Assembly (NCBI RefSeq): GCF_963556105.2 | Contig: NZ_OY829944.1 | Location: 1,268,501 to 1,332,500 of the forward strand | Direction of reading: 5' to 3' | From: an uncultured Tolumonas sp. | GTDB lineage: Bacteria; Pseudomonadota; Gammaproteobacteria; Enterobacterales; Aeromonadaceae | DNA length: 64,000 nt | Part shown: piece by piece, positions 1-64,000 of the stretch | How the letters are laid out: the number at the start of each line of letters is the position of its first letter | Position numbering within the stretch: the stretch's first letter is position 1 | Notes under the pieces: generated by a model | What the model saw: only the letters and a program-made list of their open reading frames with translations | The model's database searches: none | What the model was told of the DNA's origin: nothing | Program-made: the position numbers and the translations under genes

Positions 1-974
1 CTGTTATGAATGTATTTCAGCGTTGTTTCCACTTTGAGCGTAGCGAAGTCTTTGATCCAAATACCATGTATAGCCTGATTGGCATCAGTATTGGTGAAGT
101 CTTATGGCCGCTGATCTCGCTGTTCTCTATTGTAATGGTGGCGAGCCTTATCGGTAATATTGCGTTAGGTGGTTTTAATTTCAGCGCTGATGCGATGTCA
201 CCTAAATTCAATAAACTCAATCCATTCAATGGTATTAAACGCATGATTGGCGTAATGGCCTTGGTGGAATTGGTTAAATCCATTGCTAAAGTTGGTTTTG
301 TTGCTTGGATGGCGTATTTGCAAATCATGCATCATTGGCCGGCTTTGATGGAATTGAGCCACGAGCAGTTATCTGCCGGAATCGTCGATGCCTTGCAGAT
401 ATCGTTAAGTGTTGGTATTGGGATCTGCTGTGCATTATTACCTGTTGTGTTAATTGATGTTCCATTCCAGAAATGGAATCATACAAAACAATTACGTATG
501 ACCAAGCAGGAAGTTAAAGACGAATACAAAGATTCGGAAGGGAAACCAGAAGTAAAAGGCCGCTTACGTCAGATGCAACGTGAAATGGCGAATCGCCGGA
601 TGATGGCGGAAGTTCCTAAAGCAGATGTGATCGTCACCAACCCGACACATTATGCCGTAGCCTTGAAATATGATCGTTTTAAAGCGGGATCTGCTCCTGT
701 TGTTGTTGCAAAAGGCACAGATGAAATTGCCATGAAAATCCGTGAAATTGCGGATGAATATAAAATTCCAATTTTGCAGTCACCTGCATTGGCGCGTGCC
801 ATTTACCATACCACTAAGCTTGATAAAGAAATCCCGGATGGTTTATTCCAGGCGGTTGCTTTGGTGCTGGCATATGTCTTTCAGTTACAAGCATACAAAG
901 CCGGACGTGGTGCCCCACCAAGAGAATTACCCAAAGACAAAGAGATGCCGATCCCCGATGAATTACGGCATTGA
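1..974 (+). CDS. flhB: flagellar export gate switch protein FlhB (5' end missing)
   Basis: FlhB sits in the inner membrane at the base of the flagellar type III export apparatus and switches export from rod/hook to filament substrates. The reading frame is open from the first base of the window, so roughly the first 50 residues lie upstream; the internal ATG at position 6 is not the true start. The visible part has hydrophobic membrane segments, then the cytoplasmic domain with the autocleavage motif NPTH at bases 639-650, followed by YAVALKY as in intact FlhB. The cleavage Asn and Pro are present, so the protein should process normally. flhA follows 82 bases downstream on the same strand. 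Certain by family; only the start is unseen. Confidence 0.96.
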   Translation, partial: VMNVFQRCFHFERSEVFDPNTMYSLIGISIGEVLWPLISLFSIVMVASLIGNIALGGFNFSADAMSPKFNKLNPFNGIKRMIGVMALVELVKSIAKVGFVAWMAYLQIMHHWPALMELSHEQLSAGIVDALQISLSVGIGICCALLPVVLIDVPFQKWNHTKQLRMTKQEVKDEYKDSEGKPEVKGRLRQMQREMANRRMMAEVPKADVIVTNPTHYAVALKYDRFKAGSAPVVVAKGTDEIAMKIREIADEYKIPILQSPALARAIYHTTKLDKEIPDGLFQAVALVLAYVFQLQAYKAGRGAPPRELPKDKEMPIPDELRH

Positions 975-1056
975 CGGTTTCTTGACGATTTCCTACTAAA
1001 ACATAGATTTAGTTCATGGCGCGATATTTGCTTTAAATGGGTTAAGTGTCGGCGTT

Positions 1057-3174
1057 ATGACGAAAAATACTATGGAACTGAAAGCCACTTTATCTTCATT
1101 TGGGCAATATCGCGGTATTCTCACCAAAGGTATTGGTACCCCTTTGTTGGTCATTGCCGGCTTAGGCATGGTTGTTTTGCCAATGCCTGCATTCCTGTTA
1201 GATATTCTGTTTACCTTCAATATTGCACTGGCACTACTGGTACTTTTGGTGGCGATTTATACCCGCCGTCCGCTTGATTTCGCAGCATTTCCTACGATTT
1301 TGTTGGTGACCACATTACTACGTTTAGCATTAAACATTGCCTCCACTCGTGTGGTTTTGCTGGAAGGGCACAATGGCCCAGCCGCGGCGGGTCACGTTAT
1401 TGAAGCATTTGGTTCGGTGGTTATTGGTGGTAATTACGCTGTCGGTTTAATTGTTTTCGCTATCTTGATGATCATTAACTTTGTGGTAGTAACCAAAGGT
1501 GCTGGTCGTATCGCTGAAGTGAGTGCCCGTTTTACTTTGGATGCTATGCCCGGCAAACAAATGGCCATTGATGCTGATTTGAATGCAGGCCTTATCAATC
1601 AGGAAGAAGCGAAACGCCGCCGTGCTGATGTTACCTCTGAAGCTGATTTTTATGGCTCAATGGACGGTGCTTCTAAATTCGTAAAAGGTGATGCTGTTGC
1701 CGGGATCATGATCCTGTTCATCAACGTTATCGGTGGGTTTATCATCGGTATGGTGCAGCATGGTCTGGGGTTTGCTGAAGCAACGCAAATATATACCCTG
1801 TTGACCATTGGTGATGGTTTGGTTGCACAGATCCCATCGTTAATGCTGTCTATCGCCGCTGCCGTTATCGTTACACGTCAAAATACTGAACAGGACATGG
1901 GCACTGTCGTATTAGGGCAGATGTTCAAAGATCCTAAGTCACTAATCATTGCTGCGTCTATCTTGTTAATTATGGGTATTGTGCCCGGTATGCCGCACTT
2001 CGCGTTTCTTTTGTTGGGTGGCATTTGTGCTGGTGGCGCGTGGCTCGGGTTGAACCACTCCAAGAAAAAAGCACAAGAATTAGCCAACAAACCGGCTGTC
2101 ACTGGCGATGCTGTTCGTGCACCAGAGCAAAAAGATCTGAGCTGGGATGATGTAACCCCGGTTGATGTGATTGGATTAGAAGTAGGATATCGCTTGATCC
2201 CACTGGTTGACCGCACACAAGGTGGTGAATTATTGAACCGCATCAAAGGGGTGCGTAAGAAACTGTCGCAGGAATTAGGCTTTTTGGTTCCACCAGTACA
2301 TATTCGTGACAACCTTGATTTACAACCAAACCAATACCGTATTTCTTTGATGGGTGTTACCTGTGGTGAATCAGAGGTTTATCACGATCGGGAAATGGCG
2401 ATTAACCCGGGTCAGGTTTTTGGCACTGTTAATGGTATCGAAGGTCGAGATCCTGCATTTGGTCTGGATGCGGTATGGATCACTAAAGATCAGGTCGATT
2501 ACGCACAAAGCCTTGGCTACACCGTCGTGGATGCGTCAACAGTTATCGCTACTCATCTTAGCCAGTTGTTGACGCAGCATGCGGCGCAGTTACTGGGTCA
2601 TGATGAAGTACAGAATTTACTTGAACTGATTGGTCGTAATCAGCCTAAACTTACTGAGGGTTTGGTTCCTGGCGTTGTTACTATGGGAACACTAGTAAAA
2701 GTACTGCAAAATCTGCTTTCGGAAGGCGTTACCATCCGGGATATGCGTACATTACTGCAAACATTGGTTGAATATGCACCACGTAGCCAGGATCCTGATG
2801 TATTAACCGCCGCTTGTCGTATTTCTTTGCGCCGGCTCATTGTGCAAAGTATTGTTGGCGGCGAGAATATCATTCCAGTTATTACATTAGCGCCTGATTT
2901 AGAAAGAATTTTACACCAGTCACTGCAAGCGGGTGGGGCTGAAGGGGCAGGTATTGAACCCGGATTGGCAGAAAGAATGCAGAAATCCTTAACTGAAGCG
3001 GCTCAGCGTCAGGAATTGGAAGGACAAACACCAGTGTTACTGACGTCTGGTGTGCTGCGTAATACGTTGTCTCGCTTTGTGAGAAATGCCATTCCTAACC
3101 TGCGAATTCTTTCTTATCAGGAGATACCGGAAGATAAGCAAATCCGCATCGTCAGCTCTGTTGGGCAGCAATAG
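1057..3174 (+). CDS. flhA: flagellar export gate protein FlhA
   Basis: FlhA is the large export-gate component of the flagellar type III secretion system. The 705 residues match the usual length: an N-terminal half of about eight membrane segments (roughly residues 25-330) and a cytoplasmic half that docks chaperone-substrate complexes. The FHIPEP-family loop is recognisable around residues 150-210 (RFTLDAMPGKQMAID). The start is uncertain: ATG at 1057 has no clear Shine-Dalgarno and a second ATG lies five codons on at 1072. It sits between flhB and flhF, the usual order in polar flagellates. Confidence 0.96.
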   Translation: MTKNTMELKATLSSFGQYRGILTKGIGTPLLVIAGLGMVVLPMPAFLLDILFTFNIALALLVLLVAIYTRRPLDFAAFPTILLVTTLLRLALNIASTRVVLLEGHNGPAAAGHVIEAFGSVVIGGNYAVGLIVFAILMIINFVVVTKGAGRIAEVSARFTLDAMPGKQMAIDADLNAGLINQEEAKRRRADVTSEADFYGSMDGASKFVKGDAVAGIMILFINVIGGFIIGMVQHGLGFAEATQIYTLLTIGDGLVAQIPSLMLSIAAAVIVTRQNTEQDMGTVVLGQMFKDPKSLIIAASILLIMGIVPGMPHFAFLLLGGICAGGAWLGLNHSKKKAQELANKPAVTGDAVRAPEQKDLSWDDVTPVDVIGLEVGYRLIPLVDRTQGGELLNRIKGVRKKLSQELGFLVPPVHIRDNLDLQPNQYRISLMGVTCGESEVYHDREMAINPGQVFGTVNGIEGRDPAFGLDAVWITKDQVDYAQSLGYTVVDASTVIATHLSQLLTQHAAQLLGHDEVQNLLELIGRNQPKLTEGLVPGVVTMGTLVKVLQNLLSEGVTIRDMRTLLQTLVEYAPRSQDPDVLTAACRISLRRLIVQSIVGGENIIPVITLAPDLERILHQSLQAGGAEGAGIEPGLAERMQKSLTEAAQRQELEGQTPVLLTSGVLRNTLSRFVRNAIPNLRILSYQEIPEDKQIRIVSSVGQQ

Positions 3175-3189
3175 AGCCGGGAGGTTTAG

Positions 3190-4563
3190 GTGAAAATAAA
3201 GCGCGTATTTGCCAAGGATATGAGAACAGCCCTGGCGGAAGTAAAAGAGTTATTAGGGCCTGATGCCGTCATCATGTCCAATAAAAAAGTGACCGGTGGC
3301 ATCGAGATCGTTGCTGCCGTCGACTATCAGACTGCGCAGGGTGCCCAGTCGATGCCAACCGCAAGAGCATTAAAAGAAGATCGCGTGGAGTTTTCTGGGC
3401 AACGTCCTGAATCACAAATGAGTGCTGCGTTTGATAATGCCAAAGAAAAGGTAGCAGATAGTCTGGGTGCTTTACTGGCCAGACAGAGCAAACTTGTCAG
3501 AGAACAGCAATCGTTTGGATTACCGCCAACGCTGGAAGAACAAGCCAAGATGGCGCCAGAACCCGCAAGACCACGTTCTCTGGCCAGTTCTCGCCAATCG
3601 TCTTCTGCTTCTTCTGCGCATAAAGATAAAGAAATGGAAGCTATGCGTTCTGAAATGGCTTCCATCCGTAAATTACTGCAACACCAGTTGTCAGGTTTAA
3701 TGTGGCAGGAAGTTGAACGCAGAGAGCCCATTCGTGCTTTGCTGATTAAACAACTGATCAAGGGCGGTTTTACTGAAATTTTGGCAGATCAACTCGCGGG
3801 TATGGTACCGGAAGATATTCCGTTACATGACGCATGGAAACACATTGAACGCTTACTGACCCAACAGCTGAAGGTCAGCGATGACGAAATTATGCGATTT
3901 GGTGGCGCTGTTGCTTTATTAGGGCCAACAGGGGTAGGAAAAACAACCACTATTGCCAAATTAGCGGCTCGATTTGCAATGAAATATGGTGCGGAACAGG
4001 TAGCGTTGATTACTACCGATCACTATCGGATCGGTGCGCAAGATCAATTGCAAACTTATGGCCGGATCATGGGCTGCCAGGTCAGAGCAGTAAACAATGT
4101 TGAAGAGTTAGGTACTGCGCTCTATCAACTGCGTAACCGTCGGTTAGTTCTTATCGATACTGCGGGTATGGGGCAACGTGATGTTCGTTTGAACGAACAA
4201 CTTGACACATTAATTCAAAATAGCCGGGTCAAAATTCGTCACTATCTGGTGTTACCTGCTACAGCACAACGTCGGGTACTACAGGAAGCGTATGAACATT
4301 TTCAGCGTATCCCACTGAGTGGCTGCATTTTGACCAAGTTGGATGAAAGTCTCAATCTTGGGGATGTCTTGGATGTCTGTATTCAAAATTCGTTGCCTAT
4401 CAGTTACGTTACTAACGGACAACGCGTGCCGGAGGATATTCAGCTACCGAATGTTGCAGAGTTAGTGTCGGTTACCATGCAACAACTGGATGCGCAGACG
4501 GGTCAGCCCTATTATTGGAGCAGCGACCCCCATGAGCCGAATCATGCGGAGTTTTATGAATAA
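3190..4563 (+). CDS. flhF: flagellar SRP-like GTPase FlhF
   Basis: FlhF is a signal-recognition-particle-type GTPase that marks the cell pole for flagellum assembly. Its 457 residues show the basic N-terminal domain (KIKRVFAKDMRTAL), a variable linker, and a C-terminal NG domain with P-loop GPTGVGKTTT at about residues 245-254, a DTAG motif and a TKLD guanine-specificity motif. The start is GTG at 3190, backed by a GGGAGG Shine-Dalgarno at 3179-3184. It begins 15 bases after flhA and its 3' end overlaps the start of flhG, its usual antagonist. Confidence 0.95.
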   Translation: MKIKRVFAKDMRTALAEVKELLGPDAVIMSNKKVTGGIEIVAAVDYQTAQGAQSMPTARALKEDRVEFSGQRPESQMSAAFDNAKEKVADSLGALLARQSKLVREQQSFGLPPTLEEQAKMAPEPARPRSLASSRQSSSASSAHKDKEMEAMRSEMASIRKLLQHQLSGLMWQEVERREPIRALLIKQLIKGGFTEILADQLAGMVPEDIPLHDAWKHIERLLTQQLKVSDDEIMRFGGAVALLGPTGVGKTTTIAKLAARFAMKYGAEQVALITTDHYRIGAQDQLQTYGRIMGCQVRAVNNVEELGTALYQLRNRRLVLIDTAGMGQRDVRLNEQLDTLIQNSRVKIRHYLVLPATAQRRVLQEAYEHFQRIPLSGCILTKLDESLNLGDVLDVCIQNSLPISYVTNGQRVPEDIQLPNVAELVSVTMQQLDAQTGQPYYWSSDPHEPNHAEFYE

Positions 4564-5440
4564 AATGGGTGTAACTATGAATCAAGCCAGTGGTCTGCGG
4601 AATATGCAGCGTAATCACCGCATCAAAGTTGTCACCGTGACAGGTGGTAAAGGGGGCGTCGGGAAATCGAATGTCACTTTGAATGTCGGTATGAGCTTGG
4701 CCGCGCAAGGCAAACGGGTATTGATATTAGATGCCGACTTAGGTTTGGCGAACATCGACGTTATGCTGGGTCTCCGGGTACATAAAAACTTGTCGCATGT
4801 GCTTTCCGGCCAATGTTCACTCGACGATATTATTATTGAAGGGCCAAATGGATTGATGATTATTCCGGCAACATCGGGAACCCAATCCATGGTTGAATTA
4901 TCACCGTCTGAGCATGCAGGGTTAATCAGAGCGTTCAGTGAATTGCAAACGCCGATTGATATGCTGTTGGTTGATACCGCCGCCGGTATTTCTGACATGG
5001 TGATGAGTTTTGCTCGTGCGGCACAAGATGTCATGGTCGTGGTTTGCGATGAGCCGACCTCAATCACAGATGCTTACGCGCTGATCAAGCTTCTTTCCCG
5101 TGAATATGGTGTTTTTCGTTTTCGCATTGTTGCCAACATGGTGCGCAGTTTACGCGAAGGGCAGGAGCTCTTTACTAAATTGACTCGGGTCACTGACCGT
5201 TTTCTTGATGCTTCGCTGGAATTAGTTGCCTGTATTCCTTACGACAACAATGTTCGACAAGCAGTAAAAAAACAAAAAGTGATCGTTGATGCGTTCCCTA
5301 AATCGCCGGCATCACTCGCATTCCGAGCATTAGCGAATAAAGTGTCCAGTTGGCCAATACCGAATCAGCCTGGCGGTCATTTGGAATTTTTCATTGAAAA
5401 TTTGTTACAACCCAAAAAAGTTGTAGGTGAAAATCAATGA
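4556..5440 (+). CDS. flhG: flagellar number regulator FlhG (MinD-like ATPase)
   Basis: FlhG (FleN, YlxH) is a MinD/ParA-type ATPase that limits flagellar number by opposing FlhF. The deviant Walker A motif GGKGGVGKS lies at residues 30-38 counted from this start, after an N-terminal segment with the DQASGLR-like sequence NQASGLR that in the family stimulates FlhF. ATG 4556 was chosen because CGGAG lies four bases upstream; it overlaps the end of flhF by 8 bases. ATGs at 4565 and 4577 are also possible. The stop overlaps the fliA start as ATGA, suggesting translational coupling. Confidence 0.93.
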   Translation: MNKMGVTMNQASGLRNMQRNHRIKVVTVTGGKGGVGKSNVTLNVGMSLAAQGKRVLILDADLGLANIDVMLGLRVHKNLSHVLSGQCSLDDIIIEGPNGLMIIPATSGTQSMVELSPSEHAGLIRAFSELQTPIDMLLVDTAAGISDMVMSFARAAQDVMVVVCDEPTSITDAYALIKLLSREYGVFRFRIVANMVRSLREGQELFTKLTRVTDRFLDASLELVACIPYDNNVRQAVKKQKVIVDAFPKSPASLAFRALANKVSSWPIPNQPGGHLEFFIENLLQPKKVVGENQ

Positions 5441-6159
5441 TGAACAAAGCTCAAGCCTATCATCGCCAACAAGATCCTAACCGGCTGGTTGAAAGATATG
5501 CAGGGCTGGTGAAACGGATTGGGCAACATATGTTGGCTCGTCTGCCCAGCAGTGTACAGCTGGATGATTTATTACAAGCCGGAATGATTGGGCTGCTTGA
5601 TGCGTACCGAAATTATGATGCCGGGAAAGGTGCGAGCTTTGAAACGTATGCCGGTATTCGTATTCGCGGTGCCATGATTGATGAGATCCGTCAGGGTGAT
5701 TGGGTTCCTCGTTCGGTTCACCGTAATACCCGCCGTATATCTGACGCTATTCATGAAGTAGAAACTGAACATGGGCGAGATGCCCGAGATAGCGAAGTTG
5801 CCGCGAAACTTGAGGTGGGTCTGGCTGAATACCACAGTATGTTAAATGATACAGCCTGTGGACGCATTGTCGGTATCGAAGATTTAGGCGTTACTGATGA
5901 CGTGATCGGTGGTGTCGATGCCGTATCTGACATAAGTCATTCCTTTGACACCGTTGCGAATGAGCGTTTTTCAGCTGCACTATCTGAATGTATTTCACAA
6001 TTACCTGAAAGAGAGGCATTGATCCTCTCGCTTTACTATGATGAAGAATTGAATTTAAAGGAAATAGGACAAATACTTGATGTTAGTGAGTCTCGAATTA
6101 GTCAGATTCAAAGCCAGGCACTTCACAGAATCAGAGCCCGAATGAAAGAATGGTATTGA
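5437..6159 (+). CDS. fliA: flagellar sigma factor FliA (sigma-28)
   Basis: FliA directs RNA polymerase to late flagellar and chemotaxis promoters. The 240-residue protein has sigma-70 region 2 (about residues 15-85, with LDDLLQAGMIGLLDA and the ASFETYAGIRIRGAMIDEIR stretch), region 3, and region 4 with its helix-turn-helix near the C-terminus (LKEIGQILDVSESRISQIQ). The start codon overlaps the flhG stop. Downstream are 108 bases without a gene before cheY, where I see no convincing sigma-28 or sigma-54 consensus. Confidence 0.96.
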   Translation: MMNKAQAYHRQQDPNRLVERYAGLVKRIGQHMLARLPSSVQLDDLLQAGMIGLLDAYRNYDAGKGASFETYAGIRIRGAMIDEIRQGDWVPRSVHRNTRRISDAIHEVETEHGRDARDSEVAAKLEVGLAEYHSMLNDTACGRIVGIEDLGVTDDVIGGVDAVSDISHSFDTVANERFSAALSECISQLPEREALILSLYYDEELNLKEIGQILDVSESRISQIQSQALHRIRARMKEWY

Positions 6160-6256
6160 TAACACAATTAGTTGGCTACACTGACGGTAACGTATAAGGC
6201 ATAATAAGACATATAGACAGGTTAATTATTTCCTTAGTCTGATTGGGTGGTTGTTT

Positions 6257-6263
6257 AGGAGGA
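6257..6263 (+). promoter_or_regulatory. strong Shine-Dalgarno deciding a TTG start for cheY
   Basis: AGGAGGA at 6257-6263 lies four bases before TTG 6268 but 16 bases before the first ATG (6280). This spacing supports TTG as the cheY start. Confidence 0.7.
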
Positions 6264-6267
6264 CACT

Positions 6268-6651
6268 TTGGATAAAAACATGAAAATCCTCATTGTTGAT
6301 GATTTTTCAACAATGCGCCGGATAATCAAAAATTTGCTCCGGGATTTGGGGCTAAATAACACCCACGAGGCAGATGATGGTAATACCGCATTGCCAATGC
6401 TGAAAAATGGTGATTTTGATTTCGTTGTCACAGACTGGAACATGCCTGGCATGCAAGGCATTGATTTGTTAAAAGCGATTCGGGCTGATGAGTCTTTGCG
6501 TCATCTTCCGGTATTAATGGTGACTGCAGAAGCCAAACGTGAACAGATCATTGAGGCTGCTCAGGCTGGCGTTAATGGTTATATCGTTAAACCTTTCACT
6601 GCAGCAACATTGAAAGAAAAACTGGATAAGATTTTCGAGCGAATTGGCTGA
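6268..6651 (+). CDS. cheY: chemotaxis response regulator CheY
   Basis: CheY carries the phosphoryl signal from CheA to the flagellar switch. It is a single receiver domain of 127 residues with the acidic pair D11/D12, phospho-acceptor D56 (in TDWNMPG), T86 and K108 (in IVKPF), which is a complete catalytic set. Initiation is at TTG 6268 by ribosome-site spacing; an ATG four codons later would drop only four residues. It opens the cheY-cheZ-cheA-cheB run. Confidence 0.96.
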
Positions 6652-6664
6652 TACAGGGGTATCT

Positions 6665-7411
6665 ATGAAGGCGCAAGTACCTTTAATAACCCTCGATCAG
6701 GCTAAAAAGCTGGTGGAACTGCTGGAACAAGGGTTACAGCATGAAGCGAATTCAATGTTGGCGAACGTTTGCCAAGCTAATGCTAATGCTCTTTTTGCGG
6801 AACTTGGGCATTTAACCAGACAGTTACATACATCGTTGCAAGAGTTTCAGCTCGATCCGAGAATTCCTGCGTTAGCAGAAAAAGAGATCCCGGATGCAAG
6901 AGAGCGGCTTAATTATGTTATTGATATGACAGATAAAGCGGCTAATCGAACAATGGATGCTGTTGAGGCTTGTTTACCGCTGTCAGATAAGCTTAACGAT
7001 AATATTCAGCGTATTTTACCTGATTGGAATGCGTTAATGACGCGAAACATTGCTATTGGCAAATTCAAAACCTTGTGTCATCAACTCGATGATTTTATAA
7101 AGGTTTCTGAGTTGGATGCCGATAAGCTTCGTCATTTACTCACAGACATTCTTATGGCTCAGGATTTTCAGGATCTGACTGGGCAAATGATCCGTAAAGT
7201 CATTGCGTTGGTACAGGAAGTTGAAAATAAATTGGTTGAAATGCTGACGATGTTTGGCGATTTAGACATCACAGCTGAAACTACTTCACAAATCCAGCAG
7301 CCAGAACGCAATATAGAAGCCGAAGGTCCTATTATTAACAAAGAGTTGCGAACAGACGTGGTGAATAGTCAAGACGACGTTGATGATTTGCTGTCAAGTT
7401 TAGGTTTCTAG
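6665..7411 (+). CDS. cheZ: CheY-P phosphatase CheZ
   Basis: CheZ accelerates dephosphorylation of CheY-P. The catalytic helix is clear (DILMAQDFQDLTGQMIRKV, carrying the conserved Asp and Gln), as is the C-terminal CheY-binding tail (DDVDDLLSSLGF). ATG 6665 was chosen because AGGGG lies just upstream; an in-frame TTG at 6644 would overlap cheY and add seven residues. The protein is about 248 residues and mostly helical. cheA begins 10 bases downstream. Confidence 0.93.
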   Translation: MKAQVPLITLDQAKKLVELLEQGLQHEANSMLANVCQANANALFAELGHLTRQLHTSLQEFQLDPRIPALAEKEIPDARERLNYVIDMTDKAANRTMDAVEACLPLSDKLNDNIQRILPDWNALMTRNIAIGKFKTLCHQLDDFIKVSELDADKLRHLLTDILMAQDFQDLTGQMIRKVIALVQEVENKLVEMLTMFGDLDITAETTSQIQQPERNIEAEGPIINKELRTDVVNSQDDVDDLLSSLGF

Positions 7412-7421
7412 GGAGTAATAC

Positions 7422-9551
7422 ATGGGCTTCGAGGTTGATGAGGATATTCTGCAGGACTTTTTAGTCGAAGCATCTGAAATTCTTGAGCAGCTGTCCGAAC
7501 AGTTGGTCGAGTTGGAAAAACGTCCGGACGATCGCGAATTATTGAATGCCATTTTCCGTGGTTTTCATACAGTAAAAGGTGGCGCAGGGTTCTTATCTCT
7601 GGGCGAACTGGTTGACGTTTGCCATGGTGCAGAAAACGTATTTGATATTTTACGTACTGGCAAACAGCAAATTAGTGCCGAATTGATGGATGTGATCCTG
7701 CAAGCACTCGATACTGTTAACGAAATGTTTGGCCGAGTCCAAAATCGTGATCCTTTAGAACCAGCCTCTCCTGAATTGCTAGAAGCTCTTCATCATCTTG
7801 CCGATCCTACTCATATTGCAAAAGTTGCAGCAACTGTTGCGAAACCTGCTGTTGTTGCACCGCCAGCCCCTGTTGTTCCTCCTCCTGTTGTTTCAACTCC
7901 TGTGGCTTCAACTGCTGGGGGGAGTATTGATGAGATCACAGATGATGAGTTCGAGCGGTTGCTGGATGAGCTGCACGGTCCAGGAAAAGCGCCGGCAGTG
8001 ACAGCTGCGGCATCTTCATCAGATGCGACAGGCGATATTACCGATGACGAATTTGAAGCTTTATTGGATCAATTACATGGTGCGGGTAAACATGTTGGTC
8101 GTCCTGACACGCCGCCTGTTTCTGCTGCAGTACCTCCACCTTTAGAGCCAGTTTCATCCCCGGCTAGCGCTGGGGACGAGATCACTGATGATGATTTTGA
8201 AAAATTATTAGATCAGTTACATGGTCAAGGTAAGGGACCATCTGCATCAGCTTCTGCTTCTGTTTCTGTTAATAACGAAGCTACGGCGTCTGAACCGGAG
8301 CAACCGATTCAAGAAGCAACGCCAGAAATAACGCCAAAAGCAGCAGTTTCTGCTCAGCCTCAAGCTCAACAACAGGCTGTTCAGTCTGAAACAACCGTTC
8401 GTGTCGATACGCGTACTCTCGATGTCATCATGAATATGGTGGGCGAATTAGTTTTAGTTCGTAATCGCTTAATTAGTTTGGGCGTTGCTAGTAATGATGA
8501 AGATCTAGCAAAAGCAGTATCAAATCTGGACGTGGTGACCGCTGATTTGCAGGGTGCGGTTATGAAAACCCGCATGCAACCAATTAAAAAGGTCTTTGGT
8601 CGTTTCCCACGTGTCGTTCGTGATTTGGCTCGTAGTCTGAAAAAAGACATTGAGTTGATCATGGAGGGTGAAGAAACAGATCTGGATAAAAACCTTGTCG
8701 AAGCTTTGGCCGATCCGTTAGTGCATCTGGTGCGCAATTCTTGTGACCATGGTGTTGAGTTACCAGAAAAACGTGAAGCAGCGGGAAAACCAAGAAAAGG
8801 CACTATCACATTACGGGCATCTCAAGAGGGGGATCATATCCTTCTGAGTATTACCGACGATGGTGCAGGTATGGATCCTGAAAAGCTTAAAGAAATTGCG
8901 ATCAGTCGCGGCGTTCTTGACCCTGATACTGCGGCCAGAATGAGTGATACAGAGGCATTTAATCTGATTTTTGCGCCTGGTTTTTCAACCAAACAGCAGA
9001 TTTCGGATATATCCGGCCGTGGTGTAGGCATGGATGTCGTTAAAACCAGTATTACGCAGTTGAACGGTACGATTAACATTCATTCCTCAAAAGGAACTGG
9101 TACTCGTATTGAAATTAAAGTACCGCTGACACTGGCTATACTGCCAACATTAATGGTGGAAGTGGGTCATCAGACCTTCGCATTACCATTGAGCAGTGTT
9201 AATGAGATTTTCTATTTGAATTTGGCTACATCCAAAATGGTTGATGGTCAGCTGACGATTATTGTTCGTGATAAAGCTATTCCTCTATTTTTCTTGCAGG
9301 AATGGCTGATCCGCGGTGGGTGTGGCAGCAGAACCGAAAGTGGGCATGTTGTTATCGTCCAGGTTGGTCAAAAACAAATAGGCTTTGTTGTTGATAATCT
9401 TATCGGGCAAGAAGAAGTCGTCATTAAACCTCTGGATAATTTGTTGCACGGAACTCCGGGAATGGCTGGAGCAACCATCACTAGCGATGGCGGTATAGCC
9501 TTGATTCTGGATATTCCGGGATTATTGAAGCATTACGCGCGTCGCAGATAA
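7422..9551 (+). CDS. cheA: chemotaxis histidine kinase CheA
   Basis: CheA is the array kinase that phosphorylates CheY and CheB. The 709 residues run: HPt domain with phospho-acceptor H49 (FHTVKGGAGF), a long Pro/Ala/Ser-rich linker (about 135-325), dimerisation domain (from about 325), HATPase with N box (RNSCDHG) and G boxes (GRGVGMDVVKTS), and a C-terminal CheW-like domain. The linker carries three copies of an ITDD-[ED]-FExLLDxLHGxGK module at about residues 171-189, 204-223 and 251-271, where a CheY-binding P2 domain sits in E. coli. Similar motifs occur in other polar-flagellate CheA proteins, but I know of no proven function. Confidence 0.96.
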   Translation: MGFEVDEDILQDFLVEASEILEQLSEQLVELEKRPDDRELLNAIFRGFHTVKGGAGFLSLGELVDVCHGAENVFDILRTGKQQISAELMDVILQALDTVNEMFGRVQNRDPLEPASPELLEALHHLADPTHIAKVAATVAKPAVVAPPAPVVPPPVVSTPVASTAGGSIDEITDDEFERLLDELHGPGKAPAVTAAASSSDATGDITDDEFEALLDQLHGAGKHVGRPDTPPVSAAVPPPLEPVSSPASAGDEITDDDFEKLLDQLHGQGKGPSASASASVSVNNEATASEPEQPIQEATPEITPKAAVSAQPQAQQQAVQSETTVRVDTRTLDVIMNMVGELVLVRNRLISLGVASNDEDLAKAVSNLDVVTADLQGAVMKTRMQPIKKVFGRFPRVVRDLARSLKKDIELIMEGEETDLDKNLVEALADPLVHLVRNSCDHGVELPEKREAAGKPRKGTITLRASQEGDHILLSITDDGAGMDPEKLKEIAISRGVLDPDTAARMSDTEAFNLIFAPGFSTKQQISDISGRGVGMDVVKTSITQLNGTINIHSSKGTGTRIEIKVPLTLAILPTLMVEVGHQTFALPLSSVNEIFYLNLATSKMVDGQLTIIVRDKAIPLFFLQEWLIRGGCGSRTESGHVVIVQVGQKQIGFVVDNLIGQEEVVIKPLDNLLHGTPGMAGATITSDGGIALILDIPGLLKHYARRR
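7932..8234 (+). repeat. three in-frame repeats in the CheA linker
   Basis: Three copies of a 19-residue acidic-then-LHG module (at about 7932-7988, 8034-8090 and 8178-8234) are separated by Ala/Pro/Ser-rich spacers of different length. Protein sequence is better conserved than DNA, which argues for selection on the peptide rather than a recent DNA duplication. Confidence 0.85.
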
Positions 9552-9572
9552 TAAAGAGATAATAAATAGAAC

Positions 9573-10697
9573 ATGGCCGTAAAAGTACTAGTCGTGGACG
9601 ACTCCAGTTTCTTCCGGCGCCGCGTCACAGAGATCGTGAATCAGGATCCACTACTTGAGGTAGTGGATACTGCTGTGAATGGTAAGGAAGCAATAGAAAA
9701 AGCCCTGAATTTGCGTCCAGACGTGATCACGATGGATATTGAAATGCCCGTTTTAGATGGTATTTCAGCTGTTCGTGAAATAATGGCGAAATGTCCTACA
9801 CCCATTTTAATGTTTTCATCATTAACGCAAGCAGGTGCCAAAGCGACGCTTGATGCGTTAGATGCTGGTGCTCTGGATTTTTTACCGAAAAAGTTTGAAG
9901 ACATTGCTCGGGATAAACAAGAAGCGATCACATTATTACAGCAGCGGATCAAGGCCCTTTCTCGTCGTCGTATGTTTATGACGACACCGAGAGTGGTTAC
10001 ACCGACGCCGACCAACACAGGTTCCTCATTAGCTCGTAGTATTACTAGTGTCACTAGTTCTCTGCGAACACAACCTGTCGCAGAGAAAGTGTCTGCGCCT
10101 GTGCATTACAAACGTTCGGGAAAAAGTTATCAGCTGGTTGCAATAGGAACTTCGACCGGAGGCCCTGTTGCGCTGCAGACAATATTGACGCAATTGCCAG
10201 CAAATTTTCCACATCCAATTTTGCTTATTCAGCATATGCCTTCTACGTTTACCAGCGCATTTGCAGCTCGTCTTAATAGCTTGTGCAAAATCTCGGTAAA
10301 AGAAGCCGAAGATGGTGATGTGCTTAAACCTGGAAATGCCTATTTAGCCCCAGGCGGTAAACAAATGCTGGTTGATGGGCGAGGGACATCCGCGCGTTTA
10401 CGCATCATTGAAGGTAATGACAAGGTTAACTACAAACCATGCGTTGATATCACTTTCGCGTCTTTAGCTAAATCACATGGCGACAAGGTGCTTGCTATCA
10501 TTCTGACTGGTATGGGCGCCGATGGACGTGATGGTGCTCGACTGCTGAAAGATCAGGGGGCTACGATCTGGGCTCAAGATGAAGCGAGTTGTGTTGTCTA
10601 TGGCATGCCTCAGGCTGTGGCTAAAGCGGGCATTTCATCTGAATCGTTACCTTTAGATCGTGTTGCTCAGCGAGTTTCTGTAGAGGTAGGAATATAA
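9573..10697 (+). CDS. cheB: chemoreceptor methylesterase/glutamine deamidase CheB
   Basis: CheB removes methyl groups from chemoreceptors for adaptation. It has an N-terminal receiver domain (phospho-acceptor D55 in TMDIEMPV), a linker, and a C-terminal methylesterase domain with the catalytic Ser in GTSTGGP, His in IQHMPSTF and Asp in GMGADGRDG. Length 374 is typical. It starts 21 bases after cheA and abuts motC. No cheR lies in the window. Confidence 0.96.
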
Positions 10698-11438
10698 ATG
10701 AACTTTTTGGGAATCATCGTTGCGATCGGTTGTGTTATCACTGCAATGTTATTAGAAGGTGGGCATCCGAGTGCACTTATCAATGCGCCAGCCTTCCTGA
10801 TTGTTATTGCTGGCACCACAGGCTGTGTAATGGTCCAGTATCCCATTAAGGTTTTTGTTGGTGCCTTGGGTAAATTCAAATGGCTGATTAAACCACCATT
10901 TCATGATCTGGCCGCACAAGTAGCTTTGTTGGAGGGGATGGCAACATTAGCCCGTCAGCAGGGCTTATTAGCACTGGAAAATGAGATCAGCAAAATTGAT
11001 GAACCATTTCTGAGCAAAGGTATTCAGATGGTGGTTGATGGTGTAGACAAAGAGCAAGTTGTTCATTTGCTCGAAAATGAAATTGAATTTGAACAACATC
11101 AAATGGAACAATCGGCGAAGGTTTTTGAGGCATTTGGTGGTTATGCACCTACCATGGGTATATTGGGTGCTGTGTTGGGTCTGATTCATGCGATGGGGCT
11201 GTTGGATAAACCAGATCAGCTTGGCCCTGCAATTGCGGTTGCTTTTATTGCCACCATCTATGGTGTTGGATCTTGTAATATTATTTTTCTGCCAACCGGT
11301 AATCGTCTTAAAAATATAGCGCATGGTGTCGCATTTTATAAGAACATGATCCTTGAAGGTATTTTATCCATTGCCAGCGGTGAAAATGCGCTGCAATTAA
11401 AACGGAGAATGGAAGTCTATTTAGAGGCTCACCATTAA
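10698..11438 (+). CDS. motC: flagellar motor stator protein MotC (MotA/PomA family)
   Basis: MotC is the four-helix membrane subunit of a proton- or sodium-driven stator. The 246 residues show N-terminal membrane helices, a cytoplasmic loop with charged helices, and a second helix pair containing GGYAPTMGILGAVLGL, the family signature. It starts directly after cheB and its stop overlaps motD. The arrangement matches the Pseudomonas MotCD pair. The coupling ion cannot be told from this alone. Confidence 0.93.
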   Translation: MNFLGIIVAIGCVITAMLLEGGHPSALINAPAFLIVIAGTTGCVMVQYPIKVFVGALGKFKWLIKPPFHDLAAQVALLEGMATLARQQGLLALENEISKIDEPFLSKGIQMVVDGVDKEQVVHLLENEIEFEQHQMEQSAKVFEAFGGYAPTMGILGAVLGLIHAMGLLDKPDQLGPAIAVAFIATIYGVGSCNIIFLPTGNRLKNIAHGVAFYKNMILEGILSIASGENALQLKRRMEVYLEAHH

Positions 11439-12472
11439 TGGCCAGAAAGAAGAAGCATGCTGAACATGAAAACCATGAACGATGGTTGGTGTCATATGCT
11501 GACTTGCTGACTCTTTTGTTTGCTTTATTTGTGGTTTTATACGCGTTTGCTACAGCTAAACAAAGCGAATCAAAGCAGTTAGTGCAGGCTTTAATGCAGT
11601 CATTTTCTGATATGGGCTATATATCACCAAGTACCGGTAATTCCGTTATGACTGCCAGCCCCAATGTGATGAGTAGTGGTGAGTCTTCTGAACAGCTTTC
11701 TATTCCTGCCAGTAAACCAACTATGCTCGTTCAAGCGCCGACTCAAGGTGGCGGTGGGGTCATGGATGTTGGTGCATCAACAACGGTTCCTCAACCGCCA
11801 AGTAAGTCGAAAGGTGACGATAAGAACGCGGGTGCAAATAACCCTCGTCAAACGTCTATTGCAGCTCAAATGGGCGAAAATAGTTCCGGCGCTCCTTTTG
11901 ATAAAGTTCGTCAAGAGCTGCGCTCTGCTTTGCAGCAGCAAATTGCGCAAGGTGCGGTGAGTTTTAGTGAGACAGAAGATTGGTTAACGATAGAGCTTAG
12001 TTCGGATTTAGTTTTCCCTGCGGGTAGTTCAACACTACTAAAACGTTCCTTACCTGTGATTCATAATATTGCAGCCATTGTTAAATCAATGAATAACTAC
12101 ATTCGTGTCCGTGGCTATACTGATAATACACCACCAACAGTTGAGCTTTATGCATCTAACTGGGAGTTATCAGCAAAACGTGCGGAAACGGTTTTGGTTA
12201 GCTTACAACGAGAAGGTATTGTGCCAGATAGAATGGCACTAGAAGCTTATGGTGAATATGCGCCTTTTGTTTCTAATTCTACTGATGAAGGACGGAAACG
12301 TAATCGTAAAGTTACCATCGCGATTTCTAAATATATCCGTGAAGTCAAAGCATTAGAAGTCATTGCACCTGTAGCTGCTGTTCAGGATACGCAAAATGCA
12401 CCACCCGTTGATCCAGATAAAATGAAGGTGATTCAGTTACCGGATGGCCGTTTTAAAGTTGAAAGTCGATAG
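11438..12472 (+). CDS. motD: flagellar motor stator protein MotD (OmpA-like)
   Basis: MotD is the single-span stator subunit that anchors to peptidoglycan. A basic N-terminus precedes WLVSYADLLTLLFALFVVLYA, which has the conserved ion-binding Asp of MotB-type proteins. A long Ser/Pro/Gly-rich periplasmic linker follows, then an OmpA-like domain (from about residue 150; VRGYTDNTPP and NWELSAKRAETV). The 344 residues include a C-terminal extension. Start and motC stop overlap by one base. Confidence 0.93.
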   Translation: MARKKKHAEHENHERWLVSYADLLTLLFALFVVLYAFATAKQSESKQLVQALMQSFSDMGYISPSTGNSVMTASPNVMSSGESSEQLSIPASKPTMLVQAPTQGGGGVMDVGASTTVPQPPSKSKGDDKNAGANNPRQTSIAAQMGENSSGAPFDKVRQELRSALQQQIAQGAVSFSETEDWLTIELSSDLVFPAGSSTLLKRSLPVIHNIAAIVKSMNNYIRVRGYTDNTPPTVELYASNWELSAKRAETVLVSLQREGIVPDRMALEAYGEYAPFVSNSTDEGRKRNRKVTIAISKYIREVKALEVIAPVAAVQDTQNAPPVDPDKMKVIQLPDGRFKVESR

Positions 12473-12482
12473 GGGCTTTGAT

Positions 12483-13277
12483 GTGATTGTTTGGGCAATA
12501 GCAAATCAAAAAGGCGGCGTGGGTAAAACTACAACTGTAGTGACACTTGCCGGCTGGTTGGCTCAGCAGGGACACCGGGTCTTATTAATTGATACTGATC
12601 CACATGCATCGCTAACCAGTTACATGGGGTATGACTCCGATGAGCTTTATGGCACTTTATATGAGTTGTTTAAGGCGCCAAGACAAACTCGAGGCGTTGT
12701 TGGCCGACTGACATTAAAAACCCAATTTGAAAATATCTCGCTGGTTCCTGCATCGATTACGCTGGCAACATTAGATCGCACATTGGGAACAAAAGAGGGC
12801 ATGGGGCTGATTCTGAGTCGCGCCTTGCAAAGCGTTAAAGATCTGTATGATTACGTGCTTATCGATAGTCCTCCTGTTTTGGGGGTGATGATGATAAATG
12901 CAATGGCAGCCAGTGATCGGGTTATCGTGCCTGTCCAGACGGAGTTTTTGGCGCAAAAGGGTCTCGAAAGAATGATTAAGACCTTTACCTTAATGCAACG
13001 AACTCGCCCCGGTGGTTTTCGTTACACCATTGTGCCAACGATGTTTGATCGTCGGACAAAAGCATCAGTGCAAACATTAGATGCCATAAAAGAAGTGTAT
13101 GGTGATAGTGTCTGGGGTGCTGTTATTCCGGTTGATACCAAGTTTCGCGATGCAAGTTTATTACATACCCCTTTATCTGTTTTCGCTCCTGAAAGCCGTG
13201 GAGCTCAAGCTTATGCTAGTTTGTTGAAATATGTTCAGCAACAGGATAAGAAAACTAAGGAAGAAAGCGAAATATGA
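12483..13277 (+). CDS. parC: ParA-like polar chemotaxis ATPase ParC
   Basis: This is a ParA/MinD-family ATPase of the kind that places chemotaxis arrays at the pole in Vibrio (ParC) and Pseudomonas. The Walker A motif QKGGVGKTT lies within the first 20 residues. I place the start at GTG 12483, giving MIVWAIANQKGG, because AGGGG lies seven bases upstream; a longer version from 12444 would overlap motD and has no ribosome site. The stop overlaps the parP start as ATGA. It is not the topoisomerase ParC. Confidence 0.88.
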   Translation: MIVWAIANQKGGVGKTTTVVTLAGWLAQQGHRVLLIDTDPHASLTSYMGYDSDELYGTLYELFKAPRQTRGVVGRLTLKTQFENISLVPASITLATLDRTLGTKEGMGLILSRALQSVKDLYDYVLIDSPPVLGVMMINAMAASDRVIVPVQTEFLAQKGLERMIKTFTLMQRTRPGGFRYTIVPTMFDRRTKASVQTLDAIKEVYGDSVWGAVIPVDTKFRDASLLHTPLSVFAPESRGAQAYASLLKYVQQQDKKTKEESEI

Positions 13278-14020
13278 GTCAAGCCTCTCAGGCGAAAGCC
13301 ATGCAAGACTACTTTCAGTCTTTGCTGAATGATGTTGATACCTCTGAGGTTAAATCAGATCTCTCTGAAACGCCCATGGTTATTCAACCTGCACGAATGG
13401 CTATTCCTGAACCAGAACTACCAGTTGCCGAACCAGCGGTTGTCACTCAAGAAAGAACATTACAGCTTAACCAGTTGTTGTCGACAGTGAGTAATGTTGT
13501 TGAATCGCATGAAGAGCCAACCACCATTACTGTTCCGGCCGAAGTTGAATCTGAACAACCTGAGCCTGTATGGCAAAATATTTCACCTGAAAAAGAATTT
13601 CCTGCGCTGTTTTTTACTGTTTCAGGCATTACCTTTGCTGTGCCACTCACTGATTTAGGTGGTATTCATCAATTGCAAAAGGTAACTCCGCTATTTGGTA
13701 AACCAGAATGGTTTTCGGGCGTAATGACACATCGGGATACGCAATTAAATGTTGTTGATAGTACCCGCTGGTTTATGCCTGAGCAGAAAAATAACGAAGA
13801 TTATCAATATCTAGTCATGTTGGGCGAGAGCCAATGGGGTATTGAGTGCCATACATTGATTGGCACAGAAACCTTACACTATGATCAGATCAAATGGCGT
13901 GATAAACCAGGAAAACGTCCTTGGTTAGCAGGAATGGTAAAAGAAAAGCGGTGTGCACTGCTGCATGTTCAGGAGTTGCTCACACTATTACAACGCGGCG
14001 TGAATATAGATGGTCAGTAA
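13274..14020 (+). CDS. parP: ParP-like CheW-domain array-positioning protein
   Basis: A CheW-like domain (about residues 110-245) is preceded by a Pro/Glu-rich extension of about 100 residues. In polar flagellates this gene, directly after the ParA-like gene, encodes ParP, which links ParC to CheA and receptors and stabilises polar arrays. The N-terminus MSQASQAKAMQDYFQSLL is likely the ParC-interacting part, by analogy. It overlaps parC by four bases and precedes cheW by about 70 bases. Confidence 0.85.
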   Translation: MSQASQAKAMQDYFQSLLNDVDTSEVKSDLSETPMVIQPARMAIPEPELPVAEPAVVTQERTLQLNQLLSTVSNVVESHEEPTTITVPAEVESEQPEPVWQNISPEKEFPALFFTVSGITFAVPLTDLGGIHQLQKVTPLFGKPEWFSGVMTHRDTQLNVVDSTRWFMPEQKNNEDYQYLVMLGESQWGIECHTLIGTETLHYDQIKWRDKPGKRPWLAGMVKEKRCALLHVQELLTLLQRGVNIDGQ

Positions 14021-14089
14021 CTCGCTAGATTGGCATATTATTGCTAGTTTTAATGGGGAAGCTGAATTGGCGAGGAAGGGAAAATCACT

Positions 14090-14578
14090 ATGAATCAAAA
14101 GAGAAATCTGGCTCAAAATGTTGCCGAAGATGAAGTCCTGCAGTGGGTTACCTTTCAGCTGGATCGCGAAACTTACGGCATTAATGTTATGCAGGTACAG
14201 GAAGTGCTGCGTTATACCGATATCGCACCTGTTCCAGGGGCACCGGATTTCGTTCTGGGCATTATTAATCTGCGTGGCAACGTTGTAACTGTTATCGATA
14301 CTCGCTCACGCTTTGGTTTAGAGCCTGCAGAGATCACGGATAATTCACGTATCGTCATCATTGAAGCTGAGAAACAAGTTTTAGGTATCATGGTTGATAG
14401 CGTGGCTGAAGTTGTTTACTTGCGTGCTTCTGAAATTGATATGGCTCCGAGTGTTGGTACTGAAGAAAGTTCTAAATTCATCCAGGGTGTTAGCAACCGC
14501 GATGGTGAGTTATTGATTTTGGTTGATTTGAACAAACTGCTCTCTGATGAAGAGTGGGGTGAACTGAGTATGCTTTGA
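14090..14578 (+). CDS. cheW: chemotaxis coupling protein CheW
   Basis: CheW couples chemoreceptors to CheA. The 162 residues form a single CheW domain with the usual core (YGINVMQVQEVLRY, GIINLRGNVVTVIDTR, VDSVAEVVYL). AGGAAGGG upstream gives a good ribosome site. A hairpin overlapping the stop codon suggests that the long flagellar/chemotaxis transcript ends here. Confidence 0.95.
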   Translation: MNQKRNLAQNVAEDEVLQWVTFQLDRETYGINVMQVQEVLRYTDIAPVPGAPDFVLGIINLRGNVVTVIDTRSRFGLEPAEITDNSRIVIIEAEKQVLGIMVDSVAEVVYLRASEIDMAPSVGTEESSKFIQGVSNRDGELLILVDLNKLLSDEEWGELSML

Positions 14579-14600
14579 TACTCATCTTTCAGGTGAGTAT
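14578..14600 (+). terminator. rho-independent terminator after cheW
   Basis: A 10-bp stem (ATACTCATCT / AGGTGAGTAT, one G-U pair) with a 3-base loop is followed by TTATTGTTTTTTG. Confidence 0.75.
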
Positions 14601-14654
14601 TTATTGTTTTTTGTGTATAAAGCGGGTTGTGAAACGGTAACGGTAATTTAGAAA

Positions 14655-15074
14655 ATGGATTATTTATCACAACCTTGGCTTCTTTCATTGATCGCTGTAT
14701 CAATTTGTATGGCGGTTGGTCTTGGCGTCGCTGCATTTCACATTCGTCGGCTCTATCGTGTCCAACATGCGATGGAGCTGATTGTGAAAGAGCTAATTAA
14801 AACCCGTGATAGTAGTAAAAAGAAATTCGGTGAACTTCAATCAGTTTCACTTGGTGCGGGTCAAAAGCTGATTGAATTGGAACGTAAGCTAGTTGCATTG
14901 AATGAAGTGCAGCAAGAGATGAGTGTTCAAACGCCAGAAAATAAATTGTACAGCCGTGCCGTTAAAATGGTTGAGTTAGGTGCGGGTATTGAAGAAATTA
15001 TGCAGGAATGTGAACTTCCGAAAGCCGAAGCTGAGCTGCTCCTTTCGCTGCATAAGCACCGTTCTGGTAATTAA
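14655..15074 (+). CDS. DUF2802 family protein
   Basis: This 139-residue protein has an N-terminal membrane helix (about residues 8-28), a coiled-coil middle and a short C-terminal helix-rich domain (KMVELGAGIEEIMQECELPKAEAELL, cited in two halves around residues 105-130). It belongs to the DUF2802 family, regularly found after cheW in polar-flagellate clusters. Its function is not known to me; a membrane-anchored accessory role at the pole is a guess. Its stop overlaps the end of the convergent small FlhB-like gene. Confidence 0.8.
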   Translation: MDYLSQPWLLSLIAVSICMAVGLGVAAFHIRRLYRVQHAMELIVKELIKTRDSSKKKFGELQSVSLGAGQKLIELERKLVALNEVQQEMSVQTPENKLYSRAVKMVELGAGIEEIMQECELPKAEAELLLSLHKHRSGN

Positions 15075-15376
15075 CGACGAATATCGATAGCGGTGCTGCC
15101 ATCAGCGCGGCGCCAATGTTCAGGTGTTTTTCCTTGCAACACATAGGAATAAGCCAGGATTTCTGCAATAACGACAAATAATGCCGGTGGAATTGCGTCA
15201 CCGTCCTGCAAAATAGCTAATCTTTCCAGTAATTCTGGATCTTGATGTATATACATACCTTGTTCCGCAGCTAACGATAATATCTGTTCTGCTGCCGATC
15301 CGCTGGCTCTTTGGCTAACAAAGGGTGCTTTATCACCATCATAAGTTAATCCTACTAACTCTGTATTCTGGGGCAT
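15071..15376 (-). CDS. FlhB C-terminal-domain-like small protein
   Basis: A 101-residue protein resembling only the extreme C-terminal part of FlhB/YscU switch proteins: LVGLTYDGDKAPFVSQRASG, then an AAEQGMYIHQDPELLERLA segment typical of the region after the NPTH cleavage site. It has no membrane segments and no NPTH. Such proteins (FlhX/FlhB2-like) can replace or modulate the FlhB C-terminal fragment in some bacteria. It begins two bases after the FliK-like gene on the same strand, so the two are probably one operon linked to hook-length control. Confidence 0.8.
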   Translation of the reverse strand: MPQNTELVGLTYDGDKAPFVSQRASGSAAEQILSLAAEQGMYIHQDPELLERLAILQDGDAIPPALFVVIAEILAYSYVLQGKTPEHWRRADGSTAIDIRR

Positions 15377-15378
15377 AG

Positions 15379-18300
15379 TTAAACCTTTACTGAAAATCCG
15401 GATGATGAATTAGGCGCTGTCGACGTTTCTTTTTTTATTTTTCCCTGACGTATTTGCAAGGTTTGTGGTGTTAATCCAAGTGATTGAAAGCGTTGTTCCA
15501 ATAATGGATAGGTTTGTTTAATTAAATCCACAGTAGCTGTTTTTTCTGCCACGATCGAGAGCGTTATTTCAGGTAAGGCAATACGAGCTTGAAAACGAAT
15601 AGGGCCTAATTTACCAGGTTCGAGAGACAGGGATATATTCCAGCCTCGCTCATTATCTTCCCGTGTATTTCGCTGTAAATTTAGTGAACCAGGTTCCTCG
15701 CCGCTATTTTGTGGGGGCAAGGGGAAATGTAATAAAGACGGTATTTGGCCATTACTACCTGGTGTAGGTTGTGATGGCATTCGAAATGACTCTACACTCT
15801 GTTCGCTGAGTTTATCTAATGCATTTAGCTGGTTTTGCAGGTGATTTTGTTCTGTTGTGTTTGATTTAGTTTGCTGTACCGCCTGATTTGTTTTTGCGCG
15901 AAATTGCAGTAACTGAACTAACCATTGCTGCATTGCTTTGCCGTAAGCACCGTCACTATCGAGCGGTTGTAATAAAAATTGCATCCAACTACGAACGTGA
16001 TCACTGGTTTGCAACGGCGAGCTAAATTGTTGCAATAAAAGCTCTGCAGCTGAGTTTAGACTCACTGGTAACGTTTCCGTAGAGACTGGTGCGCCTAAGC
16101 GGGGTAAAGCTTGCTGTAACGAGGTCAGTAGTTGTTGCAGAACGGCAATGTTGTTTCCTTTATCATTTCGGCTGACCGCTTGAATAGGCAAAATGCTATT
16201 TTCATTTTGAGTCACAACGGTTGTCTTGAGTGAGGCATCATTGGCTGATATAGGCGATGTTGTTGGCAATGTAGCTATCGCTGCTTGTAGCTGTTGGGTA
16301 AGTTGTATTGTGCTGTCTTGTAGTGATTCAAAACCATTTTGATACTGATGCCATTCATCTGTGGTGGCGGGCAACCAAATCGGCATTGGTGACATTGTTT
16401 TTATTTGCGTCAGTAATTCGCCTGACTGCATGATCTTTGGTGCTGTTAACTGGAGCAGCCAGCGATTTAAAATATCGACTGTTTTGGAATCAATAGGAGA
16501 TACCGAGCTATTGGTTGTGCCTATGGTTGTGTTTCCAGACGCAATAGGGGGGTTGAGTGTATTCAGCGCATTTTGAATACGATTAATGCTGATAGTTGTA
16601 GCGGGTTGATTATTAATTTCATTGAGTAACGGATTATTTATTAGCGGCTGTAAACGGCTTGGCAATGTAGTTTGTAGCAGAGGATCATTGCTGGAATCAG
16701 AAATTGTTTGCTCTAATAAACTTCTTAATTGTTGAATCATTACTTTAACGGGTTGCGGTATTAATGTTGTTTCTTGTGGTAATGATTGCATGCTTGTCTT
16801 TAAAATAGCTTCAATATTGCTGAATCCACTTTGTAAAAATACATTGGTATTTTGAACGGAAAGCTGGCCTGATGGCATTTGGACATGAAATAGTTTAAAT
16901 AACCATTGATGCATAGTAGATATATTTATGCTTATTTTAGTGGCTTGAACTGGAAAAATGCTATTTTCATTTTGAGTCTCAACGGTTGTCTTGAGTGAGG
17001 CATCATTGGCTGATTTAGGCGATGTTGTTGGCAATATAGCTATCGCTGCTTGTAGCTGTTGGGTAAGTTGTATTGTGCTGTCTTGTAGTAATTCAAAACT
17101 ATTTTGATACTGATGCCATTCATCAGTGGTGGCGGGCAACCAAATCGGCATTGGTGACATTGTTTTTATTTGCGTCAGTAATTCGCCTGACTGCATGATC
17201 TTTGGTGCTGCTAACTGGAACAGCCAGCGATTTAAAATATCGACTGTTTTGGAATCAATAGGAGATAACGAACTATTGGTTGTGCCTATGGTTGTGTTTC
17301 CAGACGCAATAGGGGTGTTGAGTGTATTCAGCGCATTTTGAATACGATTAATGCTGACAGTCGTAGCGGGTTGATTATTAATTTCATTGAGTAACGGATT
17401 ATTTATGAGCGGCTGTAAACGGCTTGGCAATCTAGGTAGTGGCTCATTGCTGCTGGCATTAGGCATTGGCTGTTGCAATAAACTTCGCAGCTGTTGAATC
17501 AGTTCTTTAACAGGTTGTGGTATGGACGCGGTTTCTTGTGGTAATGATTGCAGGAAAGTCTTTAAGGCTAGATCAATGCTACGCAGATTATTTGCGCTAC
17601 CTTGCAAAGTGGTTTGCAGTTGAACCTCATTAGATGAGGTATTTATTTCAACTGATGCGACTGTTGTTTGGCCACTATTTACCGCCAATGGTGTGGTAGA
17701 CATTGTTGGCGTGCTTTTAGGCTGTGCCAGTAAACTAAATATTTGTGATGTTATCTGTTGTATCAGTTGCCGTTGTGGTGGCGTGGCTAAGCCGCTTGGC
17801 GGCAAAATACCCGATTGAGTGAGCTGACCTTTTAGAGGAAGTGGTAAATTTTGCCAATGATCCGGACTTAAGGCTAATTGTGATTGTAACAGGTAGTTCA
17901 GTATATTTTTCCCTAACGCAGTATCTGGGCCCAATGTAGCAGGTTGCTGCTGTATTAATTTTACGAGCGTTGAATATAAAGCATCACTGGTGAGACGTGT
18001 TCCAACGTCAGTTTTTAGTGCTGTAGGCAGAGATGTGATCGGAGTTTGACTAAGCAGTGTGCTTAATTGGCGCAGTGATTGTTGTTGCTCTGTGTTGGGT
18101 TGCGCGATTGTGGTTGTCTCTGTTTTTCCCAACTGTGGATCAGTGATTCTGTCACTTAGTGATTGTCGTTCAATATTTAATTGTTGTAATAATGCTTGTA
18201 GTTTCTGGTCTACTTCTGTCGGCAACCGGCCTTGGGCTTTGCTTAGTTGTCCGACTAGCTCCTGTATTGATTGGTAACGATTGGATAAAGACGCTAATGT

Positions 18301-18405
18301 TGCATCAGGTGTTTCTGAGTCTGGATTTAATAGCGTAGCACCTCCGTTCGATGAGAGAGGGGCGGTGCTGAAACGATCAATATTACTCAGTTTATCTTCC
18401 GGCAT
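15379..18405 (-). CDS. large FliK-like flagellar hook-length control protein
   Basis: The C-terminal ~130 residues fit the Flg_hook domain of FliK (WNISLSLEPGKLGPIRFQAR, ITLSIVAEKTATVDLI, LEQRFQSLGL). The other ~850 residues are Gln/Ser/Thr/Pro-rich, low in charge and repetitive, as expected for a secreted ruler. At 1008 residues it is about twice the usual size, partly because of an internal duplication (bases 16190-16666 and 16955-17431) coding for about 160 near-identical residues. FliK acts with FlhB to stop hook growth, and the FlhB-like gene follows directly. I leave the symbol blank because another fliK may exist elsewhere. Confidence 0.82.
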   Translation of the reverse strand: MPEDKLSNIDRFSTAPLSSNGGATLLNPDSETPDATLASLSNRYQSIQELVGQLSKAQGRLPTEVDQKLQALLQQLNIERQSLSDRITDPQLGKTETTTIAQPNTEQQQSLRQLSTLLSQTPITSLPTALKTDVGTRLTSDALYSTLVKLIQQQPATLGPDTALGKNILNYLLQSQLALSPDHWQNLPLPLKGQLTQSGILPPSGLATPPQRQLIQQITSQIFSLLAQPKSTPTMSTTPLAVNSGQTTVASVEINTSSNEVQLQTTLQGSANNLRSIDLALKTFLQSLPQETASIPQPVKELIQQLRSLLQQPMPNASSNEPLPRLPSRLQPLINNPLLNEINNQPATTVSINRIQNALNTLNTPIASGNTTIGTTNSSLSPIDSKTVDILNRWLFQLAAPKIMQSGELLTQIKTMSPMPIWLPATTDEWHQYQNSFELLQDSTIQLTQQLQAAIAILPTTSPKSANDASLKTTVETQNENSIFPVQATKISINISTMHQWLFKLFHVQMPSGQLSVQNTNVFLQSGFSNIEAILKTSMQSLPQETTLIPQPVKVMIQQLRSLLEQTISDSSNDPLLQTTLPSRLQPLINNPLLNEINNQPATTISINRIQNALNTLNPPIASGNTTIGTTNSSVSPIDSKTVDILNRWLLQLTAPKIMQSGELLTQIKTMSPMPIWLPATTDEWHQYQNGFESLQDSTIQLTQQLQAAIATLPTTSPISANDASLKTTVVTQNENSILPIQAVSRNDKGNNIAVLQQLLTSLQQALPRLGAPVSTETLPVSLNSAAELLLQQFSSPLQTSDHVRSWMQFLLQPLDSDGAYGKAMQQWLVQLLQFRAKTNQAVQQTKSNTTEQNHLQNQLNALDKLSEQSVESFRMPSQPTPGSNGQIPSLLHFPLPPQNSGEEPGSLNLQRNTREDNERGWNISLSLEPGKLGPIRFQARIALPEITLSIVAEKTATVDLIKQTYPLLEQRFQSLGLTPQTLQIRQGKIKKETSTAPNSSSGFSVKV
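16190..16666 (-). repeat. internal duplication in fliK-like gene, C-terminal copy
   Basis: This 477-bp block is nearly identical to 16955-17431, offset by exactly 765 bp (255 codons). The upstream coding region aligns more weakly, so the original unit may have been about 765 bp. Confidence 0.92.
16955..17431 (-). repeat. internal duplication in fliK-like gene, N-terminal copy
   Basis: Partner of 16190-16666. The few differences include synonymous and conservative changes (for example LFQLAAP versus LLQLTAP), so the duplication is recent but not brand new. Confidence 0.92.
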
Positions 18406-18551
18406 AAGGCATTAATGTCATTTAGTTTTGAATGAGTTGGCGTGTACTGGCATACTTATTTCTATCGGCAAATAAATTCCCTGGTTTAGTTTTATCTGCA
18501 TACTTACCTATGGAATGCGTCACCGAACAAACGGGAGCTTAGAACATTATC

Positions 18552-19391
18552 ATGATGCCAATTCGAAAACTGTTATCAGTTATAGTCTGTAGCCTTTTTT
18601 CTTATACAGCTGTAGCGTCTGCTGCCACAGTTACAGAAAATAGCGCTCCGACTCAGCCAGATATTTTGGCAACACATATTTCTTCTGATTATCCTTCCGG
18701 ACCTGGTGGTTCAACTGACTCGTTCCCTACATTCAACCGTGCAATGTGGTGGTTTAACTATGACATTATGGATAAGCATGTGTTGCGTCCCGTTGTTCAT
18801 GGTTATGTGAAGTGGGTTCCAACACCATTCCGTACAGGGGTGAGTAACTTCGTTAACAACTTAGAAGAACCAAATAACGTCGTGAACAACATGTTATTAG
18901 GTGAGGTCAAACATTCAGGCGCCAGCTTGGCGCGTTTTTCTCTGAACTCTACTGTTGGTATGTTGGGCTTTTTTGATATTGCAACTGACATGGGAATTGA
19001 TCGCCATAGAATGACGATGTCGACTGTGCTGGGGCGGGCTAAAGTCACGCAGGGGCCGTATTTTATGATCCCTGTTGCAGGGCCAATGACATTGCGTAGT
19101 GGTATCGGTAGAGTAGTTGATAACCTTTACTGGCCGTACAGTTATATGGGCACGTCGGTAACGATCGCTAAATTTGCCATTGATGGTTTAGATGCCCGCT
19201 CGAAAGTGATCGATCAAGAATCTATTATTGATAATGCGTTTGATCCTTATATCACTACCCGCGATTTTTATCTGCAGTATGAAGAAGCGAAAGTGCAGGG
19301 CAAAAAAGCGGCTGAGATGGGCTCGGCTACAAAAAATGATCCGGCTTCCGATGCTGAAGTTGAAAAGTATTTAGATGAAATTGATAAATAA
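18552..19391 (+). CDS. mlaA: MlaA/VacJ-family phospholipid transport protein
   Basis: MlaA is the outer-membrane component that removes mislocalised phospholipids and passes them to the Mla pathway. The 279 residues contain the VacJ core: FNRAMWWFNYDIMDKHVLRP, NNLEEPNNVVNNMLLG, RFSLNSTVGMLGFFDIA and GPYFMIPVAGPMTLR. The N-terminus is a signal peptide, but its early Cys (residue 13) has Val at -1, which does not fit a lipobox; a signal peptidase I site (AVASAA) looks more likely. E. coli MlaA is a lipoprotein, so this is unusual. Other mla genes are not in the window. A terminator follows. Confidence 0.92.
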   Translation: MMPIRKLLSVIVCSLFSYTAVASAATVTENSAPTQPDILATHISSDYPSGPGGSTDSFPTFNRAMWWFNYDIMDKHVLRPVVHGYVKWVPTPFRTGVSNFVNNLEEPNNVVNNMLLGEVKHSGASLARFSLNSTVGMLGFFDIATDMGIDRHRMTMSTVLGRAKVTQGPYFMIPVAGPMTLRSGIGRVVDNLYWPYSYMGTSVTIAKFAIDGLDARSKVIDQESIIDNAFDPYITTRDFYLQYEEAKVQGKKAAEMGSATKNDPASDAEVEKYLDEIDK

Positions 19392-19400
19392 ATGAATTAA

Positions 19401-19430
19401 AAGGGCGTAACTGATGATTACGCCCTTTTT
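19401..19430 (+). terminator. rho-independent terminator after mlaA
   Basis: Stem AAGGGCGTAA / TTACGCCCTT with an 8-base loop and a T tract. The A-rich opposite side may also serve the convergent GH4 gene. Confidence 0.85.
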
Positions 19431-19443
19431 GTTTTGCCGCTAT

Positions 19444-20805
19444 TTATTTCAGATAGTCGAGATAGGGTGATTGACGTGAAATCATCAGATCAACCAACTC
19501 AGGGATGCAGCGGCATTTGTCATTAACAGAATCAACCAACAATGCCTGAATAACCAGTTCACGCGACTGATTTAACACCGCTTCGGCGGTCAAATCATGC
19601 ACGGCCACCTGATTGGCTAACAACCCACCAATGCCTGCAGGCATATCCAGTTTAATGCCGTGAATACCTTTGCTATCGATAATTGCTGGCACTTCTACGG
19701 AGATAAATTCGGGTAATTGTCTGATATAGCCTTTGTTTGGAATATTCACCGCGGCTTCTTCATAACCCGAGTTGGTGAGAATACCTTCAATGATCGGAAC
19801 GACCCGTTCTTTGAGTTTCAGCTCAATTTTCGGTTCAATATGGCCCAGGTAATTGCGGTAGAACGCATAGAAATCGAGAATGCCGCGGTGATCGCTGACT
19901 TCATAAGCCCAGCGGATATATTCACCAAAATGGCTGTCACCAGTGATGGGTAGATAGTTAAATTTCTCTAAAATTTCCTTAAACAGTGTTCTGTCTGCCC
20001 AAGGATAAGCACTGTCGATGCCGCCCATCGCATCACGTTCAGTCGCTCCTTCGGTTTCTATTAATTTGCCGTGTTTACGGGTGTAATTGAGGATGTCGGT
20101 AAACCCCGGCAATTTCTCAAAGTAAGCGGGTGCTTTAGTGCGAATATCAGCATAAGCATCTTTACCTGAATCGCGATAATTAGCATTCAGTAGCACACTG
20201 AAATGGTTCAACCCACCAGCCCGCAACGCTAAATTCTCAAATTGGGTATTTAAGATCTCTGGCAGATAACGTTCTAGCGATGCAATTTCATGGCACATGC
20301 CAATGAAGTTCAGCTGCGGGAATTTACGATGTACGGTAGTACAAATGCGGCTCATTGGATTGGAATAGTTAAAGATCCAGGCATCTGGGCAAATAGCTGC
20401 GATGTCTTCACAGATCGCCAAAATAGGTGGAATGATACGCAGAGAATGGAATAAACCACCGGGGCCGCCATTTTCACCATAAACTTGCTTGATGCCGTAT
20501 TGTTGCGGTAATTGCCAGTCCATATCCCACAGCGCAAATCGATCACCTACTTCAATCGAGATCATAATAAAGCCGGCACCTTTCAGTGCGTCTTTTCGAT
20601 TGGTGGTCGCACTGATAGAGAATGGCAAATCTTGTTCTGCAATAAAACGGCGGGCGGTCTCTTCGGTTAACGCCAATGCTTTGGGGTTGATATCGTGCAA
20701 TACGATTTCACTGCCAGCCAGTGTTTTGCTCTGAAAAATATCGCCTAATGTGCCATAACCAAATTGCGCGCTGCCTGCACCGATAAGAACGATTTTGGTG
20801 GTCAT
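19444..20805 (-). CDS. glycoside hydrolase family 4 enzyme, possible alpha-galacturonidase
   Basis: GH4 enzymes use NAD and a divalent metal to cleave glycosides by oxidation-elimination. The 453 residues show the N-terminal dinucleotide fold (VLIGAGSAQFG), ENGGPGG, the sugar-binding FNYSNP around residue 149, and the metal/specificity motif C171-H172-E173-I174. In GH4 the residues after CH track specificity: CHSV goes with alpha-galactosidases and CHEV with alpha-galacturonidases such as LplD. CHEI is closest to the latter, but this is inference. Start supported by AGGAGAC upstream. It is divergent from a LysR gene that probably controls it; no transporter is adjacent. Confidence 0.85.
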   Translation of the reverse strand: MTTKIVLIGAGSAQFGYGTLGDIFQSKTLAGSEIVLHDINPKALALTEETARRFIAEQDLPFSISATTNRKDALKGAGFIMISIEVGDRFALWDMDWQLPQQYGIKQVYGENGGPGGLFHSLRIIPPILAICEDIAAICPDAWIFNYSNPMSRICTTVHRKFPQLNFIGMCHEIASLERYLPEILNTQFENLALRAGGLNHFSVLLNANYRDSGKDAYADIRTKAPAYFEKLPGFTDILNYTRKHGKLIETEGATERDAMGGIDSAYPWADRTLFKEILEKFNYLPITGDSHFGEYIRWAYEVSDHRGILDFYAFYRNYLGHIEPKIELKLKERVVPIIEGILTNSGYEEAAVNIPNKGYIRQLPEFISVEVPAIIDSKGIHGIKLDMPAGIGGLLANQVAVHDLTAEAVLNQSRELVIQALLVDSVNDKCRCIPELVDLMISRQSPYLDYLK

Positions 20806-20982
20806 GAAAAGTCTCCTGATAAATCAGTTTGTGTTTGTTTCACTAAGTTGAATTAACACTGGCATTCATGAAGATCTGGCATGAGATGAATTTCTTCCCG
20901 TGGATCTTGGGTGTAAATGCCCGCTTGCCAATGATATTAGGAAGTGCACAGACATTTAGGAAATGGTAGTTTTTGGCTTAGT

Positions 20983-20999
20983 AATTGATTAAATCAATT
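20983..20999. promoter_or_regulatory. 17-bp palindrome between the GH4 and LysR genes
   Basis: AATTGATTAAATCAATT is a perfect palindrome ending 21 bases before the LysR start. A candidate LysR-type binding site by position and symmetry only. Confidence 0.45.
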
Positions 21000-21020
21000 T
21001 TATGACTAAGGACTGTGATC

Positions 21021-21944
21021 ATGGATAAGGTTTTACGGCAATTCCTCGAAGTCGCAACACTCAAAAATGTGACGCATGCTGCAAATAAACTTTGTATGAA
21101 TCAATCGACTCTAAGTATCAACATCAAGCGGCTGGAGGAGTCATTAGGTGTGCCACTCCTGATCCGTTCTTCCAGTGGCGTCGAGTTGACGGAGTTCGGG
21201 CATGTGGTATTGGAAGAGGCGCGTATCATGCAGCGTTTGCATGACAATACGCTGAACAAAATCGAGTTCCTGAAAGAACGTTTAGAGCGGGAATTAAAGG
21301 TTGGGGCAGGTCATGCGGAGTGGTATTTGTTTGTCAAAGACAGTGTCAGAACCTACCGGCAACGTCACCCTTCAGCGAATATTCATACCGAAATTGGTAA
21401 TAATTTGCGGCTCATGGATCAGCTGTTAAGCGGTGATCTGGATCTGTCTGTTGGTAACGAGATTTACGGTCTCAATCGTAATGCCGGAGTGGTTTTCATT
21501 CCGTTATACCAAACCACCCATAAGGCATTTGTCAGAGCGAGTCATCCGTTGGCATTACATTCGTGTACTGCAGATGATTTGAAGGATTATCCGGCAATTC
21601 ACCTGACACCCAATGAAAGCCGCTATTCTCATGTCATGGATGAGTTATACCGGCAGGAATATGGCAATTCCGTGCATATGAAAGAACAAATTATCTATTC
21701 CAGTAATACGATTGACGCTTGCATTGAAACATTAGAAGACACCAATGCGGTTTTGTTTTTTCCCAACAGCATGGAAAGCTATTTCAAATCATTCAATATT
21801 GTCAGTCTTGCGTTATCTGAAACGCAGCGCATGAGTTCGATAGGTATCTATCTGTTGCGGGAACGACAAGACGATCCGCAACTCAAAGATATGGTGCAGC
21901 TGATGCGGCAAAATTTTACAGAAAATCAGGCGAGGGTGAAGTAA
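21021..21944 (+). CDS. LysR-family transcriptional regulator
   Basis: This 307-residue regulator has an N-terminal winged helix-turn-helix (about residues 1-60; HAANKLCMNQSTLSINIKRL) and a periplasmic-binding-type effector domain. ATG 21021 was chosen because AAGGAC lies seven bases upstream; an in-frame GTG six bases earlier is less well placed. Its divergent position next to the GH4 gene suggests control of sugar or uronate hydrolysis. The ligand is unknown. A 10-bp hairpin follows. Confidence 0.9.
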   Translation: MDKVLRQFLEVATLKNVTHAANKLCMNQSTLSINIKRLEESLGVPLLIRSSSGVELTEFGHVVLEEARIMQRLHDNTLNKIEFLKERLERELKVGAGHAEWYLFVKDSVRTYRQRHPSANIHTEIGNNLRLMDQLLSGDLDLSVGNEIYGLNRNAGVVFIPLYQTTHKAFVRASHPLALHSCTADDLKDYPAIHLTPNESRYSHVMDELYRQEYGNSVHMKEQIIYSSNTIDACIETLEDTNAVLFFPNSMESYFKSFNIVSLALSETQRMSSIGIYLLRERQDDPQLKDMVQLMRQNFTENQARVK

Positions 21945-21973
21945 CCCTCAATTCTGAGTTCGTGAATTGAGGG
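21945..21973. terminator. hairpin between convergent LysR and ycbL genes
   Basis: Stem CCCTCAATTC / GAATTGAGGG with a 9-base loop. No T tract on either side, so it may be a weak or rho-dependent end. Confidence 0.45.
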
Positions 21974-21981
21974 CAGAGAGA

Positions 21982-22626
21982 TTACCAGACCGGCTGGCAG
22001 AGGTATGGATTGCTGACGCGCTCATGACCCAGAGTGGACATTGGGCCATGACCCGGAATGAATTTGACGTCATCACCGAGCGGTAACAGTTTCTTGGTGA
22101 TGGCATTGATCAGGTCGGTATGGTTTCCTTGCGGAAAATCGGTCCGGCCGATAGAGCCGTTAAACAGCACATCTCCGACGATCGCCAGTTGACTGTCTGC
22201 ATGATAGAACACGACATGGCCTGGTGTGTGCCCAGGGCAATGCAGCACCTGCAGTTCCAGATTGCCAACTGACACGGTTTCAGTTTCTGTGAGCCAGTGA
22301 TCCGGTGTAAAAACATCGGTATGTGCAAACCCAAACATCTCAGATTGCGCCGGCAGGGCATTTAACCAGAAGGCGTCAGCCTGATGGGGGCCAATGATCG
22401 GGCAACCGGTGCGTTTGCGCAGTTTGTCAGCGCCGCCGACGTGATCAAGATGACCATGAGTCAGCAGCAGTTTGGTCAATGTCAGGTTGTTTTTCCCGAT
22501 CGCCTGCAGCAATTTCTCGATATCGCCACCGGGATCGATGAGCGCAGCTTCGTGTGTTTCATCACACCAAAGCAAAGTGCAGTTTTGCTGGAAGGCGGTA
22601 ACGGGAATGATCTGGTATTGCAGCAT
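21982..22626 (-). CDS. ycbL: YcbL-like metallo-beta-lactamase-fold hydrolase
   Basis: A 214-residue hydrolase of the glyoxalase II-like group with metal motif [10 protein letters not shown], downstream His in [10 protein letters not shown], the bridging Asp in [16 protein letters not shown] and a late His in PGHGP. E. coli YcbL is the nearest relative I recognise; Salmonella YcbL has type II glyoxalase activity, but the physiological substrate is unclear. ATG 22626 was chosen because AGGA lies about seven bases upstream. Sixty-two bases separate it from btuR, so it may be read with the cobalamin operon. Confidence 0.85.
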
Positions 22627-22688
22627 GGTTATGTCCTGTAATTCTTTTCTCGTCAAATGGTAACCATGCACGCCATGGATTACCACTA

Positions 22689-23294
22689 TTACCAGTCGAT
22701 ACCTTTTTGTGCTTTGATTCCGCTGTCAAAGGCATGTTTGACGTTTTTGATTTCGCTGACAGTGTCCGCAATCTCTAACAAAGCCCGGTGACAGCCACGA
22801 CCGGTTATGATCACATGCTGATGTAACGGACGATTGGTGATGGCAGCGACGATTTCGTCAACATCCAGATAATGATAAGCCGCCATATACGTTAGTTCGT
22901 CTAACAACACGACATCATAGTCATCAGAGGCCAGCATACGTTTCGCTTCTTGCCAGACGAGTTGTGCGGCTTGCTGATCTTGTTCACGATTTTGCGTTTC
23001 CCAGGTAAAGCCGGTGGCCATGACGTGAAATTCAACGCCGGCTTTTTGTAATAATACCCGTTCACCACATTCCCATGTGCCTTTGATAAACTGCACTACA
23101 CCAGCTTTCAGGCCATGGCCAACGGCTCGCGTAACGGTGCCAAAACCAGAAGTGCTTTTCCCTTTGCCATCACCGGTGATCACGATCATCAGTCCGCGTT
23201 CATCCTGTGCAGCCGCAATACGGGCATCTACTTTTTCTTTTAGACGTTGCTGACGTGCTTGATGTCGTTGCTGGCGTTCGCTGTTCTCTTCCAT
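22689..23294 (-). CDS. btuR: corrinoid adenosyltransferase BtuR/CobO
   Basis: This enzyme adds the 5'-deoxyadenosyl group from ATP to cob(I)alamin or cobinamide. The 201 residues have a charged N-terminal helix, then the P-loop GDGKGKST at about 41-48 and family motifs [13 protein letters not shown] and [10 protein letters not shown]. It is the last gene of a four-gene cobalamin run (cobT-cobS-cobC-btuR), 17 bases after cobC. Complete and normal in length. Confidence 0.95.
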
Positions 23295-23311
23295 TTAGTC
23301 ACTCACTCCAA

Positions 23312-23941
23312 TCAGATAGCAGGGGATGGCCGACCAATAAAACGGATCTGCGGATAAACTCCATCTTCCGTATACAACACATGTATGCGGGTTATTGAGC
23401 CGTAATCGAGCCTCAGACGTTGATAATAGTCGGCGGATTGCCAATCTACGCATAAAAGCTGCGCAAGGATCATTCGTATCACTCCGCCATGAGTTACGAC
23501 CAGTGATTGGGTGCCGCGGCATTGCTGTAATAACTGTGGCCAGTACTGAGTAACTCGCGCGTGAAACGCTGGTAATGATTCACCATCCGGAGGGGGAACT
23601 GTCGCCGGTGATTGCCAGAATCGTTCCAGATCAGCCCAACAAGACTGGAGTTGATCAAACGTTCGACCATCCCAAACACCGAAATTCATTTCCTGTAGTA
23701 ATGGCTCTACTTTCAGGCTGAGAGCCTGACGTCGGCTATAGTCTTTTGCAAAACGCAGACAACGTTGCAGTGGTGAGCTGATCACTTGTTGATATTGCAG
23801 ATCAATATTCACCGATTGCAGCATCTGTTGTTGACCTGCTTCTGTCACGGGAATATCGGTGTGCCCGTATAAACCCGCATCACCGGCAATAGTGCCGTGA
23901 CGTAATAAATCAATGGTTGCACTTTGATAGATGTTATTCAT
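23312..23941 (-). CDS. cobC: alpha-ribazole-5'-phosphate phosphatase CobC
   Basis: A histidine-phosphatase-family enzyme with catalytic R14-H15-G16 (DLLRHGTIAG), a second conserved Arg (SPLQRCLRFA), the catalytic Glu region (LLQEMNFGVWDG) and late His in VTHGGVIRM. Next to cobS and cobT it is best read as CobC, which removes the phosphate in nucleotide-loop assembly. It overlaps cobS by four bases, so translation is probably coupled. Confidence 0.9.
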   Translation of the reverse strand: MNNIYQSATIDLLRHGTIAGDAGLYGHTDIPVTEAGQQQMLQSVNIDLQYQQVISSPLQRCLRFAKDYSRRQALSLKVEPLLQEMNFGVWDGRTFDQLQSCWADLERFWQSPATVPPPDGESLPAFHARVTQYWPQLLQQCRGTQSLVVTHGGVIRMILAQLLCVDWQSADYYQRLRLDYGSITRIHVLYTEDGVYPQIRFIGRPSPAI

Positions 23942-24723
23942 ACCGTTCCTCCATGACTCATAAAAGCCAGCAGGATCAGATAACCGACTATTTCACTCAC
24001 TTGTTGAACCGCGCCGAGGCAATCGCCGGTGTATCCGCCCAAACGACTATTCAGATAGCGTTTGGCTGTCAACCGAAGCAGGTATTGCGCTATCACAAGT
24101 GGGAGCGCAAGGACGGCGGGCAGCAGAAATAGTGGTAAACAGCCTAACAGCACTAAAATCACTAAATCGCTTTTGCGTTGTTGTTCTGCCACCGGTTTGG
24201 CTTTCGCATCATTATCCCGGACGTAGTTCATATCGTAGATAAGACTTCCGGCTACAGCGCGGGAAAGCGGGTGTAAGACCACTAATGCCAGAATGAGTTG
24301 CAATGGAGAGATCTGCGCCAACTCTTGCAAAGTGACAAATTTCAGCAGTAACGCCCCCCACAGTGCAATCGCACCATAAGTGCCTAAGCGGGAGTCTTTC
24401 ATGATGAGCAGTTTTTTTTCGATGGTCATGCCACCACCCAAACCATCGGCGGAATCGGCTAAACCATCTTCATGAAAGGCGCCTGTGAGTAGAATAGTGC
24501 TCAGCATCGACAGAACAATGCTGACGGAGACAGGGAACACCTGCTGGCTTAACCAAAAGGCAGCGGCACCTATTCCCCCGATCAGCCAGCCCACCAGAGA
24601 AAAATAGCGGCTGGATTGGTTCAATAACTGCGTACTGAACGGCGTATTGGCGGGGATCGGTATGCGTGTGAAAAAGCTGATCGCCAGCAAAAAGCAAACG
24701 ATCTGCTGTTTCAGGTGGCTCAT
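23938..24723 (-). CDS. cobS: adenosylcobinamide-GDP ribazoletransferase CobS
   Basis: CobS joins adenosylcobinamide-GDP and alpha-ribazole (phosphate) in the inner membrane. The 261 residues have several membrane helices and the conserved acidic motif GAFHEDGLADSADGLGGG around residues 80-97, plus a KDSRLGTYG motif. It overlaps cobT by one base and cobC by four. No cobU is in the window, so it must be elsewhere for the salvage route to be complete. Confidence 0.95.
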   Translation of the reverse strand: MSHLKQQIVCFLLAISFFTRIPIPANTPFSTQLLNQSSRYFSLVGWLIGGIGAAAFWLSQQVFPVSVSIVLSMLSTILLTGAFHEDGLADSADGLGGGMTIEKKLLIMKDSRLGTYGAIALWGALLLKFVTLQELAQISPLQLILALVVLHPLSRAVAGSLIYDMNYVRDNDAKAKPVAEQQRKSDLVILVLLGCLPLFLLPAVLALPLVIAQYLLRLTAKRYLNSRLGGYTGDCLGAVQQVSEIVGYLILLAFMSHGGTV

Positions 24724-25754
24724 TACAGCGTCACCCCGGCACTTTCAAAGCTGGCCATGTTGTTATAAAACTCGGCCGCAGAACGTAACAATGGCAGCGC
24801 TACAGCAGCACCCGTGCCTTCACCCAGACGTAACCCCAGCTGCAGAAGCGGCGCTGCATTGAGCTCTTCCAGCATGGCTTTATGGCCTAGTTCACCAGAG
24901 CAGTGGGCAAATAACATGTAATCACGGCTGGCTGGTGCGAATTTGGTGGCTAATAAGGCGGAGGCAGTGGTGATAAAACCATCAACCAACATGCTGATAC
25001 CGGCTTCTGCGGCACCTAACATGGCGCCAGTGATTTGAGCGATCTCAAAACCACCCACTTCCTGCAATACACACATTGTATCGTGTTTATCGGTAATCCG
25101 GCTGATTGCAGCTGCGGTAATATTAATTTTGTGCTCAAGCTGAGCATCACTGATACCGGTGCCACGACCTACACATTCTGCTGCCGACTTATTCATCAAT
25201 GCAGCCATGATGCAGGAGGCCGGAGTGGTGTTGCCAATACCCATCTCACCAAAGGCCAATAAATTGCAGCCTTCTGCTGCCAGCTGTTTCGCGAGTCGGC
25301 GGCCATATTCCAGCGCCAACAATACTTCTTCTTCGGTCATCGCCGCTTCTTTCGCCAGATTACGGGTGCCGGCACCAATACGCTGAATGATCAGTCGATC
25401 ATCGTTGATGGGGGTTTTAATGCCTGCATCAACGACTTTTAATTCCATGTCATTGGCACGGCAGAAACAGTTAATCGCAGCGCCGCCGGCTAAAAAATTC
25501 AACACCATCTGACGAGTGACATCACTGCTGGTCAGACTGACTTTTTCTTCGGAAACGCCATGATCACCGGCAAACACCAGCATGGTCGGTTTATTGATGG
25601 TGATAGCGGGATTACCTTGGATCATGGCTAACTGGTGTGCCGCTTTTTCCAGCAGACCTAATGCACCTAGTGGTTTAGTTTTCATATCAATTTTGTGCTG
25701 GATAGCATCGCTTGCTTGTGACGAAACGGGAGTGATATTCCATGAAGTGCTCAT
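24723..25754 (-). CDS. cobT: nicotinate-nucleotide-dimethylbenzimidazole phosphoribosyltransferase CobT
   Basis: CobT makes alpha-ribazole-5'-phosphate from nicotinate mononucleotide and dimethylbenzimidazole. The 343 residues have family motifs VFAGDHGVSEE, NFLAGGAAINCF, FGEMGIGNTTPAS and the C-terminal LRLGEGTGAA with the catalytic Glu. It is the first gene of the cobalamin run, with AAGGG ahead of the ATG. Only 82 bases separate it from rlmI, mostly occupied by the rlmI terminator, so there is no room for a cobalamin riboswitch. Confidence 0.95.
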   Translation of the reverse strand: MSTSWNITPVSSQASDAIQHKIDMKTKPLGALGLLEKAAHQLAMIQGNPAITINKPTMLVFAGDHGVSEEKVSLTSSDVTRQMVLNFLAGGAAINCFCRANDMELKVVDAGIKTPINDDRLIIQRIGAGTRNLAKEAAMTEEEVLLALEYGRRLAKQLAAEGCNLLAFGEMGIGNTTPASCIMAALMNKSAAECVGRGTGISDAQLEHKINITAAAISRITDKHDTMCVLQEVGGFEIAQITGAMLGAAEAGISMLVDGFITTASALLATKFAPASRDYMLFAHCSGELGHKAMLEELNAAPLLQLGLRLGEGTGAAVALPLLRSAAEFYNNMASFESAGVTL

Positions 25755-25802
25755 TATTGTCCCTTTAACTTTTTTATGTATGGCGGGTGATAACTTAAAA
25801 CA

Positions 25803-25824
25803 ACGCAGGCTAAAGAGCCTGCGT
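25803..25824 (-). terminator. rho-independent terminator after rlmI
   Basis: Stem ACGCAGGCT / AGCCTGCGT with a 4-base loop, followed on the minus strand by TTGTTTTA. Confidence 0.8.
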
Positions 25825-25836
25825 CGGTGTTGTTCA

Positions 25837-27030
25837 TTATATTGCGCGAACTACCAGTCCTTTCAGGTAATAACCTTCAGGATAAGGTGCGGCAATAGGG
25901 TGATCTGCTGCTTGTGTCATTCGCTCAAGGATTTGTGCATCGCGGCCGGCATCCAGAGCCGCGTCAGCGACAATTTTCTGGAACAGTTCTGAAGTCATCA
26001 GGCCAGAGCATGAGAACGTCAGCAAAATACCTTCCGGATTCAACAGCTGGAAGGCGAGCAGGTTGATATCTTTATAGCCGCGGCAAGCACCGATCAATTG
26101 CGCTTTGTTTTCGGCAAATTTCGGCGGGTCCAGCACGATCATGTCAAATTTTTCACCGCGTTCACGGTATTCGCGCAGCAATTTGAAGACGTCTTGTTTT
26201 TCAAATTTGGCGTTGGACAGATCGAGTTTATTCAATTCGGCATTATGTTTTGCCAGCGCCAGTGCTGATTCAGAAACATCGACGTTGATGACTTCTTTCG
26301 CACCACCTTGCAGCGCGTAGACACCGAAACCACCGGTATAACAGAAGCAGTTCAGAACCCGGCGGCCTTTGGCATAGCGACCGGCAATCGCGCGGTTGTC
26401 GCGTTGATCCAGATAAAAACCGGTTTTATGTCCGCCTTTAATATCGACACTGATCTTAATGCCGTTGTTTTCTTCGATGATCAACTCATCTGGTGGTGCT
26501 TCGCCAAACAGCACGCCAGTACGCTCTTCGAGACCTTCTTTCTTGCGCACTGCCACGTCAGAGCGCTCATAGATGGAACAAGTCGGATAGAGTTGCTGTA
26601 GCGCGGCAATCAGTTCGTGGCGATGATATTCAGCACCACTGGATAAGAGCTGGCAGACCAGATGATCGTTATAACGATCGATAGTAATGCCGGGGAGTAA
26701 ATCTGATTCAGCCGCCACCAGACGATAAGCTGAAAGCTGTAAGCGGGAAATAAGCAGTTCACGACCCGCTTGGGCTTGTTGCAGACGGCGTACGAAGAAT
26801 TCGGTATCAATTTGTTCGTCTTGTTTGAATGTCCAGACGCGCAGACGGATTTGTGAATCCGGCGACCAAGCTGCGCGGGCTAACCATTTACCGCGTTGAT
26901 CAACGATGTCTACCGGTTCACCTGCGGCTGGTTTGCCTTTTACTTTGTCGATAGCTTTGGAAAAAATCCACGGGTGGCGGCGTAACAGGGATTTTTCCCG
27001 ATCCTTTTGCAGATAAACGGTAGTGCTCAT
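25837..27030 (-). CDS. rlmI: 23S rRNA (cytosine-1962-C5) methyltransferase RlmI
   Basis: RlmI methylates C1962 of 23S rRNA using S-adenosylmethionine. The 397 residues show an N-terminal PUA domain ([12 protein letters not shown]), a central EEHxx-like domain, and a Rossmann methyltransferase with [15 protein letters not shown] and [10 protein letters not shown], and the catalytic Cys in FSCSGLM. The start is the ATG at 27030 ([14 protein letters not shown]), which begins the PUA domain; the upstream extension to 27099 runs through the previous gene's terminator and is not real. Confidence 0.93.
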
Positions 27031-27045
27031 AGATAGCTCTGGTAT

Positions 27046-27082
27046 AAAAAAACAGGGCCAGCATTGTAGCCGGCCCTGTTTT
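27046..27082 (-). terminator. rho-independent terminator after the chemoreceptor gene
   Basis: Stem AAAACAGGGCC / GGCCCTGTTTT with a 12-base loop, followed on the minus strand by a run of T. Confidence 0.88.
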
Positions 27083-27109
27083 GAAACACCAATGATCACA
27101 TCGGGATTA

Positions 27110-28327
27110 CTATTTAAAACGCATTCCCTGCATCATCTGACCCAGCTCTTTGGCAGTAACCAGCAGGTTTTCTGTGCCGGCTAATGTATTGGCTGAGTTT
27201 TCTTCAATATTTACTGACTGATTACGTACTTCATCAATGCTTTGCGCGATTTCGCCGGCAACCGCACTTTGTTGTTCTGCGGAAGTTGCAATATGTACGC
27301 TCATTTCAAAGATAGAACCACTGTGGTTGGCGATACGGTCAATATCAGAACCGACGGCAGCAATCAGTTCCCGGCTATCTGCCGCCTGAACAACGGTTTT
27401 TTCCATGATGTCGTTCAAAGAGCCGGTACCAGTTTGCAGCTCTTCAATCATTTTTTGAATTTCAACGGTGGCTTGTTGAGTACGGCCAGCCAGTGTACGA
27501 ACTTCATCGGCAACAACGGCAAAACCACGGCCTTGTTCACCGGCACGTGCTGCTTCAATGGCGGCGTTCAATGCCAGCAAGTTGGTCTGGCCGGAAATCG
27601 CGTTGATTACGGTTACCACTTCGCTGATTTTGTTCGCGCGGGAAGTCAGGTGTTCAACCGCGGTCGAAGCCTGAGTGATTTCTTCCGTCAGAATATTGAT
27701 GGAGTTGATAGTCCGTTGTACACGATTCGCGCCGTGCGAAGCTTCTTCGCTGGTTTGGCGTGTTTGGGTCGATGTTTCGTTGGCGTTATGTGCAACTTCA
27801 CGGATCGCGGCGGTCATTTCTTCCATGGCCGTCGCCAGTGAATCGATATATTGACGCTGATTTCTTGCCAGTTCTTCACCTTCTTCGGCAGCAGAGCGGA
27901 ATTCTTCGGCGAACAGTTCTAAACCATCAGCACTTTCGTTGATCATTTTCAGTACGCTTTGACGACGGTCAGTCATGGTGTCGATGTCACGGGATAATTG
28001 GCTAAACTCATCACGATTTACAGGTAGATTTAAACGTACGGTTAAATCACCATTGGCAACAGCACGCACTGCTTGGCTGATGGTGCCAATGGAGTGGGTG
28101 AAGAAACTATTCAGATAGAAGCTAATAGCGGCAAAAATCGTAATGGATACCACCAGCATCGTCAGAACATAAGGATCTGTCAGACTTAAATCACTGCTGT
28201 GCGATACAAGGAACCAAGTGATACCAATGATCATCAACAGAGGTAGCCAGAAAATGAGCTGGAATTTTTCTTTGATGGTCAAACCGAGCAAAAATCGATA
28301 AATACGAAGGTAATCCACATTTTTCAT
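27110..28327 (-). CDS. methyl-accepting chemotaxis protein without a periplasmic sensor domain
   Basis: A 405-residue chemoreceptor: two close membrane helices (about residues 22-42 and 52-75) with only a short loop between them, a HAMP domain ([13 protein letters not shown]), and a long signalling domain with the CheA/CheW-binding tip [20 protein letters not shown]. Lacking a ligand domain, it may sense membrane state or rely on a partner. The start is ATG 28327 ([11 protein letters not shown]); 22 extra codons upstream lack a ribosome site. It ends at a strong terminator. Confidence 0.9.
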
Positions 28328-28564
28328 AGCAACAGATCCACAGAAAGAAGAAAGCGGTACGGATTGTAGTGTTTTCGGCACAGTTCCCAACATTCTTAAT
28401 CGGAAATAGCGATCTGCATTAGAAAAATCTTATTCGGGAAGATTCAAATGATAGCTATTCACACGTTCTAACTTGTTTTTGTCGGGAACGGTACCACAAA
28501 CAGCGTTGTATACTTTTACTTAGCATAGACAATTTCAGCTGCATATGTGAGTGAAATTAATATG

Positions 28565-30721
28565 TTATTTTTCATTGCGTTTCCATGAGTGGTAATGCGC
28601 TAGCAACATTAATATGCGCTGTGGTGCGTGTTGACGCTTCCATTCGCCAGCGACATATTTATTGGCTTCTGACATGGTGGGGTAGGTATGAATAGTCGCC
28701 AGAATTTTGTTAAGCCCCAAGCCATGTTTCATTGCCAACACAAATTCCGCTAATAAGTCGCTGGCATGGGCACCGACGATGGTGACGCCGAGGATGCGAT
28801 CTTTATCAGGAAGAGTTAAGACCTTTACAAAACCATGTGCTGTACTGTCTGCGATGGCCCGATCTAGGTCGTGAATACCATAACGGGTGATTTCATAGGC
28901 AATGCCTTTTTCTTTGGCTTCCTGTTCGTTCAGACCGACGCGAGCAATCTCTGGGTCAACAAAGGTTGTCCATGGAATAACGCGGTAATCGACTTTGAAC
29001 TTTTTCCAGTCACCAAATAGCGCATTAACAGCGGCATACCAAGCCTGATGTGAGGCGGTATGGGTAAATTGATAGGGGCCAGCAACATCGCCGGCGGCAA
29101 AAATATTCGGGTAGAGAGTTTCCAGATATTCGTTAGTGAGTACGGTGCGCTTGGTTTCAATGCCTAATGCTTCCAAGCCATAACCGGATAAACGGGCAAC
29201 GCGGCCAACCGCACAAATTAATGCATCAAACTCGATACGTTGTTCTACTCCTTCATGTTCCACAATAATGAATTTTCGGTCACCTTCTTGCTCGCAGCGC
29301 AGTGCTTTGTGACTGGTCAGTACCGCTACACCATCTTGTTCGAGTGCGCGTTGGGCAAATTCAGACACTTCCGCATCTTCGCGGCTTAAGATCCGCGGTG
29401 CCATTTCGATTTGAAACACCTGTGAGCCCAAACGGGCAAAACTCTGCGCTAATTCGCAGCCAATGGGGCCACCACCTAACACAACTAAGCGGGCGGGTGG
29501 TGCATCCAGTTTGGCAAATTCATCCCACAAGGTGTCACTGGTGACATAACCCACCGCGTCTAAACCGGGTAATGCGGGTACAAATGGACGAGCGCCGGCG
29601 GCAATGATGATGCTACGGGTTGTTAAACGCTGTGTTGTGCCATCGTCACGTTTTATTTCTACTGTCCATGGGTCAACGAGCGTAGCGTAACCTTCAATCA
29701 CATCGACCCCTAGCTGGGTATAACGTTCAATGCTGTCATGCGGCGCGACAGTTTTGATCACTTCATGTATGCGGGCCATGATCTTACGAAAACTGAATGA
29801 GAGGCGCTGGTTTTCGAGGCCATATCGCTCAGCGTTTTTTAGGGTATGCGCAACGTGTGCGGATTTAATTAATGCTTTGCTGGGAATGCAGCCATAGTTC
29901 AGGCAATCGCCACCCATTTTATGTGCTTCCACCAAGGTCACTTTTGCTTTTACCGCCGCCGCGATATAGGCCGACACTAAGCCTGCGGCACCACCACCAA
30001 TGACGATCAAATTCCGATCAAAGTGTTTGGGTTTTGTCCATTTTGCATAGACACGACGCTGCTGCAGAAAATGAGTAAATCGTTTCACTAACAGTGGGAA
30101 TATGCCCAGCAAAGCAAATGAAAAGAGTAATCCAGACGAGGCAATATCGGCTAAGCCGGTGATTTTGACCAGTTGTGTGCCGGCATTAACATAAACGACC
30201 GTACCCGCCAACATACCGAGTTGACTGACCCAATAGTAACGTCGGGTGGAAATCGGGGTGAGCCCAACCAACAGATTGACGAGGAAAAAAGGGAACAACG
30301 GAATAAGGCGCAGCGAAAACAGATAAAAAGCGCCATCTTTCGCCATGCCTTCGTTAATGGCTTTTAATTTGTCACCAAAATGCGCCTGCACCAGATCGCA
30401 CAGTAAATATCGCGCAGTAAGAAACGCCAGTGTCGCGCCAATGGTTGAGGCAAACGAGGCGATCACCGAACCCCAGAATAGGCCAAACAGTGCACCAGCA
30501 GCGATGGTCATTATTGCGGCTCCGGGTAATGAAAAGGCCGCCACAAAGACATACATCAGAAAAAAGGATGCACCGACGGTTATTGGTGAATTGCCTCGCC
30601 AGATCGCAAACTGCTCCATGCCGGATTTTAAGCCGTTCAGGGTCAGATAGTGTTGCAAATCGAGCGTGAAAAAAACGCTGACCACCCCGATCACGATGCC
30701 AAGCAGAATTAGTTTTTTCAT
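28565..30721 (-). CDS. TVP38/TMEM64-flavoprotein disulfide reductase fusion
   Basis: Two domains in one chain. Residues 1 to about 225 are a DedA/TVP38-type membrane domain (FSLPGAAIMTIAAGALFG, RLIPLFPFFLVN). Residues from about 240 to the end are a class-I pyridine-nucleotide-disulfide oxidoreductase: FAD motif VIGGGAAGLVSAYIAA, redox pair C273/C278 in GGDCLNYGCIPSK, NAD(P) motif VLGGGPIGCELAQ and C-terminal HTYPTMSE with the catalytic His. It resembles mercuric reductase and dihydrolipoamide dehydrogenase but lacks the C-terminal Cys pair needed for Hg(II). The natural substrate is unknown. A 237-base gap with no gene lies between it and the chemoreceptor start. Confidence 0.9.
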   Translation of the reverse strand: MKKLILLGIVIGVVSVFFTLDLQHYLTLNGLKSGMEQFAIWRGNSPITVGASFFLMYVFVAAFSLPGAAIMTIAAGALFGLFWGSVIASFASTIGATLAFLTARYLLCDLVQAHFGDKLKAINEGMAKDGAFYLFSLRLIPLFPFFLVNLLVGLTPISTRRYYWVSQLGMLAGTVVYVNAGTQLVKITGLADIASSGLLFSFALLGIFPLLVKRFTHFLQQRRVYAKWTKPKHFDRNLIVIGGGAAGLVSAYIAAAVKAKVTLVEAHKMGGDCLNYGCIPSKALIKSAHVAHTLKNAERYGLENQRLSFSFRKIMARIHEVIKTVAPHDSIERYTQLGVDVIEGYATLVDPWTVEIKRDDGTTQRLTTRSIIIAAGARPFVPALPGLDAVGYVTSDTLWDEFAKLDAPPARLVVLGGGPIGCELAQSFARLGSQVFQIEMAPRILSREDAEVSEFAQRALEQDGVAVLTSHKALRCEQEGDRKFIIVEHEGVEQRIEFDALICAVGRVARLSGYGLEALGIETKRTVLTNEYLETLYPNIFAAGDVAGPYQFTHTASHQAWYAAVNALFGDWKKFKVDYRVIPWTTFVDPEIARVGLNEQEAKEKGIAYEITRYGIHDLDRAIADSTAHGFVKVLTLPDKDRILGVTIVGAHASDLLAEFVLAMKHGLGLNKILATIHTYPTMSEANKYVAGEWKRQHAPQRILMLLAHYHSWKRNEK

Positions 30722-30923
30722 TAGCAGACCTCATCTTTGTGTTCTATGAGGTTAGTCGTAATGGCGTGTTATTTCTTACACCGGAAGTCTGAATGAATAC
30801 TGAACATCGTATATAGAGAAGAAATCGGCACTTTTTTATCGGCGAACAATAATTAAGTGTAAGAAATCGAATGCTTTCCCGACTAACGCGTTATGCACTA
30901 TTCCATTACCCGGAGATCCACAC

Positions 30924-32105
30924 ATGAAGCTTAGTATTATTGTCGGTATGCTGGCTTGTCTTTTTACCTCAATAACAAAGGCCACTGACGATTGGGAAAC
31001 CTTGCAACAAGCGGCTAAAGGCCAGACGGTGTATTTCAATGCCTGGGGGGGCAGCGAAGCGACGAATGCGTACATAGCCTGGGCGGCATTAGAGGTGAAT
31101 AAGCGTTACGGTCTGACAGTGAAACAAGTGAAAGTGACCGACACGGCGGAAATTGTGAAACGTATTCAGACAGAGGTTTCTGCCGGGAGAACCAAGGGTG
31201 ACGGTTCGGTCGATTTAATGTGGGTGAATGGGGAAAACTTTAAAAAACTCAAACAAGGTAAGTTGTTGTTCGGCCCTTGGGCGGAACAGTTACCAAACTG
31301 GCAATATGTGGATCTGAGCAAACCCGTTCGCGTTGATTTTTCGGAGCCGACAGAGGGGCTGGAAAGCCCATGGGGGACGGCACAATTAACTTTTATCGCG
31401 GATAAAACGAAGACACCAGTGCCGCCACATTCAGCTTTGGAATTGCTGACCTTTGCAAAAGCCAATCCGGGGCAGGTTACCTATCCTAAACCACCCGATT
31501 TTCATGGTTCTACCTTTTTAAAACAGCTGTTGTTGGAATTAACGCCTGATCCTGCGGTATTGCAACAACCTGTTTCTACTGTCGATTTTGCGAACATAAC
31601 CAAACCGTTGTGGGCTTATCTTGATCAACTGCATCCTTTGCTTTGGCGGCAAGGAAAAGCATTTCCAGCGAGTGTGGCAGAGATGCATCGCATGTTGGGC
31701 GATGGCGAACTGAAACTGTCACTGACGTTTAACCCTAATGAAGCGGCAAATCTGATTGCCACCCAACAATTACCAGCGACGGTGTATAGCTTTGGTTTTA
31801 GCAAGGGCACGATAGGGAATGTGCATTTTCTGGCAATTCCTATCAATGCCCATGCGAAAGCCGGTGCGCAGGTGTTTGCCAATTTTCTGCTGTCGCCGGA
31901 GGCGCAGGCCAGAAAAGCGGATATCGCAGTTTGGGGTGATAGCAGTGTCTTAAAAGACAAAAAAATACCGGCGGCGTTGCATATCGAGTTAGTGAACAAG
32001 GCGCCCGGTATGTTGGTGGAAAAGGTGCCAATTTTAGCGGAACCACATGCCAGTTGGATGGGGGCGTTAGAGACGGAATGGCTAAAACGCTACGGTTCGC
32101 ATTAA
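30924..32105 (+). CDS. ynjB: ABC transporter substrate-binding protein YnjB
   Basis: A 393-residue periplasmic binding protein with a signal peptide (cleavage probably after SITKA). Motifs FNAWGGSEATNAYI and LMWVNGENFKKL match the E. coli YnjB family, related to thiamine and iron/molybdate-type binding proteins. It is the first gene of ynjB-ynjC-ynjD-ynjF here, a layout close to the E. coli operon except that ynjE (sulfurtransferase) is missing. The substrate is not known. The 3' end overlaps ynjC by 28 bases. Confidence 0.88.
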   Translation: MKLSIIVGMLACLFTSITKATDDWETLQQAAKGQTVYFNAWGGSEATNAYIAWAALEVNKRYGLTVKQVKVTDTAEIVKRIQTEVSAGRTKGDGSVDLMWVNGENFKKLKQGKLLFGPWAEQLPNWQYVDLSKPVRVDFSEPTEGLESPWGTAQLTFIADKTKTPVPPHSALELLTFAKANPGQVTYPKPPDFHGSTFLKQLLLELTPDPAVLQQPVSTVDFANITKPLWAYLDQLHPLLWRQGKAFPASVAEMHRMLGDGELKLSLTFNPNEAANLIATQQLPATVYSFGFSKGTIGNVHFLAIPINAHAKAGAQVFANFLLSPEAQARKADIAVWGDSSVLKDKKIPAALHIELVNKAPGMLVEKVPILAEPHASWMGALETEWLKRYGSH

Positions 32106-33718
32106 TGCACGCATGGCGTGATCAGCTCATGTTTGGGCTTACCATTGTTCTGGTTGCGCTGATCTTTATGCCGTTGATCCCCGGTTTGTTCTGGGCCATG
32201 TCACCGGCCTTTCACCTGTCTGTCTGGCGAACACTGTGGCTTGATCCGCAGTGGAAGCCGGCATTATTGGCCACGGTGTTGTCGGCGGTTATTGGCACTA
32301 TGCTGGCATTCCTTTTTGCTATCTCGATGGCGATGCAGCTCTATCCCGGACGACGCTGGCTGCAACTTCGGCAGCGGTTGCCCATCTTACTAGCGATACC
32401 GCACGCAGCATTTGCGGTTGGTTTCTTTTTTCTGGTTGCGCCATCGGGTTGGTTGTCGCGGTTGGTGGCGTTATTGAGTGGGTGGGTTATGCCTCCAAAT
32501 TGGGTAACGGTGCAAGATGCTTATGGGCTGAGCTTGGCGCTGGCGTTAGCGATCAAAGAGAGTTGGTTCCTGTTATGGGTGTTATTTGCGGTGTTAAGCG
32601 AACAGGAAATCACCAGACAGATGACGCTCGGGCAAACGTTGGGTTATAGCCGCACACAGGTTTGGCGTGCGATTTTGCTCCCACAGATCTTACCGCGGAT
32701 GGGCTGGCCGTTGGCTGCTGTATTGGCATATGGATTATCAGTGGTTGATATGGCGCTCATTCTTGGCCCCACCAATCCGCCCACGCTAGCTGTGTTGATC
32801 TGGCAATGGCTAACGAATCCGGATGAAAAATTACAAGCGCAAGGTAGTGCAGCCTCGTTGCTGTTGCTGGGGCTGCTCTTAATGATGGTGGCTTTAATTC
32901 GATTTGTGTGGCAACAAGGTTTGCATTTTCGCCGTTATCCGCTGGGGGAACGTTTTCCGAAACAGAGAAGCCGTGTCCCTTGCTTACATTTATTGTTTTT
33001 TGGCGTTGGTTATGCGGTTATTTTCCTTTTGCTGTTGTGGTCACTGGCTGGCGGTTGGTTTTATCCCGCGATATGGCCGGAAACCATCACACTGACGAGT
33101 TGGTTGCAGGCCGATTTTGCTCCGTTTCAAACCTCACTCTGGCTTGGTTTTGCCGTCTGTTTTCTGTGTTTGCCACTGGTGTTGTTTTGGCTGGAGTGGG
33201 GACCACAAAAATTGAATGCGTTGCTGTATTTACCGCTGATCGTACCGGCTTTACCGTTGATGGCCGGGCAGTATTCCGCCTTATTGCATTTGCATTTAGA
33301 TGGTTCCGCAATGGGGTTGATCTGGAGTCATTTACTGTGGGTGTTGCCATATATGTTGTTAACGCTGGTAGGCCCTTATCGCGCTTTTGATCGGCGGATC
33401 ATGACTACCACTCAAGCATTGGGCGTTTCGCGTTTCATGGCATGTCTGCGCGTGAAATGGCCGATGTTGCTCCGGCCCATCATGGCGGCTTTGGCGATCG
33501 GTTTTGCCGTCAGTATTGCGCAATATCTGCCAACGTTATTTGCTGGTGGTGGGCGTTTTGATACGGTGACCACCGAGGCAGTGGCACTGAGTGCGGGTGG
33601 CAATCGCCGAATTTTGGCGGTGCAGGCGTTATTACAGATCTTGTTACCCCTGATGGCATTCGCCTGTGCGGCCTGGTTACCGACATGGCTTTTTCGCCAC
33701 CGAAAAGGGCTGCACTGA
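32078..33718 (+). CDS. ynjC: ABC transporter permease YnjC (double permease)
   Basis: About 546 residues with roughly twelve membrane helices and two permease halves fused, as in ThiP/FbpB-type transporters. EAA-type loops are recognisable in each half (TLGQTLGYSRTQVWRAILLP and TTQALGVSRFMACLRVKWP). I chose ATG 32078 (MAKTLRFALMHAW), which overlaps ynjB; ATG 32105 is another option. It forms one transporter with YnjB and YnjD. Confidence 0.88.
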   Translation: MAKTLRFALMHAWRDQLMFGLTIVLVALIFMPLIPGLFWAMSPAFHLSVWRTLWLDPQWKPALLATVLSAVIGTMLAFLFAISMAMQLYPGRRWLQLRQRLPILLAIPHAAFAVGFFFLVAPSGWLSRLVALLSGWVMPPNWVTVQDAYGLSLALALAIKESWFLLWVLFAVLSEQEITRQMTLGQTLGYSRTQVWRAILLPQILPRMGWPLAAVLAYGLSVVDMALILGPTNPPTLAVLIWQWLTNPDEKLQAQGSAASLLLLGLLLMMVALIRFVWQQGLHFRRYPLGERFPKQRSRVPCLHLLFFGVGYAVIFLLLLWSLAGGWFYPAIWPETITLTSWLQADFAPFQTSLWLGFAVCFLCLPLVLFWLEWGPQKLNALLYLPLIVPALPLMAGQYSALLHLHLDGSAMGLIWSHLLWVLPYMLLTLVGPYRAFDRRIMTTTQALGVSRFMACLRVKWPMLLRPIMAALAIGFAVSIAQYLPTLFAGGGRFDTVTTEAVALSAGGNRRILAVQALLQILLPLMAFACAAWLPTWLFRHRKGLH

Positions 33719-33719
33719 T

Positions 33720-34361
33720 ATGCTGGAAATCAGAGATCTGCATTTATCGAAACCGGGACAAATCATCATCAACAGGCTTGAGCTGAAAGTGGAAGCCGGT
33801 GAGATCGTAACGGTGATGGGAGTCTCTGGTTCAGGGAAATCGACCTTGTTGAACTGGATGATCGGCGATCTGGCACCGATTTTCACTGCCAGCGGTGAAT
33901 TATGGCTGAATGGCACTCGTCGGGACAATTTACCGATTGCACAACGCCGCATCGGGATCTTATTTCAGGATGATTTGCTGTTTCCGCATTTGAGTGTGGG
34001 GCAAAATTTGGCATTTGCTTTACCGGCAAAAATCAAAGGGCGAGATAGGCGTCGGGCTCATATTGAAACAACGTTAGCCGAAGTTGGGTTGGCTGGGTTT
34101 CATGACCGCGACCCGGCTACGCTTTCTGGCGGGCAACGAGCCCGGGTGAGTTTGCTCCGCGCTTTATTGGCAGAACCCGAAGCATTGTTGCTGGATGAAC
34201 CGTTTACAAAACTGGATGCGGTGTTGCGCGAACAATTCCGTGCCTTTGTGTTTGAGCAAATTACTCGCAAAGGAATACCGACATTACTCGTAACCCATGA
34301 TCTGGCCGATGTGCCACCCTTGGGTCGAGTGGTTGAAATCAGTCACTGGGCAAATTTATAA
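33720..34361 (+). CDS. ynjD: ABC transporter ATP-binding protein YnjD
   Basis: A 213-residue ATPase subunit with Walker A GVSGSGKST, signature TLSGGQRARVSLLRAL and Walker B ALLLDEPF, followed by the switch His in LVTHD. ATG 33720 was chosen because it begins the domain (MLEIRDLHL) one base after the ynjC stop; the upstream extension overlaps ynjC. It powers the YnjBC transporter. Confidence 0.9.
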   Translation: MLEIRDLHLSKPGQIIINRLELKVEAGEIVTVMGVSGSGKSTLLNWMIGDLAPIFTASGELWLNGTRRDNLPIAQRRIGILFQDDLLFPHLSVGQNLAFALPAKIKGRDRRRAHIETTLAEVGLAGFHDRDPATLSGGQRARVSLLRALLAEPEALLLDEPFTKLDAVLREQFRAFVFEQITRKGIPTLLVTHDLADVPPLGRVVEISHWANL

Positions 34362-34376
34362 ACGGGACAACTGCAT

Positions 34377-34988
34377 ATGCTGGATAAATCACTGATTACT
34401 GTGGTGCGCCGTCCGTTAGAGCAAATTGCGGTGCAGCTCATTACGTGGGGTGTCCGTGCTGACTCGGTTACGGTTACAGGTTTTTTTGTTGGGGTGACGG
34501 CGTTGCCGCTCATTATCACTCATCACTATTATTGGGCGCTATTGAGTATTTTTCTGAACCGGCTGGCCGATGGTCTCGATGGTTCGATTGCCCGTTTAAC
34601 AACGCCGACGCATCGGGGGGCATTTCTTGATAGCGTATTTGATTTCCTGTTTTATTCGTCGATTCCATTAGCATTTGCGTTCGCTGACCCGCCGCAAAAT
34701 GCGCTGGCTGCCGCGCTGTTGATTTATAGTTTTATCGGCACTGGCTGTTCGTTTCTGGCTTTTGCTGTGTTGGCGGCGAAGCAAGGGTTAACCAGTACCG
34801 ATTATCCGACCAAAGGTTTTTATTATCTGGGCGGGTTAACGGAAGCAACTGAAACAATCTTGGTGTTTGTACTGATGTGTTTGTTGCCGGCCTGGTTTCC
34901 TCTGCTGGCGTATATTTTTGCCGGATTATGCCTGATAACAACCGCCACCCGAATTGCAGCGGGAATTCAGATTTTTAATTCTGATTAG
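34377..34988 (+). CDS. ynjF: CDP-alcohol phosphatidyltransferase YnjF
   Basis: A 203-residue integral membrane enzyme of the CDP-alcohol phosphatidyltransferase family. The catalytic motif D-G-x2-A-R-x8-G-x3-D-x3-D fits LADGLDGSIARLTTPTHRG followed by AFLDSVFD around residues 65-90. It would transfer a phosphatidyl group to a polar alcohol; the acceptor is unknown. It lies 15 bases after ynjD, as in E. coli where ynjF ends the operon, hinting that the transporter supplies its substrate. Confidence 0.85.
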   Translation: MLDKSLITVVRRPLEQIAVQLITWGVRADSVTVTGFFVGVTALPLIITHHYYWALLSIFLNRLADGLDGSIARLTTPTHRGAFLDSVFDFLFYSSIPLAFAFADPPQNALAAALLIYSFIGTGCSFLAFAVLAAKQGLTSTDYPTKGFYYLGGLTEATETILVFVLMCLLPAWFPLLAYIFAGLCLITTATRIAAGIQIFNSD

Positions 34989-35003
34989 GGAAATTAAACT
35001 GAA

Positions 35004-35201
35004 TTATTCATCTTTTGCGCCTTCATTTTTCCCTTTTACATAAGCGCGGGTGATCTGGCGGATCGCTTGCATCTGCTTACTAAAAGTCCGGCATCCGGAA
35101 CACCACGATAGATGAACAGTCAGCGATAAACGTTCCTTTAATGTCAGCTCGCGTTCTTGTGCTTCTGACAATAAGCGGGTGACTTCTCGGCAGTTCAGCA
35201 T
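35004..35201 (-). CDS. small zinc-type anti-sigma factor
   Basis: A 65-residue soluble protein with C4 and the H30-x3-C34-x2-C37 pattern (HLSWCSGC) typical of ZAS-type zinc anti-sigma factors. It has no membrane segment. The ATG lies one base after the sigma-factor stop, so the pair is an operon, and it most likely holds that sigma factor inactive until a redox or similar stress. Assignment rests on motif and position. Confidence 0.82.
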   Translation of the reverse strand: MLNCREVTRLLSEAQERELTLKERLSLTVHLSWCSGCRTFSKQMQAIRQITRAYVKGKNEGAKDE

Positions 35202-35202
35202 G

Positions 35203-35826
35203 TTAGCTTTTCTCCATAAACCAGTGATTGCCTAAACATTCCCGCAGGCGCATGCGGGCGCGATATAACATGACATTCAGGTTGCTGATCGAGATTTCTA
35301 ACGTCGAACAGATCTCGTCGGAGTCGAACTCAATAAATTCCCGCATCATAAATACGCGCGCCTGATTACCGGGTAAGTTCTCCAGACAGGCTTCAAACAC
35401 CCGCCAAAATTGGCCTTCCCGCAATGACTCGTCAGGGTTCGACCAAGCTATTGGATGCTCGCCTCTTGGCCAAAAGCCTCTGTCATTGAACAGGTCGGCA
35501 AAATCCTGCTCTTCGTCTTCTTCTCGCAGCAGACTGCTGGCATCAATGACACGCTGTTTGTGCCGTAGTGCATCCGCGATCTTATTTTTGAGAATTGCAA
35601 AGACCCAACTTTTTAACGCCGAACGCCCACCAAATGAACGGGCATTTTTGAGCGCACCGACTAAGGCTTCTTGCACCACATCTTCGGCCAGATGCGCATC
35701 AGAAAGCTGCAATGTGGCAAATTTCAGCATTTGGCGGCGGATTTGCTCCAAAAAATCATCGTCAAAAAGCGGCTTAGTTTGGGTATTTATGGAGTGTTTA
35801 TTACGTTCTTCCATGGGTTCAGCCAT
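35203..35826 (-). CDS. ECF-type RNA polymerase sigma factor
   Basis: A 207-residue sigma factor with region 2 (LSDAHLAEDVVQEALVGALK, KSWVFAILKNKIAD) and region 4 (IEFDSDEICSTLEISISNLN, MLYRARMRLREC). AAGGA seven bases ahead supports ATG 35826; an in-frame ATG four codons later is possible. It is followed directly by the zinc anti-sigma gene and is divergent from msrAB, so oxidative damage repair may be among its targets. That link is inferred from position. Confidence 0.9.
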   Translation of the reverse strand: MAEPMEERNKHSINTQTKPLFDDDFLEQIRRQMLKFATLQLSDAHLAEDVVQEALVGALKNARSFGGRSALKSWVFAILKNKIADALRHKQRVIDASSLLREEDEEQDFADLFNDRGFWPRGEHPIAWSNPDESLREGQFWRVFEACLENLPGNQARVFMMREFIEFDSDEICSTLEISISNLNVMLYRARMRLRECLGNHWFMEKS

Positions 35827-35867
35827 TAAATTTCCTTTGTATGAGATAGCCCCATTGAGATCAGCCT

Positions 35868-35879
35868 GACTATATAGTC
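35868..35879. promoter_or_regulatory. 12-bp palindrome upstream of the ECF sigma gene
   Basis: GACTATATAGTC is a perfect palindrome in the 282-base gap between the sigma gene and msrAB. Possible operator; nothing else in the gap is convincing. Confidence 0.25.
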
Positions 35880-36108
35880 TGAGTTAGCACTGGTTTTATT
35901 ACACATAGATAGCTCAAAACTTAAAATTAAGTTTATGCCAGAGTGTTACGAAACCCCGGCATTAATGAGTTCAGGAAAATAAATATTTATTTCTAATGTA
36001 AGAAAAACCCCGCGATTCCGACTATTCAATAGAACGCAGAACAGATTCTGCATATATGACGCGGAAGGTGCCTGTAAATACCTTTCAGGTAAGAACCTGG
36101 AGATCATT

Positions 36109-37215
36109 ATGAAACTGTTAGGAATAAGATCGCTTGCCACACTGGCTATGTTGATTATTGCGGGTGTGGTTGCTGCAAAATCTACTGAGAAAATGTCAGA
36201 ACCTATGGCGATGGGGGCAATGAACTCCGCGCCAGAAGAAAAGGCGCTGTTTGCTGGCGGGTGTTTCTGGTGCATGGTGAAACCATTTGAAACGCTGGAT
36301 GGTGTGGCTTCGGTGACATCCGGTTACGCTGGCGGCACGACAGACAACCCGACTTATCAGGATTATGGTGCTGGTGGCCATACCGAAGTGGTTCAGGTTA
36401 TTTATGATCCGAAAAAAGTCTCTTACAACACCTTGTTAAATACCTACTGGCATCAGATTGATCCGACGGATGACGGTGGGCAATTTGTCGATCGCGGGCA
36501 TGAATATATACCGGTTATTTATGTGTATAACGATGAACAACGGCAGTTAGCGCTTGCGTCAAAAGCCAAACTGCAAGCGAGCGGTATTTTTGACCGACCA
36601 CTGACCGTACCGGTATTAGATGCGCCGAAATTCTGGCCGGCAGAGGAATATCATCAGGATTATTACAAGAAAAACCCGATCCGTTATCACTATTATCGTT
36701 CCCGTTCTGGTCGTGATGATTTCCTGCATAAAATCTGGGATAACGTGAAATACGACCCAACCGCGGCGCAAATGAAGGTTGATCTCAAGAAACAACTGAC
36801 GGCATTGCAGTATAAAGTAACGCAGCAGGGGGGCACTGAACCACCATTCGATAATGCCTATTGGGATAACAAGAAACCCGGTTTGTATGTCGATATTGTC
36901 TCGGGTGAACCGCTCTTTAGTTCGCTGGATAAATACGATTCCGGTACGGGTTGGCCGAGTTTCACCAAACCGCTGGTGAAAGAAAATATTGTGCTGGTGG
37001 AAGACAATACCTTGTTTACCACGCGCACAGAGGTGCGCAGCAAAAAAGCGGATTCGCATCTGGGGCATGTGTTTGACGACGGCCCGCCACCCACCGGTAT
37101 GCGTTATTGCATGAACTCTGCGGCGCTGCGGTTTATTCCGGCGGAAAAATTAGCGGAAGCGGGTTATGGCGAGTATGTAAAACTGTTCCAGACTCCTATG
37201 TCTGGTATGAAGTAA
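36109..37215 (+). CDS. msrAB: bifunctional periplasmic methionine sulfoxide reductase MsrAB
   Basis: The protein repairs oxidised methionine in exported proteins. It has a signal peptide (residues 1 to about 24), an MsrA domain with the catalytic Cys in GGCFWC (C52, C55), and a C-terminal MsrB domain with [18 protein letters not shown] and the catalytic Cys in [11 protein letters not shown]. The MsrB part lacks the paired CxxC zinc sites seen in E. coli MsrB. TGGAG precedes the ATG. It lies next to a divergent ECF sigma/anti-sigma pair and ends at a palindromic terminator. Confidence 0.94.
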
Positions 37216-37232
37216 ACAACCTGTGGGTGATT

Positions 37233-37260
37233 AAAAAAGGCGCCTGCAGGCGCCTTGTTC
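37233..37260. terminator. bidirectional terminator between msrAB and the DJ-1-like gene
   Basis: A perfect 20-bp palindrome (AAGGCGCCTG CAGGCGCCTT) is flanked by an A run on one side and T-rich sequence on the other, between convergent genes. Confidence 0.75.
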
Positions 37261-37263
37261 GTT

Positions 37264-37947
37264 TTATTTCGCTTGTAGTTGCTTCAGCATTTCATGGGCA
37301 ACCAGTTCAGAAGAGGCAGGGTTTTGACCGGTGATCAGATGACCATCGATCTGGGCAAATGGCATCCAATCCGGACCTTTACTGTATTGACCGCCATTAC
37401 TCAGCAGCATGTCTTCAACGAGGAATGGCACGATGTCGGTTAACTGAACAGCTGCTTCTTCGGTATTTGTAAAACCAGTCACGCGCTTACCTTTGACTAA
37501 GGGCTCGCCGTTAGCCGCTTTGGTATGACGGAATACGCCCGGCGCATGACACACAGCACCGACTAATTTACCGGCGTTATACATCTCTTCGATGAGCGTG
37601 ATCGATTTCTGATCTTCTGCCAGATCCCACAATGGGCCATGACCACCGGGATAGAACACCGCATCGTAGTTTGCAGCTTCAATTTCACTGAGTTTATGCG
37701 TGTGTTCGAGCAATGCCTGACTTACCACATCCGCTTTAAAGCGTTCTGTTGCCGCAGTCTGGAAATCCGGTTCATTACTTTTCGGATCAAGCGGTGGCTG
37801 TCCGCCTTTCGGTGACGCCAGTGTGATCGTGGCACCCGCATCTTTGAATACGTAATAAGGGGCTGCGAATTCTTCTAACCAGAAGCCGGTTTTATGGCCG
37901 GTATTACCCAGTTGATCATGAGAGGTTAGAACGATAAGAACTTTCAC
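37264..37947 (-). CDS. DJ-1/PfpI-family class I glutamine amidotransferase-like hydrolase
   Basis: A 227-residue protein of the Hsp31/HchA-like branch. The nucleophile elbow is GAVCHAPG with C133 and H134; an early Glu-rich site (WLEEFAAP) and FYPGGHGPLWDL complete the pattern. Members of this branch are described as glyoxalase III or deglycase-type enzymes acting on methylglyoxal adducts. It lies 30 bases downstream of the CurA-like gene and in line with the YqhD-like gene, suggesting a shared aldehyde-defence operon. The precise activity is inferred. Confidence 0.87.
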   Translation of the reverse strand: MKVLIVLTSHDQLGNTGHKTGFWLEEFAAPYYVFKDAGATITLASPKGGQPPLDPKSNEPDFQTAATERFKADVVSQALLEHTHKLSEIEAANYDAVFYPGGHGPLWDLAEDQKSITLIEEMYNAGKLVGAVCHAPGVFRHTKAANGEPLVKGKRVTGFTNTEEAAVQLTDIVPFLVEDMLLSNGGQYSKGPDWMPFAQIDGHLITGQNPASSELVAHEMLKQLQAK

Positions 37948-37977
37948 ATGGTATTCCTTCTAAGGCATTAATTCTGA

Positions 37978-39009
37978 TTAGTTTATTTCGTTGACTTGGA
38001 TGATCAGCTTGCCGAAATTGCGGCCTTCAAGCAGGCCGGCGAAAGCCTGTGGGGCATTTTCCAGCCCGACAACAATATCTTCCCGATGACGGATCGCACC
38101 GCTGCTGACCCAGCTCCCCATCGCCTGTAAAAACTCAGGATAACGGTGGCCATAGTCATCAAAAATGATGAAACCTTGCATGCGGATGCGTTTTGTTAAA
38201 AGTGTACGCATCAGTACTGGCGAACGATCGGGGCCATTGGGTAATTCGGTTGCGTTGTATTGTGCAATCAATCCACACAGCGGAACCCGCGCGCAGGTAT
38301 TCAATAACGGTAGTACAGCATCAAACACGGCTCCACCGACATTTTCAAAATAGACATCAATACCTTGAGGGCATGCGGCAGCTAACTCAGCTGACAGCGA
38401 GGGGCTGCGGTGATCAATACAGGCATCAAAGCCCAGTTCTTCTACTGCATAGCGACATTTTTCGGCACCACCAGCAATACCAACTACACGACAGCCTTTG
38501 AGTTTGGCAATCTGGCCAACGACGGAACCCACCGCACCGGTTGCTGCCGCGACAACAACCGTTTCACCGGCTTTCGGCTGACCGATCTCCAATAAGCCCA
38601 TGTAGGCGGTGAAACCAGGCATGCCTAATACACCCAGCGCAAGGGAAGGTTGCGTCAGACCGTCGAGTTTGTGCAAACCGGTGCCATCAGAAATGGCATG
38701 TGATTGCCAACCGGTATAACCCAGCACCCAATCACCGGCTTTGAAATCAGGGTGGTTGGATACTTCGACCTGACTCACTGTGCCGCCGACCATGGTTTCA
38801 CCAATTTGCACGGGTTTGGCATACGAGTCGGCATCGCTCATGCGGCCCCGCATATATGGGTCGAGGGAGAGATAAACGGTTCGCAGTAAAAGCTGGCCAT
38901 TTTCTGGTTGTGGAATTGCGCCACTTACCATAAGAAAATTATCGTTAGTTGGCGCGCCCATTGGGCGGGATGCCAGTGTTATCCGCGTATGTTGTGACGA
39001 TGAACTCAT
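37978..39009 (-). CDS. NADP-dependent medium-chain reductase (CurA/YncB-like)
   Basis: A 343-residue zinc-free MDR enzyme. The substrate part has YLSLDPYMRGRMSD, the nucleotide fold VVVAAATGAVGSVVGQIAKLKG and a C-terminal GKLIIQV. This group reduces alpha,beta-unsaturated aldehydes and ketones (leukotriene B4 dehydrogenase and CurA types). Its start overlaps the YqhD-like stop (ATGA), so the two are translationally linked. Role in electrophile removal is inferred from family and context. Confidence 0.88.
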   Translation of the reverse strand: MSSSSQHTRITLASRPMGAPTNDNFLMVSGAIPQPENGQLLLRTVYLSLDPYMRGRMSDADSYAKPVQIGETMVGGTVSQVEVSNHPDFKAGDWVLGYTGWQSHAISDGTGLHKLDGLTQPSLALGVLGMPGFTAYMGLLEIGQPKAGETVVVAAATGAVGSVVGQIAKLKGCRVVGIAGGAEKCRYAVEELGFDACIDHRSPSLSAELAAACPQGIDVYFENVGGAVFDAVLPLLNTCARVPLCGLIAQYNATELPNGPDRSPVLMRTLLTKRIRMQGFIIFDDYGHRYPEFLQAMGSWVSSGAIRHREDIVVGLENAPQAFAGLLEGRNFGKLIIQVNEIN

Positions 39010-40160
39010 CGTGCAGCCTCCAGCACTTTGCGGCTTTCAGCCAGTGTTACTTCATGACGTTCGCCCAACGCGACCATGCCATGCTCTTCAAGTTGTTTGA
39101 GGATTGCTGCAATGCCATCTTCACCAATATCGTAAGCAGAAAGGCGCGTTGGCAGACCTAATGACTCAAAGAAAGCGCGGGTTTTGGCAATCGCTTCGTC
39201 GATGATTGCATCATCTGAACCTTCCGTGATGTTCCAAACCCGTTTGGCGTATTGCAGCAGTTTTTCATGTTTTGCCACGCGGCGGATCTGCATCATCGCA
39301 GGCAGCACGATAGCCAGCGTGCGGGCATGGTCGATACCATATTTTGCGGTAATTTCATGGCCGATCATGTGTGTGCTCCAGTCAGAAGGCACGCCGGCTG
39401 CGATCAGGCCATTCAGTGCCAGTGTAGCTGTCCACATCAGGTTGGCGCGGGCAGTGTAGTCGGTCGATTCGACGGCCTGTGGGCCGTGTTCAATCAGGGT
39501 CAACAGCAGACTTTCCGCAAAACGATCCTGAATAAACCCGCCGACTGGGTAGGTCAGGTATTGTTCCATCACATGGATAAAAGCATCAACGACGCCATTT
39601 GCCAGCTGACGTTGTGGCAAGGTGTACGTTTTGGTGGGATCTAACACAGAAAAACGTGGGAAGACATGCTTACTCAAAAAGGGCAGTTTTGCACCCATCG
39701 TTTTGATGGTAATCACGCCACCATTGTTCATTTCTGAGCCGGTTGCCGGCAGTGTCAGCACAGAACCAAATGGCATGGCTTTCGTCACTTTGCCACCAAA
39801 GGATTTTAATATCTCCGTTGGGTCGCCGTCATACAGCGTCGCGGCAGCAACAAATTTGGTGCCATCCAATACGGAACCACCGCCCACGGCCAGCAGGAAA
39901 TCGATGTTTTCTTGTTTAACTTGCTCCACCGCGCGCATCAGCGTTTCAAAGCTCGGGTTAGGTTCAATGCCATTAAATTCAACAATCTGACGTGAACCTA
40001 ATGCTGCGCGGACTTCATCCAGCGTACCGTTTTTACGCGCACTTTCACCGCCCAATAAAATAAGCACGCGGGCATCGGCAGGAACCAGCGTCGCCAGATC
40101 GGCAATCCGCCCTTGACCAAACGCGATATGAGTTGGGTTATAAAAATCGAAATTAAGCAT
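39006..40160 (-). CDS. iron-containing alcohol dehydrogenase (YqhD-like)
   Basis: A 384-residue NAD(P)H-dependent aldehyde reductase. Nucleotide motif GGGSVLDGTKFVAA and metal-binding region MIGHEITAKYGIDHARTLAIV are clear. YqhD of E. coli scavenges short-chain aldehydes with NADPH and is its best-known relative. It is the first gene of a three-gene run and divergent from a TetR regulator, with two operator-like palindromes in the 198-base gap. Confidence 0.88.
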   Translation of the reverse strand: MLNFDFYNPTHIAFGQGRIADLATLVPADARVLILLGGESARKNGTLDEVRAALGSRQIVEFNGIEPNPSFETLMRAVEQVKQENIDFLLAVGGGSVLDGTKFVAAATLYDGDPTEILKSFGGKVTKAMPFGSVLTLPATGSEMNNGGVITIKTMGAKLPFLSKHVFPRFSVLDPTKTYTLPQRQLANGVVDAFIHVMEQYLTYPVGGFIQDRFAESLLLTLIEHGPQAVESTDYTARANLMWTATLALNGLIAAGVPSDWSTHMIGHEITAKYGIDHARTLAIVLPAMMQIRRVAKHEKLLQYAKRVWNITEGSDDAIIDEAIAKTRAFFESLGLPTRLSAYDIGEDGIAAILKQLEEHGMVALGERHEVTLAESRKVLEAAR

Positions 40161-40246
40161 GACTCTCTCCGCTGAGGAAAATCCGGGGCCTGAGATATCG
40201 ATAAGTCAGGTCTTTTCCGGAAGAATGACAAAAAATTAACACCAAA

Positions 40247-40261
40247 TAGACCGGTCGTCTA
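40247..40261. promoter_or_regulatory. TetR-type operator, copy 1
   Basis: TAGACCGGTCGTCTA, a near-perfect 15-bp palindrome in the divergent gap. It matches the reverse complement of copy 2 at 14 of 15 bases and resembles NemR/AcuR-type boxes (TAGAC-centred). Confidence 0.75.
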
Positions 40262-40322
40262 GTGAATTGTTTTTCGTATTTGCAATTCCAGCTAAAGACG
40301 TTGAAAATGCGTTTATTGATTA

Positions 40323-40337
40323 TTAGACGATCGGTCT
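40323..40337. promoter_or_regulatory. TetR-type operator, copy 2
   Basis: TAGACGATCGGTCTA, centred 76 bases from copy 1 and 22 bases before the TetR gene start, suited to autoregulation. Confidence 0.75.
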
Positions 40338-40358
40338 AATTCGTGTGGATGATGAATC

Positions 40359-40970
40359 ATGACAACTGAACATAAAGATGTCCGCCAACATATTCTTGAT
40401 ACCGGAAAGATGGTCATCGTCGGTAAAGGTTTTTCAGCCGTTGGTTTGGCTGAGATCCTCAATGCAGCAAAAGTACCGAAAGGTTCCTTTTACCATTACT
40501 TCAAATCAAAAGAAGTGTTTGGTGAAGCATTGCTGGAAGATTACTTCGCTGGTTATAACCAACGTCTGCAAAGCTTGTTCTCTGATAAAAGTATGCCGGC
40601 TGCCGCGCGGTTGATGACCTATTGGTCGCGCTGGCAAGATGCGCAGGAAAGTGATGATCTGACCGGCAAATGTTTGGTGGTTAAACTGAGTGCTGAGGTG
40701 GCCGATCTCTCGGAACTGATGCGCAATGCGTTGAAGCAAGGCACTGAAAAATTGATTGCTCAGCTGACTGCTTGTATCACAGAAGGTATTCAGGATGCCT
40801 CGTTATCTGCCAGTTTGATACCGGAGCAAACTGCGCTGGCTCTCTATGAATTATGGCTGGGCGCAACGCTGCTGACGAAATTGCGTCGTGATAGCAGTGC
40901 GTTGGATCAAGCGATGTTGACTACCTGCAAACTGCTGGAACTGCCCGTTTCTAACACATCCAATCAATAA
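40359..40970 (+). CDS. NemR-like TetR-family regulator
   Basis: A 203-residue repressor with the TetR helix-turn-helix at about residues 10-55 (GLAEILNAAKVPKGSFYHYF) and a C-terminal ligand domain. C105 in LTGKCLVVKL aligns by position and context with the redox-sensing Cys106 of E. coli NemR, which responds to electrophiles and hypochlorite. With divergent YqhD-, CurA- and DJ-1-like genes and paired TAGAC operators, it probably de-represses them on electrophile stress. The specific inducer is not known. Confidence 0.87.
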   Translation: MTTEHKDVRQHILDTGKMVIVGKGFSAVGLAEILNAAKVPKGSFYHYFKSKEVFGEALLEDYFAGYNQRLQSLFSDKSMPAAARLMTYWSRWQDAQESDDLTGKCLVVKLSAEVADLSELMRNALKQGTEKLIAQLTACITEGIQDASLSASLIPEQTALALYELWLGATLLTKLRRDSSALDQAMLTTCKLLELPVSNTSNQ

Positions 40971-40985
40971 ACCAGGCCGGTATAG

Positions 40986-41036
40986 CTGGACAAACATCGG
41001 TGAGCGAAATGCCAAATCAGGGCGATGTTTGTCCAG
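40986..41036. terminator. hairpin between convergent TetR and aldo-keto reductase genes
   Basis: A 14-bp perfect stem (CTGGACAAACATCG / CGATGTTTGTCCAG) with a 23-base loop. No T tract, so termination strength is uncertain. Confidence 0.5.
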
Positions 41037-41047
41037 TGCTACGAGTA

Positions 41048-41848
41048 TCAGTCCCAGTTCGGGCTGAAATCCGGGTTGGCAATGCGTTCGTTAATATCGA
41101 GTCTGGCAATCGCTGACATCTCTTCATCGCTCAATGTGATATCGGCAGCCTTCAGATTATTCGCCAGATGTTCACGTTTTGTCGAAGAAGGGATCACGGT
41201 AAACCCTTGCTGTAATAACCAGGCTAACGAGATCAGTGCTGGTGTGGTGGCATGTTTGTCCGCAATTTTTTGCAACACCGGATCGTGCATCACTTTGCCA
41301 TAAGCCAGCGGCATGTAAGCCGTTACCGGGAGCTGATGTTCCTGACAAAAGGCTACCACGTTCTTATTTTGCAGGAAGGGGTGGATTTCAATCTGCTGAT
41401 TGGTAATTCTCCCCGCACCAACGGCGGCAATAGCCTGACGCAGATGGGCAATGGTAAAGTTTGATACGCCCATTTCCTGCGTGAGACCTTGCTCTTGCGC
41501 CTTCGCCAGAGCGGTCATGTATTCTGCTACCGGCACTTCATCTTTTGGTGACGGCCAGTGGATCAGCGTCATATCCAGTCGCTCAATCTGTAGTTTTTCC
41601 AGACTTTCCTGCAAGCTGGTAAGCAACTTATTTCCGCTAAAATTGCTGGTCCAGATTTTAGTGGTGATATACAACTCGGAACGTGGAATGCCACTTTCTT
41701 TTATAGCGCGCCCAACCTCGGCTTCGTTACCGTAAATCTGTGCCGTATCAATATGGCGATAACCGAGTTCCAAGCCATTTAACACGGAATCAATGACCAC
41801 TTGTTCTTTCAGACGGAAGGTTCCCAGACCAATTTTTGGCATTTTCAT
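41048..41848 (-). CDS. dkgB: aldo-keto reductase (DkgB-like)
   Basis: A 266-residue AKR with the fold motif GYRHIDTAQIYGNEAEVG, catalytic Asp/Tyr, Lys, and His in TLIHWPSP, then NQIEIHPFLQ-like NQQIEIHPF and the C-terminal IPSSTKREHLANN for NADPH. E. coli DkgB (YafB) reduces 2,5-diketogluconate and methylglyoxal. AGGAG lies eight bases ahead of the ATG. It sits beside the electrophile-defence genes and three bases from the MFS gene, with which it may be co-transcribed. Confidence 0.88.
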   Translation of the reverse strand: MKMPKIGLGTFRLKEQVVIDSVLNGLELGYRHIDTAQIYGNEAEVGRAIKESGIPRSELYITTKIWTSNFSGNKLLTSLQESLEKLQIERLDMTLIHWPSPKDEVPVAEYMTALAKAQEQGLTQEMGVSNFTIAHLRQAIAAVGAGRITNQQIEIHPFLQNKNVVAFCQEHQLPVTAYMPLAYGKVMHDPVLQKIADKHATTPALISLAWLLQQGFTVIPSSTKREHLANNLKAADITLSDEEMSAIARLDINERIANPDFSPNWD

Positions 41849-41851
41849 TAT

Positions 41852-43033
41852 TTATTCTCCTGACAGTAAATTTGTATCAGCACGTTCAAGACGTTCGCTG
41901 GCGAAGGTTAAGCCCAAGGCAATCAGCACGATCAGGCTGCCTACCCACGGGGTATCCATCAACGCCATATGACTAACCACCGCACCGCCGGTAATTGAAC
42001 CCAACGCGATGCCGACATTAAAGGCGGCGATATTCAGCCCAGAAGCCACATCGACAGCATTGGGGGTAAAACGCTGCGCTTGTTGCACAACCAGCACCTG
42101 TAAACCGGGCACATTACCGAAGGCAAACGCGCCCCAAACCAGAACAGTTAATACAGCAGTGATCTGATTGCCTGCAGTAAAGGTCAGGCTCATCAACACA
42201 ATCGCCAGACCGGCAAAGAGTAATTTCAGTGCGGATAATGGCCCTTTACGATCAGCGAGTTTGCCGCCCCAGATATTGCCAACGGCCACTGACACGCCAT
42301 AGACCAGTAAGATCACACTGACGCTGGCGGCAGAGAAGCCACTGATGTTTTGTAAAATAGGGGCTAAAAAAGTGAAAGCAGTAAAGGCACCGCCGTAGCC
42401 CAACGCTGTTTTAGCATAGACCAGTAATAAGCGCGGATGCGTCAACACCTGTAATTGCTGGCGCAGTGAGGCTGGTGGCGCATGGTGAATATCATCGGGA
42501 ATAAACAGCAGACTCGCGAGTAGGGCGATGACACCTAATAATGAAACAGCGAGGAAGGTTTCCTGCCAGCCATAGGTTTGCCCAATCCATGTTCCTAATG
42601 GCACGCCTGTCACCAAGGCGACGGTGAGCCCGCTGAACATGATCGCAATAGCGCTGGCCGCTTTTTCTTTCGGCACCAGGCTGGTGGCGATGGTTGAACC
42701 AATGGAGAAAAATACGCCGTGGGCTAACCCCGTTAATACACGGGCAATCACCAGCACCAGATAACTTGTGGCTTGCCAGGCCAGTAAATTTCCGGCAGTA
42801 AACAGCGCCATTAACCCCATTAACAGCCATTTCCTAGGTACTTTACCCGTTAATGCGGTGAGCACTGGTGCGCCTACGGCCACCCCAAAAGCATACAGGC
42901 TCACCAGTAATCCGGCGGAAGGTAGCGTGATCTGCAAGTGTTCAGCAATGGTTGGTATAAGCCCAACGATGACAAACTCGGTTGCTCCGATAGCAAACGC
43001 ACTGATAGTCAGTGCAAATAATGCTAATGGCAT
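41852..43033 (-). CDS. MFS efflux transporter (AraJ/YdhP-like)
   Basis: A 393-residue major facilitator protein with about twelve membrane helices. The N-terminal LTISAFAIGATEFVIVGLIP and VLTGLAHGVFFSIG are typical of the drug/arabinose-efflux DHA1 group. ATG 43033 was chosen because AGGAG lies seven bases upstream; the frame extends to 43153 but would overlap the divergent LysR gene. The LysR gene next door is the likely regulator. The substrate is unknown. Confidence 0.88.
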   Translation of the reverse strand: MPLALFALTISAFAIGATEFVIVGLIPTIAEHLQITLPSAGLLVSLYAFGVAVGAPVLTALTGKVPRKWLLMGLMALFTAGNLLAWQATSYLVLVIARVLTGLAHGVFFSIGSTIATSLVPKEKAASAIAIMFSGLTVALVTGVPLGTWIGQTYGWQETFLAVSLLGVIALLASLLFIPDDIHHAPPASLRQQLQVLTHPRLLLVYAKTALGYGGAFTAFTFLAPILQNISGFSAASVSVILLVYGVSVAVGNIWGGKLADRKGPLSALKLLFAGLAIVLMSLTFTAGNQITAVLTVLVWGAFAFGNVPGLQVLVVQQAQRFTPNAVDVASGLNIAAFNVGIALGSITGGAVVSHMALMDTPWVGSLIVLIALGLTFASERLERADTNLLSGE

Positions 43034-43142
43034 AGGTACTCCTTGAAACAAAGCGATTTGTAAGTAAGGCGTGCAGTATGGGCTTGCAGTTTGATGATAA
43101 AAACGACTATAAAAACATAAGATAATTGACGTAGTAGCAATA

Positions 43143-44039
43143 ATGAAAACCAACTCCGATGAATTAGAGCTGTTTGTGGCTGTCGTTGATGCGGGAAGTC
43201 TGCGTCAGGCGGCAGAAAATCTGGGTGTTGATAATGCGGTGGTGAGTCGTCGATTAAAACGGCTGGAAGAGAAACTGGCCACCACCTTACTGAACCGCAC
43301 GACTCGACGTCTTTCGTTGACGGAAGAAGGGCAGTGGTTTTATCAGGAAGCGGTCACGGTGCTCAACCAGATGGCACAAGCCGAAGCGGCATTGATTGCC
43401 CGTAAAGCAGAACCGGAAGGCATATTACGAGTCGATGCGGCCACGCCGTTTATACTGCATCAGCTGATCCCGTTGATCAGTGAATTTCGTCGTCGTTACC
43501 CCCGAATTGAACTGCATTTGGACAGCTCGGATGGTTTTATCAATTTGCTGGAACGGCGGGTTGATGTGGCCATTCGTATCGGTGAACTCACCGATTCAGG
43601 GCTCAGAGCTATGCCATTGGGCAGTTCCCGCCTGCGTTTATTGGCTGCACCGGATTATTTAGCACGTTATGGCATTCCTGCGGCCATTACAGATCTGCAA
43701 CATCACACCTTGTTAGGGTTTACCGGTTCCGAGAATTTGAATTGGTGGCCGTTAGTGCACGCCCAAGGCGATCGGCTGGCGATAAAACCCCAACTGCGCG
43801 CCAGTAGTGGAGAAACGCTGCGCCAGTTAGCCATCGCTGGTGAAGGCATCGCCTGTCTGTCTGATTTTATGACGACCGATGATCGTCAGTCAGGCCGACT
43901 GGTTGAAATTTTAGCCGATCTTAACAGCGGAGCGCGTCGTCCGGTCAATGCCGTATTTTATAGCGATGCCCAGCGAAACCCGCGTTTGAGAGTCTGGTTA
44001 GATTTTATGAAAGAAAAACTGGCCGCAACACTGCTCTAA
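43143..44039 (+). CDS. LysR-family transcriptional regulator
   Basis: A 298-residue LysR protein with an N-terminal helix-turn-helix (SLRQAAENLGVDNAVVSRRL) and the CrgA-like effector domain. It is divergent from the MFS gene with a 109-base gap, the classical layout for a LysR protein and its target. I see no clear T-N11-A palindrome to name as operator. Confidence 0.9.
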   Translation: MKTNSDELELFVAVVDAGSLRQAAENLGVDNAVVSRRLKRLEEKLATTLLNRTTRRLSLTEEGQWFYQEAVTVLNQMAQAEAALIARKAEPEGILRVDAATPFILHQLIPLISEFRRRYPRIELHLDSSDGFINLLERRVDVAIRIGELTDSGLRAMPLGSSRLRLLAAPDYLARYGIPAAITDLQHHTLLGFTGSENLNWWPLVHAQGDRLAIKPQLRASSGETLRQLAIAGEGIACLSDFMTTDDRQSGRLVEILADLNSGARRPVNAVFYSDAQRNPRLRVWLDFMKEKLAATLL

Positions 44040-44209
44040 TTGAGACTGATAGCAAAAAAAGCCATTTTTAGTCCGCATAAGCTGGGCAGTACTCATATCT
44101 GTCCTACACTGACAAGAAAGTATTTATTTCCCTGTATTGTTCATATTTAACGCTCACCATTACCCCTCAAAGTGTATGGTTTTCAATTAAATAAAAAAGC
44201 GGGCTAAAA

Positions 44210-46951
44210 ATGCAGTATTCAATCAAAACACAGTTTTTTTTAGCAATTATGTTTCCAGTTATGGCCCTCAGTGTGCAGTTATTACTGTGGACATGGATCG
44301 ATCCGTTTGTCTGGTTTCTATTTTTTCCGGCGGTATTTTTCAGCGCGCGAGTCTCTGGTTTGAAAGGGGGGCTCATCGCGACAATTCTTTGTTTACTGTT
44401 TGTTTGGTATTTTTTTGTTCCGCCGCGGTTTTCTTGGGAAATAGCCAGAACCAGCACCATCTGGTCCATGATCGTATTTGTATTTATGGGCTATTGGATT
44501 AGTGAGTCTCAGGAACGGCTCCGGCAGGCCAATATTCGTATTGAGAATGCATTAGAGCAGTCTCGGATAGCGAAAGAACGGATCGATGAGCTTTATCAAC
44601 AAACCCTGGAATTAGATGAGCTGAAAACGCAGTTTTTCTCTAATGTCAGTCATGAGCTGCGCACACCATTGACATTGATTATTGGCCCAGTAGAAAAACT
44701 ACTCGCGGAAACTGGGTTTAATCAGACGCAACGACACCATTTAGATGTCATTGAACGTAATGCGCGTTTCCTTTACCGGCATGTCTCTGATCTGCTTGAT
44801 GTGGCTAAATTAGAAGCGAAACGAATGAATCTGCAATATGCCGTGGTAGATCTTTCTCATATTGTTCGTTTATCGGCTTCCTTTTTTGACAGTGTGGCGA
44901 CTGATCGAAAAATTAATTATCGAATCAATACTCCCCAACAATTAAACGCGCAGGTCGATGGCGAAAAAACACAGCGTATCTTACTGAATTTATTATCTAA
45001 TGCGTTTAAGTTTGTGCCCGACAATGGTGTGATCGAGGTTGTTTTATCTGAGCGAAATGACAAGGCAGTTATTGAGGTGATCGATAATGGCCCCGGTGTG
45101 CCCGACGATATGAAACAAGCTATTTTTGAGCGTTTCCGGCAAGTCGACGGCCGTTCAGCTCGTCAGCATGGCGGAACAGGATTAGGGCTGGCGATTGTGA
45201 AGGAGTTTGTCAGTTTACATGGCGGGGAAGTGATCTGTCTTGATGCCGCTGGTGGTGGAACATTATTCCGTGTTGTGTTGCCGTTATTAGCACCAGAAGG
45301 CGCAGTTATCAGTGATGAACTCACTAATGTGAATCATATTCTGAAGCAACAAGCCGTTGATGAGCTAAATCAAGAACATATGGGGCATCAGTCTGAGCTG
45401 AGCACAATCAATGATGCCGATGAAAATAACGCATTGATTTTGGTAGTAGAAGATAATCCGGATATGAACGCCTATCTGGTGGCAGCACTTGCAGAAACCT
45501 ATCGGGTAGAAAGTGCGCTTGATGGGATGGAGGGGTTACAAAAAGCGTTAGCATTTAAACCGGATTTAATTCTGTCTGACTTGATGATGCCAAGAATGAG
45601 TGGTGACCAAATGATCACGGCATTGCGGCAATATCCCGAAATGTCAGATATACCGATCGTTTTGTTAACCGCCAGAGAAGACGATGAGTTATGCATCAAG
45701 ATGTTACAAGCTGGGGTGCAGGAATATCTGACAAAACCTTTTTCAACCAAAGAGGTATTAGCCCGCGTTGATAGTCTCTTGGTGACAAGGCAACGAAGTA
45801 TTGATGAATTAAAACGCAGTGAAAAACGTTTCCGTCTGTTATTTGAAACCATGCAGGAAGGTTTTTTTGTTGCCGAGGCGGTGGTGGATGGGCAGGGTGA
45901 ACCCATTGATTGGCGGTTCCTCGATGTAAACCCAGCACATAGCAAAATTATCGGATTAAAAAAGGAAGATGTTGTCGGCCACACAATTCTTGAGTTATTT
46001 CCCGGGTTAGAGCCTTACTGGCTAAATGCGTATAAACATACTGCTTTTACCGGAGAGCCTGTCCATCTGGAAGGGTTGGTTAGTGTAAATGGCCGCTTTT
46101 ATGAAAATTCGCTGTATGCACCACGCCGAGGGCAATTCGCCTGTATTTTTACCGATATCACTGATCGCAAATTAGCGGAAGAGCAAATACGTCAACTGAA
46201 TGCTGAATTAGAAGTCCGTGTTGAGCAACGTACTACCGAACTCAAAGCGGCTAATCAGGAATTGGACGCCTTTGCTTATGCCGTTTCTCACGATTTGCGG
46301 GCACCGTTGCGAGCTATGAGCGGTTTTTCTCAGGCATTAACCGAAGATTATGGTGAGCAATTAAATGACGAAGCGCGCGATTATCTGAATGAAATCACTA
46401 CGGCCAGTCGTCGAATGGGTGACTTGATTGATGGCATATTGACGTTATCGCGTTGTACGCGTGGTGAGTTACGTCGTGACGATGTCGATATTTCCCAAAT
46501 GGCAACACGATTGTTGGAAGAAATGTCTCATTCTGAGCCTGAAAGGAAAGTGACATGGCGAGTGGATGATAAGCTGAACGCTTACGGCGATGAGCGTATG
46601 TTGGAAGCAGTCATGCGTAATTTGCTGGGTAATGCCTGGAAATACAGTGCTAAAAAACCAGATGCCAGCATCCGTGTTTTTGCTGATCCCCAGGTTCATG
46701 ATGGGTTGTCAGGGTTTTGTGTGGCAGATAACGGCGCGGGGTTTGACATGGCGCATGCCGATCGCCTGTTTAAACCTTTCCAACGTCTGCACCGGCAAGA
46801 TGAGTTCTCCGGCATGGGGGTGGGGTTAGCAACGGTGCAACGTATTATTCATCGACACGGCGGCCAAATTGAGGCTATTGCAAAACCAGGTGAAGGTGCG
46901 ACGTTTTGTTTCACCTTACCCACGGGATATGAGATGGAGAATAAAGCATGA
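44210..46951 (+). CDS. hybrid sensor histidine kinase with two kinase modules
   Basis: A 913-residue sensor. Order: about four membrane helices resembling DUF4118 (residues 1-105), coiled coil, HisKA with H148 (NVSHELRTPLTL), HATPase to about 365 (GTGLGLAIVKEF), receiver with D457 (LSDLMMPRMSG), PAS (about 545-665), coiled coil, second HisKA with H694 (AVSHDLRAPLRAM), and second HATPase (RNLLGNAWKYS, GVGLATVQRI). The second kinase is of the phytochrome-like type. Its stop overlaps the next gene, a response regulator. The signal is unknown; the three genes read as one phosphorelay. Confidence 0.92.
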   Translation: MQYSIKTQFFLAIMFPVMALSVQLLLWTWIDPFVWFLFFPAVFFSARVSGLKGGLIATILCLLFVWYFFVPPRFSWEIARTSTIWSMIVFVFMGYWISESQERLRQANIRIENALEQSRIAKERIDELYQQTLELDELKTQFFSNVSHELRTPLTLIIGPVEKLLAETGFNQTQRHHLDVIERNARFLYRHVSDLLDVAKLEAKRMNLQYAVVDLSHIVRLSASFFDSVATDRKINYRINTPQQLNAQVDGEKTQRILLNLLSNAFKFVPDNGVIEVVLSERNDKAVIEVIDNGPGVPDDMKQAIFERFRQVDGRSARQHGGTGLGLAIVKEFVSLHGGEVICLDAAGGGTLFRVVLPLLAPEGAVISDELTNVNHILKQQAVDELNQEHMGHQSELSTINDADENNALILVVEDNPDMNAYLVAALAETYRVESALDGMEGLQKALAFKPDLILSDLMMPRMSGDQMITALRQYPEMSDIPIVLLTAREDDELCIKMLQAGVQEYLTKPFSTKEVLARVDSLLVTRQRSIDELKRSEKRFRLLFETMQEGFFVAEAVVDGQGEPIDWRFLDVNPAHSKIIGLKKEDVVGHTILELFPGLEPYWLNAYKHTAFTGEPVHLEGLVSVNGRFYENSLYAPRRGQFACIFTDITDRKLAEEQIRQLNAELEVRVEQRTTELKAANQELDAFAYAVSHDLRAPLRAMSGFSQALTEDYGEQLNDEARDYLNEITTASRRMGDLIDGILTLSRCTRGELRRDDVDISQMATRLLEEMSHSEPERKVTWRVDDKLNAYGDERMLEAVMRNLLGNAWKYSAKKPDASIRVFADPQVHDGLSGFCVADNGAGFDMAHADRLFKPFQRLHRQDEFSGMGVGLATVQRIIHRHGGQIEAIAKPGEGATFCFTLPTGYEMENKA

Positions 46952-47382
46952 GCATATTACTGGTTGAAGATAATCCGCAGGATGAAAAACTCATTTTACG
47001 CTCGCTGAAAAAAATGAATCTGGCTAATCAGATTGATGTGGCACGCGATGGTCAACAAGCCTTGGATTATCTTTTTCAGGAAAATGAATTTGCCAGCCTG
47101 AAAGGCGATCCATTACCTACCGTGGTTTTGCTGGATATTAATTTGCCGCGCGTGAATGGTTTAGATGTGTTAGCCAGATTGCGTAATAACCCGCGTACTA
47201 AATTATTACCCGTTGTAATTTTAACTTCCTCCGATGATGAACGAGACCGACTCAGAAGTTATGAACATGGCGCTAATAGCTTCGTTAATAAACCACTGGA
47301 GTTCAGTGAGTTTGCAGAAACGGTCGCCCGATTAGGAGTTTATTGGTTGATCACCAACAAGCCCGCACCGACTGGGATCTGA
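46948..47382 (+). CDS. Rcp1-like single-domain response regulator
   Basis: A 144-residue receiver with acidic E7/D8, phospho-acceptor D63 (VLLDINLPRVNG), conserved T/S and K (NKPLEF). It is of the type paired with phytochrome-like kinases (Rcp1 family), matching the second kinase module of its neighbour. It overlaps that kinase by four bases (ATGA) and is four bases ahead of the next gene. Confidence 0.92.
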   Translation: MSILLVEDNPQDEKLILRSLKKMNLANQIDVARDGQQALDYLFQENEFASLKGDPLPTVVLLDINLPRVNGLDVLARLRNNPRTKLLPVVILTSSDDERDRLRSYEHGANSFVNKPLEFSEFAETVARLGVYWLITNKPAPTGI

Positions 47383-47386
47383 ACGT

Positions 47387-49558
47387 ATGAAGAATAATCT
47401 GTCAATTCTCGCTATTGAAGATTCATCAGCTGATTTCCGCCTGATAGAACGACACTTGCAGGTGGCTGGTTTGAATGCACAATGCACTCGAATTGAAACT
47501 CTCGAAGAACTGAACCAGGCGTTAGATACCGGTGGTTGGGACATTATTCTGTCTGATTACAGTGTGCCGCAACTGAATTTCGAAAACGATTTAAGGCTTA
47601 TTCATCAACTCTTACCTGATACGCCAGTGATTTTAGTCTCGGGCAGTATTGGCGAAGAAAAAGCGGTTGAATTGCTGAAACTGGGTGTATGGGATTTTCT
47701 ACTAAAGGACAATCTCACGCGCTTAGTACCATCGATTGAACGTTGTTTGCGCGAAGTTAGCGATCGTTTTGCCAGAAAAACGGCAGAAAAAGAACTCAGT
47801 GAACAACAACAATTATTAACCGTGGTGGTTGAAGGTTCCACCGATGCCATCTTTGTCAAAGACTTACAGGGCCGTTATCTGCTGGTTAATCAGGCCGCCT
47901 CTCAATTTGTGGGTAAACCAGCTGATCAAATGATCGGTCATGATGATTGTTTTATTTTTCCGCCCTCGATCGCTAGCGAAATAATGGCGATTGATAAAAC
48001 AATTATGGAGTCTGTTAAAGCACAAACTCACGAAGAAGCCATTACCACCTTTTCTGGTGAACATCTGATATTTCAGGTGACTAAAGGGCCGATGCTTGAT
48101 CACAACGGAAAAGTGTCAGGGTTATTTGGTATTTCTCATAACATCACCGAACGGAAAAAGCGCGAATTAGCACTGATTGAGAGCGAATTGCGTTTTTCTA
48201 CCGTGTTTCATAAAAATCCACTGGCGATCGGTATTAGTAATTATTCTTCCGGCCAATTTATTGATGTGAATGAGGCATTCCTGCAATTATTTGGTTATGA
48301 ACGGGATGAGGTTATTGGGCACACGGCGCTGGAGCTTAATTTTTGGCTTCATCCAGAAGAAAAAATTCGTTTGTTTTCTTCTTTGCGGGAAGGTGCACAA
48401 ATAAAAAATCAGGAGTTAATGTTCCGAAATAAATTGGGAGAAACCGGCGATTTATTACTTTCTGCTGAGCTGATTAATATCGGTGGCGAACAATGCGTGT
48501 TACGCATGTTGTCTGATATTACTGAAGAAAAGAAAGCAGAAAGAGTCATTGATTATCTGGCGCATCATGATGCACTGACCGGCTTACCTAATCGTCTGTT
48601 AGCGCGCGATAGAGCACAGCAAGTGATCGCAGCAGCTCAACGGGATGGGCATAAAGTAGCCTTGCTATTTATGGATTTGGACAATTTCAAATCGATTAAT
48701 GATTCGTTAGGGCATGCGAGTGGTGATGTGTTGTTGGACGTAATTTCTCATCGGTTAAGGGAAACCACTCGCGCAACAGACACTGTCAGTCGATTTGGTG
48801 GTGATGAGTTTTTGGTCGTGTTGTCTCACATTGAAACGAGTGATGCGATTGTTGCTGTTTGCAGCAAAATATTGGAAGAGATCACTAAGCCAACGCAAAT
48901 TGACGGGCATGAGCTTTCTACATCATGTTCGATTGGGGTGACGGTTTATCCAGATGATGGCGACGATTTTGATACGTTATTGCGAAAAGCCGATTCTGCC
49001 ATGTATTACGCAAAAGATGCCAAGGGAAATACCTACCGTTTCTTTGATAGTAAAATGAATGCTGATGTCATGGAGCAGATCGAGCTAAGAAATGGCTTGC
49101 GTATGGCATTAGAGCGCCACGAATTTGTCTTGCATTACCAACCTCAAATCGATTTATCAAACAATACCGTGTTTGGTGCTGAAGCCTTGATCCGCTGGCA
49201 ACATCCTGAGTTTGGTCTTTTACCGCCGGGTAAGTTCATTACACTGGCTGAAGAGAGTGGTCTTATCGTACCAATCGGGGAGTGGGCATTACGCGAAGCC
49301 TGCCGTCAGGCGATGGCTTGGCGAGAGCAAGGGTTACCGGATTTAGTGATGGCTGTTAATCTATCCGCGATCCAATTCCGGCGAGGCAATTTAGAAGAAA
49401 CGGTTATTTCGGCATTAAAAGATTCTGGTTTAGATCCGCAATTTCTTGAGTTGGAGTTGACTGAATCGATCTTGATTGGTGACACCGAAAATGTATTACA
49501 AACCGTACAACGCCTTAAAACCCTGGGCATAAAATGTACTAGTTCAGACAAGATCTGA
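47387..49558 (+). pseudogene. REC-PAS-PAS-GGDEF-EAL protein, 5' part (split by IS481 element)
   Basis: The 5' portion of a c-di-GMP enzyme cut by an insertion sequence at 49535. Present: receiver with D57, two PAS domains (about 140-260 and 265-380), GGDEF with an intact RFGGDEF motif, and the start of EAL with GAEALIRW and the ELELTES segment. The frame runs eight codons into the element. The DDFGTGYSSL block and the rest of EAL lie beyond it. Removing the element and one target copy restores an 819-residue protein ending at 51056. A truncated product might keep cyclase activity. Confidence 0.92.
49528..49534. repeat. target-site duplication of the IS481 element, left copy
   Basis: CATAAAA, repeated exactly at 50738-50744. 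Confidence 0.88.
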
Positions 49559-50737
49559 CAGTTACCGATTTTTAATGGGTGTCTGTCAGATTAAATCTGG
49601 TTCAAATTCTTTTCTTCCCAGACTTTTTTACCATCAATAAACGTTTCCATTGGTGTTCGGCCACAGCACATTTTTCCTTGATGGGTTCGCTGATTATTGT
49701 AATAGCTCAACCAGATGTCCAGATCTGACTGAAGACTATCTAAATCGCTGTACAGCTTTTTCCTGAATGTGACTTGGTAAAACTCCTGAAGGATTGTCTT
49801 ATGGAATCGTTCGCAAATGCCGTTCGTCTGCGGGGACATTGCTTTTGTTTTTGTATGATCGATATCGTTAATGGCCAGATATAACTGGTAATCGTGCTGC
49901 TCAACTTTCCCGCAATATTCCGTGCCTCGGTCGGTCAATATTCGCAGCATCGGAATATTCTGAGCTGCAAAAAACGGTAATACGCGATCATTCAGCAAGT
50001 CGGCGGCTGTAATGGGCGTTTTTGTTGTATACAGTTTGCAATAAGCAACTTTGGAATAGGTATCGACGAACGTTTGTTGATAAATTCTTCCGACACCTTT
50101 TAGATTGCCAACATAAAACGTGTCCTGTGAGCCCAGATAACCTGGATGCATCGTTTCAATTTCGCCACAGACTTCATCATCCTGCTGCTTGCGTTCCAGC
50201 GCTGCAATTTGAGCGTCAGACAGCAATATACCGTCTTGAGCCACCTTGTGTTCCAGCGCCTTAAGTCGTTTTTTAAAGTTCTCTAAATCATGACGTAGCC
50301 AGACTGAACGCACACCACTTCCCGAGATGAAGATGCCCTGTTTACGAAGTTCATTACTGGTTCGCTGTTGTCCATGTGCCGGATACTCAATGGCATAATT
50401 GATGACAGCTTGTTCTGTCGTATCGTCAGTGCGATTTTTTAAGTTGGGAGCGCGTCGAGATTTATCAAGCAAAGCATCGATACCACCTTCTTCGACCAGT
50501 TCTTTATAGCGATAGAAGGTGTCTCTGGATACGCCCATGACTTTACAGGCACGGGAAACGTTATTCAGCTCTTCTGCCAAATTGAGAAGACCTGCTTTGT
50601 GTTTAATAACGGGATTGTTACTATGGATCATGAGAGTTACCTCTAGGTTGTTTTGATTAAGGATTCGACACCCATATCAAAACCGGTAACTCTCTTCTTT
50701 TCAAACAGAAGTGTCAGATCAAGTCGCGACTAATACA
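49535..50737 (-). mobile_element. IS481-family insertion sequence, 1203 bp
   Basis: Ends are TGT...ACA with 27-bp imperfect inverted repeats (20 of 27 matching, sharing GATCTGACA), flanked by exact 7-bp direct repeats. A second inverted pair lies inside (49561-49583 and 50667-50690). One full transposase gene on the minus strand. Confidence 0.9.
49591..50631 (-). CDS. IS481-family DDE transposase
   Basis: A 346-residue transposase: N-terminal helix-turn-helix (SRACKVMGVSRDTFYRYKEL), middle basic segment and an rve/RNase H-like catalytic core with Asp in FVDTYSKVAYC, Asp in ILTDRGTEYCG and Glu in NGICERFHKTIL. The frame is intact, so the element may be active. It lies opposite to the host gene it interrupts. 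Confidence 0.92.
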   Translation of the reverse strand: MIHSNNPVIKHKAGLLNLAEELNNVSRACKVMGVSRDTFYRYKELVEEGGIDALLDKSRRAPNLKNRTDDTTEQAVINYAIEYPAHGQQRTSNELRKQGIFISGSGVRSVWLRHDLENFKKRLKALEHKVAQDGILLSDAQIAALERKQQDDEVCGEIETMHPGYLGSQDTFYVGNLKGVGRIYQQTFVDTYSKVAYCKLYTTKTPITAADLLNDRVLPFFAAQNIPMLRILTDRGTEYCGKVEQHDYQLYLAINDIDHTKTKAMSPQTNGICERFHKTILQEFYQVTFRKKLYSDLDSLQSDLDIWLSYYNNQRTHQGKMCCGRTPMETFIDGKKVWEEKNLNQI

Positions 50738-51056
50738 CATAAAATTATCGCTGGATGATTTTGGTACCGGATATTCAAGCCTTTCTTATTTAAAACGTTT
50801 TGCTGTTGATAAAGTAAAAATTGATCAGTCCTTTATTCGCGATATGGATAAAAACCCGAGTGATGCAGCGATTGTGCGCGCTATTATCCAAATGTCTAAA
50901 AGCTTGGGGTTGCGTACGATTGCGGAAGGTATTGAAGAAGCGCATTTGGTTAAATATTTACAGATATATCATTGTGATGAAGCGCAGGGTTATTATTACA
51001 GCCGCCCGATCCCGTCAGATGATTTTGTCCAGTGGGTGCTTGCGTCACTGAAATAA
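50738..51056 (+). pseudogene. REC-PAS-PAS-GGDEF-EAL protein, 3' part of EAL
   Basis: This fragment begins with the right target copy and continues in the original frame as KLSLDDFGTGYSSLSYLKRF, then VKIDQSFIRDM and TIAEGIEE, the end of an EAL domain. It matches the paralogue at 57865-60138 closely. It has no ribosome site of its own and is unlikely to be expressed as a working domain. Confidence 0.9.
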
Positions 51057-51059
51057 TAC

Positions 51060-51096
51060 AGCTAAAGCGGAGCAATCTTGTTACTCCGCTTTAGCT
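51060..51096. terminator. hairpin between convergent GGDEF-EAL and chemoreceptor genes
   Basis: A 13-bp perfect stem (AGCTAAAGCGGAG / CTCCGCTTTAGCT) with an 11-base loop; short T stretches only. Confidence 0.65.
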
Positions 51097-51110
51097 ATCA
51101 GTGCGGCTGC

Positions 51111-52388
51111 TTAATTGAATGTTCGGCATAATTCATTTAGCTTTTCTGCCCGTTGCATGACTTTGTGGCTGTTAATATCGATGGCTTTGATTTGCTCGAG
51201 ATTAGCTTCGCCTAATTCGGTGAGTTCATTGATGTTTTTGGTCACATCCGCTAACGCAACGCCTTGTTCTTGCGCAGCAGCCGATATCTGTGCGGCGTAA
51301 TCGGTCATCTGCCCCAACTCTGACACCACTTGTTCCATCTGTAATGAGCTGGCATCGGTGTGTTGCACACAGGCACGGGTTTGCTCCAGATTGGCTGCCA
51401 TGATTTTTTCCCAGGCGGTCATGATGTGCTGAATATGTGTGATGCTGGCTTGTATCTGCCCTGTGGCTTTCTGGGTTCGGGTGGAAAGTGTTCTGACTTC
51501 ATCAGCGACGACAGCGAAACCTCGGCCTTGTTCACCTGCACGGGCTGCTTCAATCGCAGCGTTTAATGCCAGCAGGTTGGTTTGCTCGGCAATCCCCTGA
51601 ATTTCACTCATTACCCCGCCAATATGGTTGGCTTCTTCCACCATTTTACTGGCCGATTCCGATGCCTGTTCTGCCTGTTTGGCGAGTTGCTGAATTTGTT
51701 TTTTAGCATCAGATAAGTGAGTGCCAGCCTCATTACAATGTGCTGATGCCATGTTGACATAATCTGATGTGCTAACCGTTGAATGGGCGATTTCCGCAGC
51801 AGCTTCGGTCAGCTGTGTCACGGCGGCAGCAATTTGTTGCAAACTCGCTTCTTGTTGATCGATATCGTTTTTGGCTTTTTCTGTGGCGCTAAATAGTCTG
51901 CCAGCCAGTTTTTGTAATACACCGGTGGAATCTTGCGTACGCCCCAAAACGGTTCTGATCCGGGCCTGCCAATGTTTCAGGTGAAAATCAGCAATGCTCG
52001 ACAGATCGGTGCCGGAATAGATATGTCGTGTAATGCTGTCATATTCCGTGGCCAAAGAGCGCAAATATTGAGGAATGGTGATCAGATGCGGATAAAAGCA
52101 GATGGTCAAGAGTAAGAAAGAGAGCAAACACCAGATGGCAGTCAGCCATCCGGCAACAAAGTAAGCCGCAATAACACTGGCAGCCGCAAAGAGCAAACCA
52201 AGCAGCGGACGGTAGTCTTGCCATGAAAATATGATTTTTTTATTCAGCCGTTCCCGCTCATGCAGTTGTTTATAGATTTTTTCTGCCCGGTTTTTATCTT
52301 CAGCATTTGGTTTAACCCGGACAGATTGATAACCCACAATATTTTTATCTTCGTAAATGGGCGTTACATAGGCATCCACCCAATAAAA
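51111..52388 (-). pseudogene. Aer-like PAS chemoreceptor, 3' part (split by IS1111-type element)
   Basis: The 3' part of a chemoreceptor, beginning in the middle of the PAS domain ([13 protein letters not shown]). Two membrane helices follow, then a signalling domain with tip [21 protein letters not shown]. The frame appears longer to 52535, but that extra sequence is the insertion element. Joined to 53704-53979 it gives a 1554-bp, 517-residue gene with no change of frame. There is no HAMP domain. The type is related to Aer (redox/energy sensing), by architecture only. Confidence 0.9.
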
Positions 52389-52601
52389 TGTATGGTCCGC
52401 CCCGTTATTGCAAGAACAAACTTCAATGACGGGATTGGTCTGCGCTAATGTATTCGGAGTCTCTGTTGGGAGGCTCTCGCTTCCCGCTCCACGATGAGTT
52501 CCGCGCCGGAATATCCTCAAAAAAGCCCAAAGCATTTTCTGCTGTTTTTATTGTCAGGTTCTATTCCGGTGGTTCTACCGTTTTCGTCATCTTCTCTTTG
52601 C
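52389..52601 (-). ncRNA. candidate bridge RNA region of the IS1111-type element
   Basis: The 213 bases downstream of the transposase stop hold no gene. In the IS1111 group the bridge RNA is known to come from this end. The minus-strand sequence contains CAATAAAAA (52545-52553), a 9-base complement to the target flank TTTTTATTG at the insertion site. Exact RNA ends and fold were not determined. Confidence 0.5.
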
Positions 52602-53633
52602 TCATGCAAACTCGGATTGCAGTTTCTCTGCATTAAACGCTTCTTTGTACCTCAATACCGCCCAGACTATCCGGGCCAGTTTATTCGCTAACGCCACACA
52701 CACTACATTGAACGGCTTACTGGCTCGTAGTTGCACTAACCAGTCCCCAAATATCGACCCCGTCTTTTCCGGCCTGGCTAAAATCGCCCTCGCTCCATGA
52801 ATGAACAGCGTTCTCAGATGTTTATTCCCTCGTTTGCTTATTCCGAGTAAACGCGGTTTTCCTCCCGTCGAATGCTGATGGGGAACCAGCCCCAGCCATG
52901 CGGCCAGATTGCGTCCATTCTTAAATTGTTTCACACTCCCTAATTCCGCCATACATTGACTGGCCGTCAGTACACCAACTCCAGGGATCTCATGCAATAA
53001 TTGCCCTTCATCGCTCTGCGCAACATGGCGCGTAAGTTTGTCATCCTGCACTTTGATTTGTTCATTCAGATATTTGTAATACTCATGCAATGCCGTTAAT
53101 TCGATGTTTAATGCTGACGGCAGTTCGGGTGCATTCGCTGTCAGCCAGGTGAATAACTGTTTCATCGTCCCATGTCCCTGCGGCAGACTGACACCAAACT
53201 CGAGTAATAAAGCACCAATCCTGCACATGCATGCAGTTCGGTCTTTGATATATCCCTGCCGAACACGATAAACAGCGGTGATGAGTTGCGCATCCTCTGA
53301 TTTGACTTCAACAAATCGCATGGACGGCCGTTGCGATGCTTCAGCAATGGCATCAGCATCAATGAAATCATTTTTATTGCCTTTGACATAAGGCCGTACA
53401 TATTGAGGGGGAAGCAGTTTCACTGAATGACCGAGCTTAAGACTCAATCGTCCCAACCAATGAGCACCTCCGCAGGCTTCAAAGGCGATGGTGGTGAGCG
53501 GGGTGTCATAGATAAATTGGATCAACTGTTTGCGGGAAAGTTTTTTTCGAAAAAGGGTGTTGCCTTTGCGATCGTGTGCAACTAAATGGAAATTAGATTT
53601 GCCTAAATCGATACCAATGACTTGAATAGACAT
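52602..53633 (-). CDS. IS110-family transposase (recombinase)
   Basis: A 343-residue DEDD recombinase. The RuvC-like N-terminal domain starts GIDLGKSNFHLVAHDRKGN, with further acidic residues around 60-100; the C-terminal Transposase_20 domain has HEIPGVGVLTASQCMAELG, then FKNGRNLAAWLGLVP and KRGNKHLRTLFIHGARA with the expected catalytic Ser region nearby. The frame is intact. IS110-type enzymes use a structured bridge RNA to choose the target. Confidence 0.92.
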   Translation of the reverse strand: MSIQVIGIDLGKSNFHLVAHDRKGNTLFRKKLSRKQLIQFIYDTPLTTIAFEACGGAHWLGRLSLKLGHSVKLLPPQYVRPYVKGNKNDFIDADAIAEASQRPSMRFVEVKSEDAQLITAVYRVRQGYIKDRTACMCRIGALLLEFGVSLPQGHGTMKQLFTWLTANAPELPSALNIELTALHEYYKYLNEQIKVQDDKLTRHVAQSDEGQLLHEIPGVGVLTASQCMAELGSVKQFKNGRNLAAWLGLVPHQHSTGGKPRLLGISKRGNKHLRTLFIHGARAILARPEKTGSIFGDWLVQLRASKPFNVVCVALANKLARIVWAVLRYKEAFNAEKLQSEFA

Positions 53634-53703
53634 GATGGTTCACCTCCGTTACCTAACTCATTCTCAGCTTAGTCGCTGAGAACGGAGGCGGACCATCTAA
53701 TTA

Positions 53704-53979
53704 ATCCCCGTTTTTACAGCGGTTTTTGACAATTCCGCGCCATGCTTTGCCTTCTTTCAGTTTTTGCCACAGGTCACGAAAGGCGGTTTTAGGCATGTCG
53801 GGGTGGCGGATCACGTTATGCGGTAAACCAACTAATTCATCCAATTTATAACCGGAAACAGACAAAAAAGCGGTATTAGCATACGTCACATAGCTGCGTA
53901 AATCAGTGGTAGAAACTAATTGCACATCGTCTGGGAAAGTCACTTCTTTCCCTGTTTGAGAGAATTCTGATGTATTCAT
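53704..53979 (-). pseudogene. Aer-like PAS chemoreceptor, 5' part
   Basis: The first 92 codons of the receptor split by the IS1111-type element: MNTSEFSQTGKEVTFPDD, then PAS motifs VTYANTAFLSVSGYKLDELVG and HNVIRHPDMPKTAFRDLWQ, ending KNRCKNGD at the junction, where a stop follows inside the element. It aligns residue for residue with the paralogue beginning at 61767. Confidence 0.9.
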
Positions 53980-54078
53980 ATGTATATCCCATGCTAATTA
54001 TCCATTAAGAATTGAAGACAATTACGGGGATGTCAAAAAATTAGATGAGAAAGATGCGGTTTGGATCAACCTTTAGAA

Positions 54079-54113
54079 AAGAATTATCTCATTGAGTTTA
54101 TTCGATAATTCTT
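54079..54113 (-). terminator. possible terminator after the membrane GGDEF-EAL gene
   Basis: A 10-bp A/T-rich stem (AAGAATTATC / GATAATTCTT) with a 15-base loop, then T-rich on the minus strand. Weak stem. Confidence 0.4.
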
Positions 54114-54179
54114 ATATAAAAGTCTTGAATATTTCATACCTCCAAAGAAGTCTGTTCATCAGCTGGTCGTCAAATGGAG

Positions 54180-56576
54180 TTAGCTGACTAATTTGTTCTC
54201 TGGCCGCATTTTTTCGTTATAAAACGCTTCCAAGTCATGCAGTGGTAACGGCTTACTAAACAAATAACCTTGGTAGGCATGGCAGCCCAAGCGGGCGAGA
54301 TAATCACGTTGTGCTTCAAGCTCTACACCTTCGGCAATTACATTCAGATTCAGGCTCAAACCCAATGCCACAACCATTTTGGCAATAGCGGCATCATTGG
54401 CATCACTCAGAATATTTCTGACAAAACTCTGATCGATTTTAAGTTGATCTAAGGGCAACCGTTTTAGGTAATACAGAGAGGAATAACCGGTACCGAAGTC
54501 ATCTAACGAGAACCCCACACCGAGAGCTTTTAATAACGTCATTTTGGTGATGATGTCTTCGATATCATCAATCAACATGCTTTCCGTTAATTCTAGTTTC
54601 AGTCGTGATGGATTCGCGCCAGTTTGCTCAATAATATTCAGCACTTCGTCAACAAAATCAGCCTGATGAAATTGACGTGCACTGACATTAACGGCAATCG
54701 ATAAATTAGCCATATCCTTGTTGTTAGCCCAGCTAGCGATTTGTTCGCAGGCGGTTTTTAACACCCAGTGGCCTAATGGCAAGATAAGACCGCTTTCTTC
54801 CGCCAGAGGAATAAATTCAGCAGGGGATACTAAGCCTCGTTGCGGGTGGATCCAACGAACCAACGCTTCCACACCGGTCAGAATACCAGTACTGATAATT
54901 TGGGGTTGGTAATACAGTTGAAATTCGGCTTTGATAATGGCTTGGCGTAAACCATCTTCCATCGCAGCACGATTCATCAGCATATCTTGCATTTTTTGGT
55001 CGAAGAAACGGACGGTATTTCGCCCGGCGGCCTTAGCTTCATACATTGCCATGTCGGCTCGTTTCAAAAGCTCTTCAATGCTTTCATTGTGATCAATAAA
55101 TAGAGTGACCCCAATACTAGGTGTGCTGTAGCGTTCATGTTTATCGATCTGATAGCTTTGATTCAGGGCTGCGAGTATTTTTTCGCTGACATTTTTAGCC
55201 AACGCGGCAGCTTCTTGCATATCACTGCTTAGATCTTCCAGCAGAATTACAAACTCATCACCACCCAGTCGGGCGACCGTATCATCTTGTCGCACACAGG
55301 TAGTTAAGCGTTGTGCCACTTGTTGTAATAAACAATCGCCACTGTCATGACCAAAAGTGTCATTCAGTGTTTTAAAATCATCTAGATCGATAAACAGTAA
55401 GGCCCCGCATTTCAAGCTACGGTTACTTGAAATCAAGGCATGTTTTAATCGATCTAATAAGAGTCGACGATTGGGTAATTGTGTCAGCGGATCATAAAAA
55501 GCCAGATTATTGATTTCTGATTCGGCTGCTTTGCGTTCAGAGATATCTTCAAATACCCAAATACTACCGGCCTGCGGATTATGCGGGTCTAATCCACAAC
55601 CGCTCATGCGCGCCCAGAACGCACTGCCATCAAAACGTTTAAGTCGTAATTCTTCTGCATATCGGCCAAGAAGAACGGTCATGCTAAGTTTGGCTCGTTC
55701 ACGGATAGCCATAAACTGGTCATTGGATAAGTAGAGTTCTTTGGGCTGTAGGCCGTGCATGCTGCCTTGTTCATAGCCAAAAATGGCTTCAGCATGCAGA
55801 TTGGCTAATTGAATTACACCGTCACGAATAAAAATAACTCCGGCTGGAACATTATTCAGAATGGCTTGTTGTTCGGAAAACGCTGCCTGAAGATCCCGTC
55901 GCATTTGGTCTAGTTGTGCCGCCAAATGGCCTATCTCGTCGGTGCGTTGCCAGCCGACCTTATGGTTAAAATCGCCATCAGCAAGTTGATTAGAAAAGCG
56001 GGTTAAAGCGGCAAGTGGTTTAAGTACACGGTAGTGCAGGGCAAGCATGATCAATATCAACGCCAAAGTGAACTGGCCAAGCAATATATAGGTATAAATA
56101 GACTGATCTCGCCGTGATTGTTGAATCATCAACCCATCGTCGAGATCCACTTTCACAAATCCGGCAATTTCTCCGTTTAAGATCAGCTCATGCCACGCCG
56201 TGTGTAACGTACCGATATTACGCTCTGGATATTCCAGATTGAGTATCGGATCGTGTTTGGTATCACTGATCGTGATGCGAACGACCTGACGATCCTGAAG
56301 TGAGGCTTGTGCAATTTTATTGGCTAAGTTGATGTCGTAATTCCATACCGGTAGCGCGAGACTGTTCGATAACAACGCAATTTTGTCATTGAGATAGAGT
56401 TCAATATCGTTATTGGTTTTTTCTTGACGGAGGTGGTTTAACGAGATGATCCCTATAACTGCGGGCAGCAGCAAACCGGCACACATAGCAATGACAATGC
56501 CTATAGATAAGCTCTTGAATTGAAACGCCGCTCTTATTGCATTCCAACGTGTGCGTATTGCCTGTAAATCAAGCAT
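54180..56576 (-). CDS. membrane-bound HAMP-PAS-GGDEF-EAL protein
   Basis: A 798-residue c-di-GMP enzyme. Two membrane helices (about 25-47 and 165-185) enclose a periplasmic sensor region of about 115 residues; HAMP (about 185-235), PAS (240-355), GGDEF with ARLGGDEF, and EAL with GVEALVRW and DDFGTGYSSL follow. Both catalytic motifs look intact, so it could make and break c-di-GMP. It lies 55 bases downstream of a periplasmic binding-protein gene with no transporter, so that protein may bind its periplasmic domain. Confidence 0.92.
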   Translation of the reverse strand: MLDLQAIRTRWNAIRAAFQFKSLSIGIVIAMCAGLLLPAVIGIISLNHLRQEKTNNDIELYLNDKIALLSNSLALPVWNYDINLANKIAQASLQDRQVVRITISDTKHDPILNLEYPERNIGTLHTAWHELILNGEIAGFVKVDLDDGLMIQQSRRDQSIYTYILLGQFTLALILIMLALHYRVLKPLAALTRFSNQLADGDFNHKVGWQRTDEIGHLAAQLDQMRRDLQAAFSEQQAILNNVPAGVIFIRDGVIQLANLHAEAIFGYEQGSMHGLQPKELYLSNDQFMAIRERAKLSMTVLLGRYAEELRLKRFDGSAFWARMSGCGLDPHNPQAGSIWVFEDISERKAAESEINNLAFYDPLTQLPNRRLLLDRLKHALISSNRSLKCGALLFIDLDDFKTLNDTFGHDSGDCLLQQVAQRLTTCVRQDDTVARLGGDEFVILLEDLSSDMQEAAALAKNVSEKILAALNQSYQIDKHERYSTPSIGVTLFIDHNESIEELLKRADMAMYEAKAAGRNTVRFFDQKMQDMLMNRAAMEDGLRQAIIKAEFQLYYQPQIISTGILTGVEALVRWIHPQRGLVSPAEFIPLAEESGLILPLGHWVLKTACEQIASWANNKDMANLSIAVNVSARQFHQADFVDEVLNIIEQTGANPSRLKLELTESMLIDDIEDIITKMTLLKALGVGFSLDDFGTGYSSLYYLKRLPLDQLKIDQSFVRNILSDANDAAIAKMVVALGLSLNLNVIAEGVELEAQRDYLARLGCHAYQGYLFSKPLPLHDLEAFYNEKMRPENKLVS

Positions 56577-56631
56577 ATTTATCCTCTGGGTATATTCTGA
56601 CGCCTATATCCGTCAGGCGCTCAGTGCACAT

Positions 56632-57588
56632 TTAATGTGTGCTGATCAGCTTTTTAATCTCTGGTGTCAGGTGGTTTTCTAAAGTCACTAATTTGGCTGG
56701 CGTAAAAATGGTTTTGTCTTTGATGCTGCTGTTATTGATCGCAGCAACGGCCGCCTTAATACTTAGATAGCCCATTTGTCGCGGATCTTGCACAACCAAT
56801 GCATCTACATCATGTTTTTCCAGACCATCAAACAGAAAGTCGCTGGAATCAAAACCGACTAATTTGGTTTTCTGGGCCCGGCCCGCATCTCGTAATGCCC
56901 GCAATACGCCGTCGGTAGACGATTCATTAACGGCAAAAATGCCATCAATATCAGGTAGTCTTTTCAGCAACTCATCTGCACTGTGACGTGCTTTACCACG
57001 CGATGCACCACCGTAGATGTCGGCTACGATCTTTATGTCCGGAGCGTGCTCATTAATATAATGGATAAAACCTTGAGCCCGGTCATCGGTAGATGCGCTA
57101 CCGGCTACAATCCGAAAAACAACAACCTTGCCTTGTTTATGGAGGCTTTCTGCCAAGTGTTTTGCGGCAAGTTGACCGCTGGCATAGTTATCTGTGGTGA
57201 TGAAATTTTGATAAGAGGTGCCATTAAACGCAGAATCAACCACAATCACTTTGATGCCTTGATCTGCGGCTTTTTTTATTGGCTCGACTAAGCGTTGACG
57301 ATCTGTTGGTGCAATTACAATGGCATCGATACCGGGGCGAGTATAGATCTGTAAGATCCTGATCTGTGCATCAGTATCGTCGTTGTAAGCAGGGCCGCGC
57401 CAAGTCAGGCTAATATTGCCGATTTCACTGAGCGCCTCGTTTACCCCTGCGCGCATGATATCCCAAAAAATTTGGTCGCTGGATTTAGGTATGAAAACGA
57501 TGTTCATACTTTTTTCTTTTGCCGTTGCTGGCTGAACGATGAAAAATAAACAAACCAATAGTGCAAGTAAGCTCTTCTTTATGCTCAT
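56632..57588 (-). CDS. periplasmic sugar-binding-type protein (orphan)
   Basis: A 318-residue type I periplasmic binding protein like RbsB. A signal peptide (ending ATA-KEK) precedes MNIVFIPKSSDQIFWDIM, and ligand-loop motifs IVIAPTDRQRLVEPI, VDSAFNG, TDNYASGQLAAKHLA and FAVNESSTDGVLRAL. There is no ABC permease or ATPase nearby; the next gene is a membrane GGDEF-EAL sensor. A role as ligand-presenting partner, as with LuxP and LuxQ, is inferred. The ligand is unknown. Confidence 0.88.
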   Translation of the reverse strand: MSIKKSLLALLVCLFFIVQPATAKEKSMNIVFIPKSSDQIFWDIMRAGVNEALSEIGNISLTWRGPAYNDDTDAQIRILQIYTRPGIDAIVIAPTDRQRLVEPIKKAADQGIKVIVVDSAFNGTSYQNFITTDNYASGQLAAKHLAESLHKQGKVVVFRIVAGSASTDDRAQGFIHYINEHAPDIKIVADIYGGASRGKARHSADELLKRLPDIDGIFAVNESSTDGVLRALRDAGRAQKTKLVGFDSSDFLFDGLEKHDVDALVVQDPRQMGYLSIKAAVAAINNSSIKDKTIFTPAKLVTLENHLTPEIKKLISTH

Positions 57589-57864
57589 TGATCCCTATCC
57601 CGTCATGTAATCGATTCAGCAAAGTATCCATCAATTGCTGATCCGCTGATGCGTGTTATTTCATCATCGGTATTCTTATTATTAATAGGTTAATTTTGGC
57701 ATATAAAAACCAAAGCTAAGTTAAATTTTGAAATTTGTGGTTGGCTATGAACAGAAAATGAGATGTGGTCACAGCACTGATCAACTTATGGAATCAGTTG
57801 GTTAACTGCATTTATATCAGGATATATGGGGTTATGACTAAAGTTGAAATAAATTAACATCAAA

Positions 57865-60138
57865 TTAGTTGTCCAATCGGCATAAACCCAAATTTATATC
57901 TCGATAATATTGAATAAACTCTTCAGCAGGGAGTGGGCGACTGAATAAATAGCCTTGAATTTCGTCACAACCTAACTCTTTTAACGCCGCAAACTGAGTG
58001 TTTTTTTCTACTCCTTCAGCAATAACTGAAAGGTCGAGTGCATGCCCGAGCTGGATAATCGCTTTAACAATCGCGGCATCACCCGCGTCCTCTACCATAT
58101 CGCGAATAAAGGATTGGTCAATTTTAAGCTTATCGACAGCCAGTTGCTTGAGATACGACAAACTGGAATAACCGGTACCGAAATCGTCAATCGAAAGACG
58201 AACGCCTATTTTTTTCAAGCTGTGCAGTGTATTTCTAACGTCATTCACATCGTGTAACAAAATAGATTCGGTAAGTTCTAATTCCAAATGGCTGGCAGGT
58301 AAATTAGCTTGTTCAAGTGCAAGTGCGACCGTTTCGGTGAGATCGCCGCGTTTAAATTGTAGTGCGGAGAGATTAACAGCCACGACAAATTCTGGTATCA
58401 GATCGGTTTCTCGCCAGAGCTGTATTTGTCGGCACGCTTCATTCAAAACCCATTCACCAATAGGAATAATGAGCCCACTGCGTTCTGCACCAGGAATAAA
58501 TTTTGCTGGCGGAATCAAGCCATGCTCAGGGTGATTCCAGCGTAATAGGGCTTCTGCGCCAATAATTTTGCCGGTGGTTGTATCAATCTGAGGTTGATAA
58601 TACAGCTGTAGTTCTTTGTTTTTTATTGCGTTGTGCAATTGCCCCTGCAACTGAATATATTCCAGTGCATCGTTATTCATTTGTCCAGAGAAAAAGCGGT
58701 AGATATTTCGCCCAGAGTGTTTGGCATGATAGAGCGCGGTATCAGCGTGTTTAAGCAACGCATCAAATGATTTGTCATCATGAGGGTAGACACTGATACC
58801 GGCACTAAAGGTGATATTCAGTGTGTAACCATCAATATCAAACGGTTCAGTGAATGAAGAAACTATACCGTGTATTATTTCTTCTATACTTTCTACATCA
58901 TTGATATTACTTAGTAAAATGGCAAATTCATCGCCACCTTGGCGACTGAGTGTGTCAGTTTTACGTATGCATTTTTTCAGTCGATTGGCGACGCTAACCA
59001 GTAATTTATCGCCATAGACATGCCCAAGGCTGTCATTGATGTGAGTAAAATTATCCAAATCGAGAAAGAAAATAGCTACGCCAGATTTTTCGCGATCAGC
59101 GATGGCGGCGGCTTGCTCAAAACGATCTCGTAATAATGTCCGGTTGGGTAAACTGGTGAGCGGATCAAAGTGCGCCAGAAACTCCAACTTCTTTTCTGCC
59201 ACATTATGCAAAGTACGAGTACGTAAAGTTTCGATACCAAATGCCAGATCGTTAGCCAGTTCCTCAAGTAAGGATATCTCTTCTGCGCTAAAGGCATTAG
59301 CTTCCGAGGAGTAGATATTTAATGCGCCAAGCATTTTATTTTTTGTCGCTAAAGGTAGCGATATGCTTGAATGGTAATTACGCTCAGTTGCGGCTTGTCG
59401 CCATGGTATCAATTTCGAATTAGTTTGTGTGTCTGAATTCACGATTGTGGTACCAGTTCTTACTGCAGTACCTGTCGGGCCTTGACCCCATTCATTGTCA
59501 GCCCATGAAATCTTTATATGATCTAAAAAACCATGTCCGTAACCGGACTGAGCCACTGGCCGAATGGTTTTGGCTTCATCATTTTCCGGATAACCAACCC
59601 AAGCCATACGATAACCGCCAATTTCTACGGCTAAGCGGCAAATATCGACTAATAATGTTTGTTCATTATCGGCATGGATAAGGGTGGTATTACATTTACT
59701 GAGCAATTTAAGTGCACGAGTCAGATGCTTTTCCATTTGCTCGGCTTTTTTTCGCTCCGTAATGTCTTCATAAATGCCTAAAATGCCAATAATGACGTTA
59801 TTGGCATCCCGCAAAGGCACCTTAGATGTACGTAAGTAGGCAAGTTCGCCATTCGGCGATGTTAGCGGTTCTTCATAATTTAACTTAGGCTGGCCTGACT
59901 CCATTACGAGCATGTCATCAGCCCGATAGATGGCGGCTTGATCATGCCAGGCCATATCGAAATCAGTTTTGCCGATCAGATCGCTGGAATGGCTGAACCC
60001 TGCATCTTGTGCAAAACGAGAGTTACAACCCAAATAGCGGCATTCCCGATCTTTCCAGAAAACACGAATAGGAATACCTTCTACAACTTCTTGAATCAGA
60101 GATTTATAAGCAGTCTTAAGAAAAACGTTACTTATCAA
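57865..60138 (-). CDS. cytosolic PAS-GAF-GGDEF-EAL protein
   Basis: A 757-residue c-di-GMP enzyme without membrane helices: PAS with PAC (about 10-130), GAF (about 150-300), GGDEF with SRQGGDEF, and EAL with GAEALLRW, DDFGTGYSSL and VIAEGVE. Both active sites look intact. The start is TTG 60138, preceded by AGGA at eight bases; no in-frame ATG is nearby. It lies 75 bases after the second Aer-like receptor on the same strand, so transcription led by the riboswitch could reach it. It is a paralogue of the split gene at 47387-51056. Confidence 0.9.
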   Translation of the reverse strand: MISNVFLKTAYKSLIQEVVEGIPIRVFWKDRECRYLGCNSRFAQDAGFSHSSDLIGKTDFDMAWHDQAAIYRADDMLVMESGQPKLNYEEPLTSPNGELAYLRTSKVPLRDANNVIIGILGIYEDITERKKAEQMEKHLTRALKLLSKCNTTLIHADNEQTLLVDICRLAVEIGGYRMAWVGYPENDEAKTIRPVAQSGYGHGFLDHIKISWADNEWGQGPTGTAVRTGTTIVNSDTQTNSKLIPWRQAATERNYHSSISLPLATKNKMLGALNIYSSEANAFSAEEISLLEELANDLAFGIETLRTRTLHNVAEKKLEFLAHFDPLTSLPNRTLLRDRFEQAAAIADREKSGVAIFFLDLDNFTHINDSLGHVYGDKLLVSVANRLKKCIRKTDTLSRQGGDEFAILLSNINDVESIEEIIHGIVSSFTEPFDIDGYTLNITFSAGISVYPHDDKSFDALLKHADTALYHAKHSGRNIYRFFSGQMNNDALEYIQLQGQLHNAIKNKELQLYYQPQIDTTTGKIIGAEALLRWNHPEHGLIPPAKFIPGAERSGLIIPIGEWVLNEACRQIQLWRETDLIPEFVVAVNLSALQFKRGDLTETVALALEQANLPASHLELELTESILLHDVNDVRNTLHSLKKIGVRLSIDDFGTGYSSLSYLKQLAVDKLKIDQSFIRDMVEDAGDAAIVKAIIQLGHALDLSVIAEGVEKNTQFAALKELGCDEIQGYLFSRPLPAEEFIQYYRDINLGLCRLDN

Positions 60139-60213
60139 GGTCTATTCCTATGTATCTATTGGGTTGCAATTACTATTATTTATCAAACTAACTATATATC
60201 TTTATAAATAAAA

Positions 60214-61767
60214 TTAATTGAACGTTCTGCACATATCATTCAATCTATCAGTATGTTGCATGATGTGATTACTATTCATATCAATTGCTTTCATTTGTGC
60301 CAGATTGTTCTGACCTAAAACCGTTAATTCATTAATATTTCTTGTTACATCCGCTAATGCTGTGCCTTGTTCATGGGCTGCAGCCGATATTTGTGCGGCC
60401 AAATCCGTCATTTGATCTAGGTCGTTAACCACTTGTTTCATCTGGGTGGTGCTTTGATCAGTTTGTTGTACACACGCGCGCGTCTGTTCTACGTTTTCCA
60501 TCATCATATCTTTCCAAGATGACAATATTTGATGAATATGGCTGATGCTGGTCTGTATTTGTTCTGTTGCTTTGTGGGTGCGAGTCGACAGAGTTCTGAC
60601 TTCATCGGCTACCACTGCAAACCCACGACCAAATTCACCCGCTCGGGCTGCTTCGATGGCGGCATTGAGTGCCAATAGATTGGTTTGTTCGGCAATACCC
60701 CGAATTTCTGCCATTACACCACCAATATGCGCTGTTTCTTCTACAAGATTAGCTGCAGAAACCGAGGCATTCTCTGCTTTTTGCGCGAGTAATTGGATCT
60801 GGTTTCGAGTAGTTAATAAATGTGAGCTGGCATCATTACAACGTTCTGATGCGCTATGTACATAATCAGCGGTATTAACGGTTGAGCGTGCTATTTCAGC
60901 CGCAGTTTCAGTTAATTCGGTGACTGCAGCGGCAATTTGTTGAAGACTGGCTTCTTGCTGATCCATGTCTTGCTCAGTTTTCGCTACTGTTTGGAACGAC
61001 TGTTCGGCAATGCCTTGTAGCACTGTTGTTGAGTCTTGCGCCTGGCCTCATATGGTTCCGATCCGCGCTTGCCGGTGCTGAAGATGAAAGTCAGCAATAC
61101 TATGCAAATGCGTGCCAGAATAAATTTGACGAGTAAGGCTATCGTAGTTGTTTGATAAGGAATTCAGATAACGAGGCGTTGTGACCAAATGCGGATAAAA
61201 GCAAATTGCCAACGCGAGGAATGAGAGTAAATACCCCATAGCGACGGCGATATTAGCTAATGAAATCGCAGCCAGAATAATGGCAATGGATAACCCCAGC
61301 CCAATAATCGGGCGGCGATCTTGCCAAACAAAATTGATTTTTTTGTTTTGACGCTCTTGCTGGCGTAATTGAGCATATATTGTTTCTGCGGTTTGTTTTT
61401 GCGCAGGCTCAGGTTTTACTCGAACCGATTGATAACCCACAATGGAGCCATTTTCATAGATGGGTGTGACATAGGCGTCAACCCAATAGTAATCGCCATT
61501 TTTGCATCTGTTTTTGACCAAACCCCGCCAAGCTTTACCTGCTTTTAGTTTCTGCCACATATCCTGAAAGGCTATTTTCGGCATATCCTCGTGACGGATC
61601 ATGTTATGAGGTTTGCCTACTAACTCATCCAGTTGGTAACCGGCAACATTCAAAAAAGCACTGTTAGCGTAAGTGATGTTACTTTTAAGATCAGTGGTTG
61701 AAACCAGTTGTTCGTGATCCGGAAAATTAATTTCTTTCCCAATATTGGCCTGATGAGCGTTATTCAT
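60214..61767 (-). pseudogene. Aer-like PAS chemoreceptor with one in-frame TGA
   Basis: PAS domain (NITYANSAFLNVAGYQLDEL, KNGDYYWVDAYV), two membrane helices and a signalling domain with tip [18 protein letters not shown], all in one frame except TGA at 61048-61050 (codon 240). The paralogue has Leu there. From ATG 61767 the gene is 1554 bp, exactly the length of the rebuilt paralogue, so no base has been gained or lost. An upstream ATG at 61776 is also possible. It is headed by a c-di-GMP riboswitch. A sequencing error is possible. Confidence 0.88.
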
Positions 61768-62015
61768 TGATGTCATTTCATGTTTCTTTTGGAATAGATG
61801 CAGGAATAAAAATGATAAACAGTTAGCCAACAGCCTTAGGTATTGCGTTTTTTGACGTGACAAAATCAGGCAGGCGAGCAGAAAGGTCGAAGCAATGACG
61901 GATCAATAGTGTTGTAACAGTCAAATAGGATTTTTGAGAAAACAACGCGATGCTCCATTCAGAAAATTAATGCCCGATGGAGGTAGTCGCAAAATGTTGC
62001 TATCGGCGCTTTTTG
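61768..62015 (-). other. leader between riboswitch terminator and receptor start
   Basis: About 250 bases of untranslated leader. Apart from one arm of the alternative hairpin at its upstream edge I see no gene or clear signal in it. Confidence 0.5.
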
Positions 62016-62026
62016 AAAAAAGCGCC
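62005..62026 (-). promoter_or_regulatory. alternative hairpin overlapping the terminator T run
   Basis: A 9-10 bp stem (GGCGCTTTTT / AAAAAGCGCC) with a tiny loop. It uses the 3' arm and T run of the adjacent terminator, so both cannot form together: a plausible antiterminator. Confidence 0.6.
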
Positions 62027-62054
62027 CAGAGATGCAAAGATAATTTGCACGCTT
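62016..62054 (-). terminator. riboswitch expression-platform terminator
   Basis: On the minus strand AAGCG, inner stem TGCAAA / TTTGCA, then CGCTT and a run of six T. It directly follows the c-di-GMP aptamer. Confidence 0.6.
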
Positions 62055-62160
62055 AGAATTGATGGCAACTCCGCTATCGTGATCAGTTTTATTGCTGATG
62101 GTAGACCGGAAGCTTTGCGTCCTGACCTTTCGGAACAGTTTGCCTTTTTCATTCGAAAAA
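62055..62160 (-). ncRNA. c-di-GMP-I (GEMM) riboswitch aptamer
   Basis: Read on the minus strand, the region contains AGGCAAACTGTTCCGAAAGG, then GGACGCAAAGCTTCCGG and TCTACCATC, and later GATAGCGGAGTTGCCATC. These match the conserved blocks of the GEMM-I class (GGCAAACC, GAAA tetraloop, GGACGCAAAGCCTCCGGCCTA, GGTAGCGGGGTTACC). The 5' and 3' ends are approximate. It lies upstream of the Aer-like receptor and a GGDEF-EAL gene on the same strand. Confidence 0.92.
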
Positions 62161-62176
62161 GATGTATTAGATACTC

Positions 62177-62182
62177 ATTATA
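62177..62182 (-). promoter_or_regulatory. probable -10 element for the riboswitch transcript
   Basis: TATAAT on the minus strand, about 20 bases before the aptamer and after the SDR stop codon. No good -35 element is seen. Confidence 0.45.
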
Positions 62183-62221
62183 TTGCATCTGAATGGTGCA
62201 TCGCTACATAAATATTATCGC

Positions 62222-62980
62222 CTACAAAAACATACCACCCGAAGCTTCAATTCGTTGAGCATTAACCCAGTGAGTTTGCTCTGAAAGCAGGGCTGCAATG
62301 ACGTTACCGATGTCATCTGGTAACCCAACCCGACCTAACGCGGTTTGTGATGCCACGAACGCATTGAGCTGTGCATTGTCACGCACGGCACCACCACCAA
62401 AATCGGTTTCAATAGCACCAGGGGCGAGCACATTGACGTTGATATTACGGGCGCCTAGCTCTTTGGCCAGATATTTGGTTAGCACTTCAATTCCACCCTT
62501 CATGGTGGCATAGGCGGCGTAACCCGGCAGAGCAAAGCGTGCCAGACCGGAAGAGACATTTAAAATGGAACCGCCATCAGCCAGCAATGGTAACAATGCT
62601 TGTGTCAGGAAAAACACCCCTTTCAGATGGATGTTCATCAGCTGATCGAACTGTGCTTCGGTGGTTTCCGCGAAGCTGGCATGCACGCCAACTCCGGCAT
62701 TATTCAGCAGATAGTCAAAAGTATCCCGCTGCCAAGTGGTTTGCAGATGGGCTTTTACTTGCTCGGCGAAAGCGGGGAATGAGTGGCTATCGCCAACATC
62801 AAGCTGTAATGCAATTGCTTTGGCGCCATATTTTTCAATCTCAGCGACGACTGCCTGCGCTTCTGTTTCCTGACTGCGATACGTCAAAATGATATCGACA
62901 CCACGTTCTGCCAATTTCAGCACCGCATTACGGCCCAATCCGCGGCTGCCGCCAGTGATGAGTGCAATTTTCTGATTCAT
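62222..62980 (-). CDS. short-chain dehydrogenase/reductase
   Basis: A 252-residue SDR with cofactor motif TGGSRGLGRNA, structural NNAG, catalytic Ser in NVSSGLA, and Tyr-x3-Lys in YATMKGG, then the PGAIETDFGGG loop. The Arg near the cofactor motif suggests NADP(H). It is divergent from a LysR gene that probably controls it. Substrate unknown. The riboswitch promoter lies just after its stop codon. Confidence 0.9.
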   Translation of the reverse strand: MNQKIALITGGSRGLGRNAVLKLAERGVDIILTYRSQETEAQAVVAEIEKYGAKAIALQLDVGDSHSFPAFAEQVKAHLQTTWQRDTFDYLLNNAGVGVHASFAETTEAQFDQLMNIHLKGVFFLTQALLPLLADGGSILNVSSGLARFALPGYAAYATMKGGIEVLTKYLAKELGARNINVNVLAPGAIETDFGGGAVRDNAQLNAFVASQTALGRVGLPDDIGNVIAALLSEQTHWVNAQRIEASGGMFL

Positions 62981-63088
62981 GATTTGATCCTTTGTTTATT
63001 AAGGGGGGGTTAAACGCTTTTGCGATAATCGATGAAGTCAGTGTATTGAATGCTATTGAAGTGATAAACGTGATGTTTGTGATTAGAC

Positions 63089-63107
63089 TGTTCATATATG
63101 GCGAACA
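63089..63107. promoter_or_regulatory. inverted repeat between SDR and LysR genes
   Basis: TGTTC-N9-GAACA in the 143-base divergent gap. A candidate LysR-type site by position. Confidence 0.4.
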
Positions 63108-63123
63108 ATGGTGAGCGTAGAAG

Positions 63124-64000
63124 ATGAATCAGATAGAGGCTATGCAGATTTATGTCCGTGTTGCTGAGTTGGCGAGTTTTACCTTGGCGGCACAGAGTTT
63201 AAATTTGCCGAAATCATCCATTTCCACGGCAGTGCAGCGTCTGGAAAATCTCATGCAAACTCGATTATTACACCGTACCACCCGACGCGTGCAGATGACG
63301 CAAGATGGGCTGGTTTTCTATGAGCGTTGCAAAGACATTCTGGCCGATATGGATGAATTGCAGGGGCTGTTTCAGCGTGATCCGGCAGAATTAACCGGGC
63401 GGCTTCGGGTCGATATGCCGGTAGGCATTGCCCGCACTATTATTATGCCTCGCTTGGCTGAATTTACGGAAAGGTATCCGCATCTTGATATTGAAGTCAG
63501 TTGTACCGACCGGTTGGTCGATTTAGTGCGTGAAGGGTTTGATTGTGTATTGCGCGTGGGCAAGTTGCATGACTCCAGTTTAGTGGCGCGACATATCGGC
63601 CAGTTTGAGCAGATCAACTGTGCCAGCCCGCAATACTTAGCTACTTACGGCGTACCGCAAACACTGGCCGATCTACAGCAGCATCAGTTGATCCATTACG
63701 CATCGACATTAGGCACGAAATCAGCTGGTTTTGAATATGTCGATAGTGTCAGTAACAAAACCTGTTATGTACCGATGCGTGGGTGTATCACGGTCAATAA
63801 TTCCGATGCGTATGAAGCCGCCTGTTTAGCCGGATTGGGGATCATTCAAGCGCCCTTGCACGGTATGCAGCCCCACCTGAACAATGATTTGTTGGTTGAA
63901 CTGTTACCGCAATATAAAGCTAAACCCATGCCGATATCACTGCTCTATGCTAATCGTCGCCATTTACCTAAACGCGTGTACGTGTTTATGAGTTGGGTCG
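63124..64000 (+). CDS. LysR-family transcriptional regulator (3' end missing)
   Basis: The frame is open from ATG 63124 to the window edge (292 codons). It starts MNQIEAMQIYVRVAELASF with helix-turn-helix LNLPKSSISTAVQRLENLM, then the CrgA-type effector domain (GRLRVDMPVGIARTIIMPRL, REGFDCVLRVG). A full LysR is about 300 residues, so only a few residues are missing. It is divergent from the SDR gene. Confidence 0.9.
   Translation, partial: MNQIEAMQIYVRVAELASFTLAAQSLNLPKSSISTAVQRLENLMQTRLLHRTTRRVQMTQDGLVFYERCKDILADMDELQGLFQRDPAELTGRLRVDMPVGIARTIIMPRLAEFTERYPHLDIEVSCTDRLVDLVREGFDCVLRVGKLHDSSLVARHIGQFEQINCASPQYLATYGVPQTLADLQQHQLIHYASTLGTKSAGFEYVDSVSNKTCYVPMRGCITVNNSDAYEAACLAGLGIIQAPLHGMQPHLNNDLLVELLPQYKAKPMPISLLYANRRHLPKRVYVFMSWV

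Follow-up and report, generated by a model that had tools for sequence, protein, structure and literature searches.

Which gene start does a c-di-GMP riboswitch control when it stands before a chemoreceptor gene, and by what means does it act? The locus that raises this question lies in a stretch of 64,000 nucleotides of Tolumonas DNA, which was analysed as a whole and is called the window here. We searched the window for structured RNAs using the Rfam covariance models. This analysis revealed a match to RF01051 on the minus strand at 62154-62061, with 69.6 bits against a gathering score of 35 and an E value of 1.4e-11, covering positions 1-87 of the 87 of the model. It is the sole Rfam match above its gathering score within the 64-kb window, and it was recovered in a separate search of 50600-63200. 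An earlier note on this DNA had recognized a c-di-GMP-I aptamer from the sequence alone and named this covariance search as one way to check it; the identity is firmly supported by the score. Judged by its sequence, this is a true c-di-GMP riboswitch of class I, and it would be expected to bind its ligand. The aptamer lies on the sense strand of the genes that follow, and the receptor ATG at 61776 is located 284 nt downstream (282-284 nt in all four orthologs). The parts of the leader and the genes behind it are as follows, all on the minus strand.

62177..62182, minus strand: TATAAT box, a candidate -10 element just upstream of the aptamer, present in four of four orthologous leaders
62061..62154, minus strand: c-di-GMP-I (GEMM-I) riboswitch aptamer, full-length match to the RF01051 model
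62062..62069, minus strand: strand X, the 3' end of the aptamer (GUUGCCAU), included in the X:X* pairing counts
62033..62050, minus strand: hairpin H1 (UGCAAA/UUUGCA), between the aptamer and X*, present in the longer folds of four of four orthologs
62005..62026, minus strand: hairpin H3 (GGCGCUUUU.../...AAAAGCGCC), with a T6 run (62021-62016) in its 5' arm, folding in four of four orthologs
61996..62003, minus strand: strand X*, the partner predicted by the model for X (ligand-free) or X' (ligand-bound)
61977..61982, minus strand: anti-Shine-Dalgarno strand CUCCAU, which pairs with AUGGAG; across 13 sequences, 98.0% of the cells in its 4-pair core are paired
61953..61958, minus strand: AUGGAG, containing GGAG, the probable Shine-Dalgarno sequence of the TTG start (alternatively, an ATG start), from the alignment with the CHASE4 leader
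61941..61946, minus strand: strand X' (GUUGUU), containing the TTG codon, from pairing and folding
61823..61945, minus strand: leader open reading frame from TTG, 40 codons, with a start region that shares homology with the CHASE4 gene start
60214..61776, minus strand: PAS chemoreceptor gene (PAS_3 and MCPsignal), 520 codons, with an in-frame TGA at 61050-61048 (codon 243)
57865..60138, minus strand: PAS-GAF-GGDEF-EAL gene, 757 aa, with intact GGDEF, RxxD and EAL motifs

The region that holds the TATAAT box (62210-62155) is identical at 55 of 56 positions among the four orthologous leaders. This candidate promoter is without a consensus -35 element and was not listed by the promoter scan. One further c-di-GMP-I copy is found in the same genome (G000:C1:395001-395095), and at least one match was observed in 43 of 61 genomes, comprising this genome and 60 relatives from the genus, family and order, in a survey whose stricter filters lose weak matches.

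The order of aptamer, PAS receptor and PAS-GAF-GGDEF-EAL gene (60138-57865) given in the earlier note is correct. The receptor and enzyme genes are indeed 75 bases apart, in this genome (G000) and equally in G003, G009 and G010. These four keep the whole order, out of the 11 genus genomes searched, own included; several of the genomes are incomplete, and this count is therefore a lower bound. The enzyme shares 95% identity with its counterparts in G003, G009 and G010, and 67% with a relative in G002, at whose site the stricter-filter survey found no aptamer. Outside the genus, none of the best 80 of at least 579 confirmed receptor relatives was accompanied by an aptamer at an E value of 0.01 or better, some of these 80 having less sequence upstream of them because their contigs are short; the best sub-threshold scores among them were E 0.08 in L028 and 0.35 in L036. 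On this count, we reject a general association between the riboswitch and receptors of this type.

A feature absent from the earlier note is the interruption of the receptor frame. The TGA at codon 243 is not found in G003, G009 and G010, which harbor intact 520-codon copies; an uninterrupted PAS-to-MCP signalling frame is thus present in the three relatives and not in this genome. The private codons of the receptor comprise 15 altered ones, the stop counted as one, versus 32 silent ones. Elsewhere the gene appears to be under constraint still, and the interruption therefore seems recent. Codons 235-246 (61074-61039), around the TGA, hold five of the 15 private amino-acid changes. Local recombination, relaxed selection and sequence error are candidate causes of these changes, and an assembly error could be the source of the TGA itself.

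Further along the same strand, a gene for a periplasmic sugar-binding-type protein (Peripla_BP_4, 57588-56632) ends 55 bases before a HAMP-PAS-GGDEF-EAL gene (56576-54180), and the two may form a c-di-GMP sensor pair fed by the binding protein. A second PAS chemoreceptor gene (53979-51111, minus strand), about 8 kb downstream, is split in two, with an IS110-type transposase gene (52602-53633) lying between its parts; in G003, G009 and G010 it is an open frame of 523 aa. The 1161-base stretch with the IS110-type gene occurs in nine copies in the genome, at 98-100% identity. Both receptors of the cluster are therefore broken, by different means. No second aptamer was detected ahead of the receptor paralog in 50600-63200 at E values up to 1. 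On the plus strand, a full-length match to psRNA2 (RF02349) at 50634-50821 reaches 48.4 bits, below the gathering score of 65, with an E value of 2.6e-9 in the stretch searched.

The platform between aptamer and genes had been read in the earlier note as a terminator-like hairpin with six T and an overlapping alternative. The T6 run (62021-62016) and the overlapping hairpin (62026-62005) are indeed present; the terminator did not hold up as a conserved feature. A transcriptional platform would have c-di-GMP toggle between a hairpin before the T6 run and the overlapping H3, so that transcription ends or continues into the receptor operon. This arrangement is consistent with the pairable sequence that precedes the T6 run (T7 in G009 and G010), with the overlap of H3 and the T run in four of four orthologs, and with the single terminator-like site of the L128 ortholog, a 6-pair stem followed by CTTTTTTT (shuffles mean 0.4), although this site derives from a different hairpin. 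However, the terminator scan, which covered 61700-62300 of the window and, among the other orthologs, L128, found no terminator-like site in 61700-62300 (shuffles mean 0.6). In G003 the T run is broken (TTGTTTT). Transcripts ending at the T run fold differently among the orthologs. In nine related leaders, those of the CHASE4 genes described below (L133 and eight others), the T run is absent: the longest run between the aptamer and X* is 3-4, and G008 has a T6 only after X*. An intrinsic terminator as the platform is thus rejected as not conserved, on the basis of scan and folding, and transcriptional switching in this leader appears quite unlikely.

We then compared the leader with the other c-di-GMP-I leaders of the genus. 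Elsewhere in the same genome, a gene encodes a CHASE4-HAMP-PAS-GGDEF-EAL protein of 926 aa. By its first 33 residues this gene was found in 11 of 11 genus genomes and in none of the 64 other family genomes searched, and an aptamer lies directly before it in nine of the 11 genus genomes. In the protein, EALARW is intact and AGDEF replaces GGDEF, motifs that point to a probable c-di-GMP phosphodiesterase. The similarity of the receptor leader to the CHASE4 leader of its own genome continues beyond the aptamer and includes the GGAG and TTG that probably serve as ribosome-binding site and start. The local alignment score is 37 with this leader and 42 with the CHASE4 leader of G002; dinucleotide-shuffled versions of the own CHASE4 leader, 500 in number, score no higher than 31. 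Four of the nine CHASE4 leaders score above every shuffle and the remaining five (22-28) do not; nine other c-di-GMP-I leaders of the genus score 18-22 against the receptor leader. The aptamers themselves follow the same pattern, with a scaled alignment score of 0.88 against the own CHASE4 copy and 0.73-0.91 over the nine CHASE4 copies, versus 0.44-0.61 for nine other genus copies. A similar aptamer with an X*-like strand was observed in L121 (G005, 2001-2260) before a different gene, whose start reads like that of what we take to be a bacteriohemerythrin. L121 was included in the leader alignments, where it scores 17, a value reached by 341 of 500 shuffles, and was dropped from the folding and pairing sets because its leader is without a matching start region.

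Homology of the receptor and CHASE4 leaders is well supported by these alignments. Aptamer, X, X*, anti-Shine-Dalgarno strand, GGAG and TTG all align between the receptor leader and the CHASE4 leaders of the genus (L133 and eight others). They differ in what comes next: in the CHASE4 leaders the enzyme gene (about 926 aa) follows directly, whereas the receptor leader has a short open reading frame instead. In an ancestor of the four genomes, a CHASE4 leader was probably copied to the front of the receptor gene, with its aptamer, its platform and the opening bases of its gene; we infer this direction because the CHASE4 form is more widely present. For the CHASE4 gene, TTG is the likely start and GGAG its likely Shine-Dalgarno sequence. 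An alternative ATG, within ATGGAG and 15 bases upstream of the TTG, is in frame in seven of nine CHASE4 genes; the site is out of frame in G002 (ATG) and in G008 (GTG).

The shared platform suggests a switch at the level of translation. Without ligand, X would pair with X* and the downstream start region would be freer. With c-di-GMP bound, X would be held in the aptamer and X* would pair instead with X', around the probable TTG start and beside the helix of Shine-Dalgarno and anti-Shine-Dalgarno strands. Such pairing would block initiation, making this an OFF switch. Counted across 13 leaders, 94.2% of the cells are paired for X:X* (slid controls 21-56%) and 98.4% for X*:X' together with the Shine-Dalgarno/anti-Shine-Dalgarno core (slid controls 32-56%). 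In neither X:X* nor X*:X' were pairs changed on both sides among the 13 leaders, the changes that keep a pair being all one-sided, and shuffling the 3' letters among sequences left the pairing values unchanged; the pairing is therefore conserved complementarity without covariation support. The X* helix is just 6 pairs long in eight of the 13 leaders, which is not unusual compared with ordinary start regions: among the 48 start regions of window open reading frames of at least 200 aa, 11 form a helix of at least 6 pairs with X* in the CHASE4 form and 7 in the receptor form.

Folding was used to compare the two states, the locked aptamer being crudely represented by a fold of the downstream RNA without the aptamer. 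In seven of the nine CHASE4 leaders, the TTG is unpaired at 1-4% in the downstream RNA alone versus 40-66% with the aptamer present. The exceptions are G004, where the unpaired fraction moves in the opposite direction upon locking (0.03 to 0.52), and G006, where it does not change (0.37 to 0.40). Locking opens the Shine-Dalgarno sequence in the G002 CHASE4 leader (0.09 to 0.37). As for the receptor leaders, the TTG of all four is closed in the locked state (0-18% unpaired) and only partly open in the ligand-free fold (0.39, 0.09, 0.37 and 0.09 in G003, G009, G010 and G000, respectively), where X:X* reaches 0.81, 0.18, 0.08 and 0.15 in the same order. The Shine-Dalgarno sequence of the receptor leaders is closed in both states (0.00-0.03).

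The conserved pairing, its position and the folding, combined with the precedent of the Vc2 riboswitch, underlie the translational OFF reading. Vc2 precedes tfoY in Vibrio cholerae and is described in two reports as a class-I translational OFF switch with P1 as its key switching element (PMC7371385, PMC9262584). The present leader is like Vc2 in its class-I aptamer and proposed translational OFF switching. It differs in that Vc2 precedes another gene, and in that the masked start here opens a leader open reading frame before the receptor, an arrangement seemingly copied from a GGDEF-EAL gene. According to a review, neither of the class-I switches of V. cholerae terminates transcription, and the two respond in opposite directions (PMC6366702). 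The same review mentions a riboswitch ahead of a chemoreceptor gene in an unrelated genus (PMC6366702); that element is likewise located upstream of a receptor, and the mention describes no platform, GGDEF-EAL partner or leader open reading frame for it. A search of the literature on Tolumonas riboswitches, on c-di-GMP riboswitches with GGDEF or chemotaxis genes and on riboswitch duplication or leader peptides, covering little of the subscription literature, returned nothing on this locus. Class-I c-di-GMP switches are already known as a class, and what is unusual here is the apparent copying together with a gene start and the placement before a leader open reading frame. A copied class-I riboswitch whose inherited platform acts on translation, in the manner of Vc2, is the reading that we favor, with a confidence that stops a little short of even; ligand binding, switching direction and downstream effect are all predictions.

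What this switch would gate differs between the two copies. In the CHASE4 copy, the masked start is the probable start of the gene itself; in the receptor copy, it is that of the leader open reading frame and not of the regulated gene. Read from the TTG, this frame is 40 codons long in this genome and 32 codons long in all three relatives. If the ATG at 61958 is taken as the start, another frame is read, with 30 codons here (30, 30, 30 and 21 over the four orthologs). After its first codons, the start region is shifted by one base relative to the homologous CHASE4 gene start. Because of this shift and the differing lengths, a conserved leader peptide is not favored. The receptor's own start is equally accessible with the aptamer locked or unlocked (0.47 versus 0.48 here, and within 0.02 in the three orthologs), and direct masking of the receptor start is rejected accordingly. 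The gated start opens only the leader open reading frame, and any control of receptor or enzyme would therefore have to pass through that frame or through the whole transcript, by polarity or coupling. In the folding model, control of the receptor would thus be indirect.

It can then be asked whether the copy controls anything at all. The copied riboswitch may be a relic that no longer controls the receptor operon, the genes being read from other starts or promoters while the locus decays. Possible signs of such decay are the receptor's stop codon and the IS110-type insertion in the downstream receptor paralog; the predicted absence of an effect of the aptamer on the receptor start, and whole-leader folds in which X:X* is dominant in just one of four receptor leaders, fit the same account. 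Against it, identity over the four orthologs amounts to 93/94 positions in the aptamer and 112/131 in the platform (62060-61930), compared with 89/140 in 61929-61790 and 49/57 at the receptor start, and three relatives keep an intact receptor and enzyme. We regard loss of function as somewhat improbable. That the switch, copied with its ribosome-binding site and first codons, now gates a decoy frame whose translation links c-di-GMP to the chemoreceptor and a second enzyme is a further reading, and an unlikely one.

The earlier note had proposed that c-di-GMP may control a taxis receptor and its own metabolism through one RNA. The placement of the switch before the receptor and GGDEF-EAL genes is supported by the synteny in four of the 11 genomes. 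Whether c-di-GMP controls the receptor of this genome is doubtful, given its broken frame and a predicted switch whose target is the leader open reading frame; with the receptor broken, the switch could matter here mainly for the GGDEF-EAL gene and later genes. The idea of feedback fits the paralogous CHASE4 leader better, where the platform lies directly on the CHASE4-HAMP-PAS-GGDEF-EAL gene. An OFF switch at that gene would repress a probable c-di-GMP phosphodiesterase and thereby create positive feedback.

If the reading with a decoy frame is true, the riboswitch would be a modular, movable translational switch that links the level of c-di-GMP, its turnover and taxis. It has seemingly spread to a new operon with a gene start attached, and the CHASE4 copies (nine of 11 genomes) and receptor copies (four of 11) form a natural pair for testing RNA-mediated c-di-GMP feedback.
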